A DNA stretch of 64,000 nucleotides from Pseudomonas sp. MM211 (lineage in GTDB: Bacteria > Pseudomonadota > Gammaproteobacteria > Pseudomonadales > Pseudomonadaceae), in contig NZ_CP081942.1 of NCBI RefSeq assembly GCF_020386635.1, positions 3,224,001 to 3,288,000 of the forward strand. The letters run 5' to 3'. Numbering within the stretch: position 1 is the first letter of the stretch; every line of letters starts with the position of its first letter. The notes beneath the pieces were generated by a model. That model was not told where the DNA came from. It worked only from the letters and a program-made list of their open reading frames with translations, and searched no databases. The position numbers and the translations under genes were made by a program. Below, piece by piece: positions 1 through 64,000 of this stretch.

Positions 1-90
1 GCCCGCAGAGTTCGACCTTCCCGACGCTGGACGCCCTGACGCATCGGGCATAGGCTGATGGGCTCAGTCAAGACAAGGAACCGGTACACC

Positions 91-1065
91 ATGAGCCGCA
101 TATATGCAGACAACGCACAGGCTATCGGCAACACCCCTCTGGTGATGATCAACCGCCTCGGCCCCAAAGGGGTGACCATCCTGGCCAAGATCGAGGGGCG
201 CAACCCTGCTTATTCGGTGAAGTGCCGGATCGGCGCCAACATGGTCTGGGATGCCGAGTCCCGTGGCGTGCTCAAGCCGGGCATGACCCTGGTCGAGCCG
301 ACGTCGGGCAACACCGGTATCGGTCTGGCTTTCGTCGCCGCTGCCCGCGGTTACAAGCTGGTGCTGACCATGCCAGCGTCCATGAGCCTGGAGCGCCGCA
401 AGGTGCTCAAGGCGCTGGGCGCCGAATTGGTTCTCACCGAGCCGGCCAAGGGCATGAAGGGTGCGATCGAGAAAGCCGCTGAGATCGCTGCCTCCGATAC
501 CGCCAAGTACTACATGCCACAGCAGTTCGAAAACCCGGCCAACCCGGCGATCCACGAGAAAACCACCGGCCCGGAAATCTGGAACGACACCGAAGGTGCC
601 GTGGACGTGCTGGTATCCGGCGTCGGCACGGGCGGCACCATCACCGGGGTTTCGCGTTACATCAAGCACACCCAGGGCAAGGCGATCCAGTCCATTGCGG
701 TCGAGCCTGTCTCCTCGCCGGTAATCACCCAGACCCTGGCCGGCGAAGAGGTCAAACCCAGCCCGCACAAGATTCAGGGCATTGGCGCCGGCTTCGTGCC
801 GAAAAACCTCGATTTGTCGGTGGTCGACCGGGTCGAGCAAGTGACCGACGAAGACTCCAAAGCCATGGCGCTGCGGCTGATGCGCGAGGAAGGCATTCTT
901 TGCGGTATTTCCTGCGGCGCGGCGATGGCAGTCGCCGTTCGCCTGGCCGAGAAGCCGGAGATGCAGGGCAAGACCATCGTGGTGATCCTGCCGGACTCCG
1001 GCGAGCGCTACCTGTCGAGCATGCTGTTCAGTGACCTGTTCACCGAGCAGGAATTGCAGCAGTAA
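91..1065 (+). CDS. cysK: Cysteine synthase A (O-acetylserine sulfhydrylase)
   Basis: This 324-residue PLP enzyme makes L-cysteine from O-acetylserine and sulfide in the cytoplasm, the last step of assimilatory sulfate reduction. The PLP lysine lies in [13 protein letters not shown] (K44), the substrate loop is TSGNTG (about residues 71-76), and the phosphate-binding loop is GVGTGGT. Length and motifs fit CysK better than CysM. I chose the ATG at 91 because AAGGAA ends about 10 bases before it; an upstream in-frame ATG at 58 would add an unconserved-looking leader. The gene stands alone, followed by a hairpin and a REP pair. Function is certain; CysK versus CysM is very likely. Confidence 0.95.
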
Positions 1066-1092
1066 AGTATTGGCCGCGTAGCCAATCAGATC

Positions 1093-1117
1093 GCTCCCCA
1101 CGCTTGAGCGTGGGAGC
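1093..1117. terminator. Hairpin downstream of cysK
   Basis: Arms GCTCCC-CACGCT and AGCGTGGGAGC pair around a two-base loop, with one bulged C. It lies about 30 bases after the cysK stop. There is no T-run, so it may be an intergenic palindrome of the kind often seen in Pseudomonas rather than a strict intrinsic terminator. Confidence 0.45.
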
Positions 1118-1135
1118 CATCAAACGAGGCGAATT

Positions 1136-1191
1136 GGTGGGCTGAAGCCCACCCTACGCCAGCGCCCCTGTAGGGTGGGCTTCAGCCCACC
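1136..1191. repeat. REP-like inverted doublet (family A)
   Basis: A 22-bp palindromic unit (core GTGGGCTGAAGCCCACC plus CTAC) is followed 12 bases later by its exact reverse complement. The same unit recurs at 12744-12802 and 58946-58967. A head-to-head pair is the usual form of a mobile REP doublet (REPIN). Confidence 0.8.
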
Positions 1192-1283
1192 TAATCGATC
1201 GTCCGGCACTGCTTTCGAGCCGTAACGGGTAGACGACGCTTCACTTGCACGTCCCGATCCACCCTATGGCATTGGACGGCTGT

Positions 1284-2156
1284 CTATGCCGGTGCTTTCG
1301 TCGCCGGGCGAACCACCAGCCACAACGCGATGGCGATCAATACGCCGCCGTACAGGTGCGCCCAGGACAACGGCTCGTCGAGCAGCAGGGCGCCCCAGAA
1401 CACGCCGAAGATCGGGATCAGAAAGGTGGTGGTCGACGCCCTGATCGGGCCAATGTCGTTGAGCAGGCGGAAATACAGTACGTAGGCGAAAGCTGTGCAG
1501 CCCAGCCCCAGGGCCAGCAGCGATGACCACTCCAGCCAGCCGCCCCAGCTGGCCAGCGGTTGTATCGCCAGCGAACCACCGAACAGCGGTAGCAGGAACA
1601 GGCTGGCGCCGCACAGGCTGCCAAACGCGGTAAGGCGGTTGTCCAGGTCGCCGGCTATCCAGCGCCGGGTAAGAAATCCGGCCAGTCCGTAGCAGACCGT
1701 CGCCAGCAGGCAGGCGAGGGCGCCAAGTACCAGGTCAGTATCCAGCTCCACCGGGCCGCTACGGGTCAGTACGGCAACCCCGAACAGTCCGAGGGCAACG
1801 CCGGCTGCACGGGTCAGCGTCATCGCTTCGGCGAAGAACAGGGCGCCGATCAATACCCCCATCATCGGCGTGGTGGCATTGATGATCGCTGAATAGCCCG
1901 CTGGCAACACCAGCGCCGCCAGGCTGTACATGGCCGAGGGTATCCCGGCGTTGATCACGCCCAGCACCAGGCACAGACCCAGCTTGCCGCGAAAATCCCA
2001 CTTCACTCGCATCAGCAGCAGGATCGCCAGCAGGCCCAGCATGGCGATCGCAGCGCGAAAAAAGGCTGTCGGCATGCTGCCGATCACAGGGGCCACCACG
2101 CGCAGGAACAGGAAGCTGGCTCCCCAGATCGACGCAAGTAGCAGAAGGCGCAGCAT
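1284..2156 (-). CDS. EamA/DMT-family membrane transporter
   Basis: This polytopic inner-membrane protein has about ten hydrophobic segments in two repeats, the pattern of EamA (drug/metabolite transporter) exporters. The N-terminus reads LLLLASIWGASFLFLR, typical of the family. The substrate cannot be told from sequence; relatives export amino acids or other metabolites. The ATG at 2156 gives 290 residues, the usual size. A TTG at 2231 in frame would add 25 mostly Arg/Pro residues and has no clear Shine-Dalgarno, so the true start is uncertain. It is divergent from the TonB receptor gene; the 240-bp space holds no operator I recognise. Confidence 0.85.
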   Translation of the reverse strand: MLRLLLLASIWGASFLFLRVVAPVIGSMPTAFFRAAIAMLGLLAILLLMRVKWDFRGKLGLCLVLGVINAGIPSAMYSLAALVLPAGYSAIINATTPMMGVLIGALFFAEAMTLTRAAGVALGLFGVAVLTRSGPVELDTDLVLGALACLLATVCYGLAGFLTRRWIAGDLDNRLTAFGSLCGASLFLLPLFGGSLAIQPLASWGGWLEWSSLLALGLGCTAFAYVLYFRLLNDIGPIRASTTTFLIPIFGVFWGALLLDEPLSWAHLYGGVLIAIALWLVVRPATKAPA

Positions 2157-2471
2157 ATCGGCGGGGCGCAAGGCAGGCTCCAGTCTCGGGCGGAAGGCCG
2201 GCAGTTTTGCCGGACGTCGTCGGCAAGGCAAGCTCGAAATTGGCTTTCAAAGTCGGCAAGTACCTGCCGAGCAGGAAACAACCTGCAACCTTGTCCAAGG
2301 CCAGTAAGTGCCAGGCTCTGTGCCACCGAGCACTATTGTTTGAACAAGCGCTCTGGCACGCGGGTCGCACGTCAGGCCCGAAAGAACCATAATTGCGCCG
2401 CTCTGCATCAGCCATCCCGATCCGGATGGTCGCGCCAAATACGCTCTGCCGAAGAATTAAGGAACACGCCC

Positions 2472-4598
2472 ATGAGCTGTAACTCGCCCGCGCAACTGCC
2501 CGAGCTGTCCCGCCTGGCCAAGGCCATCCTGTTATGCAGCTGCGCCGCTGCGGGGACGGTACAGGCGGCGGAGCCTGCCAGCAGCCTGGTGCTCGAACCC
2601 AGCGTGGTGACCGGCTCGCGTAGCGCGATGCAGAGTTTCGACCTGCCATTCTCGGTGGACGGTATCGACCGCGAGCAGATCAGTGATGGTCAATTGGGCA
2701 TCAATGCTTCCGAGGTGCTGACACGGGTGCCCGGGCTGGTGGTGCAGAATCGCCAGAACTATGCCCAGGACCTGCAGATATCATCCCGCGGCTTTGGCGC
2801 CCGTTCGGCTTTCGGCGTGCGCGGCTTGAAGCTGATCACTGATGGTATCCCTGCCAGCACGCCTGACGGCCAGGGGCAGGCGGCGACCTTCAACCTGGAT
2901 ACCGCCGACCGTATCGAAGTGCTGCGTGGCCCGGCCTCGACGCTGTATGGCAGCAATGCCGGCGGGGTGATCCAGATGTTTTCCCGCGACGGCGTCGGTC
3001 GGCCACGTATTGGTGCCGAGACCTTGATCGGCAGTGATGGCTTGACCCGCAACCACCTCACCGCCGAAGGCGAGGCAGATGGCGTGGGCTTCGTGCTCGA
3101 CGCCTCGCGGATGGACACCGACGGTTACCGCGACCACAGTTCAGCGCGCCGTGACCAGACCTTCGCCAAGCTCAATTTCAAACCGGATGAAGACAGCAAG
3201 CTGGCGCTGATCTACAGCAGCCTGGAGCAGAACGGCACTAAGGATCCCCTTGGCCAGGCGTGGGAGGCCTACAAGGCCGATCCGCGTTCGGTGGCGGTCA
3301 ATGCGCTGAACTTCAATACCCGCAAGAGCATCGACCACCAGCAACTGGGCGCCAACTATGAGCGCTATTTTGGTGATGCGACGCTGCAGGCGACGGCCTA
3401 TGCGGGTAAACGCAGCGTGATTCAATATCTGGCCATTCCCCAAGGGCCACAGGGCAACCCGAATCACAGTGGTGGGGTAGTCGATTTCGACCGCGAATTT
3501 CACGGCGGCAGTGTTCGCTGGCTGCAACCGGTGGATGGGGTGGCGGGTAATCTGCGGCTGGTGTTCGGCCTGGATTACGATCAGAGTCGTGACGATCGCC
3601 GTGGATACGAGAATTTCTCCGGCTCTCAGATAGGCGTCAAAGGCGCGTTACGCCGCGACGAAGTCGACACCGTCACCAGCCTGGATCCCTACGCCCAGGC
3701 GACCTGGACACTAGGCGACTGGACGCTGCAGGGCGGCCTGCGTTACAGCACCGTGGAGGTGGATGTCGATGATAAGTACATCGCTGGTGCCAATGGTGAC
3801 GACAGTGGCACCCGACGTTATGAAAAGGCCACGCCTTCGGTCAGTCTGGGTTACGCCTTCACGCCTGACCTGAATGGCTATGTCAGCGTCGGCAAGGGTT
3901 TCGAAACGCCGAGTCAGGCCGAGCTAGCCTACTCGCAGGGCAATGCTGGTTTCAACTATGGCCTGGAGCCGTCGGAAAGCACCCAGTACGAAATTGGCCT
4001 GAAAGCTCGCGTCGCCGAAGGCACCCGCGTCAATGCCGCGATCTTCCAGATTACTACCGATGATGAAATCGTCGTGCTGGAAAACAGCGGCGGGCGCACC
4101 AGCTACCAGAACGCTGGCAAGACCCTGCGCCGCGGTTTCGAGCTGGGTGTTGAGAGCCAGTTCAACGAGCAGTGGTCAGCAGCGCTGGCCTATACCTACC
4201 TGGCGGCGACCTATGATTCGAGCTTCGTCGCAGGCAACAACAGCATCGACAAAGGCAACAACCTCCCTGGCGTACCACGCACTACGCTGTTCGGCGAAGT
4301 GGCCTGGAAGCCAGTCGATGGCATCAGCACTGCCGTGGAAGGCTTGTATCGCAGCAAGGTCTACGTCGAGGACACCAACACCGATAAAGCCGCACCGAGT
4401 TACGCGGTCTTCAACTGGCGTACCCGCTTCGAGCAGAATCTGGGTGCCTGGAAGACTCACCAGACCTTGCGCCTGGATAATCTGTTGGATAAGCAGTATG
4501 TCGGCTCGGTGATCGTTGGCGATGGCAACGACCGTTATTACGAAGCGGCACCCGGCCGTTCCTGGTATGCAGGGGCGGGCGTGGAATATCAATTCTGA
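2472..4598 (+). CDS. TonB-dependent outer-membrane receptor
   Basis: This 708-residue gated beta-barrel takes up a ligand using TonB energy. A signal peptide ends near AGTVQA. The plug domain follows, with SVVTGSRSAM near the TonB-box position, LTRVPGLVV, and VLRGPASTLYGSNAGGVI (the plug signature). The barrel ends in VEYQF with the C-terminal Phe needed for outer-membrane insertion. The ATG at 2472 is preceded by AAGGAA about 9 bases upstream; earlier in-frame starts would place a charged leader before the signal peptide. The ligand is unknown. I see no Fur box upstream, so iron control is not shown, and no siderophore genes adjoin it. Confidence 0.9.
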   Translation: MSCNSPAQLPELSRLAKAILLCSCAAAGTVQAAEPASSLVLEPSVVTGSRSAMQSFDLPFSVDGIDREQISDGQLGINASEVLTRVPGLVVQNRQNYAQDLQISSRGFGARSAFGVRGLKLITDGIPASTPDGQGQAATFNLDTADRIEVLRGPASTLYGSNAGGVIQMFSRDGVGRPRIGAETLIGSDGLTRNHLTAEGEADGVGFVLDASRMDTDGYRDHSSARRDQTFAKLNFKPDEDSKLALIYSSLEQNGTKDPLGQAWEAYKADPRSVAVNALNFNTRKSIDHQQLGANYERYFGDATLQATAYAGKRSVIQYLAIPQGPQGNPNHSGGVVDFDREFHGGSVRWLQPVDGVAGNLRLVFGLDYDQSRDDRRGYENFSGSQIGVKGALRRDEVDTVTSLDPYAQATWTLGDWTLQGGLRYSTVEVDVDDKYIAGANGDDSGTRRYEKATPSVSLGYAFTPDLNGYVSVGKGFETPSQAELAYSQGNAGFNYGLEPSESTQYEIGLKARVAEGTRVNAAIFQITTDDEIVVLENSGGRTSYQNAGKTLRRGFELGVESQFNEQWSAALAYTYLAATYDSSFVAGNNSIDKGNNLPGVPRTTLFGEVAWKPVDGISTAVEGLYRSKVYVEDTNTDKAAPSYAVFNWRTRFEQNLGAWKTHQTLRLDNLLDKQYVGSVIVGDGNDRYYEAAPGRSWYAGAGVEYQF

Positions 4599-4604
4599 TC
4601 AAAC

Positions 4605-4629
4605 CGACGGGCCGCAGCGTCGGCCCTCG
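4605..4629 (+). terminator. Hairpin after TonB receptor gene
   Basis: GGGCCG and CGGCCC pair around CAGCGT, extended by CGA/TCG across one bulge, 7 bases after the stop codon. The following ACTTTCAG is only weakly T-rich. Confidence 0.45.
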
Positions 4630-4767
4630 ACTTTCAGCAGAAGCAAAGCGACGGTCGGTAGCGCCTTGCAACGGTTGGAGGCTTGTTACATCTCCCCTAG
4701 TGCGAAGGTTTCGGCTACTCTCAAGTCAAGCGGTCACCATAGCCGCGTGCAGTCGAGGAGATCTCTT

Positions 4768-4893
4768 ATGAAAGCCTGGTTCGAAAAACTTGCCGCACAG
4801 CTCAATGCCCTGTTTGTTCAGCGCATGCAGCCGATCCCAATCCGCAGTGAAGAGCAGCGCCGTTTGGCAGCAGAGCGCCAGCGCCGCCGCTGA
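4768..4893 (+). CDS. Small basic protein of unknown function (41 aa)
   Basis: ATG at 4768 with GAGGAG 7 bases upstream encodes a 41-residue peptide, MKAWFEKLAAQLNALFVQ followed by a polar, Arg-rich tail ending RQRRR. The N-terminal half has an amphipathic-helix pattern; the tail is strongly basic. There is no signal peptide, Cys or known motif. It is flanked by the TonB receptor terminator and the convergent export operon. The ribosome site and the amphipathic/basic pattern suggest a real gene, but I do not recognise a function. Confidence 0.6.
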   Translation: MKAWFEKLAAQLNALFVQRMQPIPIRSEEQRRLAAERQRRR

Positions 4894-4904
4894 GTGTCGC
4901 TGCG

Positions 4905-6314
4905 TCATTGATCTGGAAGCGTCGCCAGTGGCGCTTCGATGTTCACGCCTGTATCCCCGCCCAGGGACTGATACAGCGTGACTGCATTTATCAGCTGGTT
5001 CAGACGATTCTCCGCCAGAGTGATCTGCGCCGTGTGGCGGGTATCCTGCGCGCTCAGCCAGGACTGCAGATCCACAGCCCCTGATTCGTAACGAATACGA
5101 TAGATACGTTCTGCCTCGCTGGCTGCGTCCAGTGCGCGGCTGCGCATGCCTTCCTGCTCGGCGTAATGACGCCGCCCCGCCAGTCCGTTCTCCACGTCGG
5201 CCAATGCCTGATACAGGCTCTGGCGGAAGTCCGTCACCGCCAGCTCATAGTCGGTTTTCGAGACCGCGACGTTGAGCTTCATCTGGTTCCACTGCAGGAA
5301 TGGCATGGCCAGGCTGGCACCCACGGCGCCGACCGGATTCTGCAGCAGGTTGCCCAGTGCCGAACTGGAGTAGCCCAGGGTGCCGGTCAGGCTCAGATCC
5401 GGGTAATAGCTGGCGCGGGTGGCATCCACGGATTTCAGGCTACTGCGCAGGCGCAGTTCAGCAGCGCGCAGATCCGGGCGCCGAGCCAGCAGGCTGGCCG
5501 GTAGATCTGCACGCACGGCGGGTAATACGCTGTCTTGCAGACTCTGCAGTTCAGTCAGGCTCGCCGGGCTGGTACCGTCGAACAGCACGGCCAGGGCGTT
5601 GCGCTGCTCGACCCGTTGCTGGCGCAGATCCACTTCACTGGCAAGCTGGGTTTCCAGGCTCTGCCGCGCCTCGGCGAGCTCCAGCGCCGAAGCCTGGCCG
5701 GCATCGTATTGCACCTGAACCAACTGCAGGGTTTGCCGTGCGTACTCGATGCTCGCGGCGCTGGCCGCCAGGCGTTCGTTAAGATAGCCGATCTGCCAAT
5801 ACAGGCTCGCCACCGTACCCGCCAGTGACAGGCGGGTAGCGGCGTAATCCTGCTCGGTCGCCAGCGCTTCGAGTTCGGCTGCATCGGTAGCGCTACCCAG
5901 GCGGTTCCACAGGTCGGCCTCCCAACTTACCGAGCCGGTCAGCGAATAGCTGTGAGCGGCGCTGCCTTCACCGCGCAGGGCGCGGGTACGGTCGGCACTC
6001 AGCCCACTGCTGAGCTGGGGAAACTGCCCGTCGCGGGTGAGGCCAGCCTGCAATTGCGCTCGGCGTACGTTCAGCAATGCGGTACCGATATCGTTGTTGC
6101 GGGCCAGCGCCGCATCGATCAGTCGATCCAGCTCCGGATCATTGAAGGCTTTCCACCAGGCCTGGCCACTGCTGGCCTGTTGTTCGCCAGGCTGCTGCCA
6201 GCTGGTGGGTACGGTCAGCTCCGGGCGCTCGTAAGGTGTGGAGAGCAGCGAGCTGCAGCCGCCCAGAGCAAGGGCGACGAGCAGAGACAGAGGTTTCAGG
6301 TAATGGCTGTGCAT
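4905..6314 (-). CDS. TolC/NodT-family outer-membrane efflux lipoprotein
   Basis: This 469-residue outer-membrane channel is the third part of the adjacent MacA-MacB exporter. The lipoprotein signal MHSHYLKPLSLLVALALGGC has a lipobox LGGC with the acylated Cys at 20. Two OEP repeats follow, including LDRLIDAALARNNDIG and LLARRPDLRAAELRLR, hallmarks of the NodT family. The start at 6314 is the only one that yields the signal sequence; upstream codons overlap macB. It lies 8 bases after the macB stop, so it is the last gene of the operon. Gene order is as in pvdRT-opmQ, but no pyoverdine genes are present here. Confidence 0.9.
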   Translation of the reverse strand: MHSHYLKPLSLLVALALGGCSSLLSTPYERPELTVPTSWQQPGEQQASSGQAWWKAFNDPELDRLIDAALARNNDIGTALLNVRRAQLQAGLTRDGQFPQLSSGLSADRTRALRGEGSAAHSYSLTGSVSWEADLWNRLGSATDAAELEALATEQDYAATRLSLAGTVASLYWQIGYLNERLAASAASIEYARQTLQLVQVQYDAGQASALELAEARQSLETQLASEVDLRQQRVEQRNALAVLFDGTSPASLTELQSLQDSVLPAVRADLPASLLARRPDLRAAELRLRSSLKSVDATRASYYPDLSLTGTLGYSSSALGNLLQNPVGAVGASLAMPFLQWNQMKLNVAVSKTDYELAVTDFRQSLYQALADVENGLAGRRHYAEQEGMRSRALDAASEAERIYRIRYESGAVDLQSWLSAQDTRHTAQITLAENRLNQLINAVTLYQSLGGDTGVNIEAPLATLPDQ

Positions 6315-6322
6315 GATCGTGG

Positions 6323-8269
6323 CTACTCGCGAGACAGTGCGTCGACGGGGTCGAGGCGGGCGGCATTGCGGGCTGGCAGGAACCCGAACACCAGGCCGAT
6401 GACCGTGGAACAGAGAAACGCAGCGATGATCGAGCCGCTGGAAAACACCAGGCTGAATTCGCTGGTGAAATGGCTGAACAGCGCGCCAAAGGCCAGCGCC
6501 GACAGCACCCCCAGGGCACCACCGATCAGGCACACCAGCACCGCCTCGATCAGGAACTGGCGAAGGATGTCGTTCTGCCGTGCGCCTACCGCCATGCGCA
6601 CGCCGATTTCACGGGTACGCTCGGTGACCGACACCAGCATGATGTTCATCACCCCGATACCGCCGACCAGCAGGGAGATCAGGGCGATGGCCGAGATCAG
6701 CAGGGTCATGGTCTGGCTGGTCTTCTCGATGGTCTGGCGGATGGTGTCGGTGTTCATCACGAAGAAGTCCTGAACCCCGTGACGGCGGGCGAGCAGGCGG
6801 ATAATGCCCTGCTCGGCGGCATCGCTGGACACGCTGTCGTCGACCCGCACGGTGATGCTTTCAAGGTACGACTGGCCGAGCATGCGGTTCATCACCGCGG
6901 TGTAAGGCAGATAGACGCGCAGCGAATCGCTGCCGCCGAAGTTGCTCTGGATGGGGTCGAGCACGCCGACCACGCGCACCGGTACATTGCCCAGCAGGAT
7001 CACCTGGCCGAGGGCCTGTTTGCCGGCGAACAGCTTCTTGTAGGTGTTGTCATCGATAACCGCGCTTTGCGCCGACTCGCGTACCGCCTTGGCGTCGAAC
7101 GCACGGCCCTGGGCAAAGGTGTAGCCCTTGGCACGGAAGAACTGTTCGCCCACGCCGCTGGTGGATACGGTCAGCGCCTGCTCGCGATAGCGCAAGGTAC
7201 CGGAGCTGGAAACCGACGGCGTGACGCTGTCGACGAAAGCCTGGCCGGCCAGGGCGTCGGCGTCTGCCGGTACCAGCGTCTGGATCCGCCCGGAGCGGCG
7301 GTCACCAAAGCCGCTGCCCGGATAGATGTCGATAGTGTTGGTGCCGATCGCGCTGATGTTTTCCATGATCTTCTGCTGCGAGCCTTGACCGAGCGCTACC
7401 ACCGAGACCACCGAGGCGATGCCGATGATGATGCCGAGCATGGTCAGAAAGGCCCGCAGCTTGTGCGACAGCATCGCCAGCAGCGCCATGCGCAGGGCCT
7501 CGCGGAACTGCCCGAAACTGGCCTTCAAGGCATTGGCGACCCGTGCTGGCGCCGGTTCAGGCATGGCGGGCACGTCGTCCTCGGCAGGGCGCAGGCGGCG
7601 ATCGGCGATGATGCAACCGTCACTGATCTCGATAACCCGATCGGCGATTTCCGCGACCTTCATGTCGTGGGTGACGATGATTACCGTGTGTCCGGCGGCA
7701 TGCAGCTCGCGCAGCAGCTTGAGCATTTCCTCACCGCTGTGGCTGTCCAGTGCGCCAGTAGGTTCGTCGGCGAGAATCACCTGGCCGCCATTCATCAGCG
7801 CCCTGGCGATGGAGACGCGTTGCTGCTGGCCGCCGGAAAGTTGATTTGGCCTGTGGCTCAGGCGTTCGCCGAGGCCGAGCCGCTGCAGCAGGGCTTCGGC
7901 GCGTTCGCGGCGGCTGGCGGCGTCCTTGCCGGCGTAGATGGCCGGTACTTCGACGTTGCCCACGGCGTCCAGATCGCCAAGCAGGTGGTAGCGCTGGAAG
8001 ATGAAGCCGAAATACTCGCGGCGCAGTTCGGCCAGCTCGTCCGGTGACAGCTTGCCGGTTTCCCGGCCAGCGATGCGGTAGGTGCCGGCGCTTGCTCTGT
8101 CCAGGCAACCGAGGATGTTCATCAGTGTCGACTTGCCCGAACCGGAGGTGCCGATGATCGCTACCATCTCGCCCTGTTCGATGCTCAGGTCGACATCCTT
8201 GAGCACGGCAATGGTCTGCTCCCCAGCAGGGAATTCGCGGCGCAGGCCGCTGAGTTCTAAGAGTGCCAT
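6323..8269 (-). CDS. macB: MacB-type ABC exporter (ATPase-permease)
   Basis: This 648-residue half-transporter has its ATPase at the N-terminus (Walker [10 protein letters not shown] at 40-48, signature LSGGQQQR, Walker [13 protein letters not shown]). A MacB transmembrane/periplasmic core follows: TM1 near residue 280, a large periplasmic domain, and three C-terminal TMs with TEREIG-type loops ([18 protein letters not shown]). It is a mechanotransmission pump moving periplasmic substrates such as macrolides, lipopeptides or siderophores into the TolC-like channel. It starts 1 base after the macA stop and 8 bases before the channel gene, a tight operon. The closest functional analogues are MacB and PvdT; the substrate is unknown. 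Confidence 0.92.
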
Positions 8270-8270
8270 A

Positions 8271-9464
8271 TCAGAGCCTCATCGGCCCGCGCATGCGCAG
8301 GGTGGTGCTGGAGCCGGCTGCGGCGTCGCCGAGTACCACCTTGTCGCCGGTCTCCAGGCCTTCCAGCACCTGAGCGTTGATCGAGTCTTCCAGGCCGGTG
8401 CGGATCTGTCGTGCCTCGACCTTTCCATCCTTGCCCATCACCTGCACGGTGTAGCTGCCGTCACGGTTGGCGCTGCCCAGCGCCGACACTGGGACGCTCG
8501 CGGCATCCTTGACGCTGTCGAGGACGATGTTCACTTCGGTGGTCATGGAAATGCGCAGCTTGCCGTCCGGGTTTGGCACGTCGAACACGGCGATGTAATA
8601 CACCGCCGTGTCGGTGGAGGTGGTCGACGATGAACTGCTCGACGTGCTGTCACTGGTGTTGATCGAGTCCGGTGCCGGCTCGATCATGCGCAGCGTGGCT
8701 TCATAGCGTTTGCCGGGCTCGCCTAGGATGGTGAAGTACACCGGCAGGCCGGGCTGCAGGTTGACCACATCGGCCTCGGAAATCTCGGCGCGCACGGTCA
8801 TCTTGTCGAGCTGGGCGACCTTGACGATAGTCGGCGCCGACTGCGCCGAGTTGACCGTCTGGCCTTCCTTGACCACCACGCCGACCACGGTGCCGTCGAT
8901 GGGCGCGACGATCTTGGTGTAGCCGAGATCGACTTCGGCGGTGGACACCTGGATCTGTGCCTGCTGAATCTGCGCGTCCAGCGCGGCGACCTGGGCCTTG
9001 GCGGTGTTCAGGTCGGCCTCGGCAGTCTCGTAGCTTTCCCGCGAGCTGGCGTTCTGGGCGAGCATGGATTTCTGCCGATTGAAGGCGAGCTGCGCCTTTT
9101 TCAAGTTCGCGGCCTGCACTGCACGCTGGGCCTTGACGTTGGCCAATGCAGCCTTGGCATTGGCCAGGTCGTTCTGCTGGGTCAGGGAGTCGATCTCGGC
9201 GATGGGGTCGCCCTGTTTGACCAGGTCACCGAAGTCGACGTGTAGCTTGGTGACTTGGCCGGACACCTGGGCGCCGACACTGACCTGCTTGAAGGCTTCC
9301 AGTGTGCCGGTGGCAATGACCGTTTGCTCGATGCTGGCCTGGCGAACCTCGGCAGTCAGCAGGCCGTTGCCTGGCGCTGGCTGCAGCCAACGGTTGAGCG
9401 CATAGCCGCCCAATGCCAGGGCAGCGATGGCGGGAATCAGGAGCAGCAGCTTGGTTCTTGGCAT
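8271..9464 (-). CDS. macA: MacA-type periplasmic adaptor (membrane fusion protein)
   Basis: This 397-residue adaptor joins MacB to the outer-membrane channel. It has one N-terminal membrane anchor ([18 protein letters not shown]), lipoyl/barrel-sandwich halves around residues 50-75 and 190-215 ([16 protein letters not shown]), and a long alpha-hairpin of coiled coil between (roughly residues 85-185). A Ser/Thr-rich loop ([16 protein letters not shown]) near residue 280 is unusual and probably disordered. ATG at 9464 is preferred over a TTG five codons upstream. It is the first gene of the macAB operon, with an unusual repeat array over its promoter. Confidence 0.92.
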
Positions 9465-9496
9465 GGTGATGGCACACAACGAATTTGGATGTAGCC

Positions 9497-9561
9497 ACTA
9501 TAGGGAGGCGCTCATCTGCGTTGGGTAAGAGCGAGGTAAGGTTCTGTCAGGAATAGGTAAA
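9497..9561 (-). promoter_or_regulatory. Candidate macAB promoter with 11-bp-period direct repeats
   Basis: On the minus strand TATAGT (9497-9502) is a good -10, but the expected -35 is poor. Overlapping and upstream of that -35, GGTAAG occurs on the plus strand at 9524 and 9535 (exactly 11 bp apart), with GTCAGG at 9546 and GGTAAA at 9556. On the minus strand this reads CTTACC-N5-CTTACC. A 6-N5-6 direct repeat beside a weak -35 is the layout used by OmpR-family response regulators such as PmrA or PhoP. The regulator is inferred, not identified. Confidence 0.5.
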
Positions 9562-9838
9562 GTTCGTGGTCGGACGACCGGCAGCGGTTATTTGTGACCC
9601 AGCAAATGCGGCAAGGCTCTCAAGTCACCGACGCGCTTGCCGACATTATGGAAAGCCCGATCGGGTAAGCAGGAAACAGGCGTGGCAGGGAGCCGAGTGC
9701 GACGACTCCAATGTGCCATTTCGCTCGTGCTTAGTTGTTTAAAACCAAACGCCTACCTGTGCTGGCGCGGCAGCATTGCTGTGCTAGACATAGTGGAGTG
9801 GCAGGGATGTACCCTTCACGAACTAAAGGATTGCAACC
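9562..9838. other. Intergenic region between macA and aer
   Basis: These bases lie between the divergent macA and Aer-like receptor genes. I found no convincing sigma-54, sigma-28 or Anr site, no good hairpin and no supported small gene. A weak -10 such as TAGACA near 9785 is possible for the receptor gene but unsupported by a -35. Confidence 0.4.
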
Positions 9839-11404
9839 ATGCGTCAGAATCTGCCGGTGACTCAGCGGGAAAGGACTTTTCCTGGTCATGAGCGGTTGAT
9901 CTCCACCACCGATCTGAACAGCAAGATCACCTACTGCAACGACGCATTCGTTGCCATCAGCGGCTTCACTCGTGAGGAACTGATCGGCCAGCCCCACAAC
10001 CTGGTACGCCACCCGGATATGCCGCCAGCGGTATTCGGCCACATGTGGGACACCATCAAGCAGGGCAAACCCTGGATGGGGATCGTCAAGAATCGCTCGA
10101 AGAACGGCGATTACTACTGGGTCAGTGCCTACGTCACGCCGATCTACCAGAACGGCCAGGTGTCGGGTTACGAATCGGTGCGCTCGCTGCCGAGCGAAGA
10201 CCAGAAGCGCCGCGCCGAGGCGCTGTACGCCAGGTTGCGGGCCGGAAAATCCCCGGTACCGAAGATCGAGTACCTGACCTACGACCTGATTCGTTCCTGG
10301 CCGCTGATTCTTGCCACGCTGGTGATCCTCGCTGCTCACTCGGTGCTTGCTGGGTTGTGGCTGGCGGCGCTTATCGTGGTGGTGATGACTGCTCTGGGCT
10401 CCTATCAGCTGTACGCCAAGCGCTCTCTGATTCGCCGTACCCTGGCCGACCATCCCAAGGCCTTCACCAGTAGCCTGGTGGCGCTCACCTACAGCGAGAG
10501 CCGCGGCGCCCAGGCGTTGCTCGACATGGCCATGATCAGCGAGGAGGCCCGCCTGCAGACGGCGCTGACGCGCCTGGAAGATGCGGGTGTGAACGTCAAG
10601 AAACAGGCCGCTCAGTCAGCCGGCTTTTCCCGGGCCGGCGCCGAGATGCTCGATCAGCAGCGCAGCGAAACCGATCAGTCAGCCACGGCCATCAACCAGA
10701 TGGCGGCAACCATTCAGGAAGTCACCCAGAACGTGCAGAGCACCAGCCATGCCGCCGAAGAGGCGGATCGCCTGGCCAAGGAAGGTCGGCAACTGGCCGG
10801 TGGCAGCCTGGAATCCATGCAGCACATGGCCAAGGCCGTCGCGGATATCGGCCAGGCGGTGAACGACCTGGCCAACTCGACCCAGTCCATCGGCAGCGTT
10901 GCTGACGTGATCACCTCGATTGCCGAGCAGACCAACCTGCTGGCGCTCAACGCCGCGATCGAGGCGGCGCGCGCGGGCGAGCAGGGGCGTGGTTTTGCCG
11001 TGGTTGCCGATGAGGTGCGTTCGCTGGCTTCGCGCACCCGCGAGTCGACCCAGCAGATTCACCAGATCATTGCGTCCTTGCGTGCCGGCGCCGAGCGTGC
11101 GGTGGTCACCGCCGGGCGGGGTGAGGAGATATCTCGGGAGAGCGTACAAAGCGTCGAGGCGGTGCGTATCGCGCTGGATGGCATCAGCGAATCGGTGAGC
11201 CGCATCACCGGCATGAGCCAGCAGATTGCCGCTGCTTCCGAAGAACAGGGCCAGGTGGCCGATGACATCAGTCGGCAAATCACCCGCATCGCCCAGCTTT
11301 CCGAGCAGGGCGCCGAGCAGGCTCACCAGGGGGCCGCCATCGGCAAGGAGCTGGAGACCATGGCCGACTACCTACACAGCCTGGCCGAGCGCTTCAACCG
11401 CTAG
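9839..11404 (+). CDS. aer: PAS-domain chemoreceptor (Aer-like, aerotaxis)
   Basis: This 521-residue methyl-accepting chemotaxis protein has no periplasmic domain. A PAS domain covers about residues 10-125 ([20 protein letters not shown], then NLVRHPDMP and KNGDYYW), matching Aer, which senses redox or oxygen through FAD. A hydrophobic hairpin (about 155-190) anchors it. The signalling hairpin tip includes [20 protein letters not shown] and [15 protein letters not shown]. It should signal through CheW/CheA, both encoded later in the window. Its stop codon lies inside a large inverted repeat shared with the convergent gene. Confidence 0.92.
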
Positions 11405-11454
11405 GGTCTGTTGCCGTTTCAACGCGAGCCGCGTGAAACGGCAACAGACCCTAG
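11401..11454. terminator. Perfect 21-bp inverted repeat enclosing both stop codons
   Basis: Left arm 11401-11421 (CTAGGGTCTGTTGCCGTTTC plus A) and right arm 11434-11454 are exact reverse complements, with a 12-base GC-rich centre that can add a CGCG/CGCG pair. The TAG of aer (11402-11404) sits in the left arm and the TAG of the opposite-strand DUF1003 gene (11451-11453) in the right arm. There is no T-run. It probably acts as a two-way transcript end, or is an inserted palindromic repeat. Confidence 0.75.
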
Positions 11455-11990
11455 GCCAATGGGCGGCTATCTTTGTTGATCAGTCGCTCATGCAGTTCTA
11501 CCGTCAAGCCTTCGATTCGCTCGCTCAGTTGCTTGGTGATGGACGTCAGTTCGGTATTCTGACGAATCAGATCCAGCAACTGGGCACTCTGTTGTGCGGC
11601 ACTCTCCAGGCGTTTCTCGTTGGCGACTGCCAGTTCTTCACGGTGTTTCGCATCGGCCTCCGAATGCGCTTTGTCGCGGGCTGCCTGGCGAGTTTGAGCC
11701 AGCAGGATCAGGGGCGCCGCATAGGCCGCCTGCAGGCTGAACGCGAGGTTGAGCAAAATGAACGGATAGACATCGAAACTGCTCAGGCCACTTGCGTTCA
11801 CGACGATCCAGGCTGCCACTATCAGCGTTTGTACGCCGAGAAACATCGGAGTGCCGAAGAATCGTGCGAAGGCTTCAGCCTTGAGTGCGAAGGTGTCGTT
11901 ACCGAAAGGGTTCGCCAAGTGGGCATGGCTGCGATGGAAGCGTAGAGGGTCGACGGGGGAGATTGAGGGTTTGTCGGCAGGCGTGTTCAT
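11451..11990 (-). CDS. DUF1003 membrane protein
   Basis: This 179-residue protein has two adjacent transmembrane helices (about residues 50-72 and 78-100: MFLGVQTLIVAAWIVVNASG, then FILLNLAFSLQAAYAAPLIL). A long soluble coiled-coil tail follows, rich in Gln, Glu and Ala. This is the DUF1003 pattern, a family of unknown function. The ATG at 11990 has GGAG 7 bases upstream, better than the ATG four codons earlier. It ends inside the shared inverted repeat, convergent with aer. No role is assigned. Confidence 0.8.
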   Translation of the reverse strand: MNTPADKPSISPVDPLRFHRSHAHLANPFGNDTFALKAEAFARFFGTPMFLGVQTLIVAAWIVVNASGLSSFDVYPFILLNLAFSLQAAYAAPLILLAQTRQAARDKAHSEADAKHREELAVANEKRLESAAQQSAQLLDLIRQNTELTSITKQLSERIEGLTVELHERLINKDSRPLA

Positions 11991-12134
11991 TGTCGGCTCC
12001 ATGGGGGCAGGGCGCGCAGCGGTGAGTGGGAAGGCACGGCGCTTGGTCGGAGCACCATGACGGCTATCTGGCTGCCACTGCAGCTTACGCGGCAGTTGGC
12101 TTGTGGCACACTGCCTCGCTGAGGAGAGCCCCCG

Positions 12135-12737
12135 ATGTCACGCCCCCGCTGTTCCCGCTGCAAACGCCCCGAAAGCCACTGCTTGTGCGCGCTGATCCCA
12201 GATTTGCCCAGCCGTACCGAAATTCTTGTGCTGCAGCATCCTGATGAAGTCGATCACGCTTTGAATACCGCCAATCTGGCCGTGCTCGGTCTGCGCAACG
12301 CGACGTTGCGGATCGGTGAGGTATTCGAAGACTTGCCGCTTTGGTTGGCGCAACCTAGCTATCGCTCCTGCCTGCTGTTTCCCGGGAACGACGCCCAGCC
12401 GCTGGACAGCCTTGTCGGTGGGGCGGATGACAGACCGTTGCGGCTGGTGGTGCCTGATGGCACCTGGCGCAAGGCGCGCAAGCTGCTGCACCTCAATCCT
12501 GCGTTGGCAGCGCTGCCGCGGGTGACCCTGTCGAATGTGCCGCCCTCACGCTATCGACTGCGCAAGGCGCCGATGGAAGGATCGCTGTCGACTCTCGAGG
12601 CCATCGTCGCGGCGCTGAACGTGCTGGAGGCGCCGGCTGATTATCAGGCCCTGCTGAAACCCTTCGATGCCCTTATCGAAGGGCAGATCGCGGCGATGGG
12701 CGAAGAAACGTTCAGGCGCAATCACCTGCATTCATAA
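12135..12737 (+). CDS. DTW-domain tRNA-uridine aminocarboxypropyltransferase
   Basis: The 200-residue protein starts with a Cys-rich knuckle (RCSRCKRPESHCLC) and has the DTW-family core: LVLQHPDEVDHALNTA, the acceptor region LVVPDGTWRKARKL, and PSRYRLRKAP. DTW proteins such as E. coli TapT add the aminocarboxypropyl group of S-adenosylmethionine to a uridine in the tRNA variable loop (acp3U47). GAGGAG lies just upstream of the ATG. It is a single gene followed by a REP pair. The family is clear; the exact tRNA position is inferred. Confidence 0.85.
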   Translation: MSRPRCSRCKRPESHCLCALIPDLPSRTEILVLQHPDEVDHALNTANLAVLGLRNATLRIGEVFEDLPLWLAQPSYRSCLLFPGNDAQPLDSLVGGADDRPLRLVVPDGTWRKARKLLHLNPALAALPRVTLSNVPPSRYRLRKAPMEGSLSTLEAIVAALNVLEAPADYQALLKPFDALIEGQIAAMGEETFRRNHLHS

Positions 12738-12743
12738 GTGTTT

Positions 12744-12802
12744 GTGGGCTGAAGCCCACCCTACGGGGTGCGCGCGTGTCGTAGGCTGGGCTCCAGCCCA
12801 CC
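12744..12802. repeat. REP-like inverted doublet (family A)
   Basis: The unit GTGGGCTGAAGCCCACC plus CTAC (12744-12764) and a slightly changed reverse complement (12781-12802, GTAGGCTGGGCTCCAGCCCACC in two parts) flank a GC-rich spacer. It is the same family as 1136-1191 and 58946-58967. Confidence 0.75.
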
Positions 12803-12818
12803 AATAGCGATGCCCGCT

Positions 12819-13667
12819 TCAGGCGAAGGTGCCATCTCGGAAGTCGCGCATCGCCTGTTCGATTTCTTCCCGGCTGTTCATCACGAAAGGCCCGTATTGC
12901 ACGATGGGCTCGTTCAGCGGCTTGCCAGCGAGCAGTAGCACTCGAGTCCCCGTGCTGCTGCTCAGATGCAATTCACCCTGATCATCCAGGCGAACCAGCC
13001 TGCCGGCTCTCACTTCGTGGCTGCGTTGCACATGAGCGTCGCCCTGGTACACGTAAAGCAGAGCGCGGTGGCCGTCGGGCAGGGCGGGGCTCAAGGTGCT
13101 GCCTGCCGGAATATGCAGATCGAGGAGATAGGGATCGGTGCTGGGGCGCTGCACCGCGCCTGCCTGAACGATAGCGCCCTCGGCGAAGGTGCCGGCAATC
13201 ACCACCACTTCGGCGCCACTGGCGGTACGCACGCGGGGAATCTGCGCGGCCGGAATGTCGCGGTAGTCCGGGTCGGCCATCTTGCTGTCGGCGGGCAGGT
13301 TGAGCCACAACTGGAAGCCGCGCATGGCTCCCTGTTCCTGCTCCGGCATTTCGCTGTGGATGATGCCGCGTGCCGCGGTCATCCACTGCACGTCACCGCC
13401 CTGCAGCAGCCCGACATTGCCCAGGTGATCCTCGTGGCGCATGCGCCCTTCGAGCATATAGGTAATGGTTTCGAAGCCACGGTGGGGGTGCGGCGGGAAG
13501 CCGGCGATATAGTCGTCGGCGTTCTCGGTGCTGAACTCGTCGAGCATCAGGAAGGGGTCGAAGCGCTCGATGCCGCCACCGCCGATCACTCGATTGAGGC
13601 GCACGCCGGCACCGTCGGAAGCGGGCTGGCCCGGCTGAATGGCGAGTACATTGCGTAGTTGGGTCAT
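12819..13667 (-). CDS. Pirin-family cupin protein
   Basis: This 282-residue bicupin has the pirin metal site in the N-terminal cupin: FPPHPHRGFETITYMLEG followed by the HSE ligands in GIIHSEMPEQ. The C-terminal cupin is degenerate. Bacterial pirins include quercetin dioxygenases and modulators of central metabolism; the substrate here is not determined. ATG at 13667 with AGGAG 9 bases upstream fixes the start. It is transcribed alone, away from the downstream-lying mlaA. Confidence 0.88.
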   Translation of the reverse strand: MTQLRNVLAIQPGQPASDGAGVRLNRVIGGGGIERFDPFLMLDEFSTENADDYIAGFPPHPHRGFETITYMLEGRMRHEDHLGNVGLLQGGDVQWMTAARGIIHSEMPEQEQGAMRGFQLWLNLPADSKMADPDYRDIPAAQIPRVRTASGAEVVVIAGTFAEGAIVQAGAVQRPSTDPYLLDLHIPAGSTLSPALPDGHRALLYVYQGDAHVQRSHEVRAGRLVRLDDQGELHLSSSTGTRVLLLAGKPLNEPIVQYGPFVMNSREEIEQAMRDFRDGTFA

Positions 13668-13766
13668 GCTGAAGGCTCCTGGAACGCGATGGCCCATGTT
13701 AGGCGAGGCGAACCGGGATATGGGTAGGAAAACCCTGTGTTATCGATCAATAAAGTCGATGTTGAA

Positions 13767-13790
13767 GGGCGGCGCCACTGGACGCCGCCC
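13767..13790 (-). terminator. Hairpin after mlaA
   Basis: GGGCGGCG and CGCCGCCC pair perfectly around an 8-base loop, 6 bases past the mlaA stop on the minus strand. The following bases begin TTCAAC; the T-run is weak. Confidence 0.5.
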
Positions 13791-13796
13791 CTCGTG

Positions 13797-14573
13797 TCAC
13801 TCGGCGATCTGCAGCTTGCGCGATTCGGTATAGAAGAAGCGCAGTTTCTCGTATTCGAACGGCGAGTTGATCTGGCCATAGCGGAAGCTGGTGGTCGATC
13901 GCTGATCGACGCCCCTGAGCAGGGTGACTTCTGGATGATCGCTGGCGACCTCGGCCATGTTGAGGTAATTGACCGCTTGTGCGACGCCGAAGTCCGTCAC
14001 CAGGCCACCGGTGTCGCGCAGGTTCGACGGCCCGAGAATCGGCAGCATCAGGTATGGGCCGGCAGGGGTGCCGTAGAAACCCAGGGTCTGGCCGAAGTCC
14101 TCGCGCTGCTTGGGCAAGCCCATTAGGGTGGCTGGATCCCACAGTCCGGCAACCCCGAGCGTGGTGTTGAACAACAGGCGTGCCGTGGTGTTCAGTGCGC
14201 GCTGCCCCTTGAGCTGCGCCACGCTGTTGAACAGGTTGGGTACGTCACCCAGGTTGCTAAAGAAGTTGGTCACACCCTTCTGCACGAAGCCCGGTGTGAT
14301 GTAGCGGTACCCGTCGACCACGGGCAGAAACACCCACTCATCGAACCGATAGTTGAAGTGGTAGACGCGGCGGTTCCACGATTCCAGCGGATCGAACACT
14401 TCCAGCGCGGACAGCGTCGAGCGTTCGAACTCGCGCTGATCCAGACCGGGGTTGAACTTGAGCTTGCTCAGCGGTTGCTTGAAGCCGTCGTCCTCGATGG
14501 TGGTCTGGGCAACGGCGGTGCCGCAGGTCAGCAGGGCGGCGAACAGCGTGAGAGTAGGAAAGGACTTAGCCAC
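13797..14573 (-). CDS. mlaA: MlaA/VacJ outer-membrane lipid asymmetry protein
   Basis: This 258-residue protein removes mislocalised phospholipids from the outer leaflet of the outer membrane and passes them to MlaC and the inner-membrane Mla ABC system (not in this window). Family motifs include VFDPLESWNRRVYHFNYRFD, GVTNFFSNLGDVPNLFNS and RLLFNTTLGVAGLWDPA. The signal region reads LFAALLTCGTAVAQ. LLTC is a poor lipobox, while AVA-Q is a good signal peptidase I site, so it may lack the lipid anchor of E. coli MlaA. The start overlaps the upstream hydrolase gene by 8 bases, suggesting coupled translation. Confidence 0.9.
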   Translation of the reverse strand: MAKSFPTLTLFAALLTCGTAVAQTTIEDDGFKQPLSKLKFNPGLDQREFERSTLSALEVFDPLESWNRRVYHFNYRFDEWVFLPVVDGYRYITPGFVQKGVTNFFSNLGDVPNLFNSVAQLKGQRALNTTARLLFNTTLGVAGLWDPATLMGLPKQREDFGQTLGFYGTPAGPYLMLPILGPSNLRDTGGLVTDFGVAQAVNYLNMAEVASDHPEVTLLRGVDQRSTTSFRYGQINSPFEYEKLRFFYTESRKLQIAE

Positions 14574-15864
14574 GGAAGAACTCCAACATGTCTTTGCTGT
14601 TGACGCGGTAATTGAGGTTGCCGCAGTGGCCGCCCAGCGGGTACACGGTCAGGCGATCACCCAGGGTGCGGCGCAGAAAACCGAGGTCGCCTGGACCAAG
14701 AATCACATCGTCAGCGTTATGCATCACCGCGATTTTCGGGCTGTTCTTCAGGTAATCCTCGATACCGTACAGGCTCACCTCATTGATCAGCTGGGTCATG
14801 CTGCCGCCGTCATAGCGGGCGCGCCACATGGGGATCAGCTGTTCGGCCATGTAGCAGTCGAAATCGCACTGCAGAGCGCGGCGGAAGAACGGCGTCAGGC
14901 TGGTGCCCTCGCCAATCGGATAATCCACTGGAGTGATCAGGCCGCGACGGTTGATCAGATCAGATGTGAACGCGATATCGGCAGCCGAGAAACGGAACGA
15001 AGTGCCGATCAGCATCGCCATCTGTTCGTCGGTCAGGTGCTCCTTGGACTGCTGGAAGTCATACAGCAGCGCGTCGTTGATATCGACGTAACCCTTGTCC
15101 TGGAAGTAACGGGTCAGTTTGCCCAGCACCAGTTCATAGAAGGTGGTGCGGTTGCTGATGCCCTTGACCTCGGTCTGAACCAGGCGATCCAGGTTGGTGA
15201 TCGAGGTGTACAGGTTGACCGGTGGGTTGAGCATCAGCACGCGCTTGAAGTTGAAGCTGCGGCGTGTCTCGTCCAACTGGCTGACGAATGCGGCGTGCAG
15301 GGCGCCGAGGCTGTAACCGGTGAGGTAGAAGTCGGTGACTTCCAGGCGCGGATGCTGAGCACGCACCGCCTGCATGGCGCGATACAGGTCTTCGGCATCG
15401 TCACGGCTGATACCCGGCGTGGCGAAGCGCGATGCTGAGGTCATGAAGTCGTAGCTGGTCGGCGACGACAGCTGCACGACGTGATAGCCCGCACCATAGA
15501 ACAGTTTCTTCAGGTATTCAGGCGTGCTGCTCGAGTAATGCGCACCGGTGCCGGCGATGATGAAGATCAGCGGCGCCGGGCCTTTCTGCTCGGCCAGCCG
15601 GTAACGCATCTTGGTCACCGCCCAGAAGTTGTCCGGCAGCTGGAATTCGCGTTCCGGGCGCAGGCGAACCTGATAGTCCTTCTGGTTGATATCGGCATCG
15701 TCCGGTAACTCAGGCCGCAGCTCCGGCGGCGTGGTGGCGATAGTCGCCTCGAACGGATTGGTAAGCGGATAGCCGTAAGTCTGCGCGTCGATGTCGGCAG
15801 CCCAGAGCGGGGCACTGAGCAGCAGGCCGCTAAGCAGGGCAGCAAGGCGGGGTATGAAAGACAT
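14566..15864 (-). CDS. Exported alpha/beta-hydrolase (lipase/esterase-like)
   Basis: The 432-residue protein has a signal peptide (LLSGLLLSAPLWAA) and an alpha/beta-hydrolase core. Oxyanion-type loop FIIAGTGAHYSS precedes the nucleophile elbow TGYSLGALH (Ser185). The likely acid is in NADDVILG and the base in GGHCGNL near the C-terminus, so the catalytic triad looks complete. It is probably periplasmic or envelope-attached. Its 8-base overlap with mlaA suggests a role in envelope lipid turnover, but that is inference; the substrate is unknown. Two Cys (LQCDFDCYM) could form a disulfide. Confidence 0.75.
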   Translation of the reverse strand: MSFIPRLAALLSGLLLSAPLWAADIDAQTYGYPLTNPFEATIATTPPELRPELPDDADINQKDYQVRLRPEREFQLPDNFWAVTKMRYRLAEQKGPAPLIFIIAGTGAHYSSSTPEYLKKLFYGAGYHVVQLSSPTSYDFMTSASRFATPGISRDDAEDLYRAMQAVRAQHPRLEVTDFYLTGYSLGALHAAFVSQLDETRRSFNFKRVLMLNPPVNLYTSITNLDRLVQTEVKGISNRTTFYELVLGKLTRYFQDKGYVDINDALLYDFQQSKEHLTDEQMAMLIGTSFRFSAADIAFTSDLINRRGLITPVDYPIGEGTSLTPFFRRALQCDFDCYMAEQLIPMWRARYDGGSMTQLINEVSLYGIEDYLKNSPKIAVMHNADDVILGPGDLGFLRRTLGDRLTVYPLGGHCGNLNYRVNSKDMLEFFRG

Positions 15865-16140
15865 ACAAGATCCCTTTGGAAGAGAACATTCTTTTCAGAG
15901 GTGGGCGGGGCTGCCCGTGCTTTCGGCATCAGCCGCGATGACTAGGACAACTGCCCATGTGTCAAAGTGCCATGGGAAATTATCGTCCTGCTGCACGCCA
16001 ATGAAGTAGATACCGGATTTACGAGCAAAGGTCGAGGCTGCGCGGTTTTCAGCGCCTTTGGACTTACCACCATTTGTGACTTGCATCCACCATGCGGAAG
16101 ATTATGCTGAGCGCCATTTCGATGCGCTCTGGAGTGCCGC

Positions 16141-16515
16141 ATGCCCCGTCGTCTGTCTGTCGTTGTGCTGGTGATCATTGCCGTTCTCTGCGTGATCGCC
16201 AGTTATGGCTTGCGCTACCTGCTTATGGAGGGTGATCAGTGGGTAGGTCGTTGTGTCGACGACCCAGAGAATCTGGCCTGCCAGGTTCGCGCCACCCTGG
16301 GTTGGATGATTCATTTGAAAATAATCGCCTGGGCTGCCCTTGGCTGTGCCGTGCTGGCCTTTGTGTTGCCAGGTGCCTGGGGTTGGCGCCTGGCTGTACC
16401 AGGGCTGCTGCTTGGTTTACCGGCTCTGGCGCTCTACACCGCCAGCCTGGCGGTGTTCGCGGTGGTACTGGCGCTGTTGCGCTTGGTACGCGCGCCCACT
16501 TCGGCAGCGGGCTGA
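16141..16515 (+). CDS. Small three-helix membrane protein, function unknown
   Basis: The 124-residue protein has hydrophobic stretches at about residues 6-28, 57-78 and 83-113. A short exposed loop holds two Cys (GRCVDDPENLACQ) that could pair in the periplasm. There is no recognised domain. It ends 7 bases before a strong bidirectional hairpin and converges on the GH17-like gene. The start at 16141 follows GGAGTGCCGC, a reasonable ribosome site. Confidence 0.7.
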   Translation: MPRRLSVVVLVIIAVLCVIASYGLRYLLMEGDQWVGRCVDDPENLACQVRATLGWMIHLKIIAWAALGCAVLAFVLPGAWGWRLAVPGLLLGLPALALYTASLAVFAVVLALLRLVRAPTSAAG

Positions 16516-16521
16516 TAGTGC

Positions 16522-16549
16522 CTGGCGCAGCGCTCGAACGCTGCGCCAG
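16522..16549. terminator. Bidirectional hairpin between convergent genes
   Basis: CTGGCGCAGCG and CGCTGCGCCAG are perfect 11-bp arms around CTCGAA, between the stops at 16515 and 16556. There are short T/G-rich ends but no long T-run. Position and symmetry fit a shared terminator. Confidence 0.7.
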
Positions 16550-16555
16550 TTGCTC

Positions 16556-18112
16556 CTAGCGTCCCTTCGAGCGTTTCAGGCTGCGCCACAGCGCGGCTGC
16601 CAGCAGCGCGCTGGTAATCGCCCAGCCAATGGCCTGCAGGTTATCCAGCGTCTCTTCATACAGCTGCGGCACGATGCCTGCGGCAATCAGCAGCCCCAAC
16701 AGGGCAATCTCCCGACGCGGCGCCGCAACCGGGCGTAGTAGGTAAACCAGCGCCGGCAGCAACAGCGCTGCACTGGGGAAGCTGCGATAGCGGGCGTCGG
16801 TGACCATCGCCAGCATCATCACCGCACCGGCGAAGCCGGCCGCCGCCAGCCACCAGCCTGCACGGCGCTCCAACCAGCTGAATGCCTGAGCACGCCAGCT
16901 CTGAGCAGTGGACAGCGACAGTGTTGCGTGGGCCAGAACCAGCAGATTGAGAGTGAGCAGGGCTGCGGCCCACAGCCATTCGCCGACATAGCGACTGGTG
17001 ACCCAGGACAACTCTGCCCACAGACCGATGCACGCGGCACCCAGTGCGGCTACCAGCGGCAGCAATACGGCGTTGCGGGTCGAACTGGGGCGACCGCCAA
17101 CCAGTAATCCAAAGGCCAGAACGCCGCCACTGATGGCCAGCCAGAACGGCCAGTGCGGCAGGTTGGAAACTGGCCCGGCGAGGATCGATTTGTCCTGGCG
17201 GTCGGCGTCATACAAACCCCAGAAACCGCCCACAGCGCCTTCGCTGACGCGTTTCCACGGCTGATCGAATGCTTCAATCAGGTTGTAGCGCCAGCCGTGC
17301 TGTTCGGCCAGTGCGACGAAGCCACGGATGAAAGTGGCCTGGTTGACGCGGCTGGGTACTGCGGTTTCACGCTGGCGGCCTTCGCTTGGCCAGCCGGTTT
17401 CGCCGATCATGATGTCTTTGGGCGCGAACTGTTTACCGAACAATTCGCGCACTTCGGTCACTTCATGCAGTGCTGCATCGATGCCGGCTGGGTCATCTTC
17501 CCAGTAGGGCAGCAGGTGAATGGTGATGAAGTCCACGGCCGGGGCCACTTCGGGGTGCTTGAGCCAGAACTCCCAGACATCGGCGTAAGTCACTGGCTGG
17601 GTGATTTCGGCTTTGACCTGATTGATCAGCTCGACCAGTTGCCCGCCCGTGACTTCCTTACGCAGCAGCGCTTCGTTGCCGACGATCACCGCTTCGACGA
17701 CGTCCGGGTTTTCCTTGGCCAGCTTGATCAGGCCCTGAATTTCGATGGCCGTGTCATGCGGGTTGCGGCTCACCCAGGCGCCGGTTATCAGCTTCAGGCC
17801 GTGCTTGCGCGCCAGATCCGGTAGCGACTCGAGGCCGGTGACCGAATAGGTGCGGATGCATTGGAAGCGTTCGGCAAGCAATCCAAGATCGGTGTCCATC
17901 TGCTCCGGATGAATCTGCAGAGGCAGATCGAAGGGCGACTGATCCTTGCCAAACGGTGTGTAGGAAGCACATTGCAGCTTGTGCGTGGGCGTCGCAGCGT
18001 CGGCCAGGACGACCGGCTTGCCAATGGTTTGCCAGAGGCTGCCAAGCGCGAGAAAGCCGATGATGCCGGCACAGATATAAGGGAGCAAAGGAAAGCGGGC
18101 GGTGGCGGGCAT
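16556..18112 (-). CDS. GH17-like membrane protein (putative beta-glucan synthase/transglycosylase)
   Basis: This 518-residue protein has an N-terminal anchor (PYICAGIIGFLALGSLW), a periplasmic glycoside hydrolase 17-type domain (about 45-310) and six or more C-terminal helices. GH17 catalytic glutamates are visible in VGNEALL (E147) and GETGWPSEG (E238). Pseudomonas homologues are often labelled beta-(1-6)-glucan synthase, and related NdvC/CgsB-linked proteins act on cyclic or linear beta-glucans. The exact reaction is inferred. It is a single gene convergent with the small membrane protein. Confidence 0.8.
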   Translation of the reverse strand: MPATARFPLLPYICAGIIGFLALGSLWQTIGKPVVLADAATPTHKLQCASYTPFGKDQSPFDLPLQIHPEQMDTDLGLLAERFQCIRTYSVTGLESLPDLARKHGLKLITGAWVSRNPHDTAIEIQGLIKLAKENPDVVEAVIVGNEALLRKEVTGGQLVELINQVKAEITQPVTYADVWEFWLKHPEVAPAVDFITIHLLPYWEDDPAGIDAALHEVTEVRELFGKQFAPKDIMIGETGWPSEGRQRETAVPSRVNQATFIRGFVALAEQHGWRYNLIEAFDQPWKRVSEGAVGGFWGLYDADRQDKSILAGPVSNLPHWPFWLAISGGVLAFGLLVGGRPSSTRNAVLLPLVAALGAACIGLWAELSWVTSRYVGEWLWAAALLTLNLLVLAHATLSLSTAQSWRAQAFSWLERRAGWWLAAAGFAGAVMMLAMVTDARYRSFPSAALLLPALVYLLRPVAAPRREIALLGLLIAAGIVPQLYEETLDNLQAIGWAITSALLAAALWRSLKRSKGR

Positions 18113-18202
18113 GATCGAACACGCATGGTAAGAGAGACGCGCATCTTAGCGGCGAGCAGGGGCTTTAGATAGCGGCGCAAAGTGAGATAACAACGCCAAG
18201 AT

Positions 18203-18230
18203 TTGACAACCGATGCAAGCTGGCTAGTTT
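18203..18230 (+). promoter_or_regulatory. Candidate sigma-70 promoter
   Basis: TTGACA (18203-18208) is a perfect -35; TAGTTT (18225-18230) at 16-bp spacing is a weak -10. It is 67 bases before the helix-hairpin-helix gene. Confidence 0.45.
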
Positions 18231-18296
18231 TGATTGTGCGGCGTTAGGAATACCCGCGTCGCTCAACTGGAGTCGACTCTATAAGGATGTTGAATC

Positions 18297-18623
18297 ATGC
18301 AAAAATCTACGTTGCAAGCCCTGCTGTTCGCTGCTCTGGCCAGTACCTCACTGCTGGTCAGTGCCAATGAAAGTGCCAAAACGCCGGCCGCCGAGCCCGT
18401 CGCTCAGCAATTGGCCGAACTCAACCCCATCAATCTCAATACTGCCGATGCTGAAACACTGCAGCGCGAGCTCAGTGGTGTCGGTTCGGTCAAGGCACAA
18501 GCCATCGTCAGTTACCGCGAGACTCACGGTGAGTTTGCATCGGTTGACGAGCTGCTTGAGGTCAAGGGGATCGGCGAGTCGCTGCTTGAACGTAATCGTG
18601 GAAAATTGACTGTCAGCCAATAA
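18297..18623 (+). CDS. ComEA-like periplasmic helix-hairpin-helix protein
   Basis: The 108-residue protein has a signal peptide (ALLFAALASTSLLVSA) and a C-terminal double helix-hairpin-helix. INLNTADAETLQRELSGVG and the VKGIGESLLERNRGKL hairpin are the ComEA fold, which binds DNA without sequence preference. In competent bacteria ComEA pulls DNA into the periplasm; many non-competent Pseudomonas keep this short form, so uptake is not proven. A perfect-stem terminator follows. It sits directly before the flagellar region but is a separate unit. Confidence 0.85.
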   Translation: MQKSTLQALLFAALASTSLLVSANESAKTPAAEPVAQQLAELNPINLNTADAETLQRELSGVGSVKAQAIVSYRETHGEFASVDELLEVKGIGESLLERNRGKLTVSQ

Positions 18624-18647
18624 CGCTGACTGGCACGCTGTACCCGA

Positions 18648-18682
18648 GCCGCTCGATTGTTTAGATCGAGCGGCATTTTTAT
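18648..18682 (+). terminator. Intrinsic terminator
   Basis: GCCGCTCGAT and ATCGAGCGGC pair around 7 bases, followed at once by ATTTTTATG. It lies 25 bases past the stop of the HHH gene and isolates it from fliE. Confidence 0.9.
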
Positions 18683-18837
18683 GGCCAGCGGTAATCCTCG
18701 ATAGGGGCGGTTTTCTGGCAGCATGCCGCGCCTCATCCTCCTAACAATGCTGTGTAGACCCTTTCAGGGTGTTGGCTCGCTTCCTGCTTTTGCCGTCAGT
18801 GCACCGGTATTGCGTCAGTAACTGATGCTCTTTGCAG

Positions 18838-18855
18838 TTGGCACCCTTGTTGCAA
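18838..18855 (+). promoter_or_regulatory. Sigma-54 promoter of fliEFGHIJ
   Basis: TTGGCACCCTTGTTGCAA has GG and GC exactly 10 bases apart and matches the TGGCACG-N4-TTGC consensus at all but one position. It is about 58 bases before the fliE ATG, as expected for FleQ-dependent control. Confidence 0.88.
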
Positions 18856-18912
18856 ATACCCTTGCAAAGCACACGCGGCGTCAAAAAACCGCGGTCAGTG
18901 AGAGGAAGGGTT

Positions 18913-19242
18913 ATGAGTCAGGGCGTCGCGTTCAACCGTCTAATGCTGGAAATGCGCTCCATGCAGGCTGAGGCCATGGCCCGCAAACCGGCAGTCGCCG
19001 AAGCCCAGGAAGCCGGTGCACCGAGCTTCTCGGACATGCTCGGGCAGGCGGTGAATAAAGTCAGCGAAACCCAGCAGGCCTCCAGCCAGCTGTCCACGGC
19101 CTTCGAAATGGGCCAGAGCGGCGTTGACTTGACCGACGTGATGATCGCCTCGCAGAAGGCCAGCGTTTCCTTTCAGGCTATGACCCAGGTGCGCAACAAG
19201 CTGGTTCAGGCTTATCAAGACATCATGCAAATGCCGGTTTAA
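18913..19242 (+). CDS. fliE: Flagellar hook-basal body protein FliE
   Basis: FliE (109 residues) is the adaptor between the MS ring and the rod and is exported by the flagellar type III machine. The family C-terminal half is clear: [19 protein letters not shown] followed by [18 protein letters not shown]. The ATG at 18913 follows GAGGAAGGG; an earlier in-frame Met at 18832 lies inside the sigma-54 promoter and cannot be used. It is the first gene of the basal-body operon, 16 bases before fliF. Confidence 0.96.
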
Positions 19243-19258
19243 GAGGTAGATCCCGATC

Positions 19259-21064
19259 ATGGCCGACGCACTTGCCACCACCGTACCCGCCACCACTGCT
19301 GGCAGCGAGCCGAAAAAGCCGTTGCTGGGACTGACGTTCCTGGAAAACCTTTCCGATATGCCGTTGCTGCGTCAGGCTGGCTTGCTGGTTGGCCTGGCCG
19401 CCAGTGTGGCGATTGGTTTCGCCGTGGTTCTGTGGTCACAGCAGCCGGAGTACAAGCCGTTGTACGGCAGCCTCGACGGTATGGACGCCCGCGGGGTGAT
19501 GGAAACCCTGACTACGGCCAATATCGATTACACCATCGAGCCGAACTCCGGCGCACTGCTGGTCAAGTCAGAAGACCTGGCCCGTGCGCGCATTCGCCTG
19601 GCTTCCGCTGGCGTGGCGCCCACCGATACCAGTATCGGTTTCGAGATTCTCGACAAGGAGCAGGGCCTGGGTACCAGCCAGTTCATGGAAGCCACCCGCT
19701 ACCGTCGCGGCCTGGAAGGCGAGCTGGCACGCACCGTTTCCAGCCTCAACAACGTCAAGGCAGCTCGCGTGCACCTGGCAATCCCGAAGAGCTCGGTATT
19801 CGTTCGTGACGAGCGCAAGCCAAGCGCGTCGGTACTGGTCGAGCTGTATTCGGGCCGTAATCTGGAGCCAAGCCAGGTGATGGCGATCGTCAATCTGGTC
19901 GCCAGCAGCGTCCCGGAAATGGACAAGGGCCAGGTCACCGTCGTCGATCAGAAGGGCAACCTGCTGTCCGATCAGCAGGAAATGTCCGAACTGAGCATGG
20001 CCGGCAAGCAGTTCGATTACAGCCGCCGCATGGAGAGCCTGTTCACCCAGCGCGTGCACAACATTCTGCAGCCTGTGCTCGGCATGGGTCGCTACAAGGC
20101 CGAAGTCTCTGCCGACGTGGATTTCAGCGCCGTCGAGTCGACCTCGGAAACCTTCAATCCGGATCAGCCCGCGCTGCGCAGCGAGCAGCAAGTCAATGAA
20201 CAACGCAGCAGCGGCAGCGGTCCGCAAGGCGTTCCCGGCGCCCTGAGCAATCAGCCGCCAGGCCCTGCCGCTGCGCCGCAGCAGGCTGGCGGTGCCGCCG
20301 CGCCTGGTGGCCCGATTGCCCCCGGCCAGCCTCTGGTCGATGCCAATGGCCAGCAGATCATGGATCCGGCCACTGGCCAGCCGATGCTTGCACCATACCC
20401 GGCCGACAAACGTGATCAGTCGACCCGTAACTTCGAACTCGATCGTTCGGTCAGTTATACCAAGCAGCAACAAGGTCGCTTGCGCCGGCTTTCCGTCGCT
20501 GTCGTGGTGGATGATCAGATGCGTGTCGACCCGGCCACCGGGGAAGCCACTCGGGTGCCGTGGACCAGTGATGACCTGGCTCGGTTTACCCGTCTGGTGC
20601 AGGACTCGGTAGGCTTCGATGCCAGCCGCGGTGATAGCGTCAGCGTGATCAACACTGCTTTTAGCAGTGAGGTCAGCGAAGTGATCGAGATGCCGTGGTA
20701 CCAGAGCGAACTGTTCCTGATGGCCATGGGCGGTCTCAAGTCGCTATTCCCGGCGCTGCTGATCTTCCTGCTGGTGTGGTTCGTGTTGCGCCCTGTGCTC
20801 AACAACATTACCGGTGGCGGCAAGGGCAAAGAGCTGGCCATGGCTGGTGGTGGTCGCGATGGCGACGTCGATCTCGGCGAGATGGGTGGCCTGGACGGTC
20901 AATTGTCGTCCGACCGGGTGAGCCTCGGTGGCCCGCAAAGCATTCTCCTGCCCAGCCCGAGCGAGGGGTATGATGCGCAACTAAACGCGATCAAAAGCCT
21001 GGTCGCCGAAGACCCGGGTCGTGTAGCCCAGGTGGTCAAAGATTGGATCAATGCTGATGAATGA
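19259..21064 (+). CDS. fliF: Flagellar MS-ring protein FliF
   Basis: The 601-residue MS-ring protein has a first membrane helix at about residues 43-62 (LLVGLAASVAIGFAVVLW), ring-building motifs (TRYRRGLEGELARTVSSLN), and a Pro/Gln/Gly-rich low-complexity insert at about residues 315-380. A second helix lies near 490-512, and an acidic C-terminal tail binds FliG. It forms the base on which rotor and export gate assemble. Its last codons overlap fliG. The low-complexity insert corresponds to the variable loop between ring-building motifs. Confidence 0.96.
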   Translation: MADALATTVPATTAGSEPKKPLLGLTFLENLSDMPLLRQAGLLVGLAASVAIGFAVVLWSQQPEYKPLYGSLDGMDARGVMETLTTANIDYTIEPNSGALLVKSEDLARARIRLASAGVAPTDTSIGFEILDKEQGLGTSQFMEATRYRRGLEGELARTVSSLNNVKAARVHLAIPKSSVFVRDERKPSASVLVELYSGRNLEPSQVMAIVNLVASSVPEMDKGQVTVVDQKGNLLSDQQEMSELSMAGKQFDYSRRMESLFTQRVHNILQPVLGMGRYKAEVSADVDFSAVESTSETFNPDQPALRSEQQVNEQRSSGSGPQGVPGALSNQPPGPAAAPQQAGGAAAPGGPIAPGQPLVDANGQQIMDPATGQPMLAPYPADKRDQSTRNFELDRSVSYTKQQQGRLRRLSVAVVVDDQMRVDPATGEATRVPWTSDDLARFTRLVQDSVGFDASRGDSVSVINTAFSSEVSEVIEMPWYQSELFLMAMGGLKSLFPALLIFLLVWFVLRPVLNNITGGGKGKELAMAGGGRDGDVDLGEMGGLDGQLSSDRVSLGGPQSILLPSPSEGYDAQLNAIKSLVAEDPGRVAQVVKDWINADE

Positions 21065-22073
21065 AAACCGTACCACCGCCAAGATGAGCAAAGTCGAGAA
21101 GGCCGCGATTCTTCTGCTCTCGCTGGGTGAAACCGATGCGGCCCAAGTGCTCCGTCATCTGGGCCCCAAGGAAGTGCAGCGCGTGGGTGTGGCCATGGCC
21201 GGCATGCGCAACATTCACCGTGAGCAGGTCGAACAGGTGATGGGCGAGTTCGTCGAAACCGTCGGCGACCAAACCAGCTTGGGCGTGGGCGCTGACGGAT
21301 ATATACGCAAAATGCTCACCCAGGCGCTCGGTGAGGACAAGGCCGGTAACCTGATCGACCGGATCTTGCTGGGCGGTAGCACCAGCGGCCTGGACAGTTT
21401 GAAGTGGATGGAGCCGCGCGCCGTGGCCGATGTGATCCGCTATGAGCACCCGCAGATTCAGGCCATCGTGGTGGCTTACCTGGATCCGGATCAGGCTGGC
21501 GAGGTGTTGGGGCATTTCGATCACAAGGTTCGTCTCGACATCGTGCTGCGCGTGTCGTCGCTGAACACCGTGCAGCCCGCTGCGCTCAAGGAGCTCAACC
21601 TTATCCTCGAGAAGCAGTTCTCCGGCAGCACTAATACCACCCGTGCGACCATGGGCGGCGTGAAGCGTGCTGCGGATATCATGAACTACCTCGATAGCTC
21701 GGTCGAAGGGCAGCTTATGGATTCGATCCGAGAGGTCGACGAAGACCTGTCGTCGCAGATCGAAGACCTGATGTTCGTCTTCGACAACCTGGCCGATGTC
21801 GATGACCGCGGCATCCAGGCGCTGCTGCGAGAAGTTTCTTCCGATGTGCTGGTGCTGGCGCTCAAGGGCGCGGACGAGGCGATCAAGGAGAAAGTGTTCA
21901 AGAACATGTCCAAGCGTGCCGCCGAATTGTTGCGTGATGACCTCGAGGCGAAAGGGCCGGTGCGTGTCAGCGATGTCGAAACGGCCCAGAAGGAAATCCT
22001 CACCATCGCTCGGCGTATGGCTGATGCTGGCGAAATCGTCCTGGGTGGCAAAGGTGGCGAGGAGATGGTTTAA
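21057..22073 (+). CDS. fliG: Flagellar motor switch protein FliG
   Basis: FliG (338 residues from this start) is the C-ring protein that contacts the stators. KVEKAAILLLSLGETDAAQVL opens the FliF-binding domain (in two parts), and the C-terminal torque helix reads GADEAIKEKVFKNMS then RAAELLRDDLEAKGPVR, with the expected charged residues. Two in-frame ATGs, 21051 and 21057, both overlap the fliF end. I prefer 21057 because M-N-E-N-R matches the usual Pseudomonas start and length. Translation is probably coupled to fliF. Confidence 0.95.
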   Translation: MNENRTTAKMSKVEKAAILLLSLGETDAAQVLRHLGPKEVQRVGVAMAGMRNIHREQVEQVMGEFVETVGDQTSLGVGADGYIRKMLTQALGEDKAGNLIDRILLGGSTSGLDSLKWMEPRAVADVIRYEHPQIQAIVVAYLDPDQAGEVLGHFDHKVRLDIVLRVSSLNTVQPAALKELNLILEKQFSGSTNTTRATMGGVKRAADIMNYLDSSVEGQLMDSIREVDEDLSSQIEDLMFVFDNLADVDDRGIQALLREVSSDVLVLALKGADEAIKEKVFKNMSKRAAELLRDDLEAKGPVRVSDVETAQKEILTIARRMADAGEIVLGGKGGEEMV

Positions 22074-22076
22074 CCC

Positions 22077-22865
22077 ATGGCCGGCAAGGAACCCGTCAGT
22101 GAACTGATTCGCGCCAAGGATCTGGGCAGCGTCAATCGTTGGTCGCTGCCCAGTTTCGACGAGCATGTTGAGGTGCCGGAGCAGGCACCTGCTTCTGACG
22201 TGTCGGCTGCCGAGGCGCAACCGCCTGAGCCACAGGAGAGCGAAGAGGTTGCTCTGGAGGATGTCAAACCCTTGACGCTCGACGAGCTTGAGGCCATTCG
22301 CCAGGACGCCTACAACGAAGGTTTCGCAACAGGCGAAAAAGACGGCTTTCGCGCAGGCCAGCTCAAAGCCAAGCAGGAAGCCGACGTCGCGTTAGCGAGC
22401 AGAGTCAATGCGCTCGAGCAGGTCATGAGCCAGTTATTCGAGCCGATCGCTGAGCAGGATCAGCAACTCGAAGTGGCAATGGTGAGTTTGGTCGGGCAAA
22501 TCACTCGTGAGGTGATTCAGCGCGAACTGGGCCGAGACTCCAGCCAGATTCGCCAGGTGCTGCGTGAGGCGCTCAAGCTGCTGCCCATGGGCGCAGAAAA
22601 TATCCGTATTCACCTCAATCCGCAGGACTTCGAGCAGGTCAAGTCGCTGCGTGATCGCCATGAAGAAAACTGGCGGATTCTCGAAGATGATTCTCTTCTA
22701 CCCGGCGGCTGCCGGGTAGAAACCGAGCACAGTCGCATCGACGCCAGTGTCGAAACGCGGCTGAGCCAAGCGCTCAAGCAACTGTTCGAGCAGCAGCGCG
22801 AGCATGCGACGACACCACGTTCTGCCGACATGCATATTGACCTGGATGACGCCAATGCGCCTTGA
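22077..22865 (+). CDS. fliH: Flagellar export apparatus regulator FliH
   Basis: FliH (262 residues) holds the FliI ATPase in check and docks it to the C-ring. The N-terminus is acidic and Pro/Glu-rich. The middle has GxxxG-like coiled-coil repeats ([18 protein letters not shown]), and the C-terminal FliH/HrpE domain includes [20 protein letters not shown] and [11 protein letters not shown]. It starts 3 bases after fliG and its end overlaps fliI by 11 bases, so it is part of a translationally coupled operon. Confidence 0.94.
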
Positions 22866-24213
22866 GCGCATTAGCTTTGCCCGTCGCATGGAGGGTTATA
22901 GCGACGCCGTGAAGCTGCCATCTCAGCCCATAGTCGAAGGCCGCCTGCTGCGTATGGTCGGCCTGACCCTCGAAGCCGAAGGCTTGCGAGCTGCTTTGGG
23001 CAGCCGCTGCCTGGTGATCAATGACGACAGTTATCACCCTGTGCAGGTGGAAGCCGAGGTGATGGGCTTTTCTGCTGGCAAGATCTACCTGATGCCGGTC
23101 GGCAGTTTGGCTGGCATTGCGCCTGGCGCGCGCGTGGTGCCGCTGCCGGATACCGGGCGTCTGCCCATGGGCATGTCCATGCTCGGCCGTGTGCTCGATG
23201 GTGCTGGCCGTGCTCTGGACGGCAAGGGCGGGATGAAAGCCGAAGACTGGGTGCCCATGGACGGCCCGACCATCAACCCGCTAAAGCGCCACCCGATCAG
23301 CGAACCGTTGGATGTCGGCATCCGCAGCATCAATGGCTTGCTCACCGTCGGCCGTGGCCAGCGTCTCGGACTGTTTGCCGGCACTGGCGTTGGTAAGTCG
23401 GTGCTGCTGGGCATGATGACCCGTTTTACTGAGGCCGACATCATCGTGGTTGGCTTGATCGGCGAGCGGGGCCGTGAGGTGAAGGAGTTCATCGACGAGA
23501 TTCTCGGTAGCGAGGGTATCAAGCGCTCGGTCGTTGTGGCATCGCCTGCTGACGATGCGCCATTGATGCGCCTGCGCGCCGCCATGTATTGCACGCGGAT
23601 CGCCGAGTATTTTCGTGACAAGGGCAAGAATGTTCTGCTCCTCATGGACTCCCTGACCCGTTTCGCCCAGGCCCAGCGTGAAATCGCCTTGGCCATTGGT
23701 GAGCCGCCGGCGACCAAAGGTTATCCACCCTCGGTATTCGCCAAATTGCCGCGTCTGGTCGAGCGTGCCGGCAACGCAGAGGAGGGTGGGGGATCGATCA
23801 CCGCATTCTACACCGTGCTGTCGGAAGGCGATGACCAGCAGGATCCCATCGCTGACGCCGCCCGTGGGGTGCTTGACGGTCACTTCGTGCTGTCCCGACG
23901 TTTGGCCGAAGAGGGGCATTACCCGGCAATCGACATCGAAGCCTCCATCAGCCGGGTCATGCCCCAGGTGGTCAGCGCCGAGCATATGCGCAACGCTCAG
24001 CGCTTCAAGCAGCTGTGGTCACGTTATCAACAGAGCCGCGATCTGATCAGTGTTGGCGCCTATGTGCCAGGTGGTGATGCCGATACTGACTTGGCTATCG
24101 CCCGCCAACCGGTAATGGTGCGCTACTTGCGCCAAAGCCTGGGAGAAAGCGAAAGCCTGGAAAGCAGCCGTGACCTGCTGGCTGCTGTTCTGAACCCCAC
24201 TGCGGCGCCTTAA
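22855..24213 (+). CDS. fliI: Flagellum-specific ATPase FliI
   Basis: FliI (452 residues) is the F1-beta-like ATPase of the flagellar export apparatus. Walker A is FAGTGVGKS (K181), Walker B is [20 protein letters not shown], and [15 protein letters not shown] is the catalytic-glutamate region. The ATG at 22855 ([15 protein letters not shown]) gives the usual length; longer upstream reading lies inside fliH. The 11-base overlap with fliH suggests coupled synthesis of the FliH2-FliI complex. Confidence 0.95.
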
Positions 24214-24216
24214 CGC

Positions 24217-24669
24217 GTGGCAACAAGTCGCGCTGCGCGGTTGGCGCCCGTCGTCGAAATGGCCGAAAAAGCCGAGCGTGAGGCCGCTTTGCAGCTAGGG
24301 CGTGCCCAAGGCTTGCTGGGCCAGGCTCAAGGCAAGCTGGGCGATCTTGAAAACTATCTGCAAGGCTATCAACAGCAGTGGATCAGCGAAGGGCAGCGCG
24401 GTGTATCCGGCCAGTGGCTGATGAATTATCAGCGTTTCCTTTCCCAGCTCGATGTGGCAATTGCTCAACAGCAGCAGGCCGTGAGCTGGCACCGCAATAA
24501 CCTGGACAAGATGCGCGAGATCTGGCAGCAGCGCTACGCCCGGCTCGAGGGGCTGCGAAAGCTGGTGCAGCGCTACCTGGACGAGGCGCGTCTGGCCGAG
24601 GATAAACGTGAGCAGAAACTACTGGATGAGCTTTCTCAGCGTATACCTCGACGTGATTTTCAAGAATGA
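24217..24669 (+). CDS. fliJ: Flagellar export chaperone FliJ
   Basis: FliJ (150 residues) is almost entirely a two-helix coiled coil rich in Gln, Leu, Glu and Arg; it acts as the gamma-like stalk in the FliI ring and as a chaperone-escort. Translation starts at GTG 24217, 3 bases after the fliI stop; there is no nearby in-frame ATG. It is the last gene of the fliE operon. The following 208 bases hold no clear terminator or promoter, so hsbA could be read through. Confidence 0.9.
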   Translation: MATSRAARLAPVVEMAEKAEREAALQLGRAQGLLGQAQGKLGDLENYLQGYQQQWISEGQRGVSGQWLMNYQRFLSQLDVAIAQQQQAVSWHRNNLDKMREIWQQRYARLEGLRKLVQRYLDEARLAEDKREQKLLDELSQRIPRRDFQE

Positions 24670-24877
24670 TGGTTGCCGCTGACGCAGGCTAATGCTAAAT
24701 CTTCATAGGCCGGAATTCAGGTCGCCGGAGAGCGGCTTGGGCAGGGATAGGAAAATAGGTGAGACACCGCGTCACGGCTTTGGTCAGCATGGTATTGCCT
24801 GCTGATTAGGGCAGGCTCGGGTAAGTTGGTTCGCATACGGCGGTCTGACGGGTTTCTCGGATCTCAAGGAGTGTTGC

Positions 24878-25183
24878 ATGCCCATCACCTCGCTGCCTTC
24901 GGAAGATGGGCAAGAGTTGACCATCACGATTCAGGGTCGCTTCGATTTTGGCGCCCATCAGGAGTTTCGTCGTGCTTACGAGCGCGTCGATATCCGTCCT
25001 AAGCGCTATTCGGTAGACCTCAAGGGGACGACCTACCTCGATAGCTCGGCGCTCGGCATGTTGCTGCTGCTGCGTGACCATGCAGGCGGTGACCGCGCGC
25101 AGATTCGCCTGCTTAACTGCAATGCCGACGTGCGCAAGATATTGTCCATTTCGAACTTCGAACAGCTGTTCCAGATCGTCTGA
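24878..25183 (+). CDS. hsbA: STAS-domain anti-anti-sigma factor HsbA
   Basis: The 101-residue STAS protein carries the phosphorylatable Ser in YLDSSALGM (S56), the residue reported for Pseudomonas HsbA. In the known pathway, unphosphorylated HsbA binds the anti-sigma-28 factor FlgM and favours swimming, while phosphorylated HsbA binds a diguanylate cyclase and favours attachment. Its partner HsbR starts 6 bases downstream. The ATG follows AAGGAG. Here the module sits between fliJ and fliK; the family is certain, and the pathway role is by homology and context. Confidence 0.88.
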   Translation: MPITSLPSEDGQELTITIQGRFDFGAHQEFRRAYERVDIRPKRYSVDLKGTTYLDSSALGMLLLLRDHAGGDRAQIRLLNCNADVRKILSISNFEQLFQIV

Positions 25184-25189
25184 CGCGTT

Positions 25190-26884
25190 ATGAACGCCTC
25201 GCGTCTTACCATCCTTATTGCCGAGGACAGCGCCACTGACCGCATGCTGCTGTCGACCATCGTCGGTCGCCAGGGGCACCGAGTGCTGGCCGCCAGCGAT
25301 GGCCTGGAGGCGGTCGCGCTGTTCGAGTCGCAGCGTCCGCAACTGGTATTGATGGATGCACTGATGCCGGTGATGGATGGTTTCGAGGCGGCGCGGCGGA
25401 TCAAGGCGCTGGCTGGCGATGCCATGGTGCCGATCATCTTTCTGACTTCCCTGAGCGAAGAAGAAGCACTGGTTCGTTGCCTGGAGGCCGGTGGCGACGA
25501 TTTTCTTGCCAAGCCCTACAGCCGGGTGATTCTCGAAGCCAAGATCAACGCCATGGATCGCTTGCGACGCTTGCATCAGGAGGTACTGCAGCAACGCGAC
25601 CTGATCGCCCGGCACAATGAGCACTTGCTCAACGAACAGCAGGTAGCCAAGGCGGTGTTCGACAAGGTGGCCCATTCCGGTTGCCTGGGGGCGGGCAATA
25701 TCCGTTATATGCAATCGCCCTACGCACTGTTCAATGGCGACCTGTTGTTGGCCGCATTTCACCCTAGCGGTGACATGCATGTACTGCTCGGCGACTTCAC
25801 CGGTCATGGTTTGCCCGCGGCGATCGGGGCGATGCCATTGGCCGATGTCTTCTACCGGATGACGGGTAAGGGGCATTCGCTGGCCGAAATTCTTCACGAG
25901 AGCAATGCCAAGCTGCGGCGCATCCTGCCACGCGGCGTGTTTTGCTGTGCCACGGTGCTGAATATCAGCTTCCGCCGCCAAGTAGTCGAATTCTGGGGCG
26001 GTGGTCTGCCGGACGGCTACGTGCTGCGCAAGGGCGGTGAGCGAGTCCCGCTGGTGTCACGCCATCTGCCGCTTGGGGTGCTGGAGCCGGACAGTTTTCG
26101 CGATGACTACGAGGCCTATCCGCTGGAACTGGGTGATCGCGTATTCCTGCTTTCCGATGGGGTGCTCGAAGCCCACAACGAACATGAAGAGCTGTTTGGC
26201 GAGCAACGGCTGCTCGACGTACTTGATAACGGCCATCCACCGTCTGCGTTGTTCGACGACATTCAGCGTGCGCTGCAGCGCTTTCATGGCGAGGCGCGTG
26301 ACGACGTCAGCCTGGTCGAGGTGACCATGGTCGAGGATAGCGCGGTGAATCGACCGCCGCTGGCGTCCACTGAGTGGCGCGCAGGGCCTGAGCAGTGGTC
26401 GGCACGCTTCGACTTTCGCGGCCCCACCTTGCGTGATTTCTATCCCTTGCCTTACCTGCTGCAGCTGTTGCTCGAAGTGCCAGGCTTGCGTGGCCATGGC
26501 GGTAATCTCTATAGCGTGCTGTGCGAGCTGTATACCAATGCGCTCGAGCACGGTGTATTGGGGCTGGATTCGGCCCTCAAGTGCGATGCGGCGGGATTCT
26601 CCGAGTATTACCGGCAGCGTGGCGAACGTCTCGATGCACTGGCTGATGGCTGCGTCAGCATCGCTGTCGACGTTTGCCGCGAGGAGGGTGGCGGTCGCTT
26701 GACGCTGACGGTGGAAGACAGCGGCGCAGGCTTCGACTCCCAGGCCGTATTGGCACGCCATCGCCCTGCTGATGGACTCAGTGGGCGCGGCATAAACCTG
26801 GTTCGTGATCTTAGTGAGTATTGCAGCTGGTCGCCCGATGGGCGTCGGGTCAGTGTGGAATTCTCCTGGCCCGCAGAGGCATAA
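25190..26884 (+). CDS. hsbR: Response regulator-phosphatase-kinase HsbR
   Basis: This 564-residue three-part protein has a receiver (about 1-125, phospho-acceptor D56 in LVLMDALMPVMDG), a short coiled coil, a PP2C/SpoIIE phosphatase (about 190-380, with LLLAAFHPSGDM and FLLSDGVLEAHN), and a C-terminal HATPase kinase (about 400-564, with NALEHGVLGLD, DSGAGFD and GLSGRGINLV). It adds or removes phosphate on HsbA according to input from HptB. It is encoded between its two partners. All active-site elements appear intact. Confidence 0.92.
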   Translation: MNASRLTILIAEDSATDRMLLSTIVGRQGHRVLAASDGLEAVALFESQRPQLVLMDALMPVMDGFEAARRIKALAGDAMVPIIFLTSLSEEEALVRCLEAGGDDFLAKPYSRVILEAKINAMDRLRRLHQEVLQQRDLIARHNEHLLNEQQVAKAVFDKVAHSGCLGAGNIRYMQSPYALFNGDLLLAAFHPSGDMHVLLGDFTGHGLPAAIGAMPLADVFYRMTGKGHSLAEILHESNAKLRRILPRGVFCCATVLNISFRRQVVEFWGGGLPDGYVLRKGGERVPLVSRHLPLGVLEPDSFRDDYEAYPLELGDRVFLLSDGVLEAHNEHEELFGEQRLLDVLDNGHPPSALFDDIQRALQRFHGEARDDVSLVEVTMVEDSAVNRPPLASTEWRAGPEQWSARFDFRGPTLRDFYPLPYLLQLLLEVPGLRGHGGNLYSVLCELYTNALEHGVLGLDSALKCDAAGFSEYYRQRGERLDALADGCVSIAVDVCREEGGGRLTLTVEDSGAGFDSQAVLARHRPADGLSGRGINLVRDLSEYCSWSPDGRRVSVEFSWPAEA

Positions 26885-26972
26885 TTCGTCCCTTCGTTTT
26901 GCTCGGCCTGCCGGGTTAAGGCGTGTTATCAGCACTGGCGAGCTGCCGTTCACGGCATGCCTGGAGTAAAGG

Positions 26973-27329
26973 GTGTCCGACAATCATCTAGACCGCGCCG
27001 TGCTGGTTACCTTGCAGGACATCATGGAGGGCGAGTATCCCGTGTTGCTGGATACCTTCATTGCCGACTCCGAAGAGCGTCTGCGGCTGTTACGGGTGGC
27101 CGAGCAGGAGCAGGATGTGCAAACCATGCGCCATGCTGCACACAGCTTCAAGGGCAGTTGCAGCAACATGGGCGCCAAGATGCTGGCTGATACCTGCTGC
27201 GAGCTTGAGGAGCTGGCCCGCCGTGGTGACCTGACTGATTCGGCCGCGTTGATCGGCCGCGTTGAGCGCGAGTTCGCCATCGTTCGTATCCTGCTCAAAT
27301 CTGAGCGCCAGCGTTTTTCCACGGATTAA
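26973..27329 (+). CDS. hptB: Histidine phosphotransfer protein HptB
   Basis: The 118-residue HPt helical bundle has the phospho-accepting His57 in MRHAAHSFKGSCSNMGA. HptB passes phosphate from hybrid kinases (RetS, PA1611 and others in P. aeruginosa) to the HsbR receiver. The start is GTG at 26973 with GGAG and AAGG just upstream. It is 88 bases after hsbR and 17 bases before a strong sigma-54 site, so it closes this unit. Confidence 0.9.
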   Translation: MSDNHLDRAVLVTLQDIMEGEYPVLLDTFIADSEERLRLLRVAEQEQDVQTMRHAAHSFKGSCSNMGAKMLADTCCELEELARRGDLTDSAALIGRVEREFAIVRILLKSERQRFSTD

Positions 27330-27346
27330 TCTGTTTACCTGCATAT

Positions 27347-27362
27347 TGGCCCGCCCTTTGCT
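27347..27362 (+). promoter_or_regulatory. Sigma-54 promoter of fliK
   Basis: TGGCCCGCCCTTTGCT matches the TGGCACG-N4-TTGC consensus except for one base and has exact GG-N10-GC spacing. It lies 40 bases before the fliK start, so fliK can be transcribed apart from hsbAR-hptB. Confidence 0.85.
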
Positions 27363-27401
27363 TTGTCTGTGTTCACGACATAATTCAAGCGGAGAGCATT
27401 C

Positions 27402-28679
27402 ATGCCCGTTGCCCCTGATCTGCTGCTGACGCCCACTGCGGTGGCCAAACCCAAGGCCCCTGCTGCGAACGCTGCGCAGAATACGGCCGAACCGCGCAAG
27501 CAAGAGGCTTCCAGCTTCTCGCAGGTGTATGCCAAAGAGCGTCAGGCCAAGGCGGCCGAGCGCCAGGACAATGCCGCCAAAAACGCACGCGACAGCAAAA
27601 GCGAGCCCCAGGAAACCGCCAGTAGTCCGGCGCCGACCTCCGACCAGACGCCAGCCGTTGCCGAAAGCGGCAAGGATTTGCCTGCCGATCCGGCAAGTGA
27701 GGATGCAGTGGTTGATCCGCTGTTGATGCTCGGCCTGTTCGAGCCGCAGCCGGTCGTGGTGGAGGTCGTTGATCCTGCGCTGCAGGCGCAGGCTGCTGCC
27801 TCGGCCAGTTTGATTGGCTCCGCACCGGCCGCCATGACCGAAGCCAGCTTCGATCCTGAGATCGATGCGCTCAATCAACTGCCTGCGGTGCGTCTGGCGC
27901 TCGATGTCGGCGCCCAGGAAAAGGTGGCTGAACAAGCCGCGGCGAGCAATGGCAGTGCGTCGACTTCCGCGTCGGCCAGCAGTGGTCAGGCATTTGCCAG
28001 CGCCATGGCGGCCATGGGCATGAAATCTACGACTGTTGACGGTGAGGGCAGCGGTGAGACTGCGAAGCTTCCGCTGTTCGAGCTCAGCACTGAAGGCCTG
28101 GAGGCGCTGAAGGAGAGTTCGGCTGACACCGCGCCTGAACAATTCGTCAGCAAGCTCAGTGCACTGAGCCAGGCTATCGGCCAGCAGGCTTCACAAGTGG
28201 CGCGGGTTCCCGTGGTGCCTGGGCAAGCGCTAGCCATGCATCAAGGCGGTTGGAGCGAGGGCGTGGTGGACAAAGTGATGTGGATGTCCAGCCAGAACCT
28301 CAAGTCCGCCGAAATCCAGCTTGACCCGGCGGAGCTTGGTCGCCTGGAAGTGCGCATTAGCGTGAACCAGGATCAGACCCAGATCAGCTTTGCCAGTGCC
28401 CACCTGGGCGTGCGCGAGGCGTTGGAAAGCCAGGTGCACCGCCTGCGTGAAATGTTCACCCAGCAAGGCATGAATCTCGCCGATGTGAACGTTTCCGACC
28501 AGTCCCAGGGCCGTGGATGGCAAGGCCAGGGGCAGGACGGTGATAGTCGTGACCGCGGCGGCCGGCTCGCAGATGACGGTTCCGTCGGGGCGGGTGAAGA
28601 AGAACGGGTGATCGGCAGTGTCGAGCTACGTGATCCCGTCCAGGGCGCTGGCCGCGGTATGGTCGACTACTACGCATGA
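27402..28679 (+). CDS. fliK: Flagellar hook-length control protein FliK
   Basis: FliK (425 residues) is the exported ruler that switches FlhB from hook to filament substrates. The first 280 residues are Ala/Ser/Gln/Pro-rich and low in complexity. The conserved C-terminal domain is SAEIQLDPAELGRLEVRISV to LREMFTQQGMNLADVNVSD, followed by a Gly/Gln/Asp tail. It has its own sigma-54 promoter and an intrinsic terminator. A second FliK-domain protein is encoded at 49849-51390. Confidence 0.93.
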   Translation: MPVAPDLLLTPTAVAKPKAPAANAAQNTAEPRKQEASSFSQVYAKERQAKAAERQDNAAKNARDSKSEPQETASSPAPTSDQTPAVAESGKDLPADPASEDAVVDPLLMLGLFEPQPVVVEVVDPALQAQAAASASLIGSAPAAMTEASFDPEIDALNQLPAVRLALDVGAQEKVAEQAAASNGSASTSASASSGQAFASAMAAMGMKSTTVDGEGSGETAKLPLFELSTEGLEALKESSADTAPEQFVSKLSALSQAIGQQASQVARVPVVPGQALAMHQGGWSEGVVDKVMWMSSQNLKSAEIQLDPAELGRLEVRISVNQDQTQISFASAHLGVREALESQVHRLREMFTQQGMNLADVNVSDQSQGRGWQGQGQDGDSRDRGGRLADDGSVGAGEEERVIGSVELRDPVQGAGRGMVDYYA

Positions 28680-28753
28680 GGTTGCTGTCAGTGAGCCAGT
28701 CGATGATTGACTAGCCACCGCTTAGCCTGATCGCCAGACTCTGCTCTAGACTT

Positions 28754-28790
28754 CACCCTGTCCGAATCAATCGGTCAGGGTGATTTTGTT
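28754..28790 (+). terminator. Intrinsic terminator after fliK
   Basis: CACCCTGTCCG and CGGTCAGGGTG pair with one mismatch around 7 bases and are followed by ATTTTGTTT. It ends the fliK unit before the fliL promoter. Confidence 0.8.
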
Positions 28791-28868
28791 TCTGGGCCAA
28801 TGCTCAGGTCAGATACTGCGCTTTCGCGTAACATGGCGCGCGCAGCAATTGCACCCTAGCTCATGAGC

Positions 28869-28884
28869 TGGCATAACACTTGCT
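28869..28884 (+). promoter_or_regulatory. Sigma-54 promoter of fliLMNOPQR-flhB
   Basis: TGGCATAACACTTGCT has exact GG-N10-GC spacing and the conserved TTGC box, 50 bases before the fliL ATG and after the fliK terminator. Confidence 0.85.
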
Positions 28885-28934
28885 CTCAACCCTTTGAAAG
28901 CGGAAGGTTCTCTGCTTCGTGACGGATTTTTGGC

Positions 28935-29459
28935 ATGGCTAAGAAGAACGCCCCACCCGCTGCTGACGCTGAGGCTGTAAGCAAACCGCCTGGCAAGCTG
29001 AAGCTCATCATCGTTATCGTTCTGGCGCTGCTGATCGCCGTAGGGCTTTCGGTTGGCGGCACCTGGTTCTTTCTCAGCAAGAGCGCGGCCAAGGAAGAAA
29101 CAGCCCATGAGTCAGCGCAGAATGCTGCTCCGGTCAAGCAGCCGGCCATTTATGAAGAGCTGGCGCCGGCGTTCGTGGTCAACTTTACCCAGAACGGTCG
29201 GGCCCGCTACATGCAGGTCAGCATTGCCTTGATGACTCGCGACCAGGCCGGCTTGGATGCATTGAAGGTGCACATGCCGGTACTGCGCAACAACCTGGTG
29301 ATGCTGTTCTCTAGCCAGGATTTCGCCACGCTGGTCACCCCGGTGGGCAAGGAGATGCTGCGTCAGCAGGCCACGGCCAGTGTGCAGCAACTGGCTGAGA
29401 AGGAGACGGGTAAGGTGACCGTCGAGCAGGTACTGTTCACCAACCTCGTGTTGCAATAA
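28935..29459 (+). CDS. fliL: Flagellar basal body-associated protein FliL
   Basis: FliL (174 residues) has one N-terminal membrane helix (about 22-46, LIIVIVLALLIAVGLSVGG) and a periplasmic stomatin-like domain ending EQVLFTNLVLQ. It supports the stators around the rotor. Thr/Lys-rich cytoplasmic residues precede the helix. It is the first gene of the fliL operon, directly behind a sigma-54 site, with fliM 15 bases later. Confidence 0.94.
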   Translation: MAKKNAPPAADAEAVSKPPGKLKLIIVIVLALLIAVGLSVGGTWFFLSKSAAKEETAHESAQNAAPVKQPAIYEELAPAFVVNFTQNGRARYMQVSIALMTRDQAGLDALKVHMPVLRNNLVMLFSSQDFATLVTPVGKEMLRQQATASVQQLAEKETGKVTVEQVLFTNLVLQ

Positions 29460-29474
29460 GGCGGGAGTCCGATA

Positions 29475-30446
29475 ATGGCTGTGCAAGACCTGCTGTCCCA
29501 GGACGAGATCGACGCGCTGTTGCACGGTGTCGACGACGGCTTGGTGGAAACCGAGGAATTCGTCGAGCCGGGTAGCGTCAAGGGATACGACCTGACCAGT
29601 CAGGATCGGATCGTGCGCGGGCGCATGCCGACCCTGGAAATGATCAACGAGCGTTTTGCGCGCTATACCCGCATCAGCATGTTCAACTTGCTACGTCGCT
29701 CCGCTGATGTGGCCGTGGGCGGTGTGCAGGTGATGAAATTCGGCGAGTACGTTCACTCGCTGTACGTGCCGACCAGTCTCAATCTGGTGAAGATGAAGCC
29801 GCTGCGTGGCACTGGTCTGTTCATTCTCGACGCCAAGCTGGTATTCAAACTGGTCGACAACTTCTTTGGTGGTGATGGCCGCCACGCGAAGATCGAAGGC
29901 CGCGAGTTCACCCCTACCGAATTACGTGTAGTACGCATGGTGCTCGATCAGGCATTCATTGATTTGCGTGAAGCCTGGGCCGCGGTGATGGACATCAACT
30001 TCGAATACGTCGGCTCGGAGGTCAATCCGGCGCTGGCCAACATCGTCAGTCCCAGCGAAGTCATCGTGGTATCGACCTTCCACATCGAGCTCGATGGTGG
30101 TGGCGGCGACCTGCACATCACCATGCCTTACTCGATGATCGAGCCGATTCGCGAGATGCTCGATGCCGGCTTCCAGTCCGATGTCGATGACCAGGACGAG
30201 CGCTGGGTCAAGGCCCTGCGTGAAGACATTCTGGAGGTCAGCGTACCGCTCAGCGCCACTGTCGCGCGGCGCCAACTGAAGGTACGCGACATTCTGCACA
30301 TGCAGCCGGGCGACGTGATTCCCGTCGAGCTGCCGGAACACATGATTCTGCGTGCCAATGGCGTGCCGTCCTTCAAGGTCAAGCTTGGCTCGCACAAGGG
30401 CAACCTGTCTCTACAGGTGCTCGATCCGATCGAGCGTCATCGCTAG
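29475..30446 (+). CDS. fliM: Flagellar motor switch protein FliM
   Basis: FliM (323 residues) forms the middle of the C-ring. Its N-terminal peptide LLSQDEIDALLHGV (residues 6-19) is the classic CheY-P binding motif. The GGVQVMKFGEYVHSL region and the CheC-like middle domain follow, and a C-terminal SpoA domain (KVRDILHMQPGDVIPVEL) pairs with FliN. The N-terminal motif closely resembles four repeats inside CheA in this same window. Confidence 0.96.
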   Translation: MAVQDLLSQDEIDALLHGVDDGLVETEEFVEPGSVKGYDLTSQDRIVRGRMPTLEMINERFARYTRISMFNLLRRSADVAVGGVQVMKFGEYVHSLYVPTSLNLVKMKPLRGTGLFILDAKLVFKLVDNFFGGDGRHAKIEGREFTPTELRVVRMVLDQAFIDLREAWAAVMDINFEYVGSEVNPALANIVSPSEVIVVSTFHIELDGGGGDLHITMPYSMIEPIREMLDAGFQSDVDDQDERWVKALREDILEVSVPLSATVARRQLKVRDILHMQPGDVIPVELPEHMILRANGVPSFKVKLGSHKGNLSLQVLDPIERHR

Positions 30447-30509
30447 CCACAATTTCGCCATGCGCCCGAGCGTGTGGCCCGACCGATAAACGCCAGCCGA
30501 GGTTGAACG

Positions 30510-30980
30510 ATGGCAGACGAGAACGAAAACACCACGCCCGAGGAGCAGGCACTGGCCGATGAGTGGGCTGCCGCCCTGTCTGAGTCCGGCGATGCTGATG
30601 GGCAGGACGATATCGATGCCATGCTGGCCGCCAGCGCATCAAGCCAGCCGGCTGCGCCGCGGGCGCCCATGGAAGAGTTCGGCAGCATGCCCAAGGCCAA
30701 CAATCCAGTTAGCCTGGAAGGCCCGAATCTCGATGTGATTCTCGACATTCCTGTCTCCATTTCCATGGAAGTAGGCAATGCCGACATCACCATTCGCAAC
30801 CTGCTACAGCTCAACCAGGGCTCGGTGATCGAACTCGATCGTCTGGCTGGCGAGCCGCTCGATGTGCTGGTCAACGGTACCCTGATCGCCCATGGCGAAG
30901 TGGTGGTGGTCAATGAGAAGTTTGGCATTCGCCTGACCGACGTGATCAGCCCCAGTGAACGCATCAAGAAGCTGCGCTGA
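30510..30980 (+). CDS. fliN: Flagellar motor switch protein FliN
   Basis: FliN (156 residues) has an acidic, Ala/Pro-rich N-terminal half (about 1-75) and a C-terminal SpoA domain (LDVILDIPVSISMEVG to FGIRLTDVISPSERIKKLR) that builds the lower C-ring. The GSVIELDRLAGEPLDVLVNG motif is typical (in family position). The long N-terminal extension is common in Pseudomonas. It is 4 bases ahead of fliO. Confidence 0.96.
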   Translation: MADENENTTPEEQALADEWAAALSESGDADGQDDIDAMLAASASSQPAAPRAPMEEFGSMPKANNPVSLEGPNLDVILDIPVSISMEVGNADITIRNLLQLNQGSVIELDRLAGEPLDVLVNGTLIAHGEVVVVNEKFGIRLTDVISPSERIKKLR

Positions 30981-30984
30981 AATC

Positions 30985-31410
30985 ATGAACAAAATCCTGT
31001 CTGCTCTACTGGTGTTGCCGCTTTCCGCGTTGGCTGCTGAGCCTGTGGCCCAGGCGCCTGCGGCCGCCAGCGGTATCGGTGGCCAATTGGTGCAGTTGGT
31101 CATCGGCCTGTTGTTGGTCGTTGGCCTGATCTTTCTGCTCGCCTGGATGATGCGCCGTGTGCAGCGCCTGGGCCCCAATGGTGGCAAGGTAATCAAGATC
31201 GTTGCTACCCAGGCCTTGAGCCCGCGTGATCGGCTGGTATTGGTGCAAGTGGGTAACGAGCAGATATTGCTCGGTCTCACCCCGGGGCGAATCAATCAGT
31301 TGCACGTGATGAACGAGCCGGTGCATTTGCCTGATGCTGAGCCTGCTTCGACGGAGTTCGCTCAGCGCCTGATGGAGCTGCTGGGCAAGGATCAGAAGGA
31401 CAAGTCCTGA
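30985..31410 (+). CDS. fliO: Flagellar export protein FliO
   Basis: FliO (141 residues) is a small membrane protein that helps assemble the FliP ring. It has a signal-like start ([16 protein letters not shown]) and one strong helix ([19 protein letters not shown], about 38-57), then a soluble SH3-like tail ([21 protein letters not shown]). The ATG at 30985 follows the fliN stop; a longer in-frame reading lies within fliN. Its stop overlaps the fliP ATG by one base. Confidence 0.92.
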
Positions 31411-32195
31411 TGCTGCGTCTTCTGCTTGTGCTGGTGTTCACCCTAGGCGCTTCGCTGGCTTTCGCTCAGGAACCGCCTGGCGGCATCTCGCTGATCCAGC
31501 AGGGCAACAACCCGCTGTCGATTCCAGCGATCACCCTGAGCACCGATGCCGAGGGGCAGCAGGAATATTCGGTCAGTCTGCAGATTTTGCTGATCATGAC
31601 TGCGCTGAGCTTTATTCCGGCGTTCGTCATGCTGATGACCAGCTTCACGCGGATCATCATCGTATTTTCCATCTTGCGTCAGGCCATGGGCCTGCAGCAG
31701 ACGCCGTCCAACCAGATTCTCATTGGCCTGGCGTTGTTTCTGACGATGTTCATCATGGCGCCGGTGTTCGACCAGATAAACCGCGAGGCGCTGCAGCCTT
31801 ACCTGAGCGAACAGCTGCCGGCGCAACAGGCGATCGAGCGGGCGGAAGTGCCGATCAAGAACTTCATGCTGGCGCAGACCCGTGAGAGCGATCTGGAGCT
31901 GTTCGTGCGCCTGTCCAAGCGCACCGACATCGCTACCCCGGAACAGGCGCCGCTGACCATCCTGGTGCCGGCGTTCGTGACCTCCGAGTTGAAGACCGCG
32001 TTTCAGATCGGTTTCATGATCTTCATCCCGTTCCTGATCATCGATATGGTGGTGGCGAGCATCCTCATGGCCATGGGTATGATGATGTTGTCACCACTGA
32101 TCATTTCGCTGCCGTTCAAGATCATGCTGTTCGTGTTGATCGATGGCTGGGCGTTGATCATGGGCACTCTGGCCAGCAGTTTCGGCACTTTATAG
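31410..32195 (+). CDS. fliP: Flagellar export gate protein FliP
   Basis: FliP (261 residues) forms, with FliQ and FliR, the helical export gate. It starts with a cleavable signal peptide ([16 protein letters not shown]) and has the family signatures [20 protein letters not shown] and [39 protein letters not shown] and a conserved C-terminal hydrophobic block follow. The ATG/TGA overlap with fliO shows coupled translation. Confidence 0.97.
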
Positions 32196-32205
32196 CGAGG
32201 CTCAC

Positions 32206-32475
32206 ATGACCCCTGAAGTTGCTGTCGACCTGTTCCGTGAAGGGCTCTGGCTGATCTCCCTGATGGTCGGCTTGCTGGTTATGCCCAGCCTGCTGGTGGG
32301 CCTTCTGGTGGCGATGTTCCAGGCTGCCACGCAGATCAACGAACAAACGCTGAGCTTCCTGCCGCGTCTGTTGGTGATGCTGCTGACTCTGATCGTTGCC
32401 GGGCCGTGGATGGTTCAGCAACTGATGGAGTACACCCAGAACCTGATCATGAACATCCCGCAGCTGATCGGCTGA
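32206..32475 (+). CDS. fliQ: Flagellar export gate protein FliQ
   Basis: FliQ (89 residues) has two transmembrane helices (about 15-40 and 52-75) separated by FQAATQINEQTLSFLPRL, the conserved loop of this family. It packs against FliP and FliR in the export gate. Its stop codon overlaps the fliR ATG. Confidence 0.96.
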   Translation: MTPEVAVDLFREGLWLISLMVGLLVMPSLLVGLLVAMFQAATQINEQTLSFLPRLLVMLLTLIVAGPWMVQQLMEYTQNLIMNIPQLIG

Positions 32476-33251
32476 TGTTCGAGCTGAGCGATGCGCAGAT
32501 AGGTAGCTGGGTCAGCAGTTTCGTGCTGCCGCTATTTCGCATCGCAGCGTTGCTGATGGTGATGCCGATTTTCGGTACGCAACTGGTGCCAACGCGTGTG
32601 CGGCTGTACCTGTCGCTGGCCATCAGCGTGGTTCTGGTGCCTACCTTGCCACCCATGCCGCAGGTGGAATCCATAAGCCTGCAAGCCTTCATGCTCATCG
32701 CCCAGGAAATTCTCATCGGCGTGATGCTCGGCTTCGTGCTGCAACTGTTCTTCCATGTTTTTGTGGTCGCCGGGCAGATCCTGGCGATGCAGATGGGGCT
32801 GGGTTTCGCGTCCATGGTCGACCCCGCAAACGGTATTTCGGTGCCGGTGATCGGTCAGTACTTCACCATGCTGGTGACCCTGCTGTTCCTGGCAATGAAT
32901 GGCCATCTGGTGGTGTTCGAGGTGCTCGCCGAGAGTTTCGTAACGCTGCCGCCGGGCTCCGGGCTGCAGGTCGAGCATTATTGGGAGGTGGCAACCAAGC
33001 TCGGCTGGGTGATGGGTGCGGCGCTGATTCTGGTGTTGCCAGCGGTTACCGCGCTGCTGGTGGTCAATATCGCCTTTGGCGTAATGACCCGGGCGGCGCC
33101 GCAGCTGAACATCTTTTCCATCGGCTTTCCGCTGACCCTGGTGCTGGGCATGGTGATCGTGTGGATTTCCCTGGCCGATATCCTTTCGCACTATCAGGGG
33201 CTGGCGTCCGAGGCGCTGATCATGTTGCGTGAGCTGGCGAGGGCAGGCTGA
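32475..33251 (+). CDS. fliR: Flagellar export gate protein FliR
   Basis: FliR (258 residues) completes the FliP5-Q4-R1 gate and is the seat for FlhB. It has about six helices, with family motifs PLFRIAALLMVMPIFGTQLV, FVVAGQILAMQMGLGFASMV and VMTRAAPQLNIFSIGFPL. The ATG at 32475 overlaps the fliQ TGA; its own TGA overlaps the flhB ATG. Confidence 0.96.
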   Translation: MFELSDAQIGSWVSSFVLPLFRIAALLMVMPIFGTQLVPTRVRLYLSLAISVVLVPTLPPMPQVESISLQAFMLIAQEILIGVMLGFVLQLFFHVFVVAGQILAMQMGLGFASMVDPANGISVPVIGQYFTMLVTLLFLAMNGHLVVFEVLAESFVTLPPGSGLQVEHYWEVATKLGWVMGAALILVLPAVTALLVVNIAFGVMTRAAPQLNIFSIGFPLTLVLGMVIVWISLADILSHYQGLASEALIMLRELARAG

Positions 33252-34387
33252 TGGCCGAGTCGGAAAGTGGTGCCGATAAAAGCGAGGAACCCACGGAGAA
33301 ACGCCGTCGGGAATCTCGCGAGAAAGGGCAAATCGCGCGCTCGCGCGAGCTGAACACCTTTGCCGTCATGCTGGCGGGTACCGGTGGCTTGCTGGCCACT
33401 GGCGGCGCCATTGGCAATGCGCTGCTGAATATCATGCGCGGCAATTTCGAGCTGACCCGCGAGATGCTGTTCGACGAGCGCAACATGGCGCTGTTGCTGG
33501 CCGCTTCCGGCAAGGTAGCCCTCGAAGCGCTGATGCCGCTGTTCATCGTCCTGCTGATTGCCTCCATCGTCGGGCCCATCGCCCTCGGCGGCTGGCTGTT
33601 CTCGGCCAAGGCCATGGCGCCCAAGTTCAGCCGCATGAACCCGCTGGCTGGGCTCAAACGCATGTTCTCGATGAAGGCGCTGATCGAGCTGCTCAAGGCG
33701 TTGGCCAAGTTCATTCTGATTCTGGTGGTGGCGCTGGTGGTGCTGTCGATGGATCGCGATGACCTCCTGGCGATAGCCAATGAGCCGATCGAGTCGGCCA
33801 TCATGCATTCCGCCGAAGTGGTGGGCTGGAGTGCGCTGTGGATGTCACTGGGGTTGATCCTGATCGCGGCTGTCGATGTGCCTTTCCAGCTCTGGGACAA
33901 TAACCAGAAGCTGAAGATGACCAAGCAGGAAGTCAGGGACGAATACAAGGACAGCGAGGGCAAGCCTGAGGTCAAGCAGCGTATTCGTCAGTTGCAGCAT
34001 GAGATGACCCAGCGCCGCATGATGCAGGCCGTGCCCCAGGCCGATGTGGTGATCACCAACCCGACCCACTTCGCCGTGGCCTTGAAATACGACCCAGAGA
34101 AGGGCCAAGCGCCCATGCTGCTGGCCAAGGGCAGCGATTTCACCGCGTTGAAGATCCGCGAGATCGCTCAGGAGCACAAAGTGATGCTGCTCGAGTCCCC
34201 AGCGCTGGCGCGTTCGATCTATCACACCACCGATCTCGATCAGGAAATTCCCGCGGGGCTCTATCTGGCGGTTGCCCAGGTGCTGGCTTACGTTTACCAG
34301 ATACGCCAGTACCAGGCAGGCAAGGGCAAACGCCCTGTTGAGCTCAAGGATCTGCCCATCCCGCCGGATCTACGGCGCGACGAGTAG
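33251..34387 (+). CDS. flhB: Flagellar export switch protein FlhB
   Basis: FlhB (378 residues) has a charged N-terminus (EEPTEKRRRESREKGQIARS), four membrane helices and a cytoplasmic domain that cleaves itself at N270-P271 in the NPTHFAVALKYD motif. Cleavage lets FliK switch export from rod/hook to filament proteins. A basic C-terminal tail (KLKMTKQEVRDEYKDSEGKP linker before the site) is present. It is the last gene of the fliL operon. Confidence 0.97.
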   Translation: MAESESGADKSEEPTEKRRRESREKGQIARSRELNTFAVMLAGTGGLLATGGAIGNALLNIMRGNFELTREMLFDERNMALLLAASGKVALEALMPLFIVLLIASIVGPIALGGWLFSAKAMAPKFSRMNPLAGLKRMFSMKALIELLKALAKFILILVVALVVLSMDRDDLLAIANEPIESAIMHSAEVVGWSALWMSLGLILIAAVDVPFQLWDNNQKLKMTKQEVRDEYKDSEGKPEVKQRIRQLQHEMTQRRMMQAVPQADVVITNPTHFAVALKYDPEKGQAPMLLAKGSDFTALKIREIAQEHKVMLLESPALARSIYHTTDLDQEIPAGLYLAVAQVLAYVYQIRQYQAGKGKRPVELKDLPIPPDLRRDE

Positions 34388-34389
34388 CC

Positions 34390-34423
34390 GCGCACATCAC
34401 GAGTTGCGGCCCGCGATGTGCGC
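34390..34423. terminator. Hairpin between flhB and sodC
   Basis: GCGCACATC and GATGTGCGC are 9-bp perfect arms with a 16-base loop between the convergent flhB and sodC stop codons. There is no T-run, so terminator function is only suggested. Confidence 0.4.
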
Positions 34424-34431
34424 CTGCGGTA

Positions 34432-34953
34432 TTACTTGATGACGCCACAGGCCACGCGGGCACCACCGCCGCCCAATGGTTTCGGGTGGTCAGCATGGTT
34501 ATCACCCCCTGCATGAACCATCAGGGCCAGATTCTTCAGCTCATCCACGCTCTTGATGCGCGGCGCCAGTACCGGCTGGCTGGCTTTGCCGTCTGCGGTA
34601 ACCAGCAGGGCGGGGAGATCGCCGAGGTGGCCATCACCCCATGGCAAACCGTGTTTGCCGGTGTTCTGCGGATCCCAGTGGCCACCAGCGGCTTCAGCTG
34701 CCGAGGGCTGGCCGTCCTTCGGTGCCGCATCGCAGCTGGGCTTGCTGTGCACATGGAAGCCGTGCACGCCTGGCTCCAGGTCGTGCAGATCTGGGGTGAA
34801 AACCACGCCGTAAGGGCTTTGGCTGATCACCACCTTGCCTACCGGGCTGTTGACGCCTTTGGCGTCCACGGCGTTCAGGTCGACCGTGAGGTCGGCGGCT
34901 TGCAGGCTAGCGGCGCAGCAACTGGCCAGTGCGGCCATCATCCAGCGTTTCAT
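34432..34953 (-). CDS. sodC: Periplasmic Cu/Zn superoxide dismutase
   Basis: SodC (173 residues) turns superoxide into hydrogen peroxide in the periplasm. A signal peptide ([16 protein letters not shown]) is followed by copper ligands in [11 protein letters not shown], zinc ligands in [20 protein letters not shown], the ligand in [18 protein letters not shown] sequence, and [12 protein letters not shown] with the second Cys of the structural disulfide. The ATG at 34953 has GAGGAG upstream. The gene is on the opposite strand between flhB and flhA, a non-flagellar interruption of the cluster. Confidence 0.94.
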
Positions 34954-35112
34954 ACATGACTCCTCGAGGATGGAAAATCCGTGGGCAAAAGCATCACCCA
35001 CAGGTTGGGACTGGAGTTTCCCGGCGTGGTTCGTGTTTTCGTCCTGCTCCGTAGCGGCTCATACCCGTTCAAGAAGCTTTGCAAGTCAGTGATTACGGGC
35101 TTTTCGGAGAGT

Positions 35113-35128
35113 TGGAAAGGTTCTTGCA
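35113..35128 (+). promoter_or_regulatory. Sigma-54 promoter of flhA
   Basis: TGGAAAGGTTCTTGCA keeps exact GG-N10-GC spacing and the TTGC box, 58 bases before the flhA start. The -24 element is less ideal (TGGAAA for TGGCAC). Confidence 0.78.
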
Positions 35129-35185
35129 AACATCCGCAGCAAAGACGCTCAGGCGTCAAAAGATTGAATCAGCTGGGGTAACCAC

Positions 35186-37315
35186 GTGGCAGTAGATCGC
35201 GCACAAATGATTGGCGACGTTCGCAGCAACCTTTCCGGGTTGCGCAACGGCAATCTCGGCATCCCGCTGTTGCTGCTGGTCATGCTCGCCATGGTCATGC
35301 TGCCGATCCCGCCGTTCCTGCTCGACGTGCTGTTCACCTTCAGTATCGCCTTGTCGATCGTCGTCCTGCTGGTGGCGATCTACGCGCTGCGGCCGCTGGA
35401 CTTCGCGGTGTTCCCGACCATTCTGCTGGCCGCGACCTTGCTGCGCCTGGCCCTCAACGTCGCCTCCACGCGGGTGGTATTGCTGCACGGTCAGGATGGC
35501 CACGACGCTGCCGGTAAGGTGATTCAGGCCTTCGGTGAGGTGGTGATCGGCGGCAACTACGTGGTCGGTATCGTGGTGTTCGCGATCCTCATGATCATCA
35601 ACTTCGTGGTGGTCACCAAGGGTGCCGGGCGTATCTCCGAAGTGAGCGCTCGTTTCACCCTGGACGCCATGCCCGGCAAACAGATGGCCATTGACGCCGA
35701 CCTCAACGCCGGCCTCATCGACCAGGTCGAAGCCAAGAAGCGCCGTACCGAAGTCGCTCAGGAAGCCGACTTCTACGGCTCCATGGACGGTGCCAGTAAA
35801 TTCGTTCGCGGTGACGCCGTCGCCGGCCTGCTGATTCTGTTCATCAACCTGATCGGTGGCATGGCCATCGGTATGCTGCAGCACGGCCTGAGCTTCGGCG
35901 ACGCCGGCCGCATCTACACCTTGCTGACCATCGGTGACGGTCTGGTGGCACAGATTCCGTCGCTGCTGCTGTCGACCGCCGCTGCGATCATGGTGACCCG
36001 GGTATCCAGCTCCGAAGACATGGGCGCCCAGGTCAATCGTCAGATGTTCGCCTCGCCCCGCGCGCTGGCTGTTGCCGCTGCCATCATGATCGCCATGGGC
36101 CTGGTGCCCGGTATGCCGCACACCTCCTTCATCAGCTTGGGCTTGGTCGCTGCTGGCGCCGCTTACTGGATCGCCAACAAACAGCGCAAGGTCAAGGAAG
36201 TCGAGATCCAGGAGGTTCAACGTCAGCAGGAGCTGCTGCCCGCCCAGCGTGCTCAGGAGGTCAAGGAGCTCGGCTGGGATGACGTGATGCCGGTGGACAT
36301 GGTCGGCCTGGAAGTCGGCTACCGGCTGATTCCGCTGGTCGACCGCAACCAGGGCGGGCAACTGCTGGCACGGATCAAGGGCGTGCGCAAGAAGCTCTCA
36401 CAGGAGATGGGCTTCCTAATGCCGTCCGTGCACATTCGCGACAACTTGGATCTGCAACCCAATGCCTATCGCCTGACCCTGATGGGTGTCAGCGTCGCCG
36501 AGGCCGAGGTGTATCCGGATCGCGAGCTGGCGATCAACCCGGGTCAGGTGTTCGGCACCCTCAATGGCGTCGCCGCCAAAGATCCGGCGTTCGGCCTGGA
36601 GGCAGTCTGGATCGATCCCGGTCAGCGTGACCAGGCACAGTCCCTCGGTTACACCGTGGTGGACGCCAGTACCGTGGTCGCTACCCACCTCAATCAGATT
36701 CTGCACAAGCATGCCCATGAGCTGCTGGGCCATGAAGAAGTCCAGCAATTGATGCAATTGTTGGCGAAAAGCTCGCCAAAACTGGCAGAAGAGCTGGTTC
36801 CTGGCCTGATCTCGCTGTCGACTCTGCTCAAGGTACTGCAGGCACTGTTGCAGGAGCAGGTGCCGGTTCGCGACATCCGTACCATTGCCGAAGCCATCGC
36901 CAACGTCGCGCCACGGAGTCAAGATCCCGCCGCCATGGTTGCCGCAGTGCGCGTCTCGTTGGCTCGCGCAATCGTGCAAAACATCGTGGGACTAGAGCCG
37001 GAGCTGCCTGTGATCACCCTTGAGCCAAGGTTGGAACAGATATTGCTAAATAGTCTTCAGAAGGCCGGTCAAGGCTCCGAGGATGGCATCCTCCTGGAGC
37101 CTGGCATGGCCGAGAAGCTGCAACGTTCCCTGGTGGAAGCAGCGCAGCGTCAGGAGATGCTTGGCAAGCCGGTGATTCTGCTGGCGGCCGGGCCGGTTCG
37201 GGGAATGCTCTCGCGTTTCGCCCGGTTGGCCGTCCCGAGCATGCATGTTCTGGCGTACCAGGAAATTCCGGACAACAAGCAGGTCACCATCGTTGCGACG
37301 GTGGGGCAGAACTAA
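35186..37315 (+). CDS. flhA: Flagellar export gate protein FlhA
   Basis: FlhA (709 residues) is the ring-forming export gate subunit. Eight N-terminal helices include the conserved stretch PTILLAATLLRLALNVASTR and the FHIPEP-type loop (KGAGRISEVSARFTLDAMPG, then KQMAIDADLNAGLID). The cytoplasmic domain from about residue 340 binds chaperone-substrate complexes. Translation begins at GTG 35186, preceded by GGGGT. It heads the flhA-flhF-fleN-fliA unit behind a sigma-54 promoter. Confidence 0.97.
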   Translation: MAVDRAQMIGDVRSNLSGLRNGNLGIPLLLLVMLAMVMLPIPPFLLDVLFTFSIALSIVVLLVAIYALRPLDFAVFPTILLAATLLRLALNVASTRVVLLHGQDGHDAAGKVIQAFGEVVIGGNYVVGIVVFAILMIINFVVVTKGAGRISEVSARFTLDAMPGKQMAIDADLNAGLIDQVEAKKRRTEVAQEADFYGSMDGASKFVRGDAVAGLLILFINLIGGMAIGMLQHGLSFGDAGRIYTLLTIGDGLVAQIPSLLLSTAAAIMVTRVSSSEDMGAQVNRQMFASPRALAVAAAIMIAMGLVPGMPHTSFISLGLVAAGAAYWIANKQRKVKEVEIQEVQRQQELLPAQRAQEVKELGWDDVMPVDMVGLEVGYRLIPLVDRNQGGQLLARIKGVRKKLSQEMGFLMPSVHIRDNLDLQPNAYRLTLMGVSVAEAEVYPDRELAINPGQVFGTLNGVAAKDPAFGLEAVWIDPGQRDQAQSLGYTVVDASTVVATHLNQILHKHAHELLGHEEVQQLMQLLAKSSPKLAEELVPGLISLSTLLKVLQALLQEQVPVRDIRTIAEAIANVAPRSQDPAAMVAAVRVSLARAIVQNIVGLEPELPVITLEPRLEQILLNSLQKAGQGSEDGILLEPGMAEKLQRSLVEAAQRQEMLGKPVILLAAGPVRGMLSRFARLAVPSMHVLAYQEIPDNKQVTIVATVGQN

Positions 37316-37330
37316 TCGAGGGTACGGGCC

Positions 37331-38638
37331 ATGCAGGTCAAACGCTTTTTTGCCGCCGATATGCGCCAAGCCATGAAGCTGGTTCGTGATGAGCTGGGCG
37401 CTGATGCGACCATCATCGGTAACCGCCGTGTGGCAGGTGGCGTGGAATTGACGGCCGCGCTCGATTATCAGGTTCAGCCCGCTCCGGCGCGGCAACCGAA
37501 TCCGGCCCTGGAGGCTGAACTGCGCAAGACGCAGTCGCGTATCGCTTCCGCCCAGGCTGAATTGACCACCCGTGCCCAGCTTGACGCTGGCAAGGATCGG
37601 CAGATGTTCGCCGAAGCGCCGGGCAGTGCGCCGGCCGATAGCCTGAGCGCGGTGCTCGAACGTCAGCAGAAGAAGCCGGCAGCGGCTTCGGTAGACCAGT
37701 CTGCTCTGGAATCCATGCGTTCCGAATTGCATGGCTTGCGTGAGCTGATCGAAATGCAGATGGGCTCCATGGCTTGGGGCCAGTTGCAAGCGCGTCGCCC
37801 TCAGCAGGCCACCCTGTGGCGCCGTCTGCAGCGCATGGGTTTGCCTGCTGATCTGGCACGTACGCTGCTTGATCGTGTCGCCTCGCTCACTGATCAGCGT
37901 CAAGCCTGGCGCATGGTGTTGGCGCACCTGGCACACTCGATTCAGACACCCAAGCAGGAGCCGATGGAAGAGGGCGGAGTGATCGCTCTGGTTGGCCCGG
38001 CCGGCATGGGCAAGACCACCACCCTGGCCAAGCTTGCAGCGCGCTATGTACTCAAGTACGGCGCTGCGAATATCGCCCTGGTGAGCATGGACAGCTACCG
38101 CATCGGTGCTCAGGAGCAGCTCAAGACCCTGGGCCGTATCCTTGGCGTTTCCGTGACTCACGTTGATCCAGGTCAGTCATTGACTCAGGCGCTGGCACCG
38201 TTGGTGCGCAAACGTGTGGTTCTCATCGATACTGCCGGCCTGCCAGCCAACGATCCAGCACTGCGCATGCAGTTGGAGGCCCTGGCAAGTCGTGGCGTCA
38301 ACGCCCGCAATTATTTGGTACTGGCTGCAACCAGCCAGGCGCAAGTGCTCAAGGCGGCGTATCACAGCTACAAGCGTTGTGGGCTGGCCGGCTGCATTCT
38401 GAGTAAACTGGATGAAGCAACCAGCATGGGAGAGGTATTGGGTCTGGCTATTAGCCACCGTCTACCGGTAGCCTATCTGGCAGACGGCCCGCGAATTCCG
38501 GACGATGTACATGTTCCGCGTAGCCATCAGTTGGTCAGTCGTGCTGTAGGCCTGCAGGCTCCGGATGAGCCGAGTGAGGATACGATGGCCGATATGTTTG
38601 CCGGGTTGTATCAAGATCCGACACGACGCGCGGGATGA
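37331..38638 (+). CDS. flhF: SRP-like GTPase FlhF (flagellar pole placement)
   Basis: FlhF (435 residues) marks the cell pole for flagellum assembly. It has a short B domain (MQVKRFFAADMRQAMKLVRD), a variable middle, and an N-G GTPase pair. P-loop GPAGMGKTTT (K228), the DSYRIGAQEQLK switch and VVLIDTAGL are visible. It dimerises with GTP and is countered by FleN, encoded next. It starts 15 bases after flhA. Confidence 0.95.
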   Translation: MQVKRFFAADMRQAMKLVRDELGADATIIGNRRVAGGVELTAALDYQVQPAPARQPNPALEAELRKTQSRIASAQAELTTRAQLDAGKDRQMFAEAPGSAPADSLSAVLERQQKKPAAASVDQSALESMRSELHGLRELIEMQMGSMAWGQLQARRPQQATLWRRLQRMGLPADLARTLLDRVASLTDQRQAWRMVLAHLAHSIQTPKQEPMEEGGVIALVGPAGMGKTTTLAKLAARYVLKYGAANIALVSMDSYRIGAQEQLKTLGRILGVSVTHVDPGQSLTQALAPLVRKRVVLIDTAGLPANDPALRMQLEALASRGVNARNYLVLAATSQAQVLKAAYHSYKRCGLAGCILSKLDEATSMGEVLGLAISHRLPVAYLADGPRIPDDVHVPRSHQLVSRAVGLQAPDEPSEDTMADMFAGLYQDPTRRAG

Positions 38639-38734
38639 TCATGCAGGTGTGGCGAAGCGTTGGCCGTGGTCATTCCGGCAGCGCACAATGGCCATGTGGC
38701 TCTAAAGCGAAGTTAGACAAGGTGTATAGATAAC

Positions 38735-39565
38735 ATGGGTATGCATCCCGTACAGGTGATCGCGGTGACCGGCGGCAAGGGCGGCGTTGGCAAGACCAAT
38801 GTGTCGGTGAATTTGTCGTTGGCGCTGGCGGATCTCGGTCGGCGCGTCATGCTCATGGATGCTGACCTGGGGCTGGCCAACGTCGATGTATTGCTCGGCC
38901 TGACGGCCAAACGCACCCTGGCTGACGTCATCGACGGTCAGTGCGAACTGCGCGATGTTGTCCTGCAGGGACCAGGCGGTATTCGTGTCGTGCCGGCAGC
39001 CTCCGGTACTCAGAGCATGGTGCAGCTCACGCCTATGCAGCATGCCGGCCTGATTCAGGCTTTCAGCGATATCAGCGACAACCTCGATGTGTTGATCGTG
39101 GATACCGCTGCAGGCATCGGCGACTCGGTTGTGAGTTTCGTGCGCGCTGCCCAGGAAGTGCTGGTGGTGGTGTGCGACGAGCCGACCTCGATCACTGATG
39201 CTTACGCGCTGATCAAGCTCCTCAACCGTGACCACGGCATGAATCGTTTTCGGGTGCTCGCCAATATGGCGCACAGCCCACAGGAAGGCCGTAATCTGTT
39301 TGCTAAGCTGACCAAGGTGACCGACCGTTTTCTGGATGTCGCGCTGCAGTACGTGGGCGCGGTTCCTTACGACGAATCGGTACGCAAGGCCGTACAGAAA
39401 CAGCGTGCGGTGTATGAGGCGTTCCCTCGCTCGAAGTGCGCGCTGGCGTTCAAGGCGATTGCCCAGAAGGTTGATGCGTGGCCGTTGCCGGCCAATCCGC
39501 GAGGCCACCTGGAATTTTTCGTTGAGCGCCTGGTGCAACAACCGACTGCAGACACGGCTGTATGA
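38735..39565 (+). CDS. fleN: MinD-like ATPase FleN (FlhG), flagellar number regulator
   Basis: FleN (276 residues) limits flagellar number by binding and restraining the activator FleQ and FlhF. The deviant Walker A is VTGGKGGVGKTNVSVN (K15 and K20), with MLMDADLGLANVDVLLGL and the switch VLIVDTAAGIGDSVV. In polar flagellates FlhG also binds the FliM N-terminal EIDALL motif. Its stop overlaps the fliA start by 4 bases, coupling the two regulators. Confidence 0.96.
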   Translation: MGMHPVQVIAVTGGKGGVGKTNVSVNLSLALADLGRRVMLMDADLGLANVDVLLGLTAKRTLADVIDGQCELRDVVLQGPGGIRVVPAASGTQSMVQLTPMQHAGLIQAFSDISDNLDVLIVDTAAGIGDSVVSFVRAAQEVLVVVCDEPTSITDAYALIKLLNRDHGMNRFRVLANMAHSPQEGRNLFAKLTKVTDRFLDVALQYVGAVPYDESVRKAVQKQRAVYEAFPRSKCALAFKAIAQKVDAWPLPANPRGHLEFFVERLVQQPTADTAV

Positions 39566-40305
39566 CGACAGCCTCTGGACTCCGTATGTACAGCAAGGCA
39601 CACGCACAAGATTCACAGCATCAGTTGATTGAACGTTACGCGCCACTGGTCAAGCGTATCGCTTACCACCTGCTGGCGCGTCTGCCTGCCAATGTGCAGG
39701 TGGATGACCTTATCCAGGCCGGCATGATTGGCCTGCTTGAGGCATCACGTAAATATGACGCCGGTAAGGGCGCTAGTTTCGAGACGTTCGCGGGTATTCG
39801 TATCCGTGGTTCGATGCTCGACGAGGTGCGCAAAGGTGACTGGGCGCCGCGCTCGGTGCATCGCAACAGCCGGATGGTCAGCGATGCGATCCGAAAAATT
39901 GAAGCGAGAACAGGAAGAGACGCTAAAGATCAGGAGGTTGCTGCCGAACTCCAATTGAGTCTCGAAGATTACTACGGCATTCTTGGCGACACTTTGGGCA
40001 GCCGCCTGTTCAGTTTCGACGATCTGTTGCAGGAAGGCGAAAGCGGCGGGCTGCAGGAAGACACGAGTTCCTTGCTGCAAGGGCCTTCGCATGAGCTGGA
40101 AGACAATCGTTTCCAGGCCGCGCTGGTCGACGCTATCAGCAATCTGCCGGAGCGTGAGCGGCTGGTGTTATCGCTGTATTACGATGAGGAGTTGAATCTC
40201 AAGGAAATCGGCGAGGTACTGGGGGTTAGTGAGTCGCGGGTCAGCCAATTACACAGTCAGTGTGCCGCGCGCCTACGCGCACGGTTAGTGGAATGGCGCG
40301 CATAA
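39562..40305 (+). CDS. fliA: Flagellar sigma factor FliA (sigma-28)
   Basis: FliA (247 residues) directs RNA polymerase to flagellin, stator and chemotaxis genes once FlgM is exported. Region 2 (VDDLIQAGMIGLLEASRKYD, then FETFAGIRIRGSMLDEVRKG) and region 4 (LNLKEIGEVLGVSESRVSQL) are intact. The ATG at 39562 forms the ATGA overlap with fleN; an alternative Met at MYSKAH lies 8 codons later. It is followed by 140 bases before cheY. Confidence 0.96.
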   Translation: MTTASGLRMYSKAHAQDSQHQLIERYAPLVKRIAYHLLARLPANVQVDDLIQAGMIGLLEASRKYDAGKGASFETFAGIRIRGSMLDEVRKGDWAPRSVHRNSRMVSDAIRKIEARTGRDAKDQEVAAELQLSLEDYYGILGDTLGSRLFSFDDLLQEGESGGLQEDTSSLLQGPSHELEDNRFQAALVDAISNLPERERLVLSLYYDEELNLKEIGEVLGVSESRVSQLHSQCAARLRARLVEWRA

Positions 40306-40445
40306 GGAATTAGCAGGGCGCTGGAAAACACAGTGAACGCAGCAAAGCCGGGCGCAATAGTTTTGCGGCGTTCCGCCAGGCCGGTTTCACGATTTATAAG
40401 CGCTTCAGAATGCTGATGGCGTTTTAGGACTGTACGGAGGTCGAC

Positions 40446-40832
40446 TTGGACAAGAACATGAAAATCCTCATCGTCGATGATTTTTCGACGATGCGCCGGA
40501 TCATCAAGAACCTTTTGCGTGATTTGGGCTTTACCAATACGGCGGAAGCCGACGATGGCGTCACCGCATTGCCGATGCTGCAAAGCGGTAGTTTTGACTT
40601 TCTCGTGACCGACTGGAACATGCCTGGCATGAGTGGGATCGATCTGCTGCGCGCAGTGCGTGCAGACGAACGTTTGAAGCAAATGCCAGTGCTGATGGTT
40701 ACGGCAGAGGCCAAACGTGATCAGATCATCGAGGCCGCCCAGGCCGGTGTGAATGGCTATGTGGTCAAGCCATTCACCGCCCAGGTGCTCAAGGAAAAGA
40801 TCGAAAAAATCTTCGAGCGGGTCAACGGCTGA
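40446..40832 (+). CDS. cheY: Chemotaxis response regulator CheY
   Basis: CheY (128 residues from TTG) is the single-domain receiver that, phosphorylated by CheA, binds FliM and reverses the motor. DD near the N-terminus ([10 protein letters not shown]), the phospho-Asp in [13 protein letters not shown], Thr in VLMVTAEAK and Lys in GYVVKPFT are all present. GGAGG ends 5 bases before TTG 40446; the usual annotated ATG (40458, MKILIVDD) would be 17 bases from it, too far. So a TTG start adding four residues is more likely. Confidence 0.95.
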
Positions 40833-40851
40833 TGTCTGCCGCGAGGTTGTT

Positions 40852-41640
40852 ATGGAACACGAAGATTCTCAAGAGGCCGACCTCGAGTCGACTCTGAAAA
40901 GCAATGCCCGCCAACTGGTAAACAGCCTCGAAAAAGGCAACTTTGGCGAAGCGGTACAGCTGATCAATGAACTGAACAAGGCGCGCGACCGTGGTCTTTA
41001 CCACGAAGTCGGCAAGCTCACGCGTGAGCTGCACAACGCCATCGTCAATTTTCAGCTCGACCCCCGAGTGCCACACGCCAATGAAGTCTCACAGATATCC
41101 GACGCTACGGAGCGGCTCAATTACGTTGTGACCATGACCGAGCGAGCGGCCAATCGCACGATGGATCTGGTCGAGCAGAGTGCGCCGTTGGTCAATGACT
41201 TGAGCAGCGAAGCCGATGCCCTGAGCGAGGATTGGGGACGTTTCATGCGCCGCGAAATGGGCGCTGAGGCTTTCCGTGAGTTGGCCAAACGCATCGAGCT
41301 GTTTTTGGCGCGCAGCCAGCGCGACAGCAGCAAACTGTCGGGGCACCTCAATGACATTTTGCTGGCACAGGACTATCAGGATCTGACCGGGCAGGTGATC
41401 AAACGTGTCACGCAACTGGTGACCGAGGTAGAGAGCAACCTGCTGAAATTGATGCTAATGGCCAGTCAGGTCGACCGTTTTGCCGGCATCGATCACGATC
41501 ATGAAGAGTTGCGTGTAGAGCAGAACAAACAAAAAAATACGTCTCATGGTGAAGTTCCACAGATTCATGCCGATAAGCGTGATGATGTCGCTTCTTCCCA
41601 GGACGACGTCGACGATTTGCTGTCCAGCCTGGGATTTTAG
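40852..41640 (+). CDS. cheZ: CheY-P phosphatase CheZ
   Basis: CheZ (262 residues) is a long helical hairpin dimer that dephosphorylates CheY-P. The catalytic Gln is in LLAQDYQDLTGQVIKRV. The extreme C-terminus DDVDDLLSSLGF is the tethered CheY-binding helix, joined by a flexible Asn/Lys/Gln-rich linker. The ATG at 40852 follows GAGG by 5 bases. It lies 19 bases after cheY. Confidence 0.94.
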   Translation: MEHEDSQEADLESTLKSNARQLVNSLEKGNFGEAVQLINELNKARDRGLYHEVGKLTRELHNAIVNFQLDPRVPHANEVSQISDATERLNYVVTMTERAANRTMDLVEQSAPLVNDLSSEADALSEDWGRFMRREMGAEAFRELAKRIELFLARSQRDSSKLSGHLNDILLAQDYQDLTGQVIKRVTQLVTEVESNLLKLMLMASQVDRFAGIDHDHEELRVEQNKQKNTSHGEVPQIHADKRDDVASSQDDVDDLLSSLGF

Positions 41641-41651
41641 GAGCACGTCAT

Positions 41652-43871
41652 ATGAGCTTCGGCGCCGATGAAGAAATCCTCCAGGATTTCCTGGTAGAGG
41701 CCGGCGAGATTCTCGAGCTGTTGTCCGAGCAATTGGTGGAGCTGGAAAGCCGCCCGGACGATATGAATCTGCTCAACGCGATTTTTCGGGGATTTCACAC
41801 GGTAAAAGGCGGGGCAGGCTTTCTGCAGCTCAATGAGCTGGTGGAGTGCTGCCATATTGCCGAGAACGTGTTCGACATCCTGCGCAAGGGTGAGCGTCGC
41901 GTCGACTCCGAGTTGATGGACGTGGTGCTCGAAGCGCTGGATGCGGTCAATGGCATGTTCAGCGAAGTGCGCGAGCGCGTTACGCCAACGCCGGCCTCTC
42001 CCGAGCTACTGGCAGCACTGGCACGACTCGCCGAACCTGCGCCTGCCGCAGCGCTTGCCAATGTTGCAGTCTCTGCACCTGTCCAGCCTGTAGCCCAGAG
42101 CGCTGAGGCATCAGCAGATATTACCGATAGCGAATTCGCACAGCTGCTCGATGCCTTGGACGATGAGCCGCAGCCGTCAGCGAGCGCTTCGGACGACGAA
42201 ATCAGCGATGATGAATTCGAGTCGCTGCTCGATCAGTTGCATGGCAAAGGGCAGTTCGCAGCTGCAGCGACAACCGCTGTCGAAACGGCCGCGCCTGCAC
42301 CAGCCAATGTCTCGAGCAGCGCCAATGGCGACGACATCACCGATGACGAATTCGAAGCTCTACTCGATCAGTTACACGGCAAAGGCCAGTTCGTTGCTGC
42401 TGCCGTAGAGACGCCAGCACCGGCTGCTCCTGCTGCATCCGCCAGTTCTGCAGCGCAGGGCGATGAAATTACCGATGACGAATTCGAAGCGCTGCTCGAT
42501 CAACTGCACGGCAAAGGCAAGTTCGTCGAGCCGACGGCGATCGCCCCTGTTGCTGCCGCTCCGGCCCCTGTGCCGAAGCCAGCAGCCAAAACGGCTGCGC
42601 CGGTAGTTGCCAAGGTCGCGCCCGCACCTGCGCCTATTGCCAAAGCCGAACCAGCCAAAGCCGCTGCCGCGCCGCCTCCGGCTGCTGCTGCGCCTGCGAG
42701 CGAAGCGGAAACCACCGTGCGGGTCGACACCGCGCGTCTGGACGAAATCATGAACATGGTCGGCGAGCTGGTACTGGTGCGTAACCGCCTGGTGCGCCTG
42801 GGACTCAACAGCGGCGACGAGGCCATGTCCAAGGCCGTGTCCAACCTCGACGTGGTCACCGCCGATCTGCAGACGTCGGTCATGAAGACCCGCATGCAGC
42901 CGATCAAGAAGGTCTTCGGGCGCTTCCCACGCTTGGTTCGCGACCTGGCTCGCCAGCTGAAGAAAGAGATCAACCTGGAGCTGGTCGGTGAAGAGACCGA
43001 CCTCGACAAGAACCTCGTCGAAGCCTTGGCCGACCCGCTGGTTCACTTGGTGCGCAACGCGGTCGACCATGGTGTGGAAAGCCCGGAAGAGCGTGAAGCA
43101 GCCGGCAAGTCGCGCACTGGTCGTGTGGTGCTGTCCGCCGAGCAGGAAGGCGACCACATCCTGCTGATGATCACCGATGACGGCAAGGGTATGGATGCCG
43201 ACGTGCTGCGCAGCAAGGCCGTGGAAAAGGGCCTGCTGGACAAGGACGCCGCCGATCGCCTGACCGATCTGGAATGCTACAACCTGATCTTCGCCCCCGG
43301 TTTTTCGACCAAGACCGAGATTTCCGACGTGTCCGGCCGTGGCGTCGGCATGGACGTGGTGAAGACCAAGATTTCCCAGCTCAACGGCACGGTCAACGTG
43401 TTCTCGCAGAAAGGCCAGGGCTCGAAGATCGTCATCAAGGTGCCACTGACCCTGGCGATCATGCCGACGCTGATGGTGATGCTCGGCAACCAGGCGTTTG
43501 CCTTCCCGCTGGTCAACGTCAACGAGATCTTCCACCTCGACCTGTCGCGCACCAACGTGGTCGACGGCCAGGAAGTGGTGATCGTGCGCGACAAGGCATT
43601 GCCGCTGTTCTATCTCAAGCGTTGGCTGGTCAGCAAGGCTGCCCACGAAGAACAAGGCGAAGGCCATGTGGTGATTCTCACCGTCGGCAATCAGCGTATC
43701 GGCTTCGTCGTCGATCAGCTGGTCGGCCAGGAAGAGGTGGTGATCAAGCCGTTGGGCAAGATGCTGCAAGGCACGCCTGGCATGTCGGGTGCGACCATCA
43801 CCGGCGACGGGCGCATCGCCCTGATTCTCGACGTGCCAAGCATGCTCAAACGCTACGCACGGCGTATCTGA
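41652..43871 (+). CDS. cheA: Chemotaxis histidine kinase CheA
   Basis: CheA (739 residues) has a P1 HPt domain (about 1-125, phospho-His49 in GFHTVKGGAGF) and a long Ala/Pro linker. P3 dimerisation (RVDTARLDEIMNMVGELVLV near 355), the P4 kinase (LVHLVRNAVDHGVESPEER, DDGKGMD, GRGVGMDVV) and the P5 CheW-like domain complete it. I see no ordinary P2 (CheY-binding) domain. In its place, residues 156-291 hold four copies of a short motif described separately. It autophosphorylates at chemoreceptor arrays and passes phosphate to CheY and CheB. It starts 11 bases after cheZ. Confidence 0.95.
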   Translation: MSFGADEEILQDFLVEAGEILELLSEQLVELESRPDDMNLLNAIFRGFHTVKGGAGFLQLNELVECCHIAENVFDILRKGERRVDSELMDVVLEALDAVNGMFSEVRERVTPTPASPELLAALARLAEPAPAAALANVAVSAPVQPVAQSAEASADITDSEFAQLLDALDDEPQPSASASDDEISDDEFESLLDQLHGKGQFAAAATTAVETAAPAPANVSSSANGDDITDDEFEALLDQLHGKGQFVAAAVETPAPAAPAASASSAAQGDEITDDEFEALLDQLHGKGKFVEPTAIAPVAAAPAPVPKPAAKTAAPVVAKVAPAPAPIAKAEPAKAAAAPPPAAAAPASEAETTVRVDTARLDEIMNMVGELVLVRNRLVRLGLNSGDEAMSKAVSNLDVVTADLQTSVMKTRMQPIKKVFGRFPRLVRDLARQLKKEINLELVGEETDLDKNLVEALADPLVHLVRNAVDHGVESPEEREAAGKSRTGRVVLSAEQEGDHILLMITDDGKGMDADVLRSKAVEKGLLDKDAADRLTDLECYNLIFAPGFSTKTEISDVSGRGVGMDVVKTKISQLNGTVNVFSQKGQGSKIVIKVPLTLAIMPTLMVMLGNQAFAFPLVNVNEIFHLDLSRTNVVDGQEVVIVRDKALPLFYLKRWLVSKAAHEEQGEGHVVILTVGNQRIGFVVDQLVGQEEVVIKPLGKMLQGTPGMSGATITGDGRIALILDVPSMLKRYARRI
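42117..42524 (+). repeat. Four FliM-like motif repeats within CheA linker
   Basis: CheA residues 156-291 contain ITDSEFAQLLDAL, ISDDEFESLLDQLHGKG, and ITDDEFEALLDQLHGKG twice; the last three start about 45 residues apart. Synonymous codons differ among copies (for example GAGTCGCTGCTC, GAAGCTCTACTC, GAAGCGCTGCTC), so the protein sequence rather than the DNA is kept. The motif matches the FliM N-terminus LSQDEIDALLHG and resembles the CheZ tail DDVDDLLSSLGF, both CheY-binding peptides. Confidence 0.85.
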
Positions 43872-43913
43872 TCGTCCGCGGCACGGCCTCCGTCGTGCCG
43901 CTTAGGAGTGTTT

Positions 43914-45041
43914 ATGGTTGTCAAGGTACTGGTGGTCGACGACTCCGGCTTCTTCCGCCGCAGGGTTTCGGAGATCCTCTCGTCCGATCCCAACATCACC
44001 GTGGTCGGCACGGCCACCAACGGACGTGAGGCCATCGATCAGGCGCTGGCACTCAAGCCGGACGTGATCACCATGGACTACGAGATGCCGTTGATGGACG
44101 GCATCACTGCGGTACGCAGTATCATGCAGCGCTGCCCGACACCGGTGTTGATGTTCTCCTCACTCACTCACGAAGGCGCCCGGGTCACCCTGGATGCGCT
44201 GGATGCCGGGGCGGTGGATTTCCTGCCGAAGAATTTTGAGGACATCTCGCGCAACCCGGAGAAGGTCAAGCAACTGCTGTGCGAGAAGGTGCACAGCATT
44301 TCGCGCAGCAACCGCCGGGGGATCGGCGCGGCGTCCCTGACGCCGCCTGCCGGCGGTAGCCTGAGCCGACCTGCCAGCACTTCGATCACACCTGCACCTG
44401 CTGCGCGGCCACAGCCAAGCGTGAGTCACCCGCCGGCCGAACGTCATTCGTCCAGCACCAGTGCTGCGCCCAAGCGCAAGGCCTACAAGCTGGTGGCGAT
44501 CGGCACCTCGACGGGTGGCCCGGTTGCCCTGCAGCGGGTGCTGACGCAGTTGCCGGCCAATTTTCCGACGCCGATCGTGTTGATCCAGCACATGCCCGCA
44601 GCCTTCACCAAGGCCTTCGCCGAACGTCTGGACAAGCTCTGCAAGATCAACGTCAAGGAAGCCGAGGATGGCGACATCCTGCGTCCCGGGCTGGCCATTC
44701 TGGCGCCGGGCGGCAAGCAAATGATGATCGATGGGCGCGGCACCATCCGCATCCTGCCCGGCGACGAGCGTCTGAACTACAAGCCGTGCGTGGATATCAC
44801 CTTTGGCTCGGCCTCCAAGTCGTACAACGACAAGGTGCTGGCCGTGGTGCTGACCGGCATGGGCGCGGATGGTCGCGAAGGCGCTCGCCTGCTCAAGCAG
44901 GGGGGCAGCCAGGTATGGGCACAGGACGAAGCCAGTTGCGTGATCTATGGCATGCCCATGGCGATCGTGAAGGCCAACCTGGCGGATGCGGTGTACCCGT
45001 TGGATGACATCGGCCGGCATCTGGTCGAGGCCTGCCTCTGA
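43914..45041 (+). CDS. cheB: Chemoreceptor methylesterase CheB
   Basis: CheB (375 residues) demethylates and deamidates chemoreceptors for adaptation. The receiver (1-120) has D55 in VITMDYEMPLMDG. The esterase domain has the triad Ser199 (GTSTGGPVAL), His226 (LIQHMPAAFT) and Asp319 (GMGADGREG). A Pro/Ser-rich linker (about 130-185) is longer than in E. coli. The ATG at 43914 follows TAGGAG. Its stop overlaps the motC ATG. No cheR is in the window. Confidence 0.94.
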   Translation: MVVKVLVVDDSGFFRRRVSEILSSDPNITVVGTATNGREAIDQALALKPDVITMDYEMPLMDGITAVRSIMQRCPTPVLMFSSLTHEGARVTLDALDAGAVDFLPKNFEDISRNPEKVKQLLCEKVHSISRSNRRGIGAASLTPPAGGSLSRPASTSITPAPAARPQPSVSHPPAERHSSSTSAAPKRKAYKLVAIGTSTGGPVALQRVLTQLPANFPTPIVLIQHMPAAFTKAFAERLDKLCKINVKEAEDGDILRPGLAILAPGGKQMMIDGRGTIRILPGDERLNYKPCVDITFGSASKSYNDKVLAVVLTGMGADGREGARLLKQGGSQVWAQDEASCVIYGMPMAIVKANLADAVYPLDDIGRHLVEACL

Positions 45042-45781
45042 TGGATGTGCTGAGCCTGATCGGCGTCATCCTGGCATTCGTCGCCATTCTTGGCGGCAAT
45101 TACCTGGAAGGCGGTCATGTCTCGGCACTGCTCAACGGCCCGGCGGCGCTGATCGTGATCGGCGGCACGCTGGGTGCGGCGTTGCTGCAAACGCCGGTCA
45201 CCGTATTCAAGCGCGCCATGAGCATCCTGCGCTGGATCTTCTTCCCGCCGCAGATCGATCTGCCTGGCGGTATCGACCGGGTAGTGAACTGGAGCATGAC
45301 CGCGCGCAAGGAAGGTCTGCTTGGCCTCGAGGCGGTCGCTGACGGCGAAGCCGATCCCTACGCACGCAAGGGCCTGCAACTGCTGGTCGATGGCGCCGAG
45401 CCTGAGGCCATCCGCAGTATTCTCGAGGTCGATCTCTACACCCAGGAAAGCCGTGACATACAGGCCGCCAAGTTCTTCGAGTGCATGGGCGGCTACGCGC
45501 CGACCATCGGCATCATCGGCGCAGTCATGGGGCTGATCCACGTGATGGGCAACCTGGCCGACCCGAGCCTGCTCGGTGGCGGGATCGCCGTCGCCTTCGT
45601 CGCTACCATCTACGGTGTGGCTATCGCCAACCTGCTGCTGTTGCCCATCGGTGCCAAGCTCAAGTCCGTGGCCATGCGCCAGTCGGCGTATCGGGAAATG
45701 CTCCTCGAAGGCATTCTGTCCATCGGCGAGGGTGAGAACCCACGCTCTATCGAGTTGAAGCTGCAAGGCTTCATGAACTAA
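45041..45781 (+). CDS. motC: Flagellar stator protein MotC
   Basis: MotC (246 residues) is the MotA-like subunit of the second stator pair of Pseudomonas, important on viscous surfaces and in swarming. Four helices are present, with MotA/TolQ features GGYAPTIGIIGAVMGLIHVM and the conserved Pro region. Charged residues in the cytoplasmic loop contact FliG. It overlaps cheB by one base and is followed by motD after 2 bases. Confidence 0.94.
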   Translation: MDVLSLIGVILAFVAILGGNYLEGGHVSALLNGPAALIVIGGTLGAALLQTPVTVFKRAMSILRWIFFPPQIDLPGGIDRVVNWSMTARKEGLLGLEAVADGEADPYARKGLQLLVDGAEPEAIRSILEVDLYTQESRDIQAAKFFECMGGYAPTIGIIGAVMGLIHVMGNLADPSLLGGGIAVAFVATIYGVAIANLLLLPIGAKLKSVAMRQSAYREMLLEGILSIGEGENPRSIELKLQGFMN

Positions 45782-45783
45782 TC

Positions 45784-46656
45784 ATGGCTCGCCGACGCCG
45801 CCACGAAGAACATGAGAATCACGAGCGCTGGCTGGTGTCCTACGCGGACTTCATCACGCTGCTGTTCGCCTTCTTCGTGGTGATGTACTCGATTTCCTCG
45901 ATCAACGAAGGCAAGTACAAGATCCTTTCGGAAACCCTGACGGGGGTCTTCAATCAGCCGGATCGCTCCATCAAACCCATCCCGGTGGGGGACGAGCGAC
46001 CGCGCACCACCGAGCCGGATCGCTCCATGGTGGATGAGGAAACGGCGCAGCAGATCGCCGCTTCTACACTGGAGAATATCGCTGACAGCATTCGTGATGC
46101 CTTCGGCGGATTGCTGCAGAGCGATCAACTGAAGGTGCGCGGCAATGAGCTGTGGATCGAGATCGAGTTGAGCTCCGGTCTGCTGTTTCCCAGTGGCGAT
46201 GCGCTGCCGAACGATATGGCTTTCGAGATCATCGAGAAGATTGCCAAAATCCTGGCGCCCTATGGCAACCCGGTGCATGTGGAAGGGTTTACCGATAACC
46301 AGCCGATCAGAACTGCGCAGTTCCCGACCAACTGGGAGCTGTCTACCGCGCGCGCTGCCAGTATCGTGCGGATGCTGGCCATGGATGGCGTCGATCCGTC
46401 ACGTATGGCCGCCGTAGGCTATGGCGAGTTCCAGCCAGTAGCCGACAACGCCACGGCAGAGGGCAGGGCGCGCAACCGTCGGGTGGTTCTGGTGGTCTCG
46501 CGCAATCTCGATGTGCGGCGTAGTGTAAGTGGCGTGGGCAGTGCCAATGCCCAGCCTGATACGGCTCTGCAGCGGGCTGGCACGCAACCTGCTTCAGCGC
46601 CTGCAGTACAGGCTCCAGCCAATGGGGCCGTCAATTCCCCGTCGCCTGCCCAATGA
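45784..46656 (+). CDS. motD: Flagellar stator protein MotD
   Basis: MotD (290 residues) is the MotB-like partner. Its single helix (WLVSYADFITLLFAFFVVMY) contains the proton-binding Asp in YADF. A plug region and an OmpA peptidoglycan-binding domain (VEGFTDNQPIRTAQFPTNWE, WELSTARAAS and GRARNRRVVLVV) anchor it to the wall. The Ala/Pro/Gln tail is low in complexity. Confidence 0.94.
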   Translation: MARRRRHEEHENHERWLVSYADFITLLFAFFVVMYSISSINEGKYKILSETLTGVFNQPDRSIKPIPVGDERPRTTEPDRSMVDEETAQQIAASTLENIADSIRDAFGGLLQSDQLKVRGNELWIEIELSSGLLFPSGDALPNDMAFEIIEKIAKILAPYGNPVHVEGFTDNQPIRTAQFPTNWELSTARAASIVRMLAMDGVDPSRMAAVGYGEFQPVADNATAEGRARNRRVVLVVSRNLDVRRSVSGVGSANAQPDTALQRAGTQPASAPAVQAPANGAVNSPSPAQ

Positions 46657-46708
46657 AGTGGGCACTCAGTCTCGGCCAGGCGCAGCCTGTTCCGGGAGGA
46701 TGAAGAGT

Positions 46709-47497
46709 ATGAGAGTTTGGGCTGTAGCCAATCAGAAAGGCGGTGTGGGTAAAACCACCTCGTCCATCGCCCTGGCAGGTTTACTGGCTGATGCTGGCAA
46801 ACGTGTGGTGGTGGTCGATCTCGACCCGCATGGCTCGATGACCAGCTATTTCGGTCACGATCCCGATAGCCTGGAGCACAGCGTCTTCGACCTGTTCCAG
46901 CATCAGGGCAACGTGCCTCAGGAGCTACCGAAGCAGTTATTGCTACCAACCAGTCACGAACGAATTTCCCTGCTGCCATCGAGCACCGTTCTGGCTACGT
47001 TGGAGCGCCAGTCTCCTGGGCAGAGCGGTCTTGGCCTGGTGGTTGCCAAGAGCCTGGCGCAGCTGTGGCAAGACTTCGACCACGCAGTGATCGACAGCCC
47101 ACCGCTGCTCGGCATATTGATGGTCAATGCCCTGGCTGCTTGCCAGCAACTGGTGATCCCGGTGCAGACCGAGTTTCTCGCGGTGAAAGGCCTGGAGCGT
47201 ATGGTTAGCACGTTGGCAATGATCAATCGCTCGCGTAAGCATGCTTTGCCTTACACCATCGTACCGACCCTGTTCGACCGTCGTACCCAGGCGTCGATGT
47301 CCACCTTGCGGTTGCTCAAGAGCAGCTATCCGGAGACGCTCTGGCAAGGCTACATTCCGATTGATACTCGCCTGCGTGATGCCAGCCGGGCAGGGCTGAC
47401 GCCTTCGCAGTTCGATGGTAACAGCCGCGGCACTATTGCCTACCGTGCGCTGCTCAAGCATTTGTTGGCACAACAACCTGCGTCTCAGGTGGCCTGA
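46709..47497 (+). CDS. parC: ParA-family ATPase ParC (chemotaxis array placement)
   Basis: The 262-residue ParA/MinD ATPase has the deviant Walker A NQKGGVGKTTSSIALAG, the VVVVDLDPHGSMTSYFG motif and the switch region AVIDSPPLLGILMVNAL. In Vibrio and Pseudomonas this gene, set between motD and the CheW-like ParP gene, places chemotaxis arrays at the pole. GGAGG precedes the ATG by 9 bases. It is not a plasmid partition gene: there is no ParB or parS nearby. Confidence 0.88.
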   Translation: MRVWAVANQKGGVGKTTSSIALAGLLADAGKRVVVVDLDPHGSMTSYFGHDPDSLEHSVFDLFQHQGNVPQELPKQLLLPTSHERISLLPSSTVLATLERQSPGQSGLGLVVAKSLAQLWQDFDHAVIDSPPLLGILMVNALAACQQLVIPVQTEFLAVKGLERMVSTLAMINRSRKHALPYTIVPTLFDRRTQASMSTLRLLKSSYPETLWQGYIPIDTRLRDASRAGLTPSQFDGNSRGTIAYRALLKHLLAQQPASQVA

Positions 47498-47589
47498 TCC
47501 ATGATGGCTGGTTATTCTGCGAAAACTGGCTCAAGTCTGCCGCCACTGCGGCCGATAGCTCATACAGGTCTCCATTGCGGGTTGCATTC

Positions 47590-48417
47590 ATGAGTCGTTC
47601 AACTGCCACTGCCACACGGCCCCAGCTGGCACTGCAGTCCTACCTCGATGGTTTGCTGCAAGACGCGGCGGTCGAGCTTGAACTGGAGCTTGCCGAGAAC
47701 AGCCTCGATGAGTTCGAGGCTGCTGTGCTTGAGGAGCAGATTCGTGATGCCCAGACGGTGCCGCGCGTCGAAGCAGCGCCCCTGACGTTGGTGCAGCCGG
47801 TTGCCGAGGTAATTATCGAGCCGGTCGTCGAGGCTTTGGCTCCGGTGTTCGTCGAGCCGATTGCCATGCCGACAGTGGTCGAACCTGTGGCAGAGGTGCA
47901 TCGTCCGGCGCCACAGATCGCCTCGGTACTCGCCGACGGTCGTCCCGAGTGGGCTGAAGAGCCGTTCGAATGCCTGCTGTTCGATGTCGCCGGCCTGACG
48001 CTGGCTGTGCCGCTGGTGTGTCTCGGGTCGATTTACCCGCTGGCCGGGCAGGATCTGACACCTTTGTTTGGCCAGCCGGATTGGTTTTTGGGCATACTGC
48101 CATCACAGTCGGGTAACCTGAAAGTGCTCGATACGGCGCGCTGGGTCATGCCAGATCGCTACCGGGAAGATTTTCGTCAGGGGCTGCAGTACGTGATTTC
48201 CGTTCAGGGCTACGAGTGGGGGCTGGCGGTTCATCAGGTCAGCCGCTCGATTCGCCTGAGCCCGGACGAGATCAAGTGGCGTAGCCAGCGTACACAACGG
48301 CCTTGGCTGGCCGGCACGGTGATCGAACACATGTGCGCACTGCTGGATGTGGCCGCATTGGCTGAATTGATTGCCAGCGGCGCAGCCAAGCGCATGACCA
48401 ACGGACAGATACACTGA
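47590..48417 (+). CDS. parP: CheW-domain protein ParP
   Basis: This 275-residue protein has an N-terminal region of about 110 residues rich in Val, Glu, Pro and Ala, followed by a CheW-like domain (FECLLFDVAGLTLAVPLVCL to YEWGLAVHQVSRSIRLSP). ParP couples ParC to CheA and receptors and stabilises polar arrays. The ATG at 47590 is preferred over a TTG five codons earlier. It is 92 bases after parC and 90 before cheW. The partner role is by homology and position. Confidence 0.85.
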   Translation: MSRSTATATRPQLALQSYLDGLLQDAAVELELELAENSLDEFEAAVLEEQIRDAQTVPRVEAAPLTLVQPVAEVIIEPVVEALAPVFVEPIAMPTVVEPVAEVHRPAPQIASVLADGRPEWAEEPFECLLFDVAGLTLAVPLVCLGSIYPLAGQDLTPLFGQPDWFLGILPSQSGNLKVLDTARWVMPDRYREDFRQGLQYVISVQGYEWGLAVHQVSRSIRLSPDEIKWRSQRTQRPWLAGTVIEHMCALLDVAALAELIASGAAKRMTNGQIH

Positions 48418-48507
48418 TTACTGGGCGCACGGGCTCTTGCACGTGCGGCCGATTGAATAGCGGGACTCCCGCACACCGCCATGCGCGGTCAATGACGAGG
48501 CTAGGCC

Positions 48508-48987
48508 ATGAAGAAAAGCTCTGCACAAGGCGCTGAAGATCCGATCCTGCAGTGGGTCACGTTCCGTCTGGACAACGAAACCTACGGCATCAACGTGATG
48601 CAGGTGCAGGAAGTCCTGCGCTACACGGAAATCGCCCCGGTACCGGGTGCGCCTAGCTACGTGCTGGGGATCATCAACCTGCGCGGCAACGTGGTCACCG
48701 TGATCGACACGCGCCAGCGTTTCGGTCTGGATTCCTCCGATGTCACCGACAACACCCGTATCGTCATCATCGAGGCGGACAAGCAGGTTGTTGGCATCAT
48801 GGTCGACAGCGTGGCCGAAGTGGTTTACCTGCGTCAGTCCGAAGTGGAAACAGCACCGAACGTCGGCAATGACGAGTCGGCCAAGTTCATCCAGGGCGTG
48901 TGCAACAAGAACGGCGAGCTGCTGATTCTGGTCGAGCTGGACAAGATGATGACCGAGGAAGAGTGGTCGGAGCTGGAGAGCATCTGA
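48508..48987 (+). CDS. cheW: Chemotaxis coupling protein CheW
   Basis: CheW (159 residues) links chemoreceptors to the CheA P5 domain. The typical core is present: LQWVTFRLDNETYGINVMQV, VPGAPSYVLGIINLRGNVV and VIDTRQRFGL. It ends ELDKMMTEEEWSELESI. The ATG at 48508 follows GACGAGG. The DUF2802 gene begins one base after its stop. Confidence 0.96.
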   Translation: MKKSSAQGAEDPILQWVTFRLDNETYGINVMQVQEVLRYTEIAPVPGAPSYVLGIINLRGNVVTVIDTRQRFGLDSSDVTDNTRIVIIEADKQVVGIMVDSVAEVVYLRQSEVETAPNVGNDESAKFIQGVCNKNGELLILVELDKMMTEEEWSELESI

Positions 48988-48988
48988 C

Positions 48989-49387
48989 GTGCTTGAAGCC
49001 GCGCTCATCGTTCTCGCCTTGGTCTGCGCCGGGCTAGTGGGCACTTGTGTCTGGCTGGCAGGGCGGCTGCGTCTGGCCAGTCAGCTGCAGGCTGAGCGCG
49101 ATGCCCAGCGTGACCAGCGTATCCGCGAGCTCGGCAAGCGCCTGGATACCTACCTGACCGGCAGTATTCGCATGGGCGAAGAGCTCCACGAGCTGCGTCG
49201 CACTGTCGCGCCACTACCGGATAAGCTGACCCAGATCGAACAGCGTGACCCCTCCAGCCTGTCATTTACCCAAGCCGCGCGCTTGGTGGGCATGGGGGCG
49301 AGCGCCGACGATCTGACGCATTCCTGCGGCCTGAGCAAGGCCGAGGCCGAACTGGTTGCCAAGCTGCACCAGTCCCGCCGCTCCTGA
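48989..49387 (+). CDS. DUF2802 protein
   Basis: This 132-residue protein has an N-terminal membrane helix (LIVLALVCAGLVGTCVWLAG) and a coiled-coil middle. A C-terminal helix-turn-helix-like block (FTQAARLVGMGASADDLTHS, then GLSKAEAELVAKLH) follows. It is the DUF2802 family, which commonly follows cheW in Pseudomonas and Shewanella-type chemotaxis loci. Function is unknown. It starts at GTG, one base after cheW, so it is co-translated; a link with chemotaxis arrays is inferred from context. Confidence 0.82.
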   Translation: MLEAALIVLALVCAGLVGTCVWLAGRLRLASQLQAERDAQRDQRIRELGKRLDTYLTGSIRMGEELHELRRTVAPLPDKLTQIEQRDPSSLSFTQAARLVGMGASADDLTHSCGLSKAEAELVAKLHQSRRS

Positions 49388-49413
49388 TTCTTCTAAGTCT
49401 GTTACGTCTTAAT

Positions 49414-49492
49414 CCTGGGTATCGCTTCGCTCAACGCCAGGCTACGGCTGGCGCACCTGGCGCGTCCTTCTGAGCGAAGCGACACTCGGGGC
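49414..49492. repeat. Intergenic inverted repeat (family F, GGGTATCGCTTCGCTCA)
   Basis: CCTGGGTATCGCTTCGCTCA at 49414-49433 is matched by TGAGCGAAGCGA at 49471-49482. The inner arms are 12-bp exact inverted repeats. A relative occurs at 60753-60833. It lies between the convergent DUF2802 gene and the FlhB-like gene and may also act as a transcript end. Confidence 0.7.
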
Positions 49493-49510
49493 AGATTCCG
49501 CGTCGACAGC

Positions 49511-49852
49511 CTAACGCTGGCTGCCCTTGCGATCAGGCCCATCAAGCAGCAGCGGGCCGTCCTTCGTCTTGCCGCGCGGGTCGAAGCCAGGCGGGTATTT
49601 GCCCTTCAGGTACCAGGCGAATGCGATGATTTCGGCGATGCAGCGGTACAACTGCTCGGGAATCGCTTCGCCCAGCTCCAGACGTGCGAGTAGGCGTACC
49701 AGTTCGGCGTTCTCGTAGATCGGCACATCGTGAGCCCGGGCGATGGCGAGGATCGCCTCGGCCAGTTCGTCATCGCCCTTGGCGCTGAGGTTGGGAGCGT
49801 TCTGGCCATCGTAGGTGAGGGCGATGGCCTGGCGTGGGGCTTTTGGGCTCAT
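49511..49852 (-). CDS. FlhB cytoplasmic-domain homologue (FlhB2/FlhX-like)
   Basis: The 113-residue protein matches only the end of FlhB/YscU (after the cleavage site): AIALTYDGQNAPNLSAKGDD corresponds to FAVALKYDPE-GQAPMLLAKG of FlhB, and VPIYENAELVRLLARLELG to the last helices. It has no membrane helices and no NPTH site. It overlaps the FliK-like gene by 4 bases and is the distal gene. Such proteins (FlhX, FhlB) can partly replace the FlhB C-terminus in other bacteria; a role in export specificity is inferred. Confidence 0.82.
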   Translation of the reverse strand: MSPKAPRQAIALTYDGQNAPNLSAKGDDELAEAILAIARAHDVPIYENAELVRLLARLELGEAIPEQLYRCIAEIIAFAWYLKGKYPPGFDPRGKTKDGPLLLDGPDRKGSQR

Positions 49853-51390
49853 GCGGTTTCGTCGACCCAGCGCTGTTCCAGTGAGGTTTTCGGGCCTTGC
49901 GGTGGTGTGCCCTGACTACAGGCCAGATCACCGACCGTAAGGCCTGCCGCGACCAAGCGTTCGCGCAGGTTGCCCAGCTCTCGATCAATCATCCCTGCAG
50001 TACTGGCACGCTCTGCCCAGAGTTGGCTGGACAGGCTGCCATGGGCCAATTGCGCCTGCACCTGGAGCGGCCCGAGTGGATCGAGATCGAAAGCCAGGTC
50101 GATGCGCCAGAGCGTTTCCTTGGTTTCCTGTTTATCGGAGGGGGCCGGTTCCTCATGCTGAATTTTTACCTGCAGGGGCACTAGCTCATGCTGATTGCGC
50201 ATGGGCACTTCTATCTGCCAGGTCGTAACCAGTGCGCCGTCGGGCCCGGTCTGGCTCTGAGCCAGGCTGGAAAGCTGGTGGGTCTGTAAGCGAGAGATGG
50301 CTGCGGCGGCGAGCTTGAGCAGTGCCTCTAGGTCGGACTCCCCGTCCATTGCCTGCAGCAGGCGGCTGGGCAGGGGGAAGCTCATGGCCTGTTGGCGCCC
50401 GCTGCTCTGGCCGATATTGCCGAGAATGTTACGGGCGAAGGCCGGCAGTGCCTGGGTCATGGCAGTGGCCGATGCGGTGGCGGCAGCCAGGGGCGCGGAG
50501 CCAGGCAGCAGCGGCAGCAACTGGCTGACCAGGCGCAGCAGGTTGGCCTTCATGTCGGTACTCAGTGCGCCAGGCTGGCCTGCCAGCAGTTTACTTTCGA
50601 GAAACAGACCGCTGTTTTCCAGCGCCTGCATGAGGCCCTTGCCGCTGCTCATCTGCTCGCCACTCGGCAGCCCACCAAGCAGCTTGTCGATGCTGCCGCG
50701 CAGGCCATCGGGCATGCCACTCTGACCGCCCATTCCCTTCAACGCTGCCATCAGGCCTTCCAGTGAGCCCTGGCGACTCTGCTGATTACCGAGTTGCTGC
50801 AGCAGCGCCAATTGATCGAGCCTGCCGCTCAATGGCAAGAAGGACAGGGATTGGTCGCCCTGCACGCGTGCGCTGAGCAGACTGCCCAAGGGCAGGTCGA
50901 GGTGAGTTTCCAGGCTCAGCTTGCTGCCTGCCAGAGGCGTGTTGAGCAGGTTCACCAGCACCTTGTAGACGGTTTGTGCGGCCTGCGCCGGCATTGCTTC
51001 GCGAGCGATGACCTTGCCCTGCAGTAGCGTGCCGACGGGCAATTGCTCGAGGTCGATACTGGTCAGCGGTTTGCCACCGGCGAGTACCGCCAGGGCCAGG
51101 CGCGTGTCGGACAGGGCCGTGATCGCCAGCGCCGTGCCCTGGGCCAAGGGCTGTGGGCTGCTGGCCTGCAGCGTAGCCTGACGGCCGCCTTCCAGCGTCA
51201 CGCGCAGCATCAGCTGAAAATTCTGCGCCACCTCCTTGAGGCCCACCACTTCTGCCTTGGCACTCTCGCCTTTGCCCATCAGGCCATCGAGGGGCTGCAA
51301 AAGCTTGACCGCCAGGTCGGCGGCATTGACTTGCGGCCGGCTGGCAGGAGGTGCTGCGGCGATAGGACGCGATCCACTGATCTCGGTCAT
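49849..51390 (-). CDS. FliK-domain protein (second hook-length-control-like)
   Basis: This 513-residue protein is Leu/Gln/Ser/Gly-rich. The N-terminal half has two repeats of an SH3/OB-like motif (TLEGGRQATLQASSPQPL, then LLQGKVIARE). The C-terminal FliK-type domain (WRIDLAFDLDPLGPLQVQAQ to ELGNLRERLVAAGLTVGDL) is present. It differs from the true FliK at 27402 and is longer. It overlaps the FlhB-like gene by 4 bases, so the two are co-translated. Whether it is exported or affects the ruler function is unknown. Confidence 0.8.
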   Translation of the reverse strand: MTEISGSRPIAAAPPASRPQVNAADLAVKLLQPLDGLMGKGESAKAEVVGLKEVAQNFQLMLRVTLEGGRQATLQASSPQPLAQGTALAITALSDTRLALAVLAGGKPLTSIDLEQLPVGTLLQGKVIAREAMPAQAAQTVYKVLVNLLNTPLAGSKLSLETHLDLPLGSLLSARVQGDQSLSFLPLSGRLDQLALLQQLGNQQSRQGSLEGLMAALKGMGGQSGMPDGLRGSIDKLLGGLPSGEQMSSGKGLMQALENSGLFLESKLLAGQPGALSTDMKANLLRLVSQLLPLLPGSAPLAAATASATAMTQALPAFARNILGNIGQSSGRQQAMSFPLPSRLLQAMDGESDLEALLKLAAAAISRLQTHQLSSLAQSQTGPDGALVTTWQIEVPMRNQHELVPLQVKIQHEEPAPSDKQETKETLWRIDLAFDLDPLGPLQVQAQLAHGSLSSQLWAERASTAGMIDRELGNLRERLVAAGLTVGDLACSQGTPPQGPKTSLEQRWVDETA

Positions 51391-51444
51391 TAAGTCTCAT
51401 ACTCTGTAGCCAAAAGCGCACTGCGAGTGGGCCTATTGGGCATG

Positions 51445-51450
51445 TATAAT
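51445..51450 (+). promoter_or_regulatory. Candidate -10 of the ccm operon
   Basis: A perfect TATAAT, preceded by TG, is 70 bases before ccmA. The -35 is not recognisable. It lies between ccmA and the divergent FliK-like gene. Confidence 0.5.
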
Positions 51451-51520
51451 TCCGGCCACTTCAATGTCCGCATCATTATAGCGGCCACATTCGTCTCGAC
51501 TTGAACCAGGTGTCCGCGCT

Positions 51521-52156
51521 GTGAGCAGTCCCTTTCTCGAAGCCATGGCACTTTCCTGCGAACGGGATTGGCGCCTGCTGTTCGAGAATCTCGATATTCA
51601 GCTGGACGCCGGGCAGATGCTACAGGTATCCGGCCCCAACGGCAGCGGCAAGACCAGCCTGCTGCGTGTACTCGCCGGATTGAGGCAACCCACCTCCGGG
51701 CAAATTCGCCTCAAGGGCCAGCCACTGGCCAGCCGCAGCGGTGATCTGGCCAGTGACTTACTGTGGATTGGTCATGCTGCTGGCATCAAGGGCTTGCTCA
51801 GTGCCGAGGAAAATCTCGCCTGGCTCTGCGCTCTACATCGCCCCGCGAGCCGCGAGCAGATCTGGCAGGCGCTGGAGGCGGTGGGGCTCCGAGGTTTTGA
51901 AGATGTGCCCTGTCACACCCTCTCGGCCGGCCAGCAACGCCGCGTGGCACTGGCGCGGCTTTATCTCGATGGCCCGCCGCTGTGGATTCTCGACGAGCCG
52001 TTCACTGCCCTGGACAAATATGCCGTGAGCCAGTTGGAAGAGCATCTGGCTGCGCATTGCCAGCAGGGCGGCCTGGTGATTCTGACCACCCACCATACGT
52101 TGAGCCGCATGCCGGTGAGTTACCGCGATCTTGATCTGGGACAGCACGCCGCATGA
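51521..52156 (+). CDS. ccmA: Cytochrome c maturation ATPase CcmA
   Basis: CcmA (211 residues) is the ATPase of the CcmABCD complex, which releases haem-loaded CcmE. Walker A is [12 protein letters not shown], the signature [14 protein letters not shown], and Walker [13 protein letters not shown]. Translation starts at GTG 51521; no ATG fits better. It is the first gene of the ccm operon, overlapping ccmB by 4 bases. Confidence 0.95.
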
Positions 52157-52824
52157 ATAGCGTATTTATGCTGCTGGTCGTGCGCGAGGCGCGTCTGTTG
52201 TGTAGGCGCCCTGCAGAACTGGCTAACCCACTGGTGTTTTTCGCTATCGTCATCGCACTGTTTCCGCTGGCCGTCGGGCCACAAACGCAACTGCTGCAAA
52301 GCCTCTCACCTGGCCTGGTGTGGGTAGCAGCCTTGCTGGCGGTGCTGCTGTCTCTCGACGGCCTGTTCCGCAGCGACTTCGAAGATGGCTCGCTGGAACA
52401 GTGGGTGCTTTCCTCGCATCCATTGCCGCTGCTGGTGCTGGCCAAGGTCAGCGCGCACTGGCTGTTTTCCGGCCTGGCGCTGGTATTGCTGTCACCTTTG
52501 CTGGCCTTGATGCTCGGGTTGCCGGTGCGCTGCCTGCCGGTACTGCTCGCCACGTTACTGCTCGGCACGCCCATTCTCAGCCTGCTTGGTGCCGTGGGCG
52601 CCGCCCTTACCGTGGGGCTCAAGCGCGGCGGGTTGCTGCTGGCACTGCTGATTTTACCCTTGTACATCCCGGTGCTGATTCTTGGCAGCGGAGCCTTGCA
52701 GGCGAGCCTGCAGGGGCTGCCAGTGGCAGGCCATCTGTTATGGCTGGCCAGCCTCACCGCGCTGACAGTGACCCTGACGCCATTCGCCATTGCCGCCGGC
52801 CTGACCATCAGTGTCGGCGAATGA
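52153..52824 (+). CDS. ccmB: Cytochrome c maturation permease CcmB
   Basis: CcmB (223 residues) is the six-helix membrane subunit paired with CcmA. Family motifs [20 protein letters not shown] and [20 protein letters not shown] are clear. Its ATG overlaps the ccmA TGA. A 57-base space separates it from ccmC. Confidence 0.95.
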
Positions 52825-52881
52825 TTCAACCGTGCTACCGAGGATGGCCGCCGATTTCGGTTCTGGCCCCTACCTCGGAGA

Positions 52882-53652
52882 ATGATGAGTGACCTGATGA
52901 ATTGGACATGGTTTCACAAGTTGGGCTCGCCCAAATGGTTCTATGAAATCAGTGGCCGCTGGCTGCCCGGGCTGGCCATCGCCGCTGCCGTGCTGCTGGT
53001 CGTGGGTACTGTCTGGGGGCTGGCATTCGCGCCACCGGACTACCAGCAGGGCAACAGTTTCCGAATCATCTACATCCACGTGCCGGCGGCTTTCCTGGCG
53101 CAGTCGATCTACGTGATGCTGGCCGTGGCTGGGCTCGTCGGTCTGGTATGGAAGATGAAACTGGCTGATGTCGCCCTGCAGCAGGCTGCGCCCGTCGGCG
53201 CCTGGATGACCGCCATCGCGCTGATCACCGGCGCGGTGTGGGGCAAGCCGACCTGGGGGACTTACTGGATTTGGGATGCGCGCCTGACCTCGATGCTGAT
53301 CCTGCTGTTTCTGTATTTCGGCGTGATCGCCCTCGGCCAGGCGATCAGCAACCGCGACAGCGCCGCCAAGGCCTGCGCAGTACTGGCGGTGGTCGGGGTG
53401 ATCAACATCCCGATCATCAAGTATTCGGTGGAGTGGTGGAACACCCTGCACCAGCCAGCCACTTTCAGCGTTATCGACAAGCCGGCGATGCCCATGCAGA
53501 TGTGGCTGCCGCTGCTGATCATGGTGCTGGGCTTCTACTGCTTCTTCGCCGCCGTGCTGCTGATGCGCATGCGCCTCGAAGTGTTACGCCGCGAAGCACG
53601 CAGCAGCTGGGTGAAGGCCGAGATCCGCGCGCAGGTGGAGGGTAAACGATGA
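52882..53652 (+). CDS. ccmC: Haem delivery protein CcmC
   Basis: CcmC (256 residues) loads haem onto CcmE. It has six helices and the Trp-rich haem-handling loop [19 protein letters not shown], with conserved His in [10 protein letters not shown] and ahead of the last helices. Two adjacent ATGs (52882, 52885) follow CGGAG. Its stop overlaps the ccmD ATG by 4 bases. Confidence 0.95.
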
Positions 53653-53825
53653 GTTTTTCGTCATTCGCCGACTTCCTCGCCATGGGCAACCACGGTGCTT
53701 ATGTCTGGTCAGCCTACGGCATCTGCTTTGCCGTGCTGGTGCTAAATGTGCTGTTGCCGCTGCATGCGCGGCGCCGCCATCTGCAGGATGAGGCGCGTCG
53801 TATGCGCCGGGAGGAATCACGTTGA
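53649..53825 (+). CDS. ccmD: Small haem exporter subunit CcmD
   Basis: CcmD (58 residues) holds CcmABC and CcmE together. It has one helix ([20 protein letters not shown]) with the conserved MGNHGAYVW start and a strongly basic C-terminal tail ([20 protein letters not shown]). It begins in the ATGA overlap with ccmC and its stop overlaps the ccmE TTG start by 4 bases. Confidence 0.93.
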
Positions 53826-54286
53826 ACGCTGTTCGCAAGAAGCGCCTGTTTATCGTTCTGGCCATCGTCGCCGGGGTCGGTATCGCCGTAGCGCTGGCCT
53901 TGAGCGCATTGCAGCAGAACATCAACCTGTTCTACAGCCCAAGCCAGATAGTCAACGGCGAAGCGCCATTGGATACCCGAATCCGCGCTGGAGGCATGGT
54001 GGAAAAGGGCTCGGTGAAACGCTCGAGTGACTCGCTGCAGACCGACTTCGTGGTCTCCGACGGCGTCGCACAGGTGACCATCCGCTTTCACGGCATCCTG
54101 CCGGACCTGTTTCGCGAGGGGCAGGGCATCGTCGCCATGGGCAAGGTCGATGACAGCGGCATGCTGCTCGCCGACGAAGTGCTGGCCAAGCACGATGAGA
54201 ACTACATGCCGCCCGAGGTCAAGCAGGCTTTGGAGCAGAGTGGCATGAGCAAGCAATACGAGAAGGCCGGGGAGGCCACGCAATGA
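53822..54286 (+). CDS. ccmE: Haem chaperone CcmE
   Basis: CcmE (154 residues) carries haem covalently through His124 in [14 protein letters not shown] single N-terminal anchor ([20 protein letters not shown]) and an OB-fold domain ([29 protein letters not shown] strand) follow. The start is TTG at 53822, overlapping ccmD; AGGAATCACG precedes it. It ends in an overlap with ccmF. Confidence 0.94.
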
Positions 54287-56256
54287 TTCCCGAACTCGGC
54301 CATCTGGCAATGATCCTCGCGCTGTGCCTGGCCCTGGTGCAGTCCACGCTGCCGCTGATTGGCGCCTGGCGCGGCGATCGGCAGTGGATGAGCCTGGCGC
54401 AGCCTGCCGCCTGGGGGCAGTTTGCCTTTCTGGTGTTTTCCTTCGCCTGCCTTACGTATTCCTTTATGGCCGACGATTTTTCCGTAGCCTACGTGGCGCA
54501 GAATTCCAACACCGCGCTGCCCTGGTATTACAAATTCAGCGCCGTATGGGGCGCCCACGAGGGCTCGCTGTTGCTTTGGGCGCTGATTCTCGGCGGTTGG
54601 ACTTTCGCCGTGGCGATCTTTTCCCGACAGTTGCCCGAGGAGATGCTCGCCCGTGTGCTGGGCGTGATGGGCATCATCAGCGTCGGCTTCCTACTGTTTC
54701 TGATCATCACCTCGAATCCGTTCACTCGCTTACTGCCGAACGTGCCGTCCGATGGCCGCGACCTCAATCCGCTGCTGCAGGATTTCGGCCTGATCATTCA
54801 CCCGCCGATGCTCTACATGGGCTACGTGGGTTTCTCGGTGGCCTTCGCCTTCGCCATTGCTGCTCTGCTCGGCGGCAAGCTGGACGCCGCCTGGGCCCGC
54901 TGGTCGCGGCCCTGGACCATCGTTGCCTGGGCCTTTCTAGGCATCGGCATCGCCTTGGGCTCATGGTGGGCCTACTACGAACTCGGCTGGGGCGGCTGGT
55001 GGTTCTGGGATCCGGTGGAAAACGCTTCGTTCATGCCCTGGCTGGTCGGCACCGCGCTGATCCACTCCCTGGCTGTGACCGAGAAGCGCGGTGTGTTCAA
55101 GAGCTGGACAGTGCTGCTCGCCATCGCCGCGTTCTCCCTGAGCCTGCTGGGGACTTTTCTGGTTCGCTCCGGGGTGCTGACCTCGGTGCATGCGTTCGCC
55201 AGTGATCCGGAGCGGGGCGTATTCATTCTCGCCTTCCTGTTGCTGGTGGTCGGCGGTTCGCTGACCCTGTTCGCCCTGCGTGCCCCCGTGGTGCGCAGCC
55301 AGGTCGGCTTCAGCCTGTGGTCGCGGGAAACCCTGCTGCTGGCCAACAACTTGATTCTGGTGGTGGCGGCCTCGATGATCCTGCTTGGCACCCTTTATCC
55401 GCTGGTGCTGGATGCCCTGAGCGGCGCCAAACTGTCGGTCGGCCCGCCGTATTTCAATGCGTTGTTCGTACCTCTGATGGGCTTGCTGATGGCGGTACTC
55501 GCGGTTGGCGTGCTGGTGCGCTGGAAGGACACGCCCGTGCGCTGGCTGCTCGGCATGCTCGCGCCGGTGTTGGTGGCCAGCGTGATATTGGCGTTGCTGG
55601 CCAGTTGGCTGTGGGGCGATTTCCACTGGGCGGTGCTCGGTGTTTGCATGCTGGCCGCGTGGGTGGTTCTGGCCGGGTTGCGTGATATTCAGGACAAAAC
55701 CCGCCACAAGGGCTTGTTCAAAGGCATGGCCAGCCTTGGCCGCAGTTACTGGGGCATGCAGCTGGCTCACCTGGGCCTGGCGGTCTGCGCACTGGGGGTG
55801 ATCCTCACCAGCCTCGGCAGCTTCGAGCGCGACATGCGCATGGCGCCGGGTGATGCCGTGGAACTGGGCGGTTATCGGTTCGTGTTCGAAGGGGCGGCGC
55901 ATCACGAGGGGCCGAACTTCATCTCCGACCGCGGTACGGTACGGGTCTTCGAAGGCGAGCGGCAGATCGCTCTGCTGCACCCGGAAAAACGCCTGTACAC
56001 CGTGCAGCAATCGGTGATGACCGAAGCCGGCATCGACGCTGGCCTGACCCGCGACCTGTTCGTTGCTCTTGGCGAGCCGCTGGAGCAGGGCGCCTGGGCC
56101 GTGCGCGTGCACATCAAGCCCTTCGTACGTTGGATTTGGCTGGGCGCCTTGATGATGGGTTTCGGCGGCTTCCTCGCCGCAGCCGACAAGCGCTACCGGA
56201 TGAAGGTCAAGACGCGCGTGCGTGACGCGCTTGGCCTGCAGGAGGCACAAGCATGA
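54283..56256 (+). CDS. ccmF: Cytochrome c haem lyase CcmF
   Basis: CcmF (657 residues) attaches haem from CcmE to apocytochrome c. It has about 15 helices, the WWD loop [19 protein letters not shown], and conserved His in [18 protein letters not shown] GAHEGS and [13 protein letters not shown]. The C-terminal helix anchors a periplasmic domain. Four-base overlaps on both sides show coupled translation. Confidence 0.96.
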
Positions 56257-56789
56257 GACGGCTGATTCTGTTGTTACCGCTGGTGATCTTTCTTGGCGTG
56301 GCGGTGTTTCTCTATCGCGGTCTGTTTCTCGACCCCGCCGAGTTGCCGTCGGCGCTGATCGACAAGCCCTTCCCGGCATTCTCCCTGCCGGCAGTGGAGG
56401 GCGATCAACTGATCACCCGGGAAAACCTCCTCGGCAAGCCTTCGTTGGTCAACGTCTGGGCCACTTGGTGCGTTGCCTGCAAGGTCGAACACCCGGTGCT
56501 CAACAAGCTGGCCTCCCTGGGCGTGACTATCCATGGCGTCAACTACAAGGACGACAACGCTGCCGCGCAGAAATGGTTGAGCGATTTCCACGATCCTTAT
56601 CAGCTCAATATCAGCGATCCTAAGGGCACCCTTGGCCTGGATCTGGGCGTGTACGGCGCGCCTGAAACCTTCTTCGTCGACGCCAAGGGCATCATCCGCC
56701 ACAAGTTCGTCGGCGTGATCGACGAGGCGATCTGGCGTGAAAAGCTCGCGCCGCTGTACCAGCAGATGGTCGACGAGGCGGGGCAATGA
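56253..56789 (+). CDS. ccmG: Periplasmic thioredoxin CcmG (DsbE)
   Basis: CcmG (178 residues) reduces apocytochrome cysteines so haem can attach. A membrane anchor (LILLLPLVIFLGVAVFLY) is followed by a thioredoxin fold with the active site NVWATWCVACKVEHP and the conserved GVYGAPETFFVD cis-Pro loop. It overlaps ccmF and ccmH by 4 bases each. Confidence 0.95.
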   Translation: MRRLILLLPLVIFLGVAVFLYRGLFLDPAELPSALIDKPFPAFSLPAVEGDQLITRENLLGKPSLVNVWATWCVACKVEHPVLNKLASLGVTIHGVNYKDDNAAAQKWLSDFHDPYQLNISDPKGTLGLDLGVYGAPETFFVDAKGIIRHKFVGVIDEAIWREKLAPLYQQMVDEAGQ

Positions 56790-57271
56790 AGCGTCTTTTG
56801 ATCGGGCTGAGCCTGTTGCTGGTGCTGGTCGGTGTGGCCCATGCAGCCATCGACACCTACGAATTCGCCAGCGAGGCCGAACGCGCCCGCTACCGCCAGC
56901 TCACTGAAGAACTGCGCTGCCCGAAATGCCAGAACCAGAACATCGCCGACTCCGACGCGCCGATCGCCATGGACCTGCGCGCCGAGATCTATCGCATGCT
57001 CGAGGCTGGCGACAGCAACGCGCAGATCATTGATTACCTGGTCGCCCGTTATGGCGACTTCGTGCTCTACAAACCGCCGGTTACCCGCCGCACCTTGTTG
57101 CTCTGGTATGGCCCGGCAGCACTTCTGGTCGGTGGTTTCGTGCTGCTCGGGGTGATCGTGCTGCGCCGCCGCAAGGCTGGCGGAGAGGTCTCCACGGGCT
57201 TGTCGAACGATGAACAGCAACGTCTGGCGCAACTGCTCGAGCAGGCGCCTCTGGATAAGAAAGAGCCATGA
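56786..57271 (+). CDS. ccmH: Cytochrome c maturation thiol protein CcmH
   Basis: CcmH (161 residues, CcmL type) has a signal peptide (LLIGLSLLLVLVGVAHA) and the thiol motif LRCPKCQNQNIADSDAPIA. A helical domain and a C-terminal membrane helix (LLVGGFVLLGVIVLRRRK) follow. It works with CcmG in holding and reducing apocytochrome. Four-base overlaps join it to ccmG and ccmI. Confidence 0.95.
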   Translation: MKRLLIGLSLLLVLVGVAHAAIDTYEFASEAERARYRQLTEELRCPKCQNQNIADSDAPIAMDLRAEIYRMLEAGDSNAQIIDYLVARYGDFVLYKPPVTRRTLLLWYGPAALLVGGFVLLGVIVLRRRKAGGEVSTGLSNDEQQRLAQLLEQAPLDKKEP

Positions 57272-58476
57272 TCGAATTCTGGTTGTCCGCCGGCCTGTTG
57301 TGTCTGGTCGCCGTGAGTTTTCTGTTGATACCGCTGTTGCGCGGTCGCAAGGTTCAGGCCGAGGAAGATCGCACCGCCCTGAACGTCACCCTCTATCAGG
57401 AGCGCCTGCGCGAGCTGGAGCAACAGCACCAGGCCGGCACGTTGGATAGCGCCCGGTTGCAGACGGCCCGTGACGAAGCCGCGCGCGAGCTGCTGGCCGA
57501 TACCGAAGGCAGCGGTCAAGTGAAGGTCGGGCGTCTGGGGCGCACCGTGCCGCTGATCGCCGCCGTGCTGATTCCGCTGCTTGGCGTGTTGCTCTATGCG
57601 CAGTGGGGCGCTATCGGCGAGGTCGAGCGGGCGCGAACCTTCACCGGCGAGCCACGCAGCATCGAGGAAATGACCGCACGCCTGGAACAGGCCGTGCAAA
57701 GCAACCCGGAGTCCCCCGAGGGCTGGTATTTCCTGGGCCGCAGCTACATGGCGCAGGAGCGCCCGGCGGATGCAGCGCGAGCGTTCGAGCAGGCGGTAAA
57801 GGTGGCTGGCCGCGAGCCCGAGCTGCTCGGGCAGTGGGCCCAGGCCCTGTACTTTGCCGGTGACAAACAGTGGACCGCGCAACTGGATTCGCTGACCGGC
57901 GAGGCGCTGCAGGCCGATCCGGAGGAAGTCACCAGCCTGGGGCTGCTAGGTATAGCCGCCTACGAGGAGCATCGTTTCCAGGATGCCATCGGCTACTGGG
58001 AACGGCTCGTCGCGATTTTGCCGGAGGGCGATCCGTCCCGTCAGGCAATCGCGGGCGGCATCTCTCGGGCCCGTCAGGAAATCGATCCGCAGGCCGGGGC
58101 TGGCGCCGCCGCGCAGACGCAGGAAATCGGCAGCTTGCAGGTGCGGGTCGAGCTGGCGGATGCGCTGCGTGACAAGGTGCAGCCGGGCGACACGGTGTTC
58201 GTCTTCGCCCGCGCCGCATCCGGGCCGCCCATGCCGTTGGCGGTCAAGCGCTTGAGCGTGGCTGATCTACCAGCGCAGGTCAGTCTCTCGGACAGCGATG
58301 CGATGATGCCAGAACTGAAACTTTCCGCGTTCGACCAGGTTCAACTGGTAGCGCGCATTTCGCGCGCCGGCGATGCGAAAAGCGGCGAGTGGATTGGTCA
58401 GGGGCAACCATTGTCCAGCACCACCCAGACCGTGCAACGCCTGATCATCGATAGTGCTGACGGCAAACAACCATGA
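57268..58476 (+). CDS. ccmI: Apocytochrome c chaperone CcmI (CycH)
   Basis: CcmI (402 residues) holds apocytochrome c for CcmF/CcmH. Two helices surround a short cytoplasmic coiled-coil loop (about 1-22 and 95-115). A TPR domain follows (SPEGWYFLGRSYMAQERPAD), then a C-terminal beta domain (QVRVELADALRDKVQPGDTV). It is the last ccm gene, overlapping the lipoprotein gene by 4 bases. Confidence 0.93.
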   Translation: MIEFWLSAGLLCLVAVSFLLIPLLRGRKVQAEEDRTALNVTLYQERLRELEQQHQAGTLDSARLQTARDEAARELLADTEGSGQVKVGRLGRTVPLIAAVLIPLLGVLLYAQWGAIGEVERARTFTGEPRSIEEMTARLEQAVQSNPESPEGWYFLGRSYMAQERPADAARAFEQAVKVAGREPELLGQWAQALYFAGDKQWTAQLDSLTGEALQADPEEVTSLGLLGIAAYEEHRFQDAIGYWERLVAILPEGDPSRQAIAGGISRARQEIDPQAGAGAAAQTQEIGSLQVRVELADALRDKVQPGDTVFVFARAASGPPMPLAVKRLSVADLPAQVSLSDSDAMMPELKLSAFDQVQLVARISRAGDAKSGEWIGQGQPLSSTTQTVQRLIIDSADGKQP

Positions 58477-58817
58477 ATAAACTGATGTCGGCTGCCCTTG
58501 CGGCCACCCTGTTGAGTCTCGCCGGCTGTACCTTGCACAGCCCCGCGCCCGGCACCGATGGCTCCTCGGCACCCGCTGGCTCACCGCCAGCCAGCAAATC
58601 TCACCCGCGCTTCGCACCGCCACCGGGCGTTTCCAGCCACTGGGACGGCGGGCTGGGGGTCTATGTCGTCGACTCCGAGCATGACACCTACTACCGCGAA
58701 CGTACCTTCTATCGCTGGAGCGACGGCTGGAGCTGGGCCGGCACCCTGCAAGGCCCATGGCAACCCGTGGACAGCAGCGGCGTGCCGCCAGCCCTCTACC
58801 GCCACCACGCCCAGTAA
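58473..58817 (+). CDS. Small lipoprotein of unknown function
   Basis: The 114-residue protein has a lipobox signal (ALAATLLSLAGC, lipid Cys near residue 19), a Pro/Ser/Ala linker, and a short Tyr/Trp-rich domain (YYRERTFYRWSDGWSWAGTL). The domain resembles small lipoproteins often encoded near envelope genes. It overlaps ccmI by 4 bases, so it is co-translated with the ccm operon, though a role in cytochrome maturation is not shown. Confidence 0.75.
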   Translation: MNKLMSAALAATLLSLAGCTLHSPAPGTDGSSAPAGSPPASKSHPRFAPPPGVSSHWDGGLGVYVVDSEHDTYYRERTFYRWSDGWSWAGTLQGPWQPVDSSGVPPALYRHHAQ

Positions 58818-58900
58818 GTGTTGCCTTCGATGCAGGTATAAAAACGCAGAGCCAACATCAGCCACCACCGCGTTGAATGGCCTGGTGAGGTCTGCGGTGC

Positions 58901-58967
58901 GTAGGAGCCCGCTTGCGGGCGATGCAATGGTAGGTATCCAGCGGCGTAGGGTGGGCTTTAGCCCACC
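58901..58967. repeat. Two REP-like palindromes
   Basis: GTAGGAGCCCGCTTGCGGGC (58901-58920, then GAT) is one family; a second (58946-58967, core GTGGGCTTTAGCCCACC) belongs to the family at 1136 and 12744. The first recurs at 61817-61840. They fill most of the 167-base gap after the lipoprotein gene. Confidence 0.7.
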
Positions 58968-58984
58968 AATAATGGCGTTTCGTA

Positions 58985-59752
58985 TCAGTCGTCATCCCGC
59001 CGCCAGTAACCGGCGGCTTTGATGCGGTCTTCATCGATACCATGCTCGTCGATCAGCACACGACGAACCTTGCGAGACTGATTGGCCTCGCAGGCGACCC
59101 AGGCATAAACCTCTCCCTCAGGCGTGCGCAACGCGTGCACGGCCTCGACCAGGCTGCGCTCGCCACGAATCAACCACAGCAGCTCCACCTCGGCCGCGCT
59201 GGGTAAGCGCTGCTTTTCCGGCTCGTTCTAAATCTCCACCAGCACCGTAGCCTTACGTCCTGGCGTAAGTCCCTCCAGCCATCGGCCAATGGCGGGCAGG
59301 GCGGTTTCGTCGCCAATCAGCAGGTAGGCGTCGAAAATATCCGGTACCACCAGAGAGCTTCGAGGCCCGGCGATATACAACCGTTGGCCGGGTTGCACCT
59401 GACTCGCCCAGGTTGAAGCAGGGCCGTCGCCATGCAGCACGAAGTCCACGTCCAGTTCACCTGCCTGCGGGTCATGGCGGCGCGGCGTGTAGTCCCGCGT
59501 TACCGGGCGCTCGCCATCGCGGCCGGCCAGAAAGTCGTCGAGGCGGCGTTGTTCACCCTCGTCGCGGGCGAACAACAGCTTGATATGGTCATCCGCAGCG
59601 GCGGAAACGAAACCCTCGAGCGCCTCGCCAGCAAAGGTCACCCGGCGCATGCGCGGTGTGACATCCGCCACCCGCACTACCGTCAGGCAGCGGCGAGCAG
59701 TGGGGTGCATCACGCGCTCGATGGTCTCGGTCGTCGAAGTCACTCGTCTCAC
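58985..59752 (-). pseudogene. Siderophore-interacting protein (FAD/NAD(P)H reductase), split by in-frame TAG
   Basis: The protein of this family reduces ferric siderophores in the cytoplasm. The N-terminal part (GTG at 59752, GGAGG 5 bases upstream) has TVVRVADVTPRMRRVTFAGE, the FAD motif RDYTPRR, and the NAD(P)H region AYLLIGDETALPAIGRWL. It ends at TAG 59228-59230 in VLVEI-stop-NEPEKQRLP. The same frame continues for about 80 codons with clear family sequence (VYAWVACEANQSRKVRRVLI) to TGA at 58985. The single nonsense codon removes the C-terminal third. It is a recent disabling change or a sequencing error. Confidence 0.85.
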
Positions 59753-59849
59753 GCCTTCCTCCACTAGATACACCTTGCTCCGATCACTGATCGCCAGCTT
59801 TGTGCCGCTGACACAAGGTTATGGCTTGGGTCGCTGCCGATTATCTTGC

Positions 59850-59875
59850 GATTATCGAACCATAGTTCGATAATC
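59850..59875 (+). promoter_or_regulatory. PcaR-type operator upstream of the IclR regulator
   Basis: GATTATCGAAC and GTTCGATAATC are perfect 11-bp arms around CATA, 32-57 bases before the regulator ATG. The right arm GTTCGATAATCG matches the PcaR-binding core known from Pseudomonas putida pca promoters, so autoregulation is likely. Confidence 0.75.
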
Positions 59876-59906
59876 GATCACAATCGCCAGGACGAGTTGA
59901 TAGCCC

Positions 59907-60746
59907 ATGACCGAATCCCGTTCTCTGCCAAGCCCAATGGCGCCGCCTATCATTGCCTCGCCGGCGAAGCGTATCGAGGCCCTCACCGGTGATCCGAATT
60001 TCATGACGTCGCTGGCGCGAGGGCTGGCGGTCATTCATGCCTTCCAGGAGCGCAAGCGCCACCTGACCATCGCGCAGATCAGCCATCGTACTGAAATCCC
60101 CCGCGCCGCCGTGCGGCGGTGCCTGCACACGTTGATGAAGCTGGGTTACGTCACCACCGATGGGCGCGTTTATTCACTGCTGCCCAAGGTGCTGACGCTG
60201 GGCCATGCCTACTTGTCATCGACGCCGATGGCAGTAACCGCTCAGCCGATCCTGGATCGCCTCAGCGAGCAACTCCACGAGGCCTGCTCCATGGCCACGC
60301 TGGAGGGCGACGAGATTCTCTACATCGCTCGCTCAGCGACACCGCAGCGGCTCATTTCCGTTGATTTGAGTGTGGGCAGCCGGTTGCCGGCCTACTGCAC
60401 CTCCATGGGCCGAATCCTGTTGGCTGCATTGGATGATGCGGCGGTGGATGACTACCTGAGCCACGCCGAACTGCAGGTAAAGACCAGCCGCACATTGCAC
60501 ACAGCTGAAGACTTGCGTGCTTCTATCGAAGAAATCCGTCGCCAGGGCTGGGTGATCATCGATCAGGAATTGGAAGTCAGCCTGCGTTCCATCGCTGTAC
60601 CGCTCAAGGACTCTGCTGGCCAGGTATTGGCGGCGCTCAACGTTGGCACCCATGTAGGGCGCGTCTCGAGGCAGGATCTGGAAAATCGCTTCTTGCCGAT
60701 CCTGCTGGAAGCCAGCCACGAATTGAGCACGCGGTTGTTCCAATAG
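59907..60746 (+). CDS. pcaR: IclR-family regulator, PcaR type
   Basis: This 279-residue IclR protein has an N-terminal winged helix (TIAQISHRTEIPRAAVRRCL, HTLMKLGYVTTDGRVYSLLP) and a C-terminal effector domain (YIARSATPQRLISVDLSVGS, LPAYCTSMGRILLAAL, REGW-type QGWVIIDQELE). The sequence is of the PcaR subgroup, which senses beta-ketoadipate and controls protocatechuate breakdown. No pca structural genes are here, so target genes are elsewhere. A PcaR-like operator precedes it. Confidence 0.82.
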   Translation: MTESRSLPSPMAPPIIASPAKRIEALTGDPNFMTSLARGLAVIHAFQERKRHLTIAQISHRTEIPRAAVRRCLHTLMKLGYVTTDGRVYSLLPKVLTLGHAYLSSTPMAVTAQPILDRLSEQLHEACSMATLEGDEILYIARSATPQRLISVDLSVGSRLPAYCTSMGRILLAALDDAAVDDYLSHAELQVKTSRTLHTAEDLRASIEEIRRQGWVIIDQELEVSLRSIAVPLKDSAGQVLAALNVGTHVGRVSRQDLENRFLPILLEASHELSTRLFQ

Positions 60747-60752
60747 CGCTCC

Positions 60753-60833
60753 CCGGGTGTCGCTTTGCTCGACCCGGCTACTCGGGAGTGATTGTGAGAT
60801 CCGTAGCTTGGGTTGAGCGCAGCGATACCCAGG
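60753..60833. repeat. Intergenic inverted repeat (family F)
   Basis: CCGGGTGTCGCTTTGCTCG starts the left unit (60753-60781) and GTAGCTTGGGTTGAGCGCAG the right (60803-60833). They are imperfect reverse complements, about 80% by eye, of the kind also seen at 49414-49492. Confidence 0.65.
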
Positions 60834-60967
60834 AATGAGCGCGATACGATCCCTTTGCCATACCCAGCCCACGGCTTGCCCATTCAACAACCTGATGATG
60901 GCAGGGCTAAGCCTGTTGCTTCGCTACACTCGGCCTGTCTTTCATTGGCCAGCAGGGCAGGTAGTGT

Positions 60968-61780
60968 ATGCACAATCGTATGATGATTACGGGGGCCGGA
61001 TCTGGTTTGGGGCGTGAGATCGCGCTGCGCTGGGCGCGTGAGGGCTGGCGCCTGGCGTTGTCGGACGTCAACGATGCGGGCCTTGCCGAAACGCTGCGCC
61101 TGGTACGTGACGCCGGCGGGGAAGGTTTCACCCTGCGCTGTGACGTGCGAGATTACAGCCAGCTCACCGCGTTCGCTCAGGCTTGCGAAGAGAAGCTCGG
61201 TGGCATCGATATCATCGTCAATAACGCCGGTGTCGCTTCGGGCGGGTTCTTCGCCGAGCTGTCGCTGGAGGATTGGGATTGGCAGCTGTCGATCAACCTG
61301 ATGGGCGTCGTGAAGGGCTGCAAGGCGTTTCTGCCGCTGCTCGAACGCAGCCAGGGTCGCATCGTCAACATCGCCTCGATGGCGGCCTTGATGCAGGGCC
61401 CGGGCATGAGCAACTACAACGTGGCCAAGGCCGGCGTGGTGGCACTGTCGGAGAGCCTGCTGGTCGAGCTCAAGCCATTACAGGTCGGCGTGCACGTGGT
61501 GTGCCCATCGTTCTTCCAGACCAATCTGCTCGATTCCTTCCGCGGCCCCACGCCCGCCATGAAGGCGCAGGTCGGCAAGTTGCTGGAGAGCTCTCCCATC
61601 AGCGCCGAATTCATCGCCGATTACATCTTCCAGGCGTTGGCCGACGGGCAGTTCATGATTCTGCCCCACGAGCAGGGCCGCCAAGCCTGGGCGCTCAAGC
61701 AGAGAAACCCGCAGCTGCTGTATGACGAAATGACCGTGATGTGCGAGAAGATGCGCGCCAAGGCAACCAGTCACCGATAG
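60968..61780 (+). CDS. Short-chain dehydrogenase/reductase
   Basis: The 270-residue classical SDR has the cofactor loop TGAGSGLG (near residues 8-15), NNAG in IIVNNAGVASGG, catalytic Ser in IVNIASMAALMQGPG, and YNVAK with the catalytic Tyr and Lys. Acidic Asp after beta-2 (ALSDVNDAG) suggests NAD(H) use. Substrate is unknown. It starts at ATG 60968, preceded by GGCAGGTAGTGT. It stands between a repeat-rich gap and the MFS gene. Confidence 0.88.
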   Translation: MHNRMMITGAGSGLGREIALRWAREGWRLALSDVNDAGLAETLRLVRDAGGEGFTLRCDVRDYSQLTAFAQACEEKLGGIDIIVNNAGVASGGFFAELSLEDWDWQLSINLMGVVKGCKAFLPLLERSQGRIVNIASMAALMQGPGMSNYNVAKAGVVALSESLLVELKPLQVGVHVVCPSFFQTNLLDSFRGPTPAMKAQVGKLLESSPISAEFIADYIFQALADGQFMILPHEQGRQAWALKQRNPQLLYDEMTVMCEKMRAKATSHR

Positions 61781-61816
61781 TCCTGAAGCCCCACTCAATC
61801 GTACTGCCCACAATCC

Positions 61817-61900
61817 TGTAGGAGCCCGCTTGCGGGCGATACGGTCGTAGCCGGTATGCGATCGTGTGTCATGGCCGCCAATCGCCGGCAAGCCGGCTCC
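61817..61900. repeat. REP-like pair
   Basis: TGTAGGAGCCCGCTTGCGGG (61817-61836, then CGAT) is followed by ATCGCCGGCAAGCCGGCTCC (61881-61900) in opposite orientation. The first copy matches 58901-58923. The 288-base gap around it has no other recognised feature. Confidence 0.65.
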
Positions 61901-62068
61901 GACATTATTGGGTGAACCGGGCAGCCTTTCGCCGGGAAATAGCTGCTCCTGCCTACTGATTACTGCATTGTTCTTAGAAGAGAGAGCCCGCTGCCAGGCT
62001 TGCTCAAATCCAGGTCTGCCGGTAGGGTTGCCGCCTTGGCTAACCTGGCCACCTGATCAGGAAATCTC

Positions 62069-63241
62069 GTGAAACCCGTCTCTCGCGCTTTGTTGCTGTT
62101 GGCTCTAGTGGCTGCAGCGGTGAATTTGCGCCCTGGCATTACCTCGCTGGCGCCCCTTATCGAACGCATCGCCCAGGAGCTGTCCCTGAGCCGAGGCTTT
62201 ATCAGCCTCACCACCGCATTACCGGTATTGTGTATGGGCCTGCTGGCACCGCTTGCTCCACGTCTGGCGGTCAGGCTAGGGTTGGAGCGCACCCTTACGC
62301 TGTGTCTTGGCGCGATCACCCTGGCGCTGGTGCTGCGCCTGATCGGTCACTCCAGTGTGATGCTGATCGGCAGCGCCGTGCTACTGGGCGCCGCTATTGC
62401 GATTGCCGGGCCACTGCTGTCGGGGTTCATCAAGCGCCATTTCGTTGGGCGCATGGGGCAGGTGCTTGCCTGGTACTCACTGAGCATGGCTATCGGCGGT
62501 GCGGTCGGTGTTGTGCTGACCACGCCGGCCACGCAGTTGTTCGCCGATGACTGGAGTTACGGCTTGGCTATCTGGGCGTTACCTGCCGCTCTGGCTGTGG
62601 CGATCTGGTGCTACCTGCCCAAACAACAGGCCGAACCGCTGAGCCGTGAAGATGCCTCTGCCGGCTTGCCCTGGCGCGAACCGCGGGCATGGTTGATCAG
62701 TGCCTACTTCGCCCTGCAGGCCGGTTTGTTTTATGCGATTGCGACCTGGACAGTGGCGCGCTATCAGGAAGCAGGCCTGTCAGCCGCTCATAGCAACACG
62801 CTATTCAGCCTGGCAATGTTGATGGGCTTGCCAAGCTCCTTTCTGTTGCCGTGGCTGGTACAGCGGGTGAGCAATCACTATCTGCTGATGGTTGCTTGTG
62901 GCTCGATGACACTGGTCAGCTTGAGCATGATCACCTTCCAGCCCACCTTTGTGCCTGAGCTCTGGGCGTTGACATTGGGTTTTGGCATGAGTGGTTCCTT
63001 CGCCCTGTCGCTGCTGTTGCCAATCTACGAGGCCGGCTCGCCCATGGCGGTAAGCCGCTGGACGGCCATGATGCAGGGCATGGGCTATAGCGTGGCGTGC
63101 CTGACGCCGTTGCTCACTGGCCTGGCGCGGGACATGGCCGGCACCTACAAGGTGCCTTTCATGGTACTGACCAGCATGGCAGTGGTGATGGTGCTGTTGG
63201 CCTGGTTGATGCGCAAAGGGCCACGCCGCGCCAGCACGTAG
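62069..63241 (+). CDS. MFS transporter, CynX/NimT family
   Basis: The 390-residue polytopic protein has about twelve helices and the CynX/NimT start AAVNLRPGITSLAPLIERI, with the conserved NLRP-type motif in helix 1. The family includes cyanate and 2-nitroimidazole transporters; the substrate is not known. Translation starts at GTG 62069, after AGGA. No cynS or other linked gene is present. Confidence 0.86.
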   Translation: MKPVSRALLLLALVAAAVNLRPGITSLAPLIERIAQELSLSRGFISLTTALPVLCMGLLAPLAPRLAVRLGLERTLTLCLGAITLALVLRLIGHSSVMLIGSAVLLGAAIAIAGPLLSGFIKRHFVGRMGQVLAWYSLSMAIGGAVGVVLTTPATQLFADDWSYGLAIWALPAALAVAIWCYLPKQQAEPLSREDASAGLPWREPRAWLISAYFALQAGLFYAIATWTVARYQEAGLSAAHSNTLFSLAMLMGLPSSFLLPWLVQRVSNHYLLMVACGSMTLVSLSMITFQPTFVPELWALTLGFGMSGSFALSLLLPIYEAGSPMAVSRWTAMMQGMGYSVACLTPLLTGLARDMAGTYKVPFMVLTSMAVVMVLLAWLMRKGPRRAST

Positions 63242-63472
63242 AAACTGTTTGAGCGCGCTCGGAATCAGGTGTGGCAGGAGCGTCGACCCTTTTGCGATGC
63301 GATAGCGGCCATCTCGCAGCATCCATGGTGCTACCAGCAATCGTCGTGGCGCACAGCTACAGAAGCCTCGCACTTACCGCTAAGACCGATTACAGCGCGC
63401 TTACTGGCTCTCAGAGTTTCCCTGAACTGCCCGGTATGATAGAAGGCAGCCAGTTTTTTGCGGAGTGACCCC

Positions 63473-63901
63473 GTGGAATCGGAATCCATCGTCTATGGCA
63501 GCATTCGTGACTGGCCGTCGGACAGCCCATCAGAGAGCCGCTTGCGGCGACTGCTCAACCATCAGGTGCTCGAAGCCTTGCCTGTTGGCGATGCCTGGCC
63601 ATTCCTCGGTCGCGAGATGTTTTCCTGCTGCCAGCGGCCGGGCAGCGGCTTGTACCAGACCCAGGTCATCCACTTTGGCGCGAGCTACCAGACCATCGAG
63701 TACGAATGGAAACTCTGGGTCGCCGAGTTCGAAGGCCTACTCAAACGCCTTTACTGGGCCAGTGCCGTGGTGCACCTGGAGACCGAGCTGAACGGTACCC
63801 ACACCTTTCGCTGGGAGTCGGACACCGGTTTGCACAGCCCTCACGATGGCGGCTTGCGCGTGCGTTGCGCCTGGGAAAGAGAAGGTGGCCTGCGCGGCTA
63901 A
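63473..63901 (+). CDS. Hypothetical protein
   Basis: The 142-residue soluble protein starts at GTG 63473 with GGAG 9 bases upstream. It is rich in Trp and aromatic residues (YQTIEYEWKLWVAEFEGLL) and has no signal peptide or membrane helix. There is no recognised domain. The 231-base gap before it shows no clear site. Codon use is typical of the window, supporting a real gene. Confidence 0.65.
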   Translation: MESESIVYGSIRDWPSDSPSESRLRRLLNHQVLEALPVGDAWPFLGREMFSCCQRPGSGLYQTQVIHFGASYQTIEYEWKLWVAEFEGLLKRLYWASAVVHLETELNGTHTFRWESDTGLHSPHDGGLRVRCAWEREGGLRG

Positions 63902-63960
63902 CCGCCTTGTAGCGCGTAGCTCCCGGCGCGAAAACGATTGTAGCTATTCCACAACCGTGG

Positions 63961-64000
63961 CTATTCCTCATCTTCTATCAGCCATTCCTTTGGCACATCG
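63961..64000 (-). CDS. Possible 3-prime end of a gene on the minus strand
   Basis: On the minus strand the window edge reads in frame DVPKEWLIEDEE and then TAG at 63961-63963. The acidic C-terminus looks like a genuine protein end, but only 12 codons are visible, so identity cannot be given. Confidence 0.35.
   Translation of the reverse strand, partial: DVPKEWLIEDEE

Follow-up and report, generated by a model that had tools for sequence, protein, structure and literature searches.

In the window, i.e. the whole stretch of 64,000 nucleotides that was analysed, cheA lies in a flagellar and chemotaxis region together with fliM (29475), fliN (30510), cheY (40458), cheZ (40852) and cheB (43908). 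Genes for a MotA-type (45041) and a MotB-type protein (45784), a ParC-like protein (ending at 47497), ParP (47575) and CheW (48508) are found 3' of cheB. The products CheA, CheZ, CheY, FliM, FliN, CheB, the MotA- and MotB-type proteins, the ParC-like protein, ParP and CheW were scanned with Pfam. Three further genes, which we take to be flhF (37331), fleN (38735) and fliA (39562), were named from the matching gene order in an annotated record labelled P. aeruginosa. FliM starts with MAVQDLLSQDEIDALLHGV and CheZ ends with DDVDDLLSSLGF, so the similar peptides that an earlier note on this DNA (the original prediction) had claimed for these two proteins could be read directly. P1, P3, P4 and P5 were all found in the window CheA, and neither Pfam model for P2 (PF09078, PF07194) was listed for it up to an E-value of 1. 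The SHOCT model (PF09851) gave 21.5 bits, which is below the family cut-off of 27, and the protein was not counted as a member.

Features of the window discussed in the text, with their positions and the basis of each assignment
Feature	Position	Strand	Basis
FliM residues 7-16, LSQDEIDALL, motor peptide similar to the repeats	29493..29522	+	Sequence; likeness tested by profiles
CheY, proposed ligand; R92, Q94, V103 (E. coli numbering); first ATG taken as start	40458..40832	+	Pfam, alignment
CheZ C-terminal peptide DDVDDLLSSLGF	41602..41637	+	Sequence; likeness tested by profiles
CheA, 739 aa: P1 (Hpt) 8-99, repeat-bearing linker ~120-350, P3 354-413, P4 461-600, P5 607-734	41652..43871	+	Pfam scan
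Repeat 1, residues 157-175, ITDSEFAQLLDALDDEPQP; 13-residue core ITDSEFAQLLDAL (42120); tail divergent, without HGKG	42120..42176	+	Sequence
Repeat 2, residues 184-202, ISDDEFESLLDQLHGKGQF; core ISDDEFESLLDQL (42201)	42201..42257	+	Sequence
Repeat 3, residues 229-247, ITDDEFEALLDQLHGKGQF; core ITDDEFEALLDQL (42336)	42336..42392	+	Sequence
Repeat 4, residues 273-291, ITDDEFEALLDQLHGKGKF; core ITDDEFEALLDQL (42468), identical to that of repeat 3	42468..42524	+	Sequence
ParC-like ParA ATPase; exact start uncertain, 280 aa served as query	46655..47497	+	Pfam AAA_31
ParP-like protein with C-terminal CheW-like (AIF) domain (CheW domain 132-264)	47575..48417	+	Pfam; aligned with 28 relatives

Between P1 and P3, within residues 157-291, the linker of the window CheA carries four copies of the pattern I[TS]D[SD]EFxxLLDxL. 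This agrees with the four FliM-like motifs of the original prediction, which had quoted 13 residues for each; copies 2-4 are longer and continue with an HGKG[QK]F extension that is absent from copy 1. The predicted synonymous divergence between copies was also confirmed: in repeats 3 and 4, with their identical cores, 5 of the 13 codons differ and every difference is synonymous, a pattern that selection on the peptide would leave in otherwise drifting DNA. Outside the repeats the linker consists of 42% Ala and 15% Pro. When repeats 3 and 4 were used as a protein query against the own genome, only CheA itself was found, plus two matches with E-values above 1.

The spread of the repeat was determined in a sample of 377 gammaproteobacterial genomes, in 242 of which CheA was matched with an E-value of 1e-60 or below. 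Linkers were collected from 100 regions among the best matches listed, from 60 regions with weaker CheAs and from two named plasmid loci. A duplicate (L145), a truncated frame (L104) and a multi-Hpt protein (L140) were left out before counting, and 160 linkers remained, including that of the window. Motifs were then counted across the Gammaproteobacteria, a wider form of the count across Pseudomonas that had been proposed with the original prediction, and the strict pattern was found in 108 of the 160 linkers (1 copy in 13, 2 in 41, 3 in 45 and 4 in 9) and was absent from 52. In 159 linkers it occurred 261 times, against a mean of 0.66 and a maximum of 4 in 200 shuffles, which excludes chance as the origin of the repeats. 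The consensus is mostly I-[TS]-[DE]-[DE]-E-F-[DE]-x-L-L-D-x-L, with HG or YG next in 181 of 266 copies, and the median spacing between copies is 41 residues. At least 120 CheAs among the protein-search matches listed, the window's included, contain 2-5 copies when the pattern is relaxed, and a CheA with four repeats is present in the P. aeruginosa-labelled record. In 80 named loci, from Aeromonas to Vibrio, every CheA has 2-4 copies; these loci were found with one repeat among the six probes and are thus uninformative on frequency. In an alignment of 54 CheAs all invariant columns between residues 124 and 356, including F, L and D, fall inside the repeats.

Next to this motif the presence of P2 was examined. 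Pfam P2 models are insensitive in this sample, with PF09078 above its cut-off in 4 of the 377 genomes and PF07194 in none, and P2 was called with a profile of a roughly 100-residue domain lying where P2 is expected (started from 20 seeds and rebuilt from its matches) and with a profile made from Pfam-recognised P2s. In the 108 motif linkers the best match to the home-made P2 profile had an E-value of 1.0, and E-values below 1e-28 were obtained in 30 motif-less linkers, many of them among those from which the profile was built. The W-type domain called P2 in most P2 linkers owes this name to its position and to its match with Pfam-type P2 when the two profiles were compared (probability 67%, E 5e-5). 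Neither the linker nor the W-type P2 domain gave a meaningful match in the PDB. By these calls the 160 linkers divide into 108 with motif and no detectable P2, 35 with P2 and no motif, and 17 with neither, and the two were found together in none. Inspected by eye, one of these 17 (L114) shows a diverged motif and two (L123 and L124) resemble P2 linkers. Three CheAs of the 17 have a fused receiver; a fused receiver was rejected as the reason for the absence of P2, as it is present in just these 3 of 17.

The two linker types also occur within single genomes. G343 encodes a CheA with three motifs next to flhF-fleN-cheYZ and, elsewhere, a further CheA with P2. Four CheA-type frames were examined in the genome of the window: the window CheA has the motif, the frame at 797712 lacks it and has P2 (E 1e-28), and the frame at 2349224 and a multi-Hpt one have neither. 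In a quick tree of P3-P5 all motif CheAs and L114 form a single group of 109 rows (support 89, without a star) that is separate from the P2 CheAs. Motif and P2 are thus split largely along two tree groups, and the exclusion, which fits one ancient replacement, may reflect one or few events and is not to be counted as 143 independent ones. The absence of an ordinary P2 between P1 and P3, as originally predicted, holds for the window CheA with the Pfam list and the home-made profile alike. The claim that repeats stand where P2 is expected holds for a large group of CheAs.

The resemblance to FliM and CheZ was measured with a repeat profile of 13 columns, built from 266 copies with the aromatic column removed. 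The N-terminal peptide of FliM and the C-terminal peptide of CheZ bind CheY. With the repeat profile the FliM N-terminus was the best window in 79 of 84 FliMs (0.25 expected by chance; the N-terminal window was located by pattern, and 2 of 86 FliMs without it were left out), and the CheZ C-terminus was the best window in 74 of 101 CheZs (0.4 expected by chance). In the reverse test, the best window of the FliM profile coincided with the linker repeats in 95 of 107 motif CheAs, with median best scores of 8.2 in motif CheAs and 1.0 in P2 CheAs, the top P2 CheA reaching 8.3. A window scoring at least at the FliM median was present in 151 of 976 control proteins from the same loci, and one at the CheZ median or above in 43 of them; by score the resemblance is modest. 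The repeats share the register common to the FliM N-terminus and the CheZ C-terminus but differ at the hydrophobic position after E, where F stands in 246 of 246 CheA copies (taken from linkers picked for at least one F copy; L114, which was left out, has one copy with L), compared to I in 76 and V in 8 FliMs and V in 93 and A in 6 CheZs. The label FliM-like is thus right for the positional resemblance to both protein ends, and wrong if it is understood as a plain FliM copy. Presumably the I-[ST]-x-x-E-F stretch forms a capping box and hydrophobic staple at the start of a helix, and the likeness may in part reflect such generic grammar, which probably also causes the weak SHOCT match. A coupled change of the FliM and CheA tails was considered, since in family f45 FliM has [KR]GM instead of HGV and CheA lacks HG, but was rejected because f101 CheAs lose HG with FliM HGV unchanged (by eye).

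We also compared the CheY face that takes the FliM and CheZ peptides. Among 92 CheYs adjoining motif CheAs, position 103 is V in 90 and I in 2, position 94 is Q in 89 and N in 3, and position 92 is R in 72 and K in 20. Both V103 and Q94 were found in 79 of 79 CheYs of the named loci. The sole P2-locus CheY of this type (L149) has K92, N94 and A103, as do the enterobacterial-type CheYs aligned from PDB. The CheY set was limited by a 140-bit or length cut, which left out 2 of 105 motif-locus CheYs and 29 of 30 P2-locus CheYs; the latter 29 are distant and mostly do not parse, so most P2 CheAs in the sample serve another type of CheY. The contrast is therefore thin, resting as it does on one P2-locus CheY and the enterobacterial CheYs. 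The motif CheAs are presumably of the F6 type. For a CheY moving from CheA-F6 to CheA-F7, an excerpt of PMC7184735 reports ten changed positions, mapped on the E. coli complex, of which three face P2 (R92K, Q94N, V103A) and five face P1. A change on the peptide and P2 face of CheY that is linked to the type of CheA is what docking on the repeats predicts, and it could also come from shared ancestry. In P. aeruginosa, as described in part of PMC12410967, CheY-eYFP is located at the pole and its signal overlaps that of CheA-CFP. CheZ or other contacts could also hold CheY at the pole.

The linker has a known function in Vibrio, where CheA is described to have an additional domain between P2 and P3, the LID, that occurs only together with ParC/ParP (PMC7534058, in excerpt), and where the AIF domain of ParP binds it (PMC5706961, in excerpt). 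The repeats could accordingly be the LID itself, docking the CheW-like domain of ParP and tethering CheA arrays to polar ParC, with no docking of CheY; we regard this as unlikely, although it has the most in its favour among the alternatives. The repeats do lie in the CheA linker before P3, where the LID is placed, and the Vibrio, Aliivibrio and Photobacterium loci examined have three of them per linker. In the Vibrio linkers L226, L228 and L242 the sequence outside the repeats is Pro/Ala-rich, without a P2-like stretch by eye. The LID thus probably overlaps or adjoins the repeats. ParC and ParP are encoded just downstream in the window, both are above threshold in 78 of the 80 named loci, and an alignment of 29 ParP sequences shows invariant Trp residues. 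However, the motif was also found in 12 genomes of 8 families (G154, G301, G234 and G358 of f45; G007 of f9; G018 of f20; G346 of f154; G314 of f80; G343 of f149; G290 of f151; G291 and G347 of f142) in which the search for a ParC ortholog gave a best match of 97-144 bits, the level of general ParA proteins, compared to about 188 or more for orthologs. A ParP profile of 29 rows gave at most 36 bits in the same 12 genomes, the level of an ordinary CheW, compared to 82-247 for clear ParPs. This profile is weak, since G009, G118, G278, G045 and G219 have ParC and yet give 33-43 bits; a divergent ParP could be missed, and the ParP half of the argument is the weaker one.

The 12 genomes are 96-100% complete and occur at several points of the tree, some of them on long, weakly supported branches close to the root of the motif group as drawn. 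In the f45 repeats the core is kept and its surroundings are changed, with LPEGVDPDG-[ED][IM]TD[DE]EF[DE]ALL[NA]QR or near variants in two or three copies. A core kept where ParC was not found probably serves something that those genomes retain, and ParC/ParP are unlikely to be the sole reason for the motif. The restriction to holders of ParC/ParP that is described for the LID does not fit these genomes, nor does ParP binding explain the exclusion of P2. ParP as the only ligand was thus judged insufficient, with the reserve on its profile. Of the LID alternative that accompanied the original prediction, the shared linker and the three Vibrio repeats stand, and its sufficiency as an explanation is doubtful.

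Three other explanations were weighed, all at lower probability. The repeats might act inside the array as a regulatory or packing element that binds P1, P4 or P5 of CheA, CheW or CheB, which we consider improbable. Since the AIF domain of ParP has CheA-P5 and CheW as relatives, its peptide ligands could bind these two as well, but the ParP residue needed for CheA binding, W305 in V. cholerae, corresponds to S125 in T. maritima CheW, and CheW and P5 need not share the site (both from an excerpt of PMC5706961). P2 is described to dock CheB besides CheY (PMC11978298, in part), and a copy number of 1 to 4 is as avidity would predict. Binding of FleN/FlhG, by which the array and the flagellum would be coupled at the pole, seems very unlikely, even though FlhG contacts FliM through the FliM N-terminus according to an excerpt of PMC12826062. 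A FleN-family match was obtained in 10 of 10 genomes searched, eight of which are motif genomes without fleN in the fetched locus. Matches at E 1e-45 or better (two of them weak) were, however, also found in 16 of 31 genomes whose fetched CheAs have P2 and no motif, so FleN does not need the motif, and the best matches in G027 and G124, with 169-170 bits, are at the level of a second paralog. We give the least credence, and very little of it, to the repeats being stable capped helices that space P1 from P3, with a convergent helix-capping grammar behind the likeness to FliM and CheZ. The capping-box pattern, the weak SHOCT match, the Ala/Pro-rich spacers and the share of control proteins at the median FliM score speak for such helices; the confinement of the invariant columns to the repeats speaks against them, and they leave the conserved F, L and D and the variable copy number and spacing unexplained.

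The reading that we prefer, with a confidence just short of an even chance, is that the repeat array docks CheY in the place of P2, and that ParP uses the same stretch where it is present. Each repeat would form a capped amphipathic helix and be bound by CheY through alpha4-beta5-alpha5, where FliM, CheZ and the P2 of E. coli also bind. Several weak sites in a flexible linker would take over the task of P2 and keep CheY concentrated close to the phosphohistidine of P1 and at the polar array. The Phe in place of the Ile/Val of FliM would tune the affinity or the phospho-preference, perhaps favouring substrate over product. Where ParC/ParP exist, the CheW-like (AIF) domain of ParP would use one or more copies of the same stretch as LID, and ParP and CheY may share the copies or compete for them.

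Docking of CheY is suggested by motif and P2 never occurring together, including within G343 and the genome of the window, by the retention of the motif in the 12 genomes of 8 families that gave no ParC ortholog, and by the profiles that link the repeats, the FliM N-terminus and the CheZ C-terminus in both directions. It is also consistent with the V103/Q94 signature of CheY, kept in the motif genomes that gave no ParC ortholog (V103 in 10 and Q94 in 9 of the 11 CheYs available), and with the polar P. aeruginosa CheY that overlaps CheA, given the four copies in the P. aeruginosa-labelled CheA. Against it count the invariant F, the modest scores, an exclusion that may go back to one or few events and the single P2-locus CheY. 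Peptides of the FliM/CheZ type moreover prefer CheY-P and would hold the product and not the substrate, which also counts against docking of CheY. As a more tentative and somewhat doubtful extension, a folded P2 may have been replaced by tandem CheY-docking peptides at the base of the polar-flagellar CheA group, so that kinase, motor and phosphatase would compete for one CheY face with variants of one peptide; the conserved Phe would set the phospho-preference of CheA, and ParP would later have taken copies as LID.

If CheY docks on the repeats, kinase, motor and phosphatase would rely on a common peptide grammar, with the rate of phosphotransfer and the polar pool of CheY set by multivalent docking. 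The array is a concrete candidate for the site of CheY recruitment in the P2-less kinases of Pseudomonas, Vibrio, Shewanella and Aeromonas relatives. If the motif CheAs are of the F6 type, as we presume, the earlier partner of CheY-F6 would have had no P2. This bears on the changes on its P2 face, which part of PMC7184735 reads as an adaptation to CheA-F7. The repeats likewise bear on the view, given in an excerpt of PMC7534058, that the LID is an additional domain following P2 and confined to holders of ParC/ParP. CheAs without P2 made up more than half in a large survey (PMC10782961, in part). The proposal that repeats replace P2 in docking CheY was not found among the papers listed by searches of the open-licence literature of PubMed Central.

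In comparison to known systems, the repeats share with the P2 of CheA (PF09078, PF07194) the place between P1 and P3 and the proposed task of docking CheY. P2 is one folded domain, whereas in CheAs of the window type, which give no P2 match, 1-4 short peptides are set in a linker rich in Ala and Pro. With the FliM peptide they have in common a similar register, [LI][ST]x[DE]E-phi-[DE]xLL, and their profile picks the FliM and CheZ ends in most of the proteins scanned; unlike the FliM and CheZ peptides, they have F for I/V/A, are tandem and internal to the kinase, and carry an extra D-x-L-H-G tail. The Vibrio LID lies in the same linker, with three such repeats in Vibrio, but the repeats also occur where no ParC ortholog was found. 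SHOCT (PF09851) is similar in the IT-x-EEFE start of the helix, and many of the relatives listed are labelled SHOCT; with the window CheA below the cut-off of that family, the likeness is probably a common capping pattern.

In family f45, the CheA repeats (loci L055, L069, L106 and L108) had gained the prefix LPE..DPD and lost the HG tail, and FliM reads EVDALL[KR]GM in the same genomes. The CheA encoded on a Photobacterium toruni plasmid, within a chemotaxis cluster, carries one clear copy of the motif and one degenerate copy, the latter judged by eye. Another CheA of the window's own genome, with a frame of about 760 amino acids, has a P2-type domain, and the motif is absent from this protein. 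A further FliM-type peptide, QDDIDAMLA, lies close to the N terminus of FliN in the window, and L016 and L017 carry similar peptides.

Coordinates of chemotaxis and flagellar features
Feature	Record	Position
cheY-cheZ-cheA-cheW and one more chemotaxis gene	P. toruni plasmid, L015, NZ_CP101697.1	8839-13411
P2-type CheA	own genome, L001	G000:C1:797712
FliN	window	30510-30980
ParA-family gene and CheW-domain gene	P. aeruginosa-labelled, L256, NZ_CP131792.1	19249-21019

In Vibrio fortis (L228), the ParP-like open frame contains, as assembled, a long run of consecutive glycines, which may be a real feature or an assembly artefact.

In the P. aeruginosa-labelled record, the ParA-family and CheW-domain genes are flanked by motD and cheW and by gene order occupy the ParC/ParP places. 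Potential orthologs in Pseudomonas are mentioned in PMC12918733. The gene pair contrasts with a statement in PMC12410967 that related genes are absent from P. aeruginosa.
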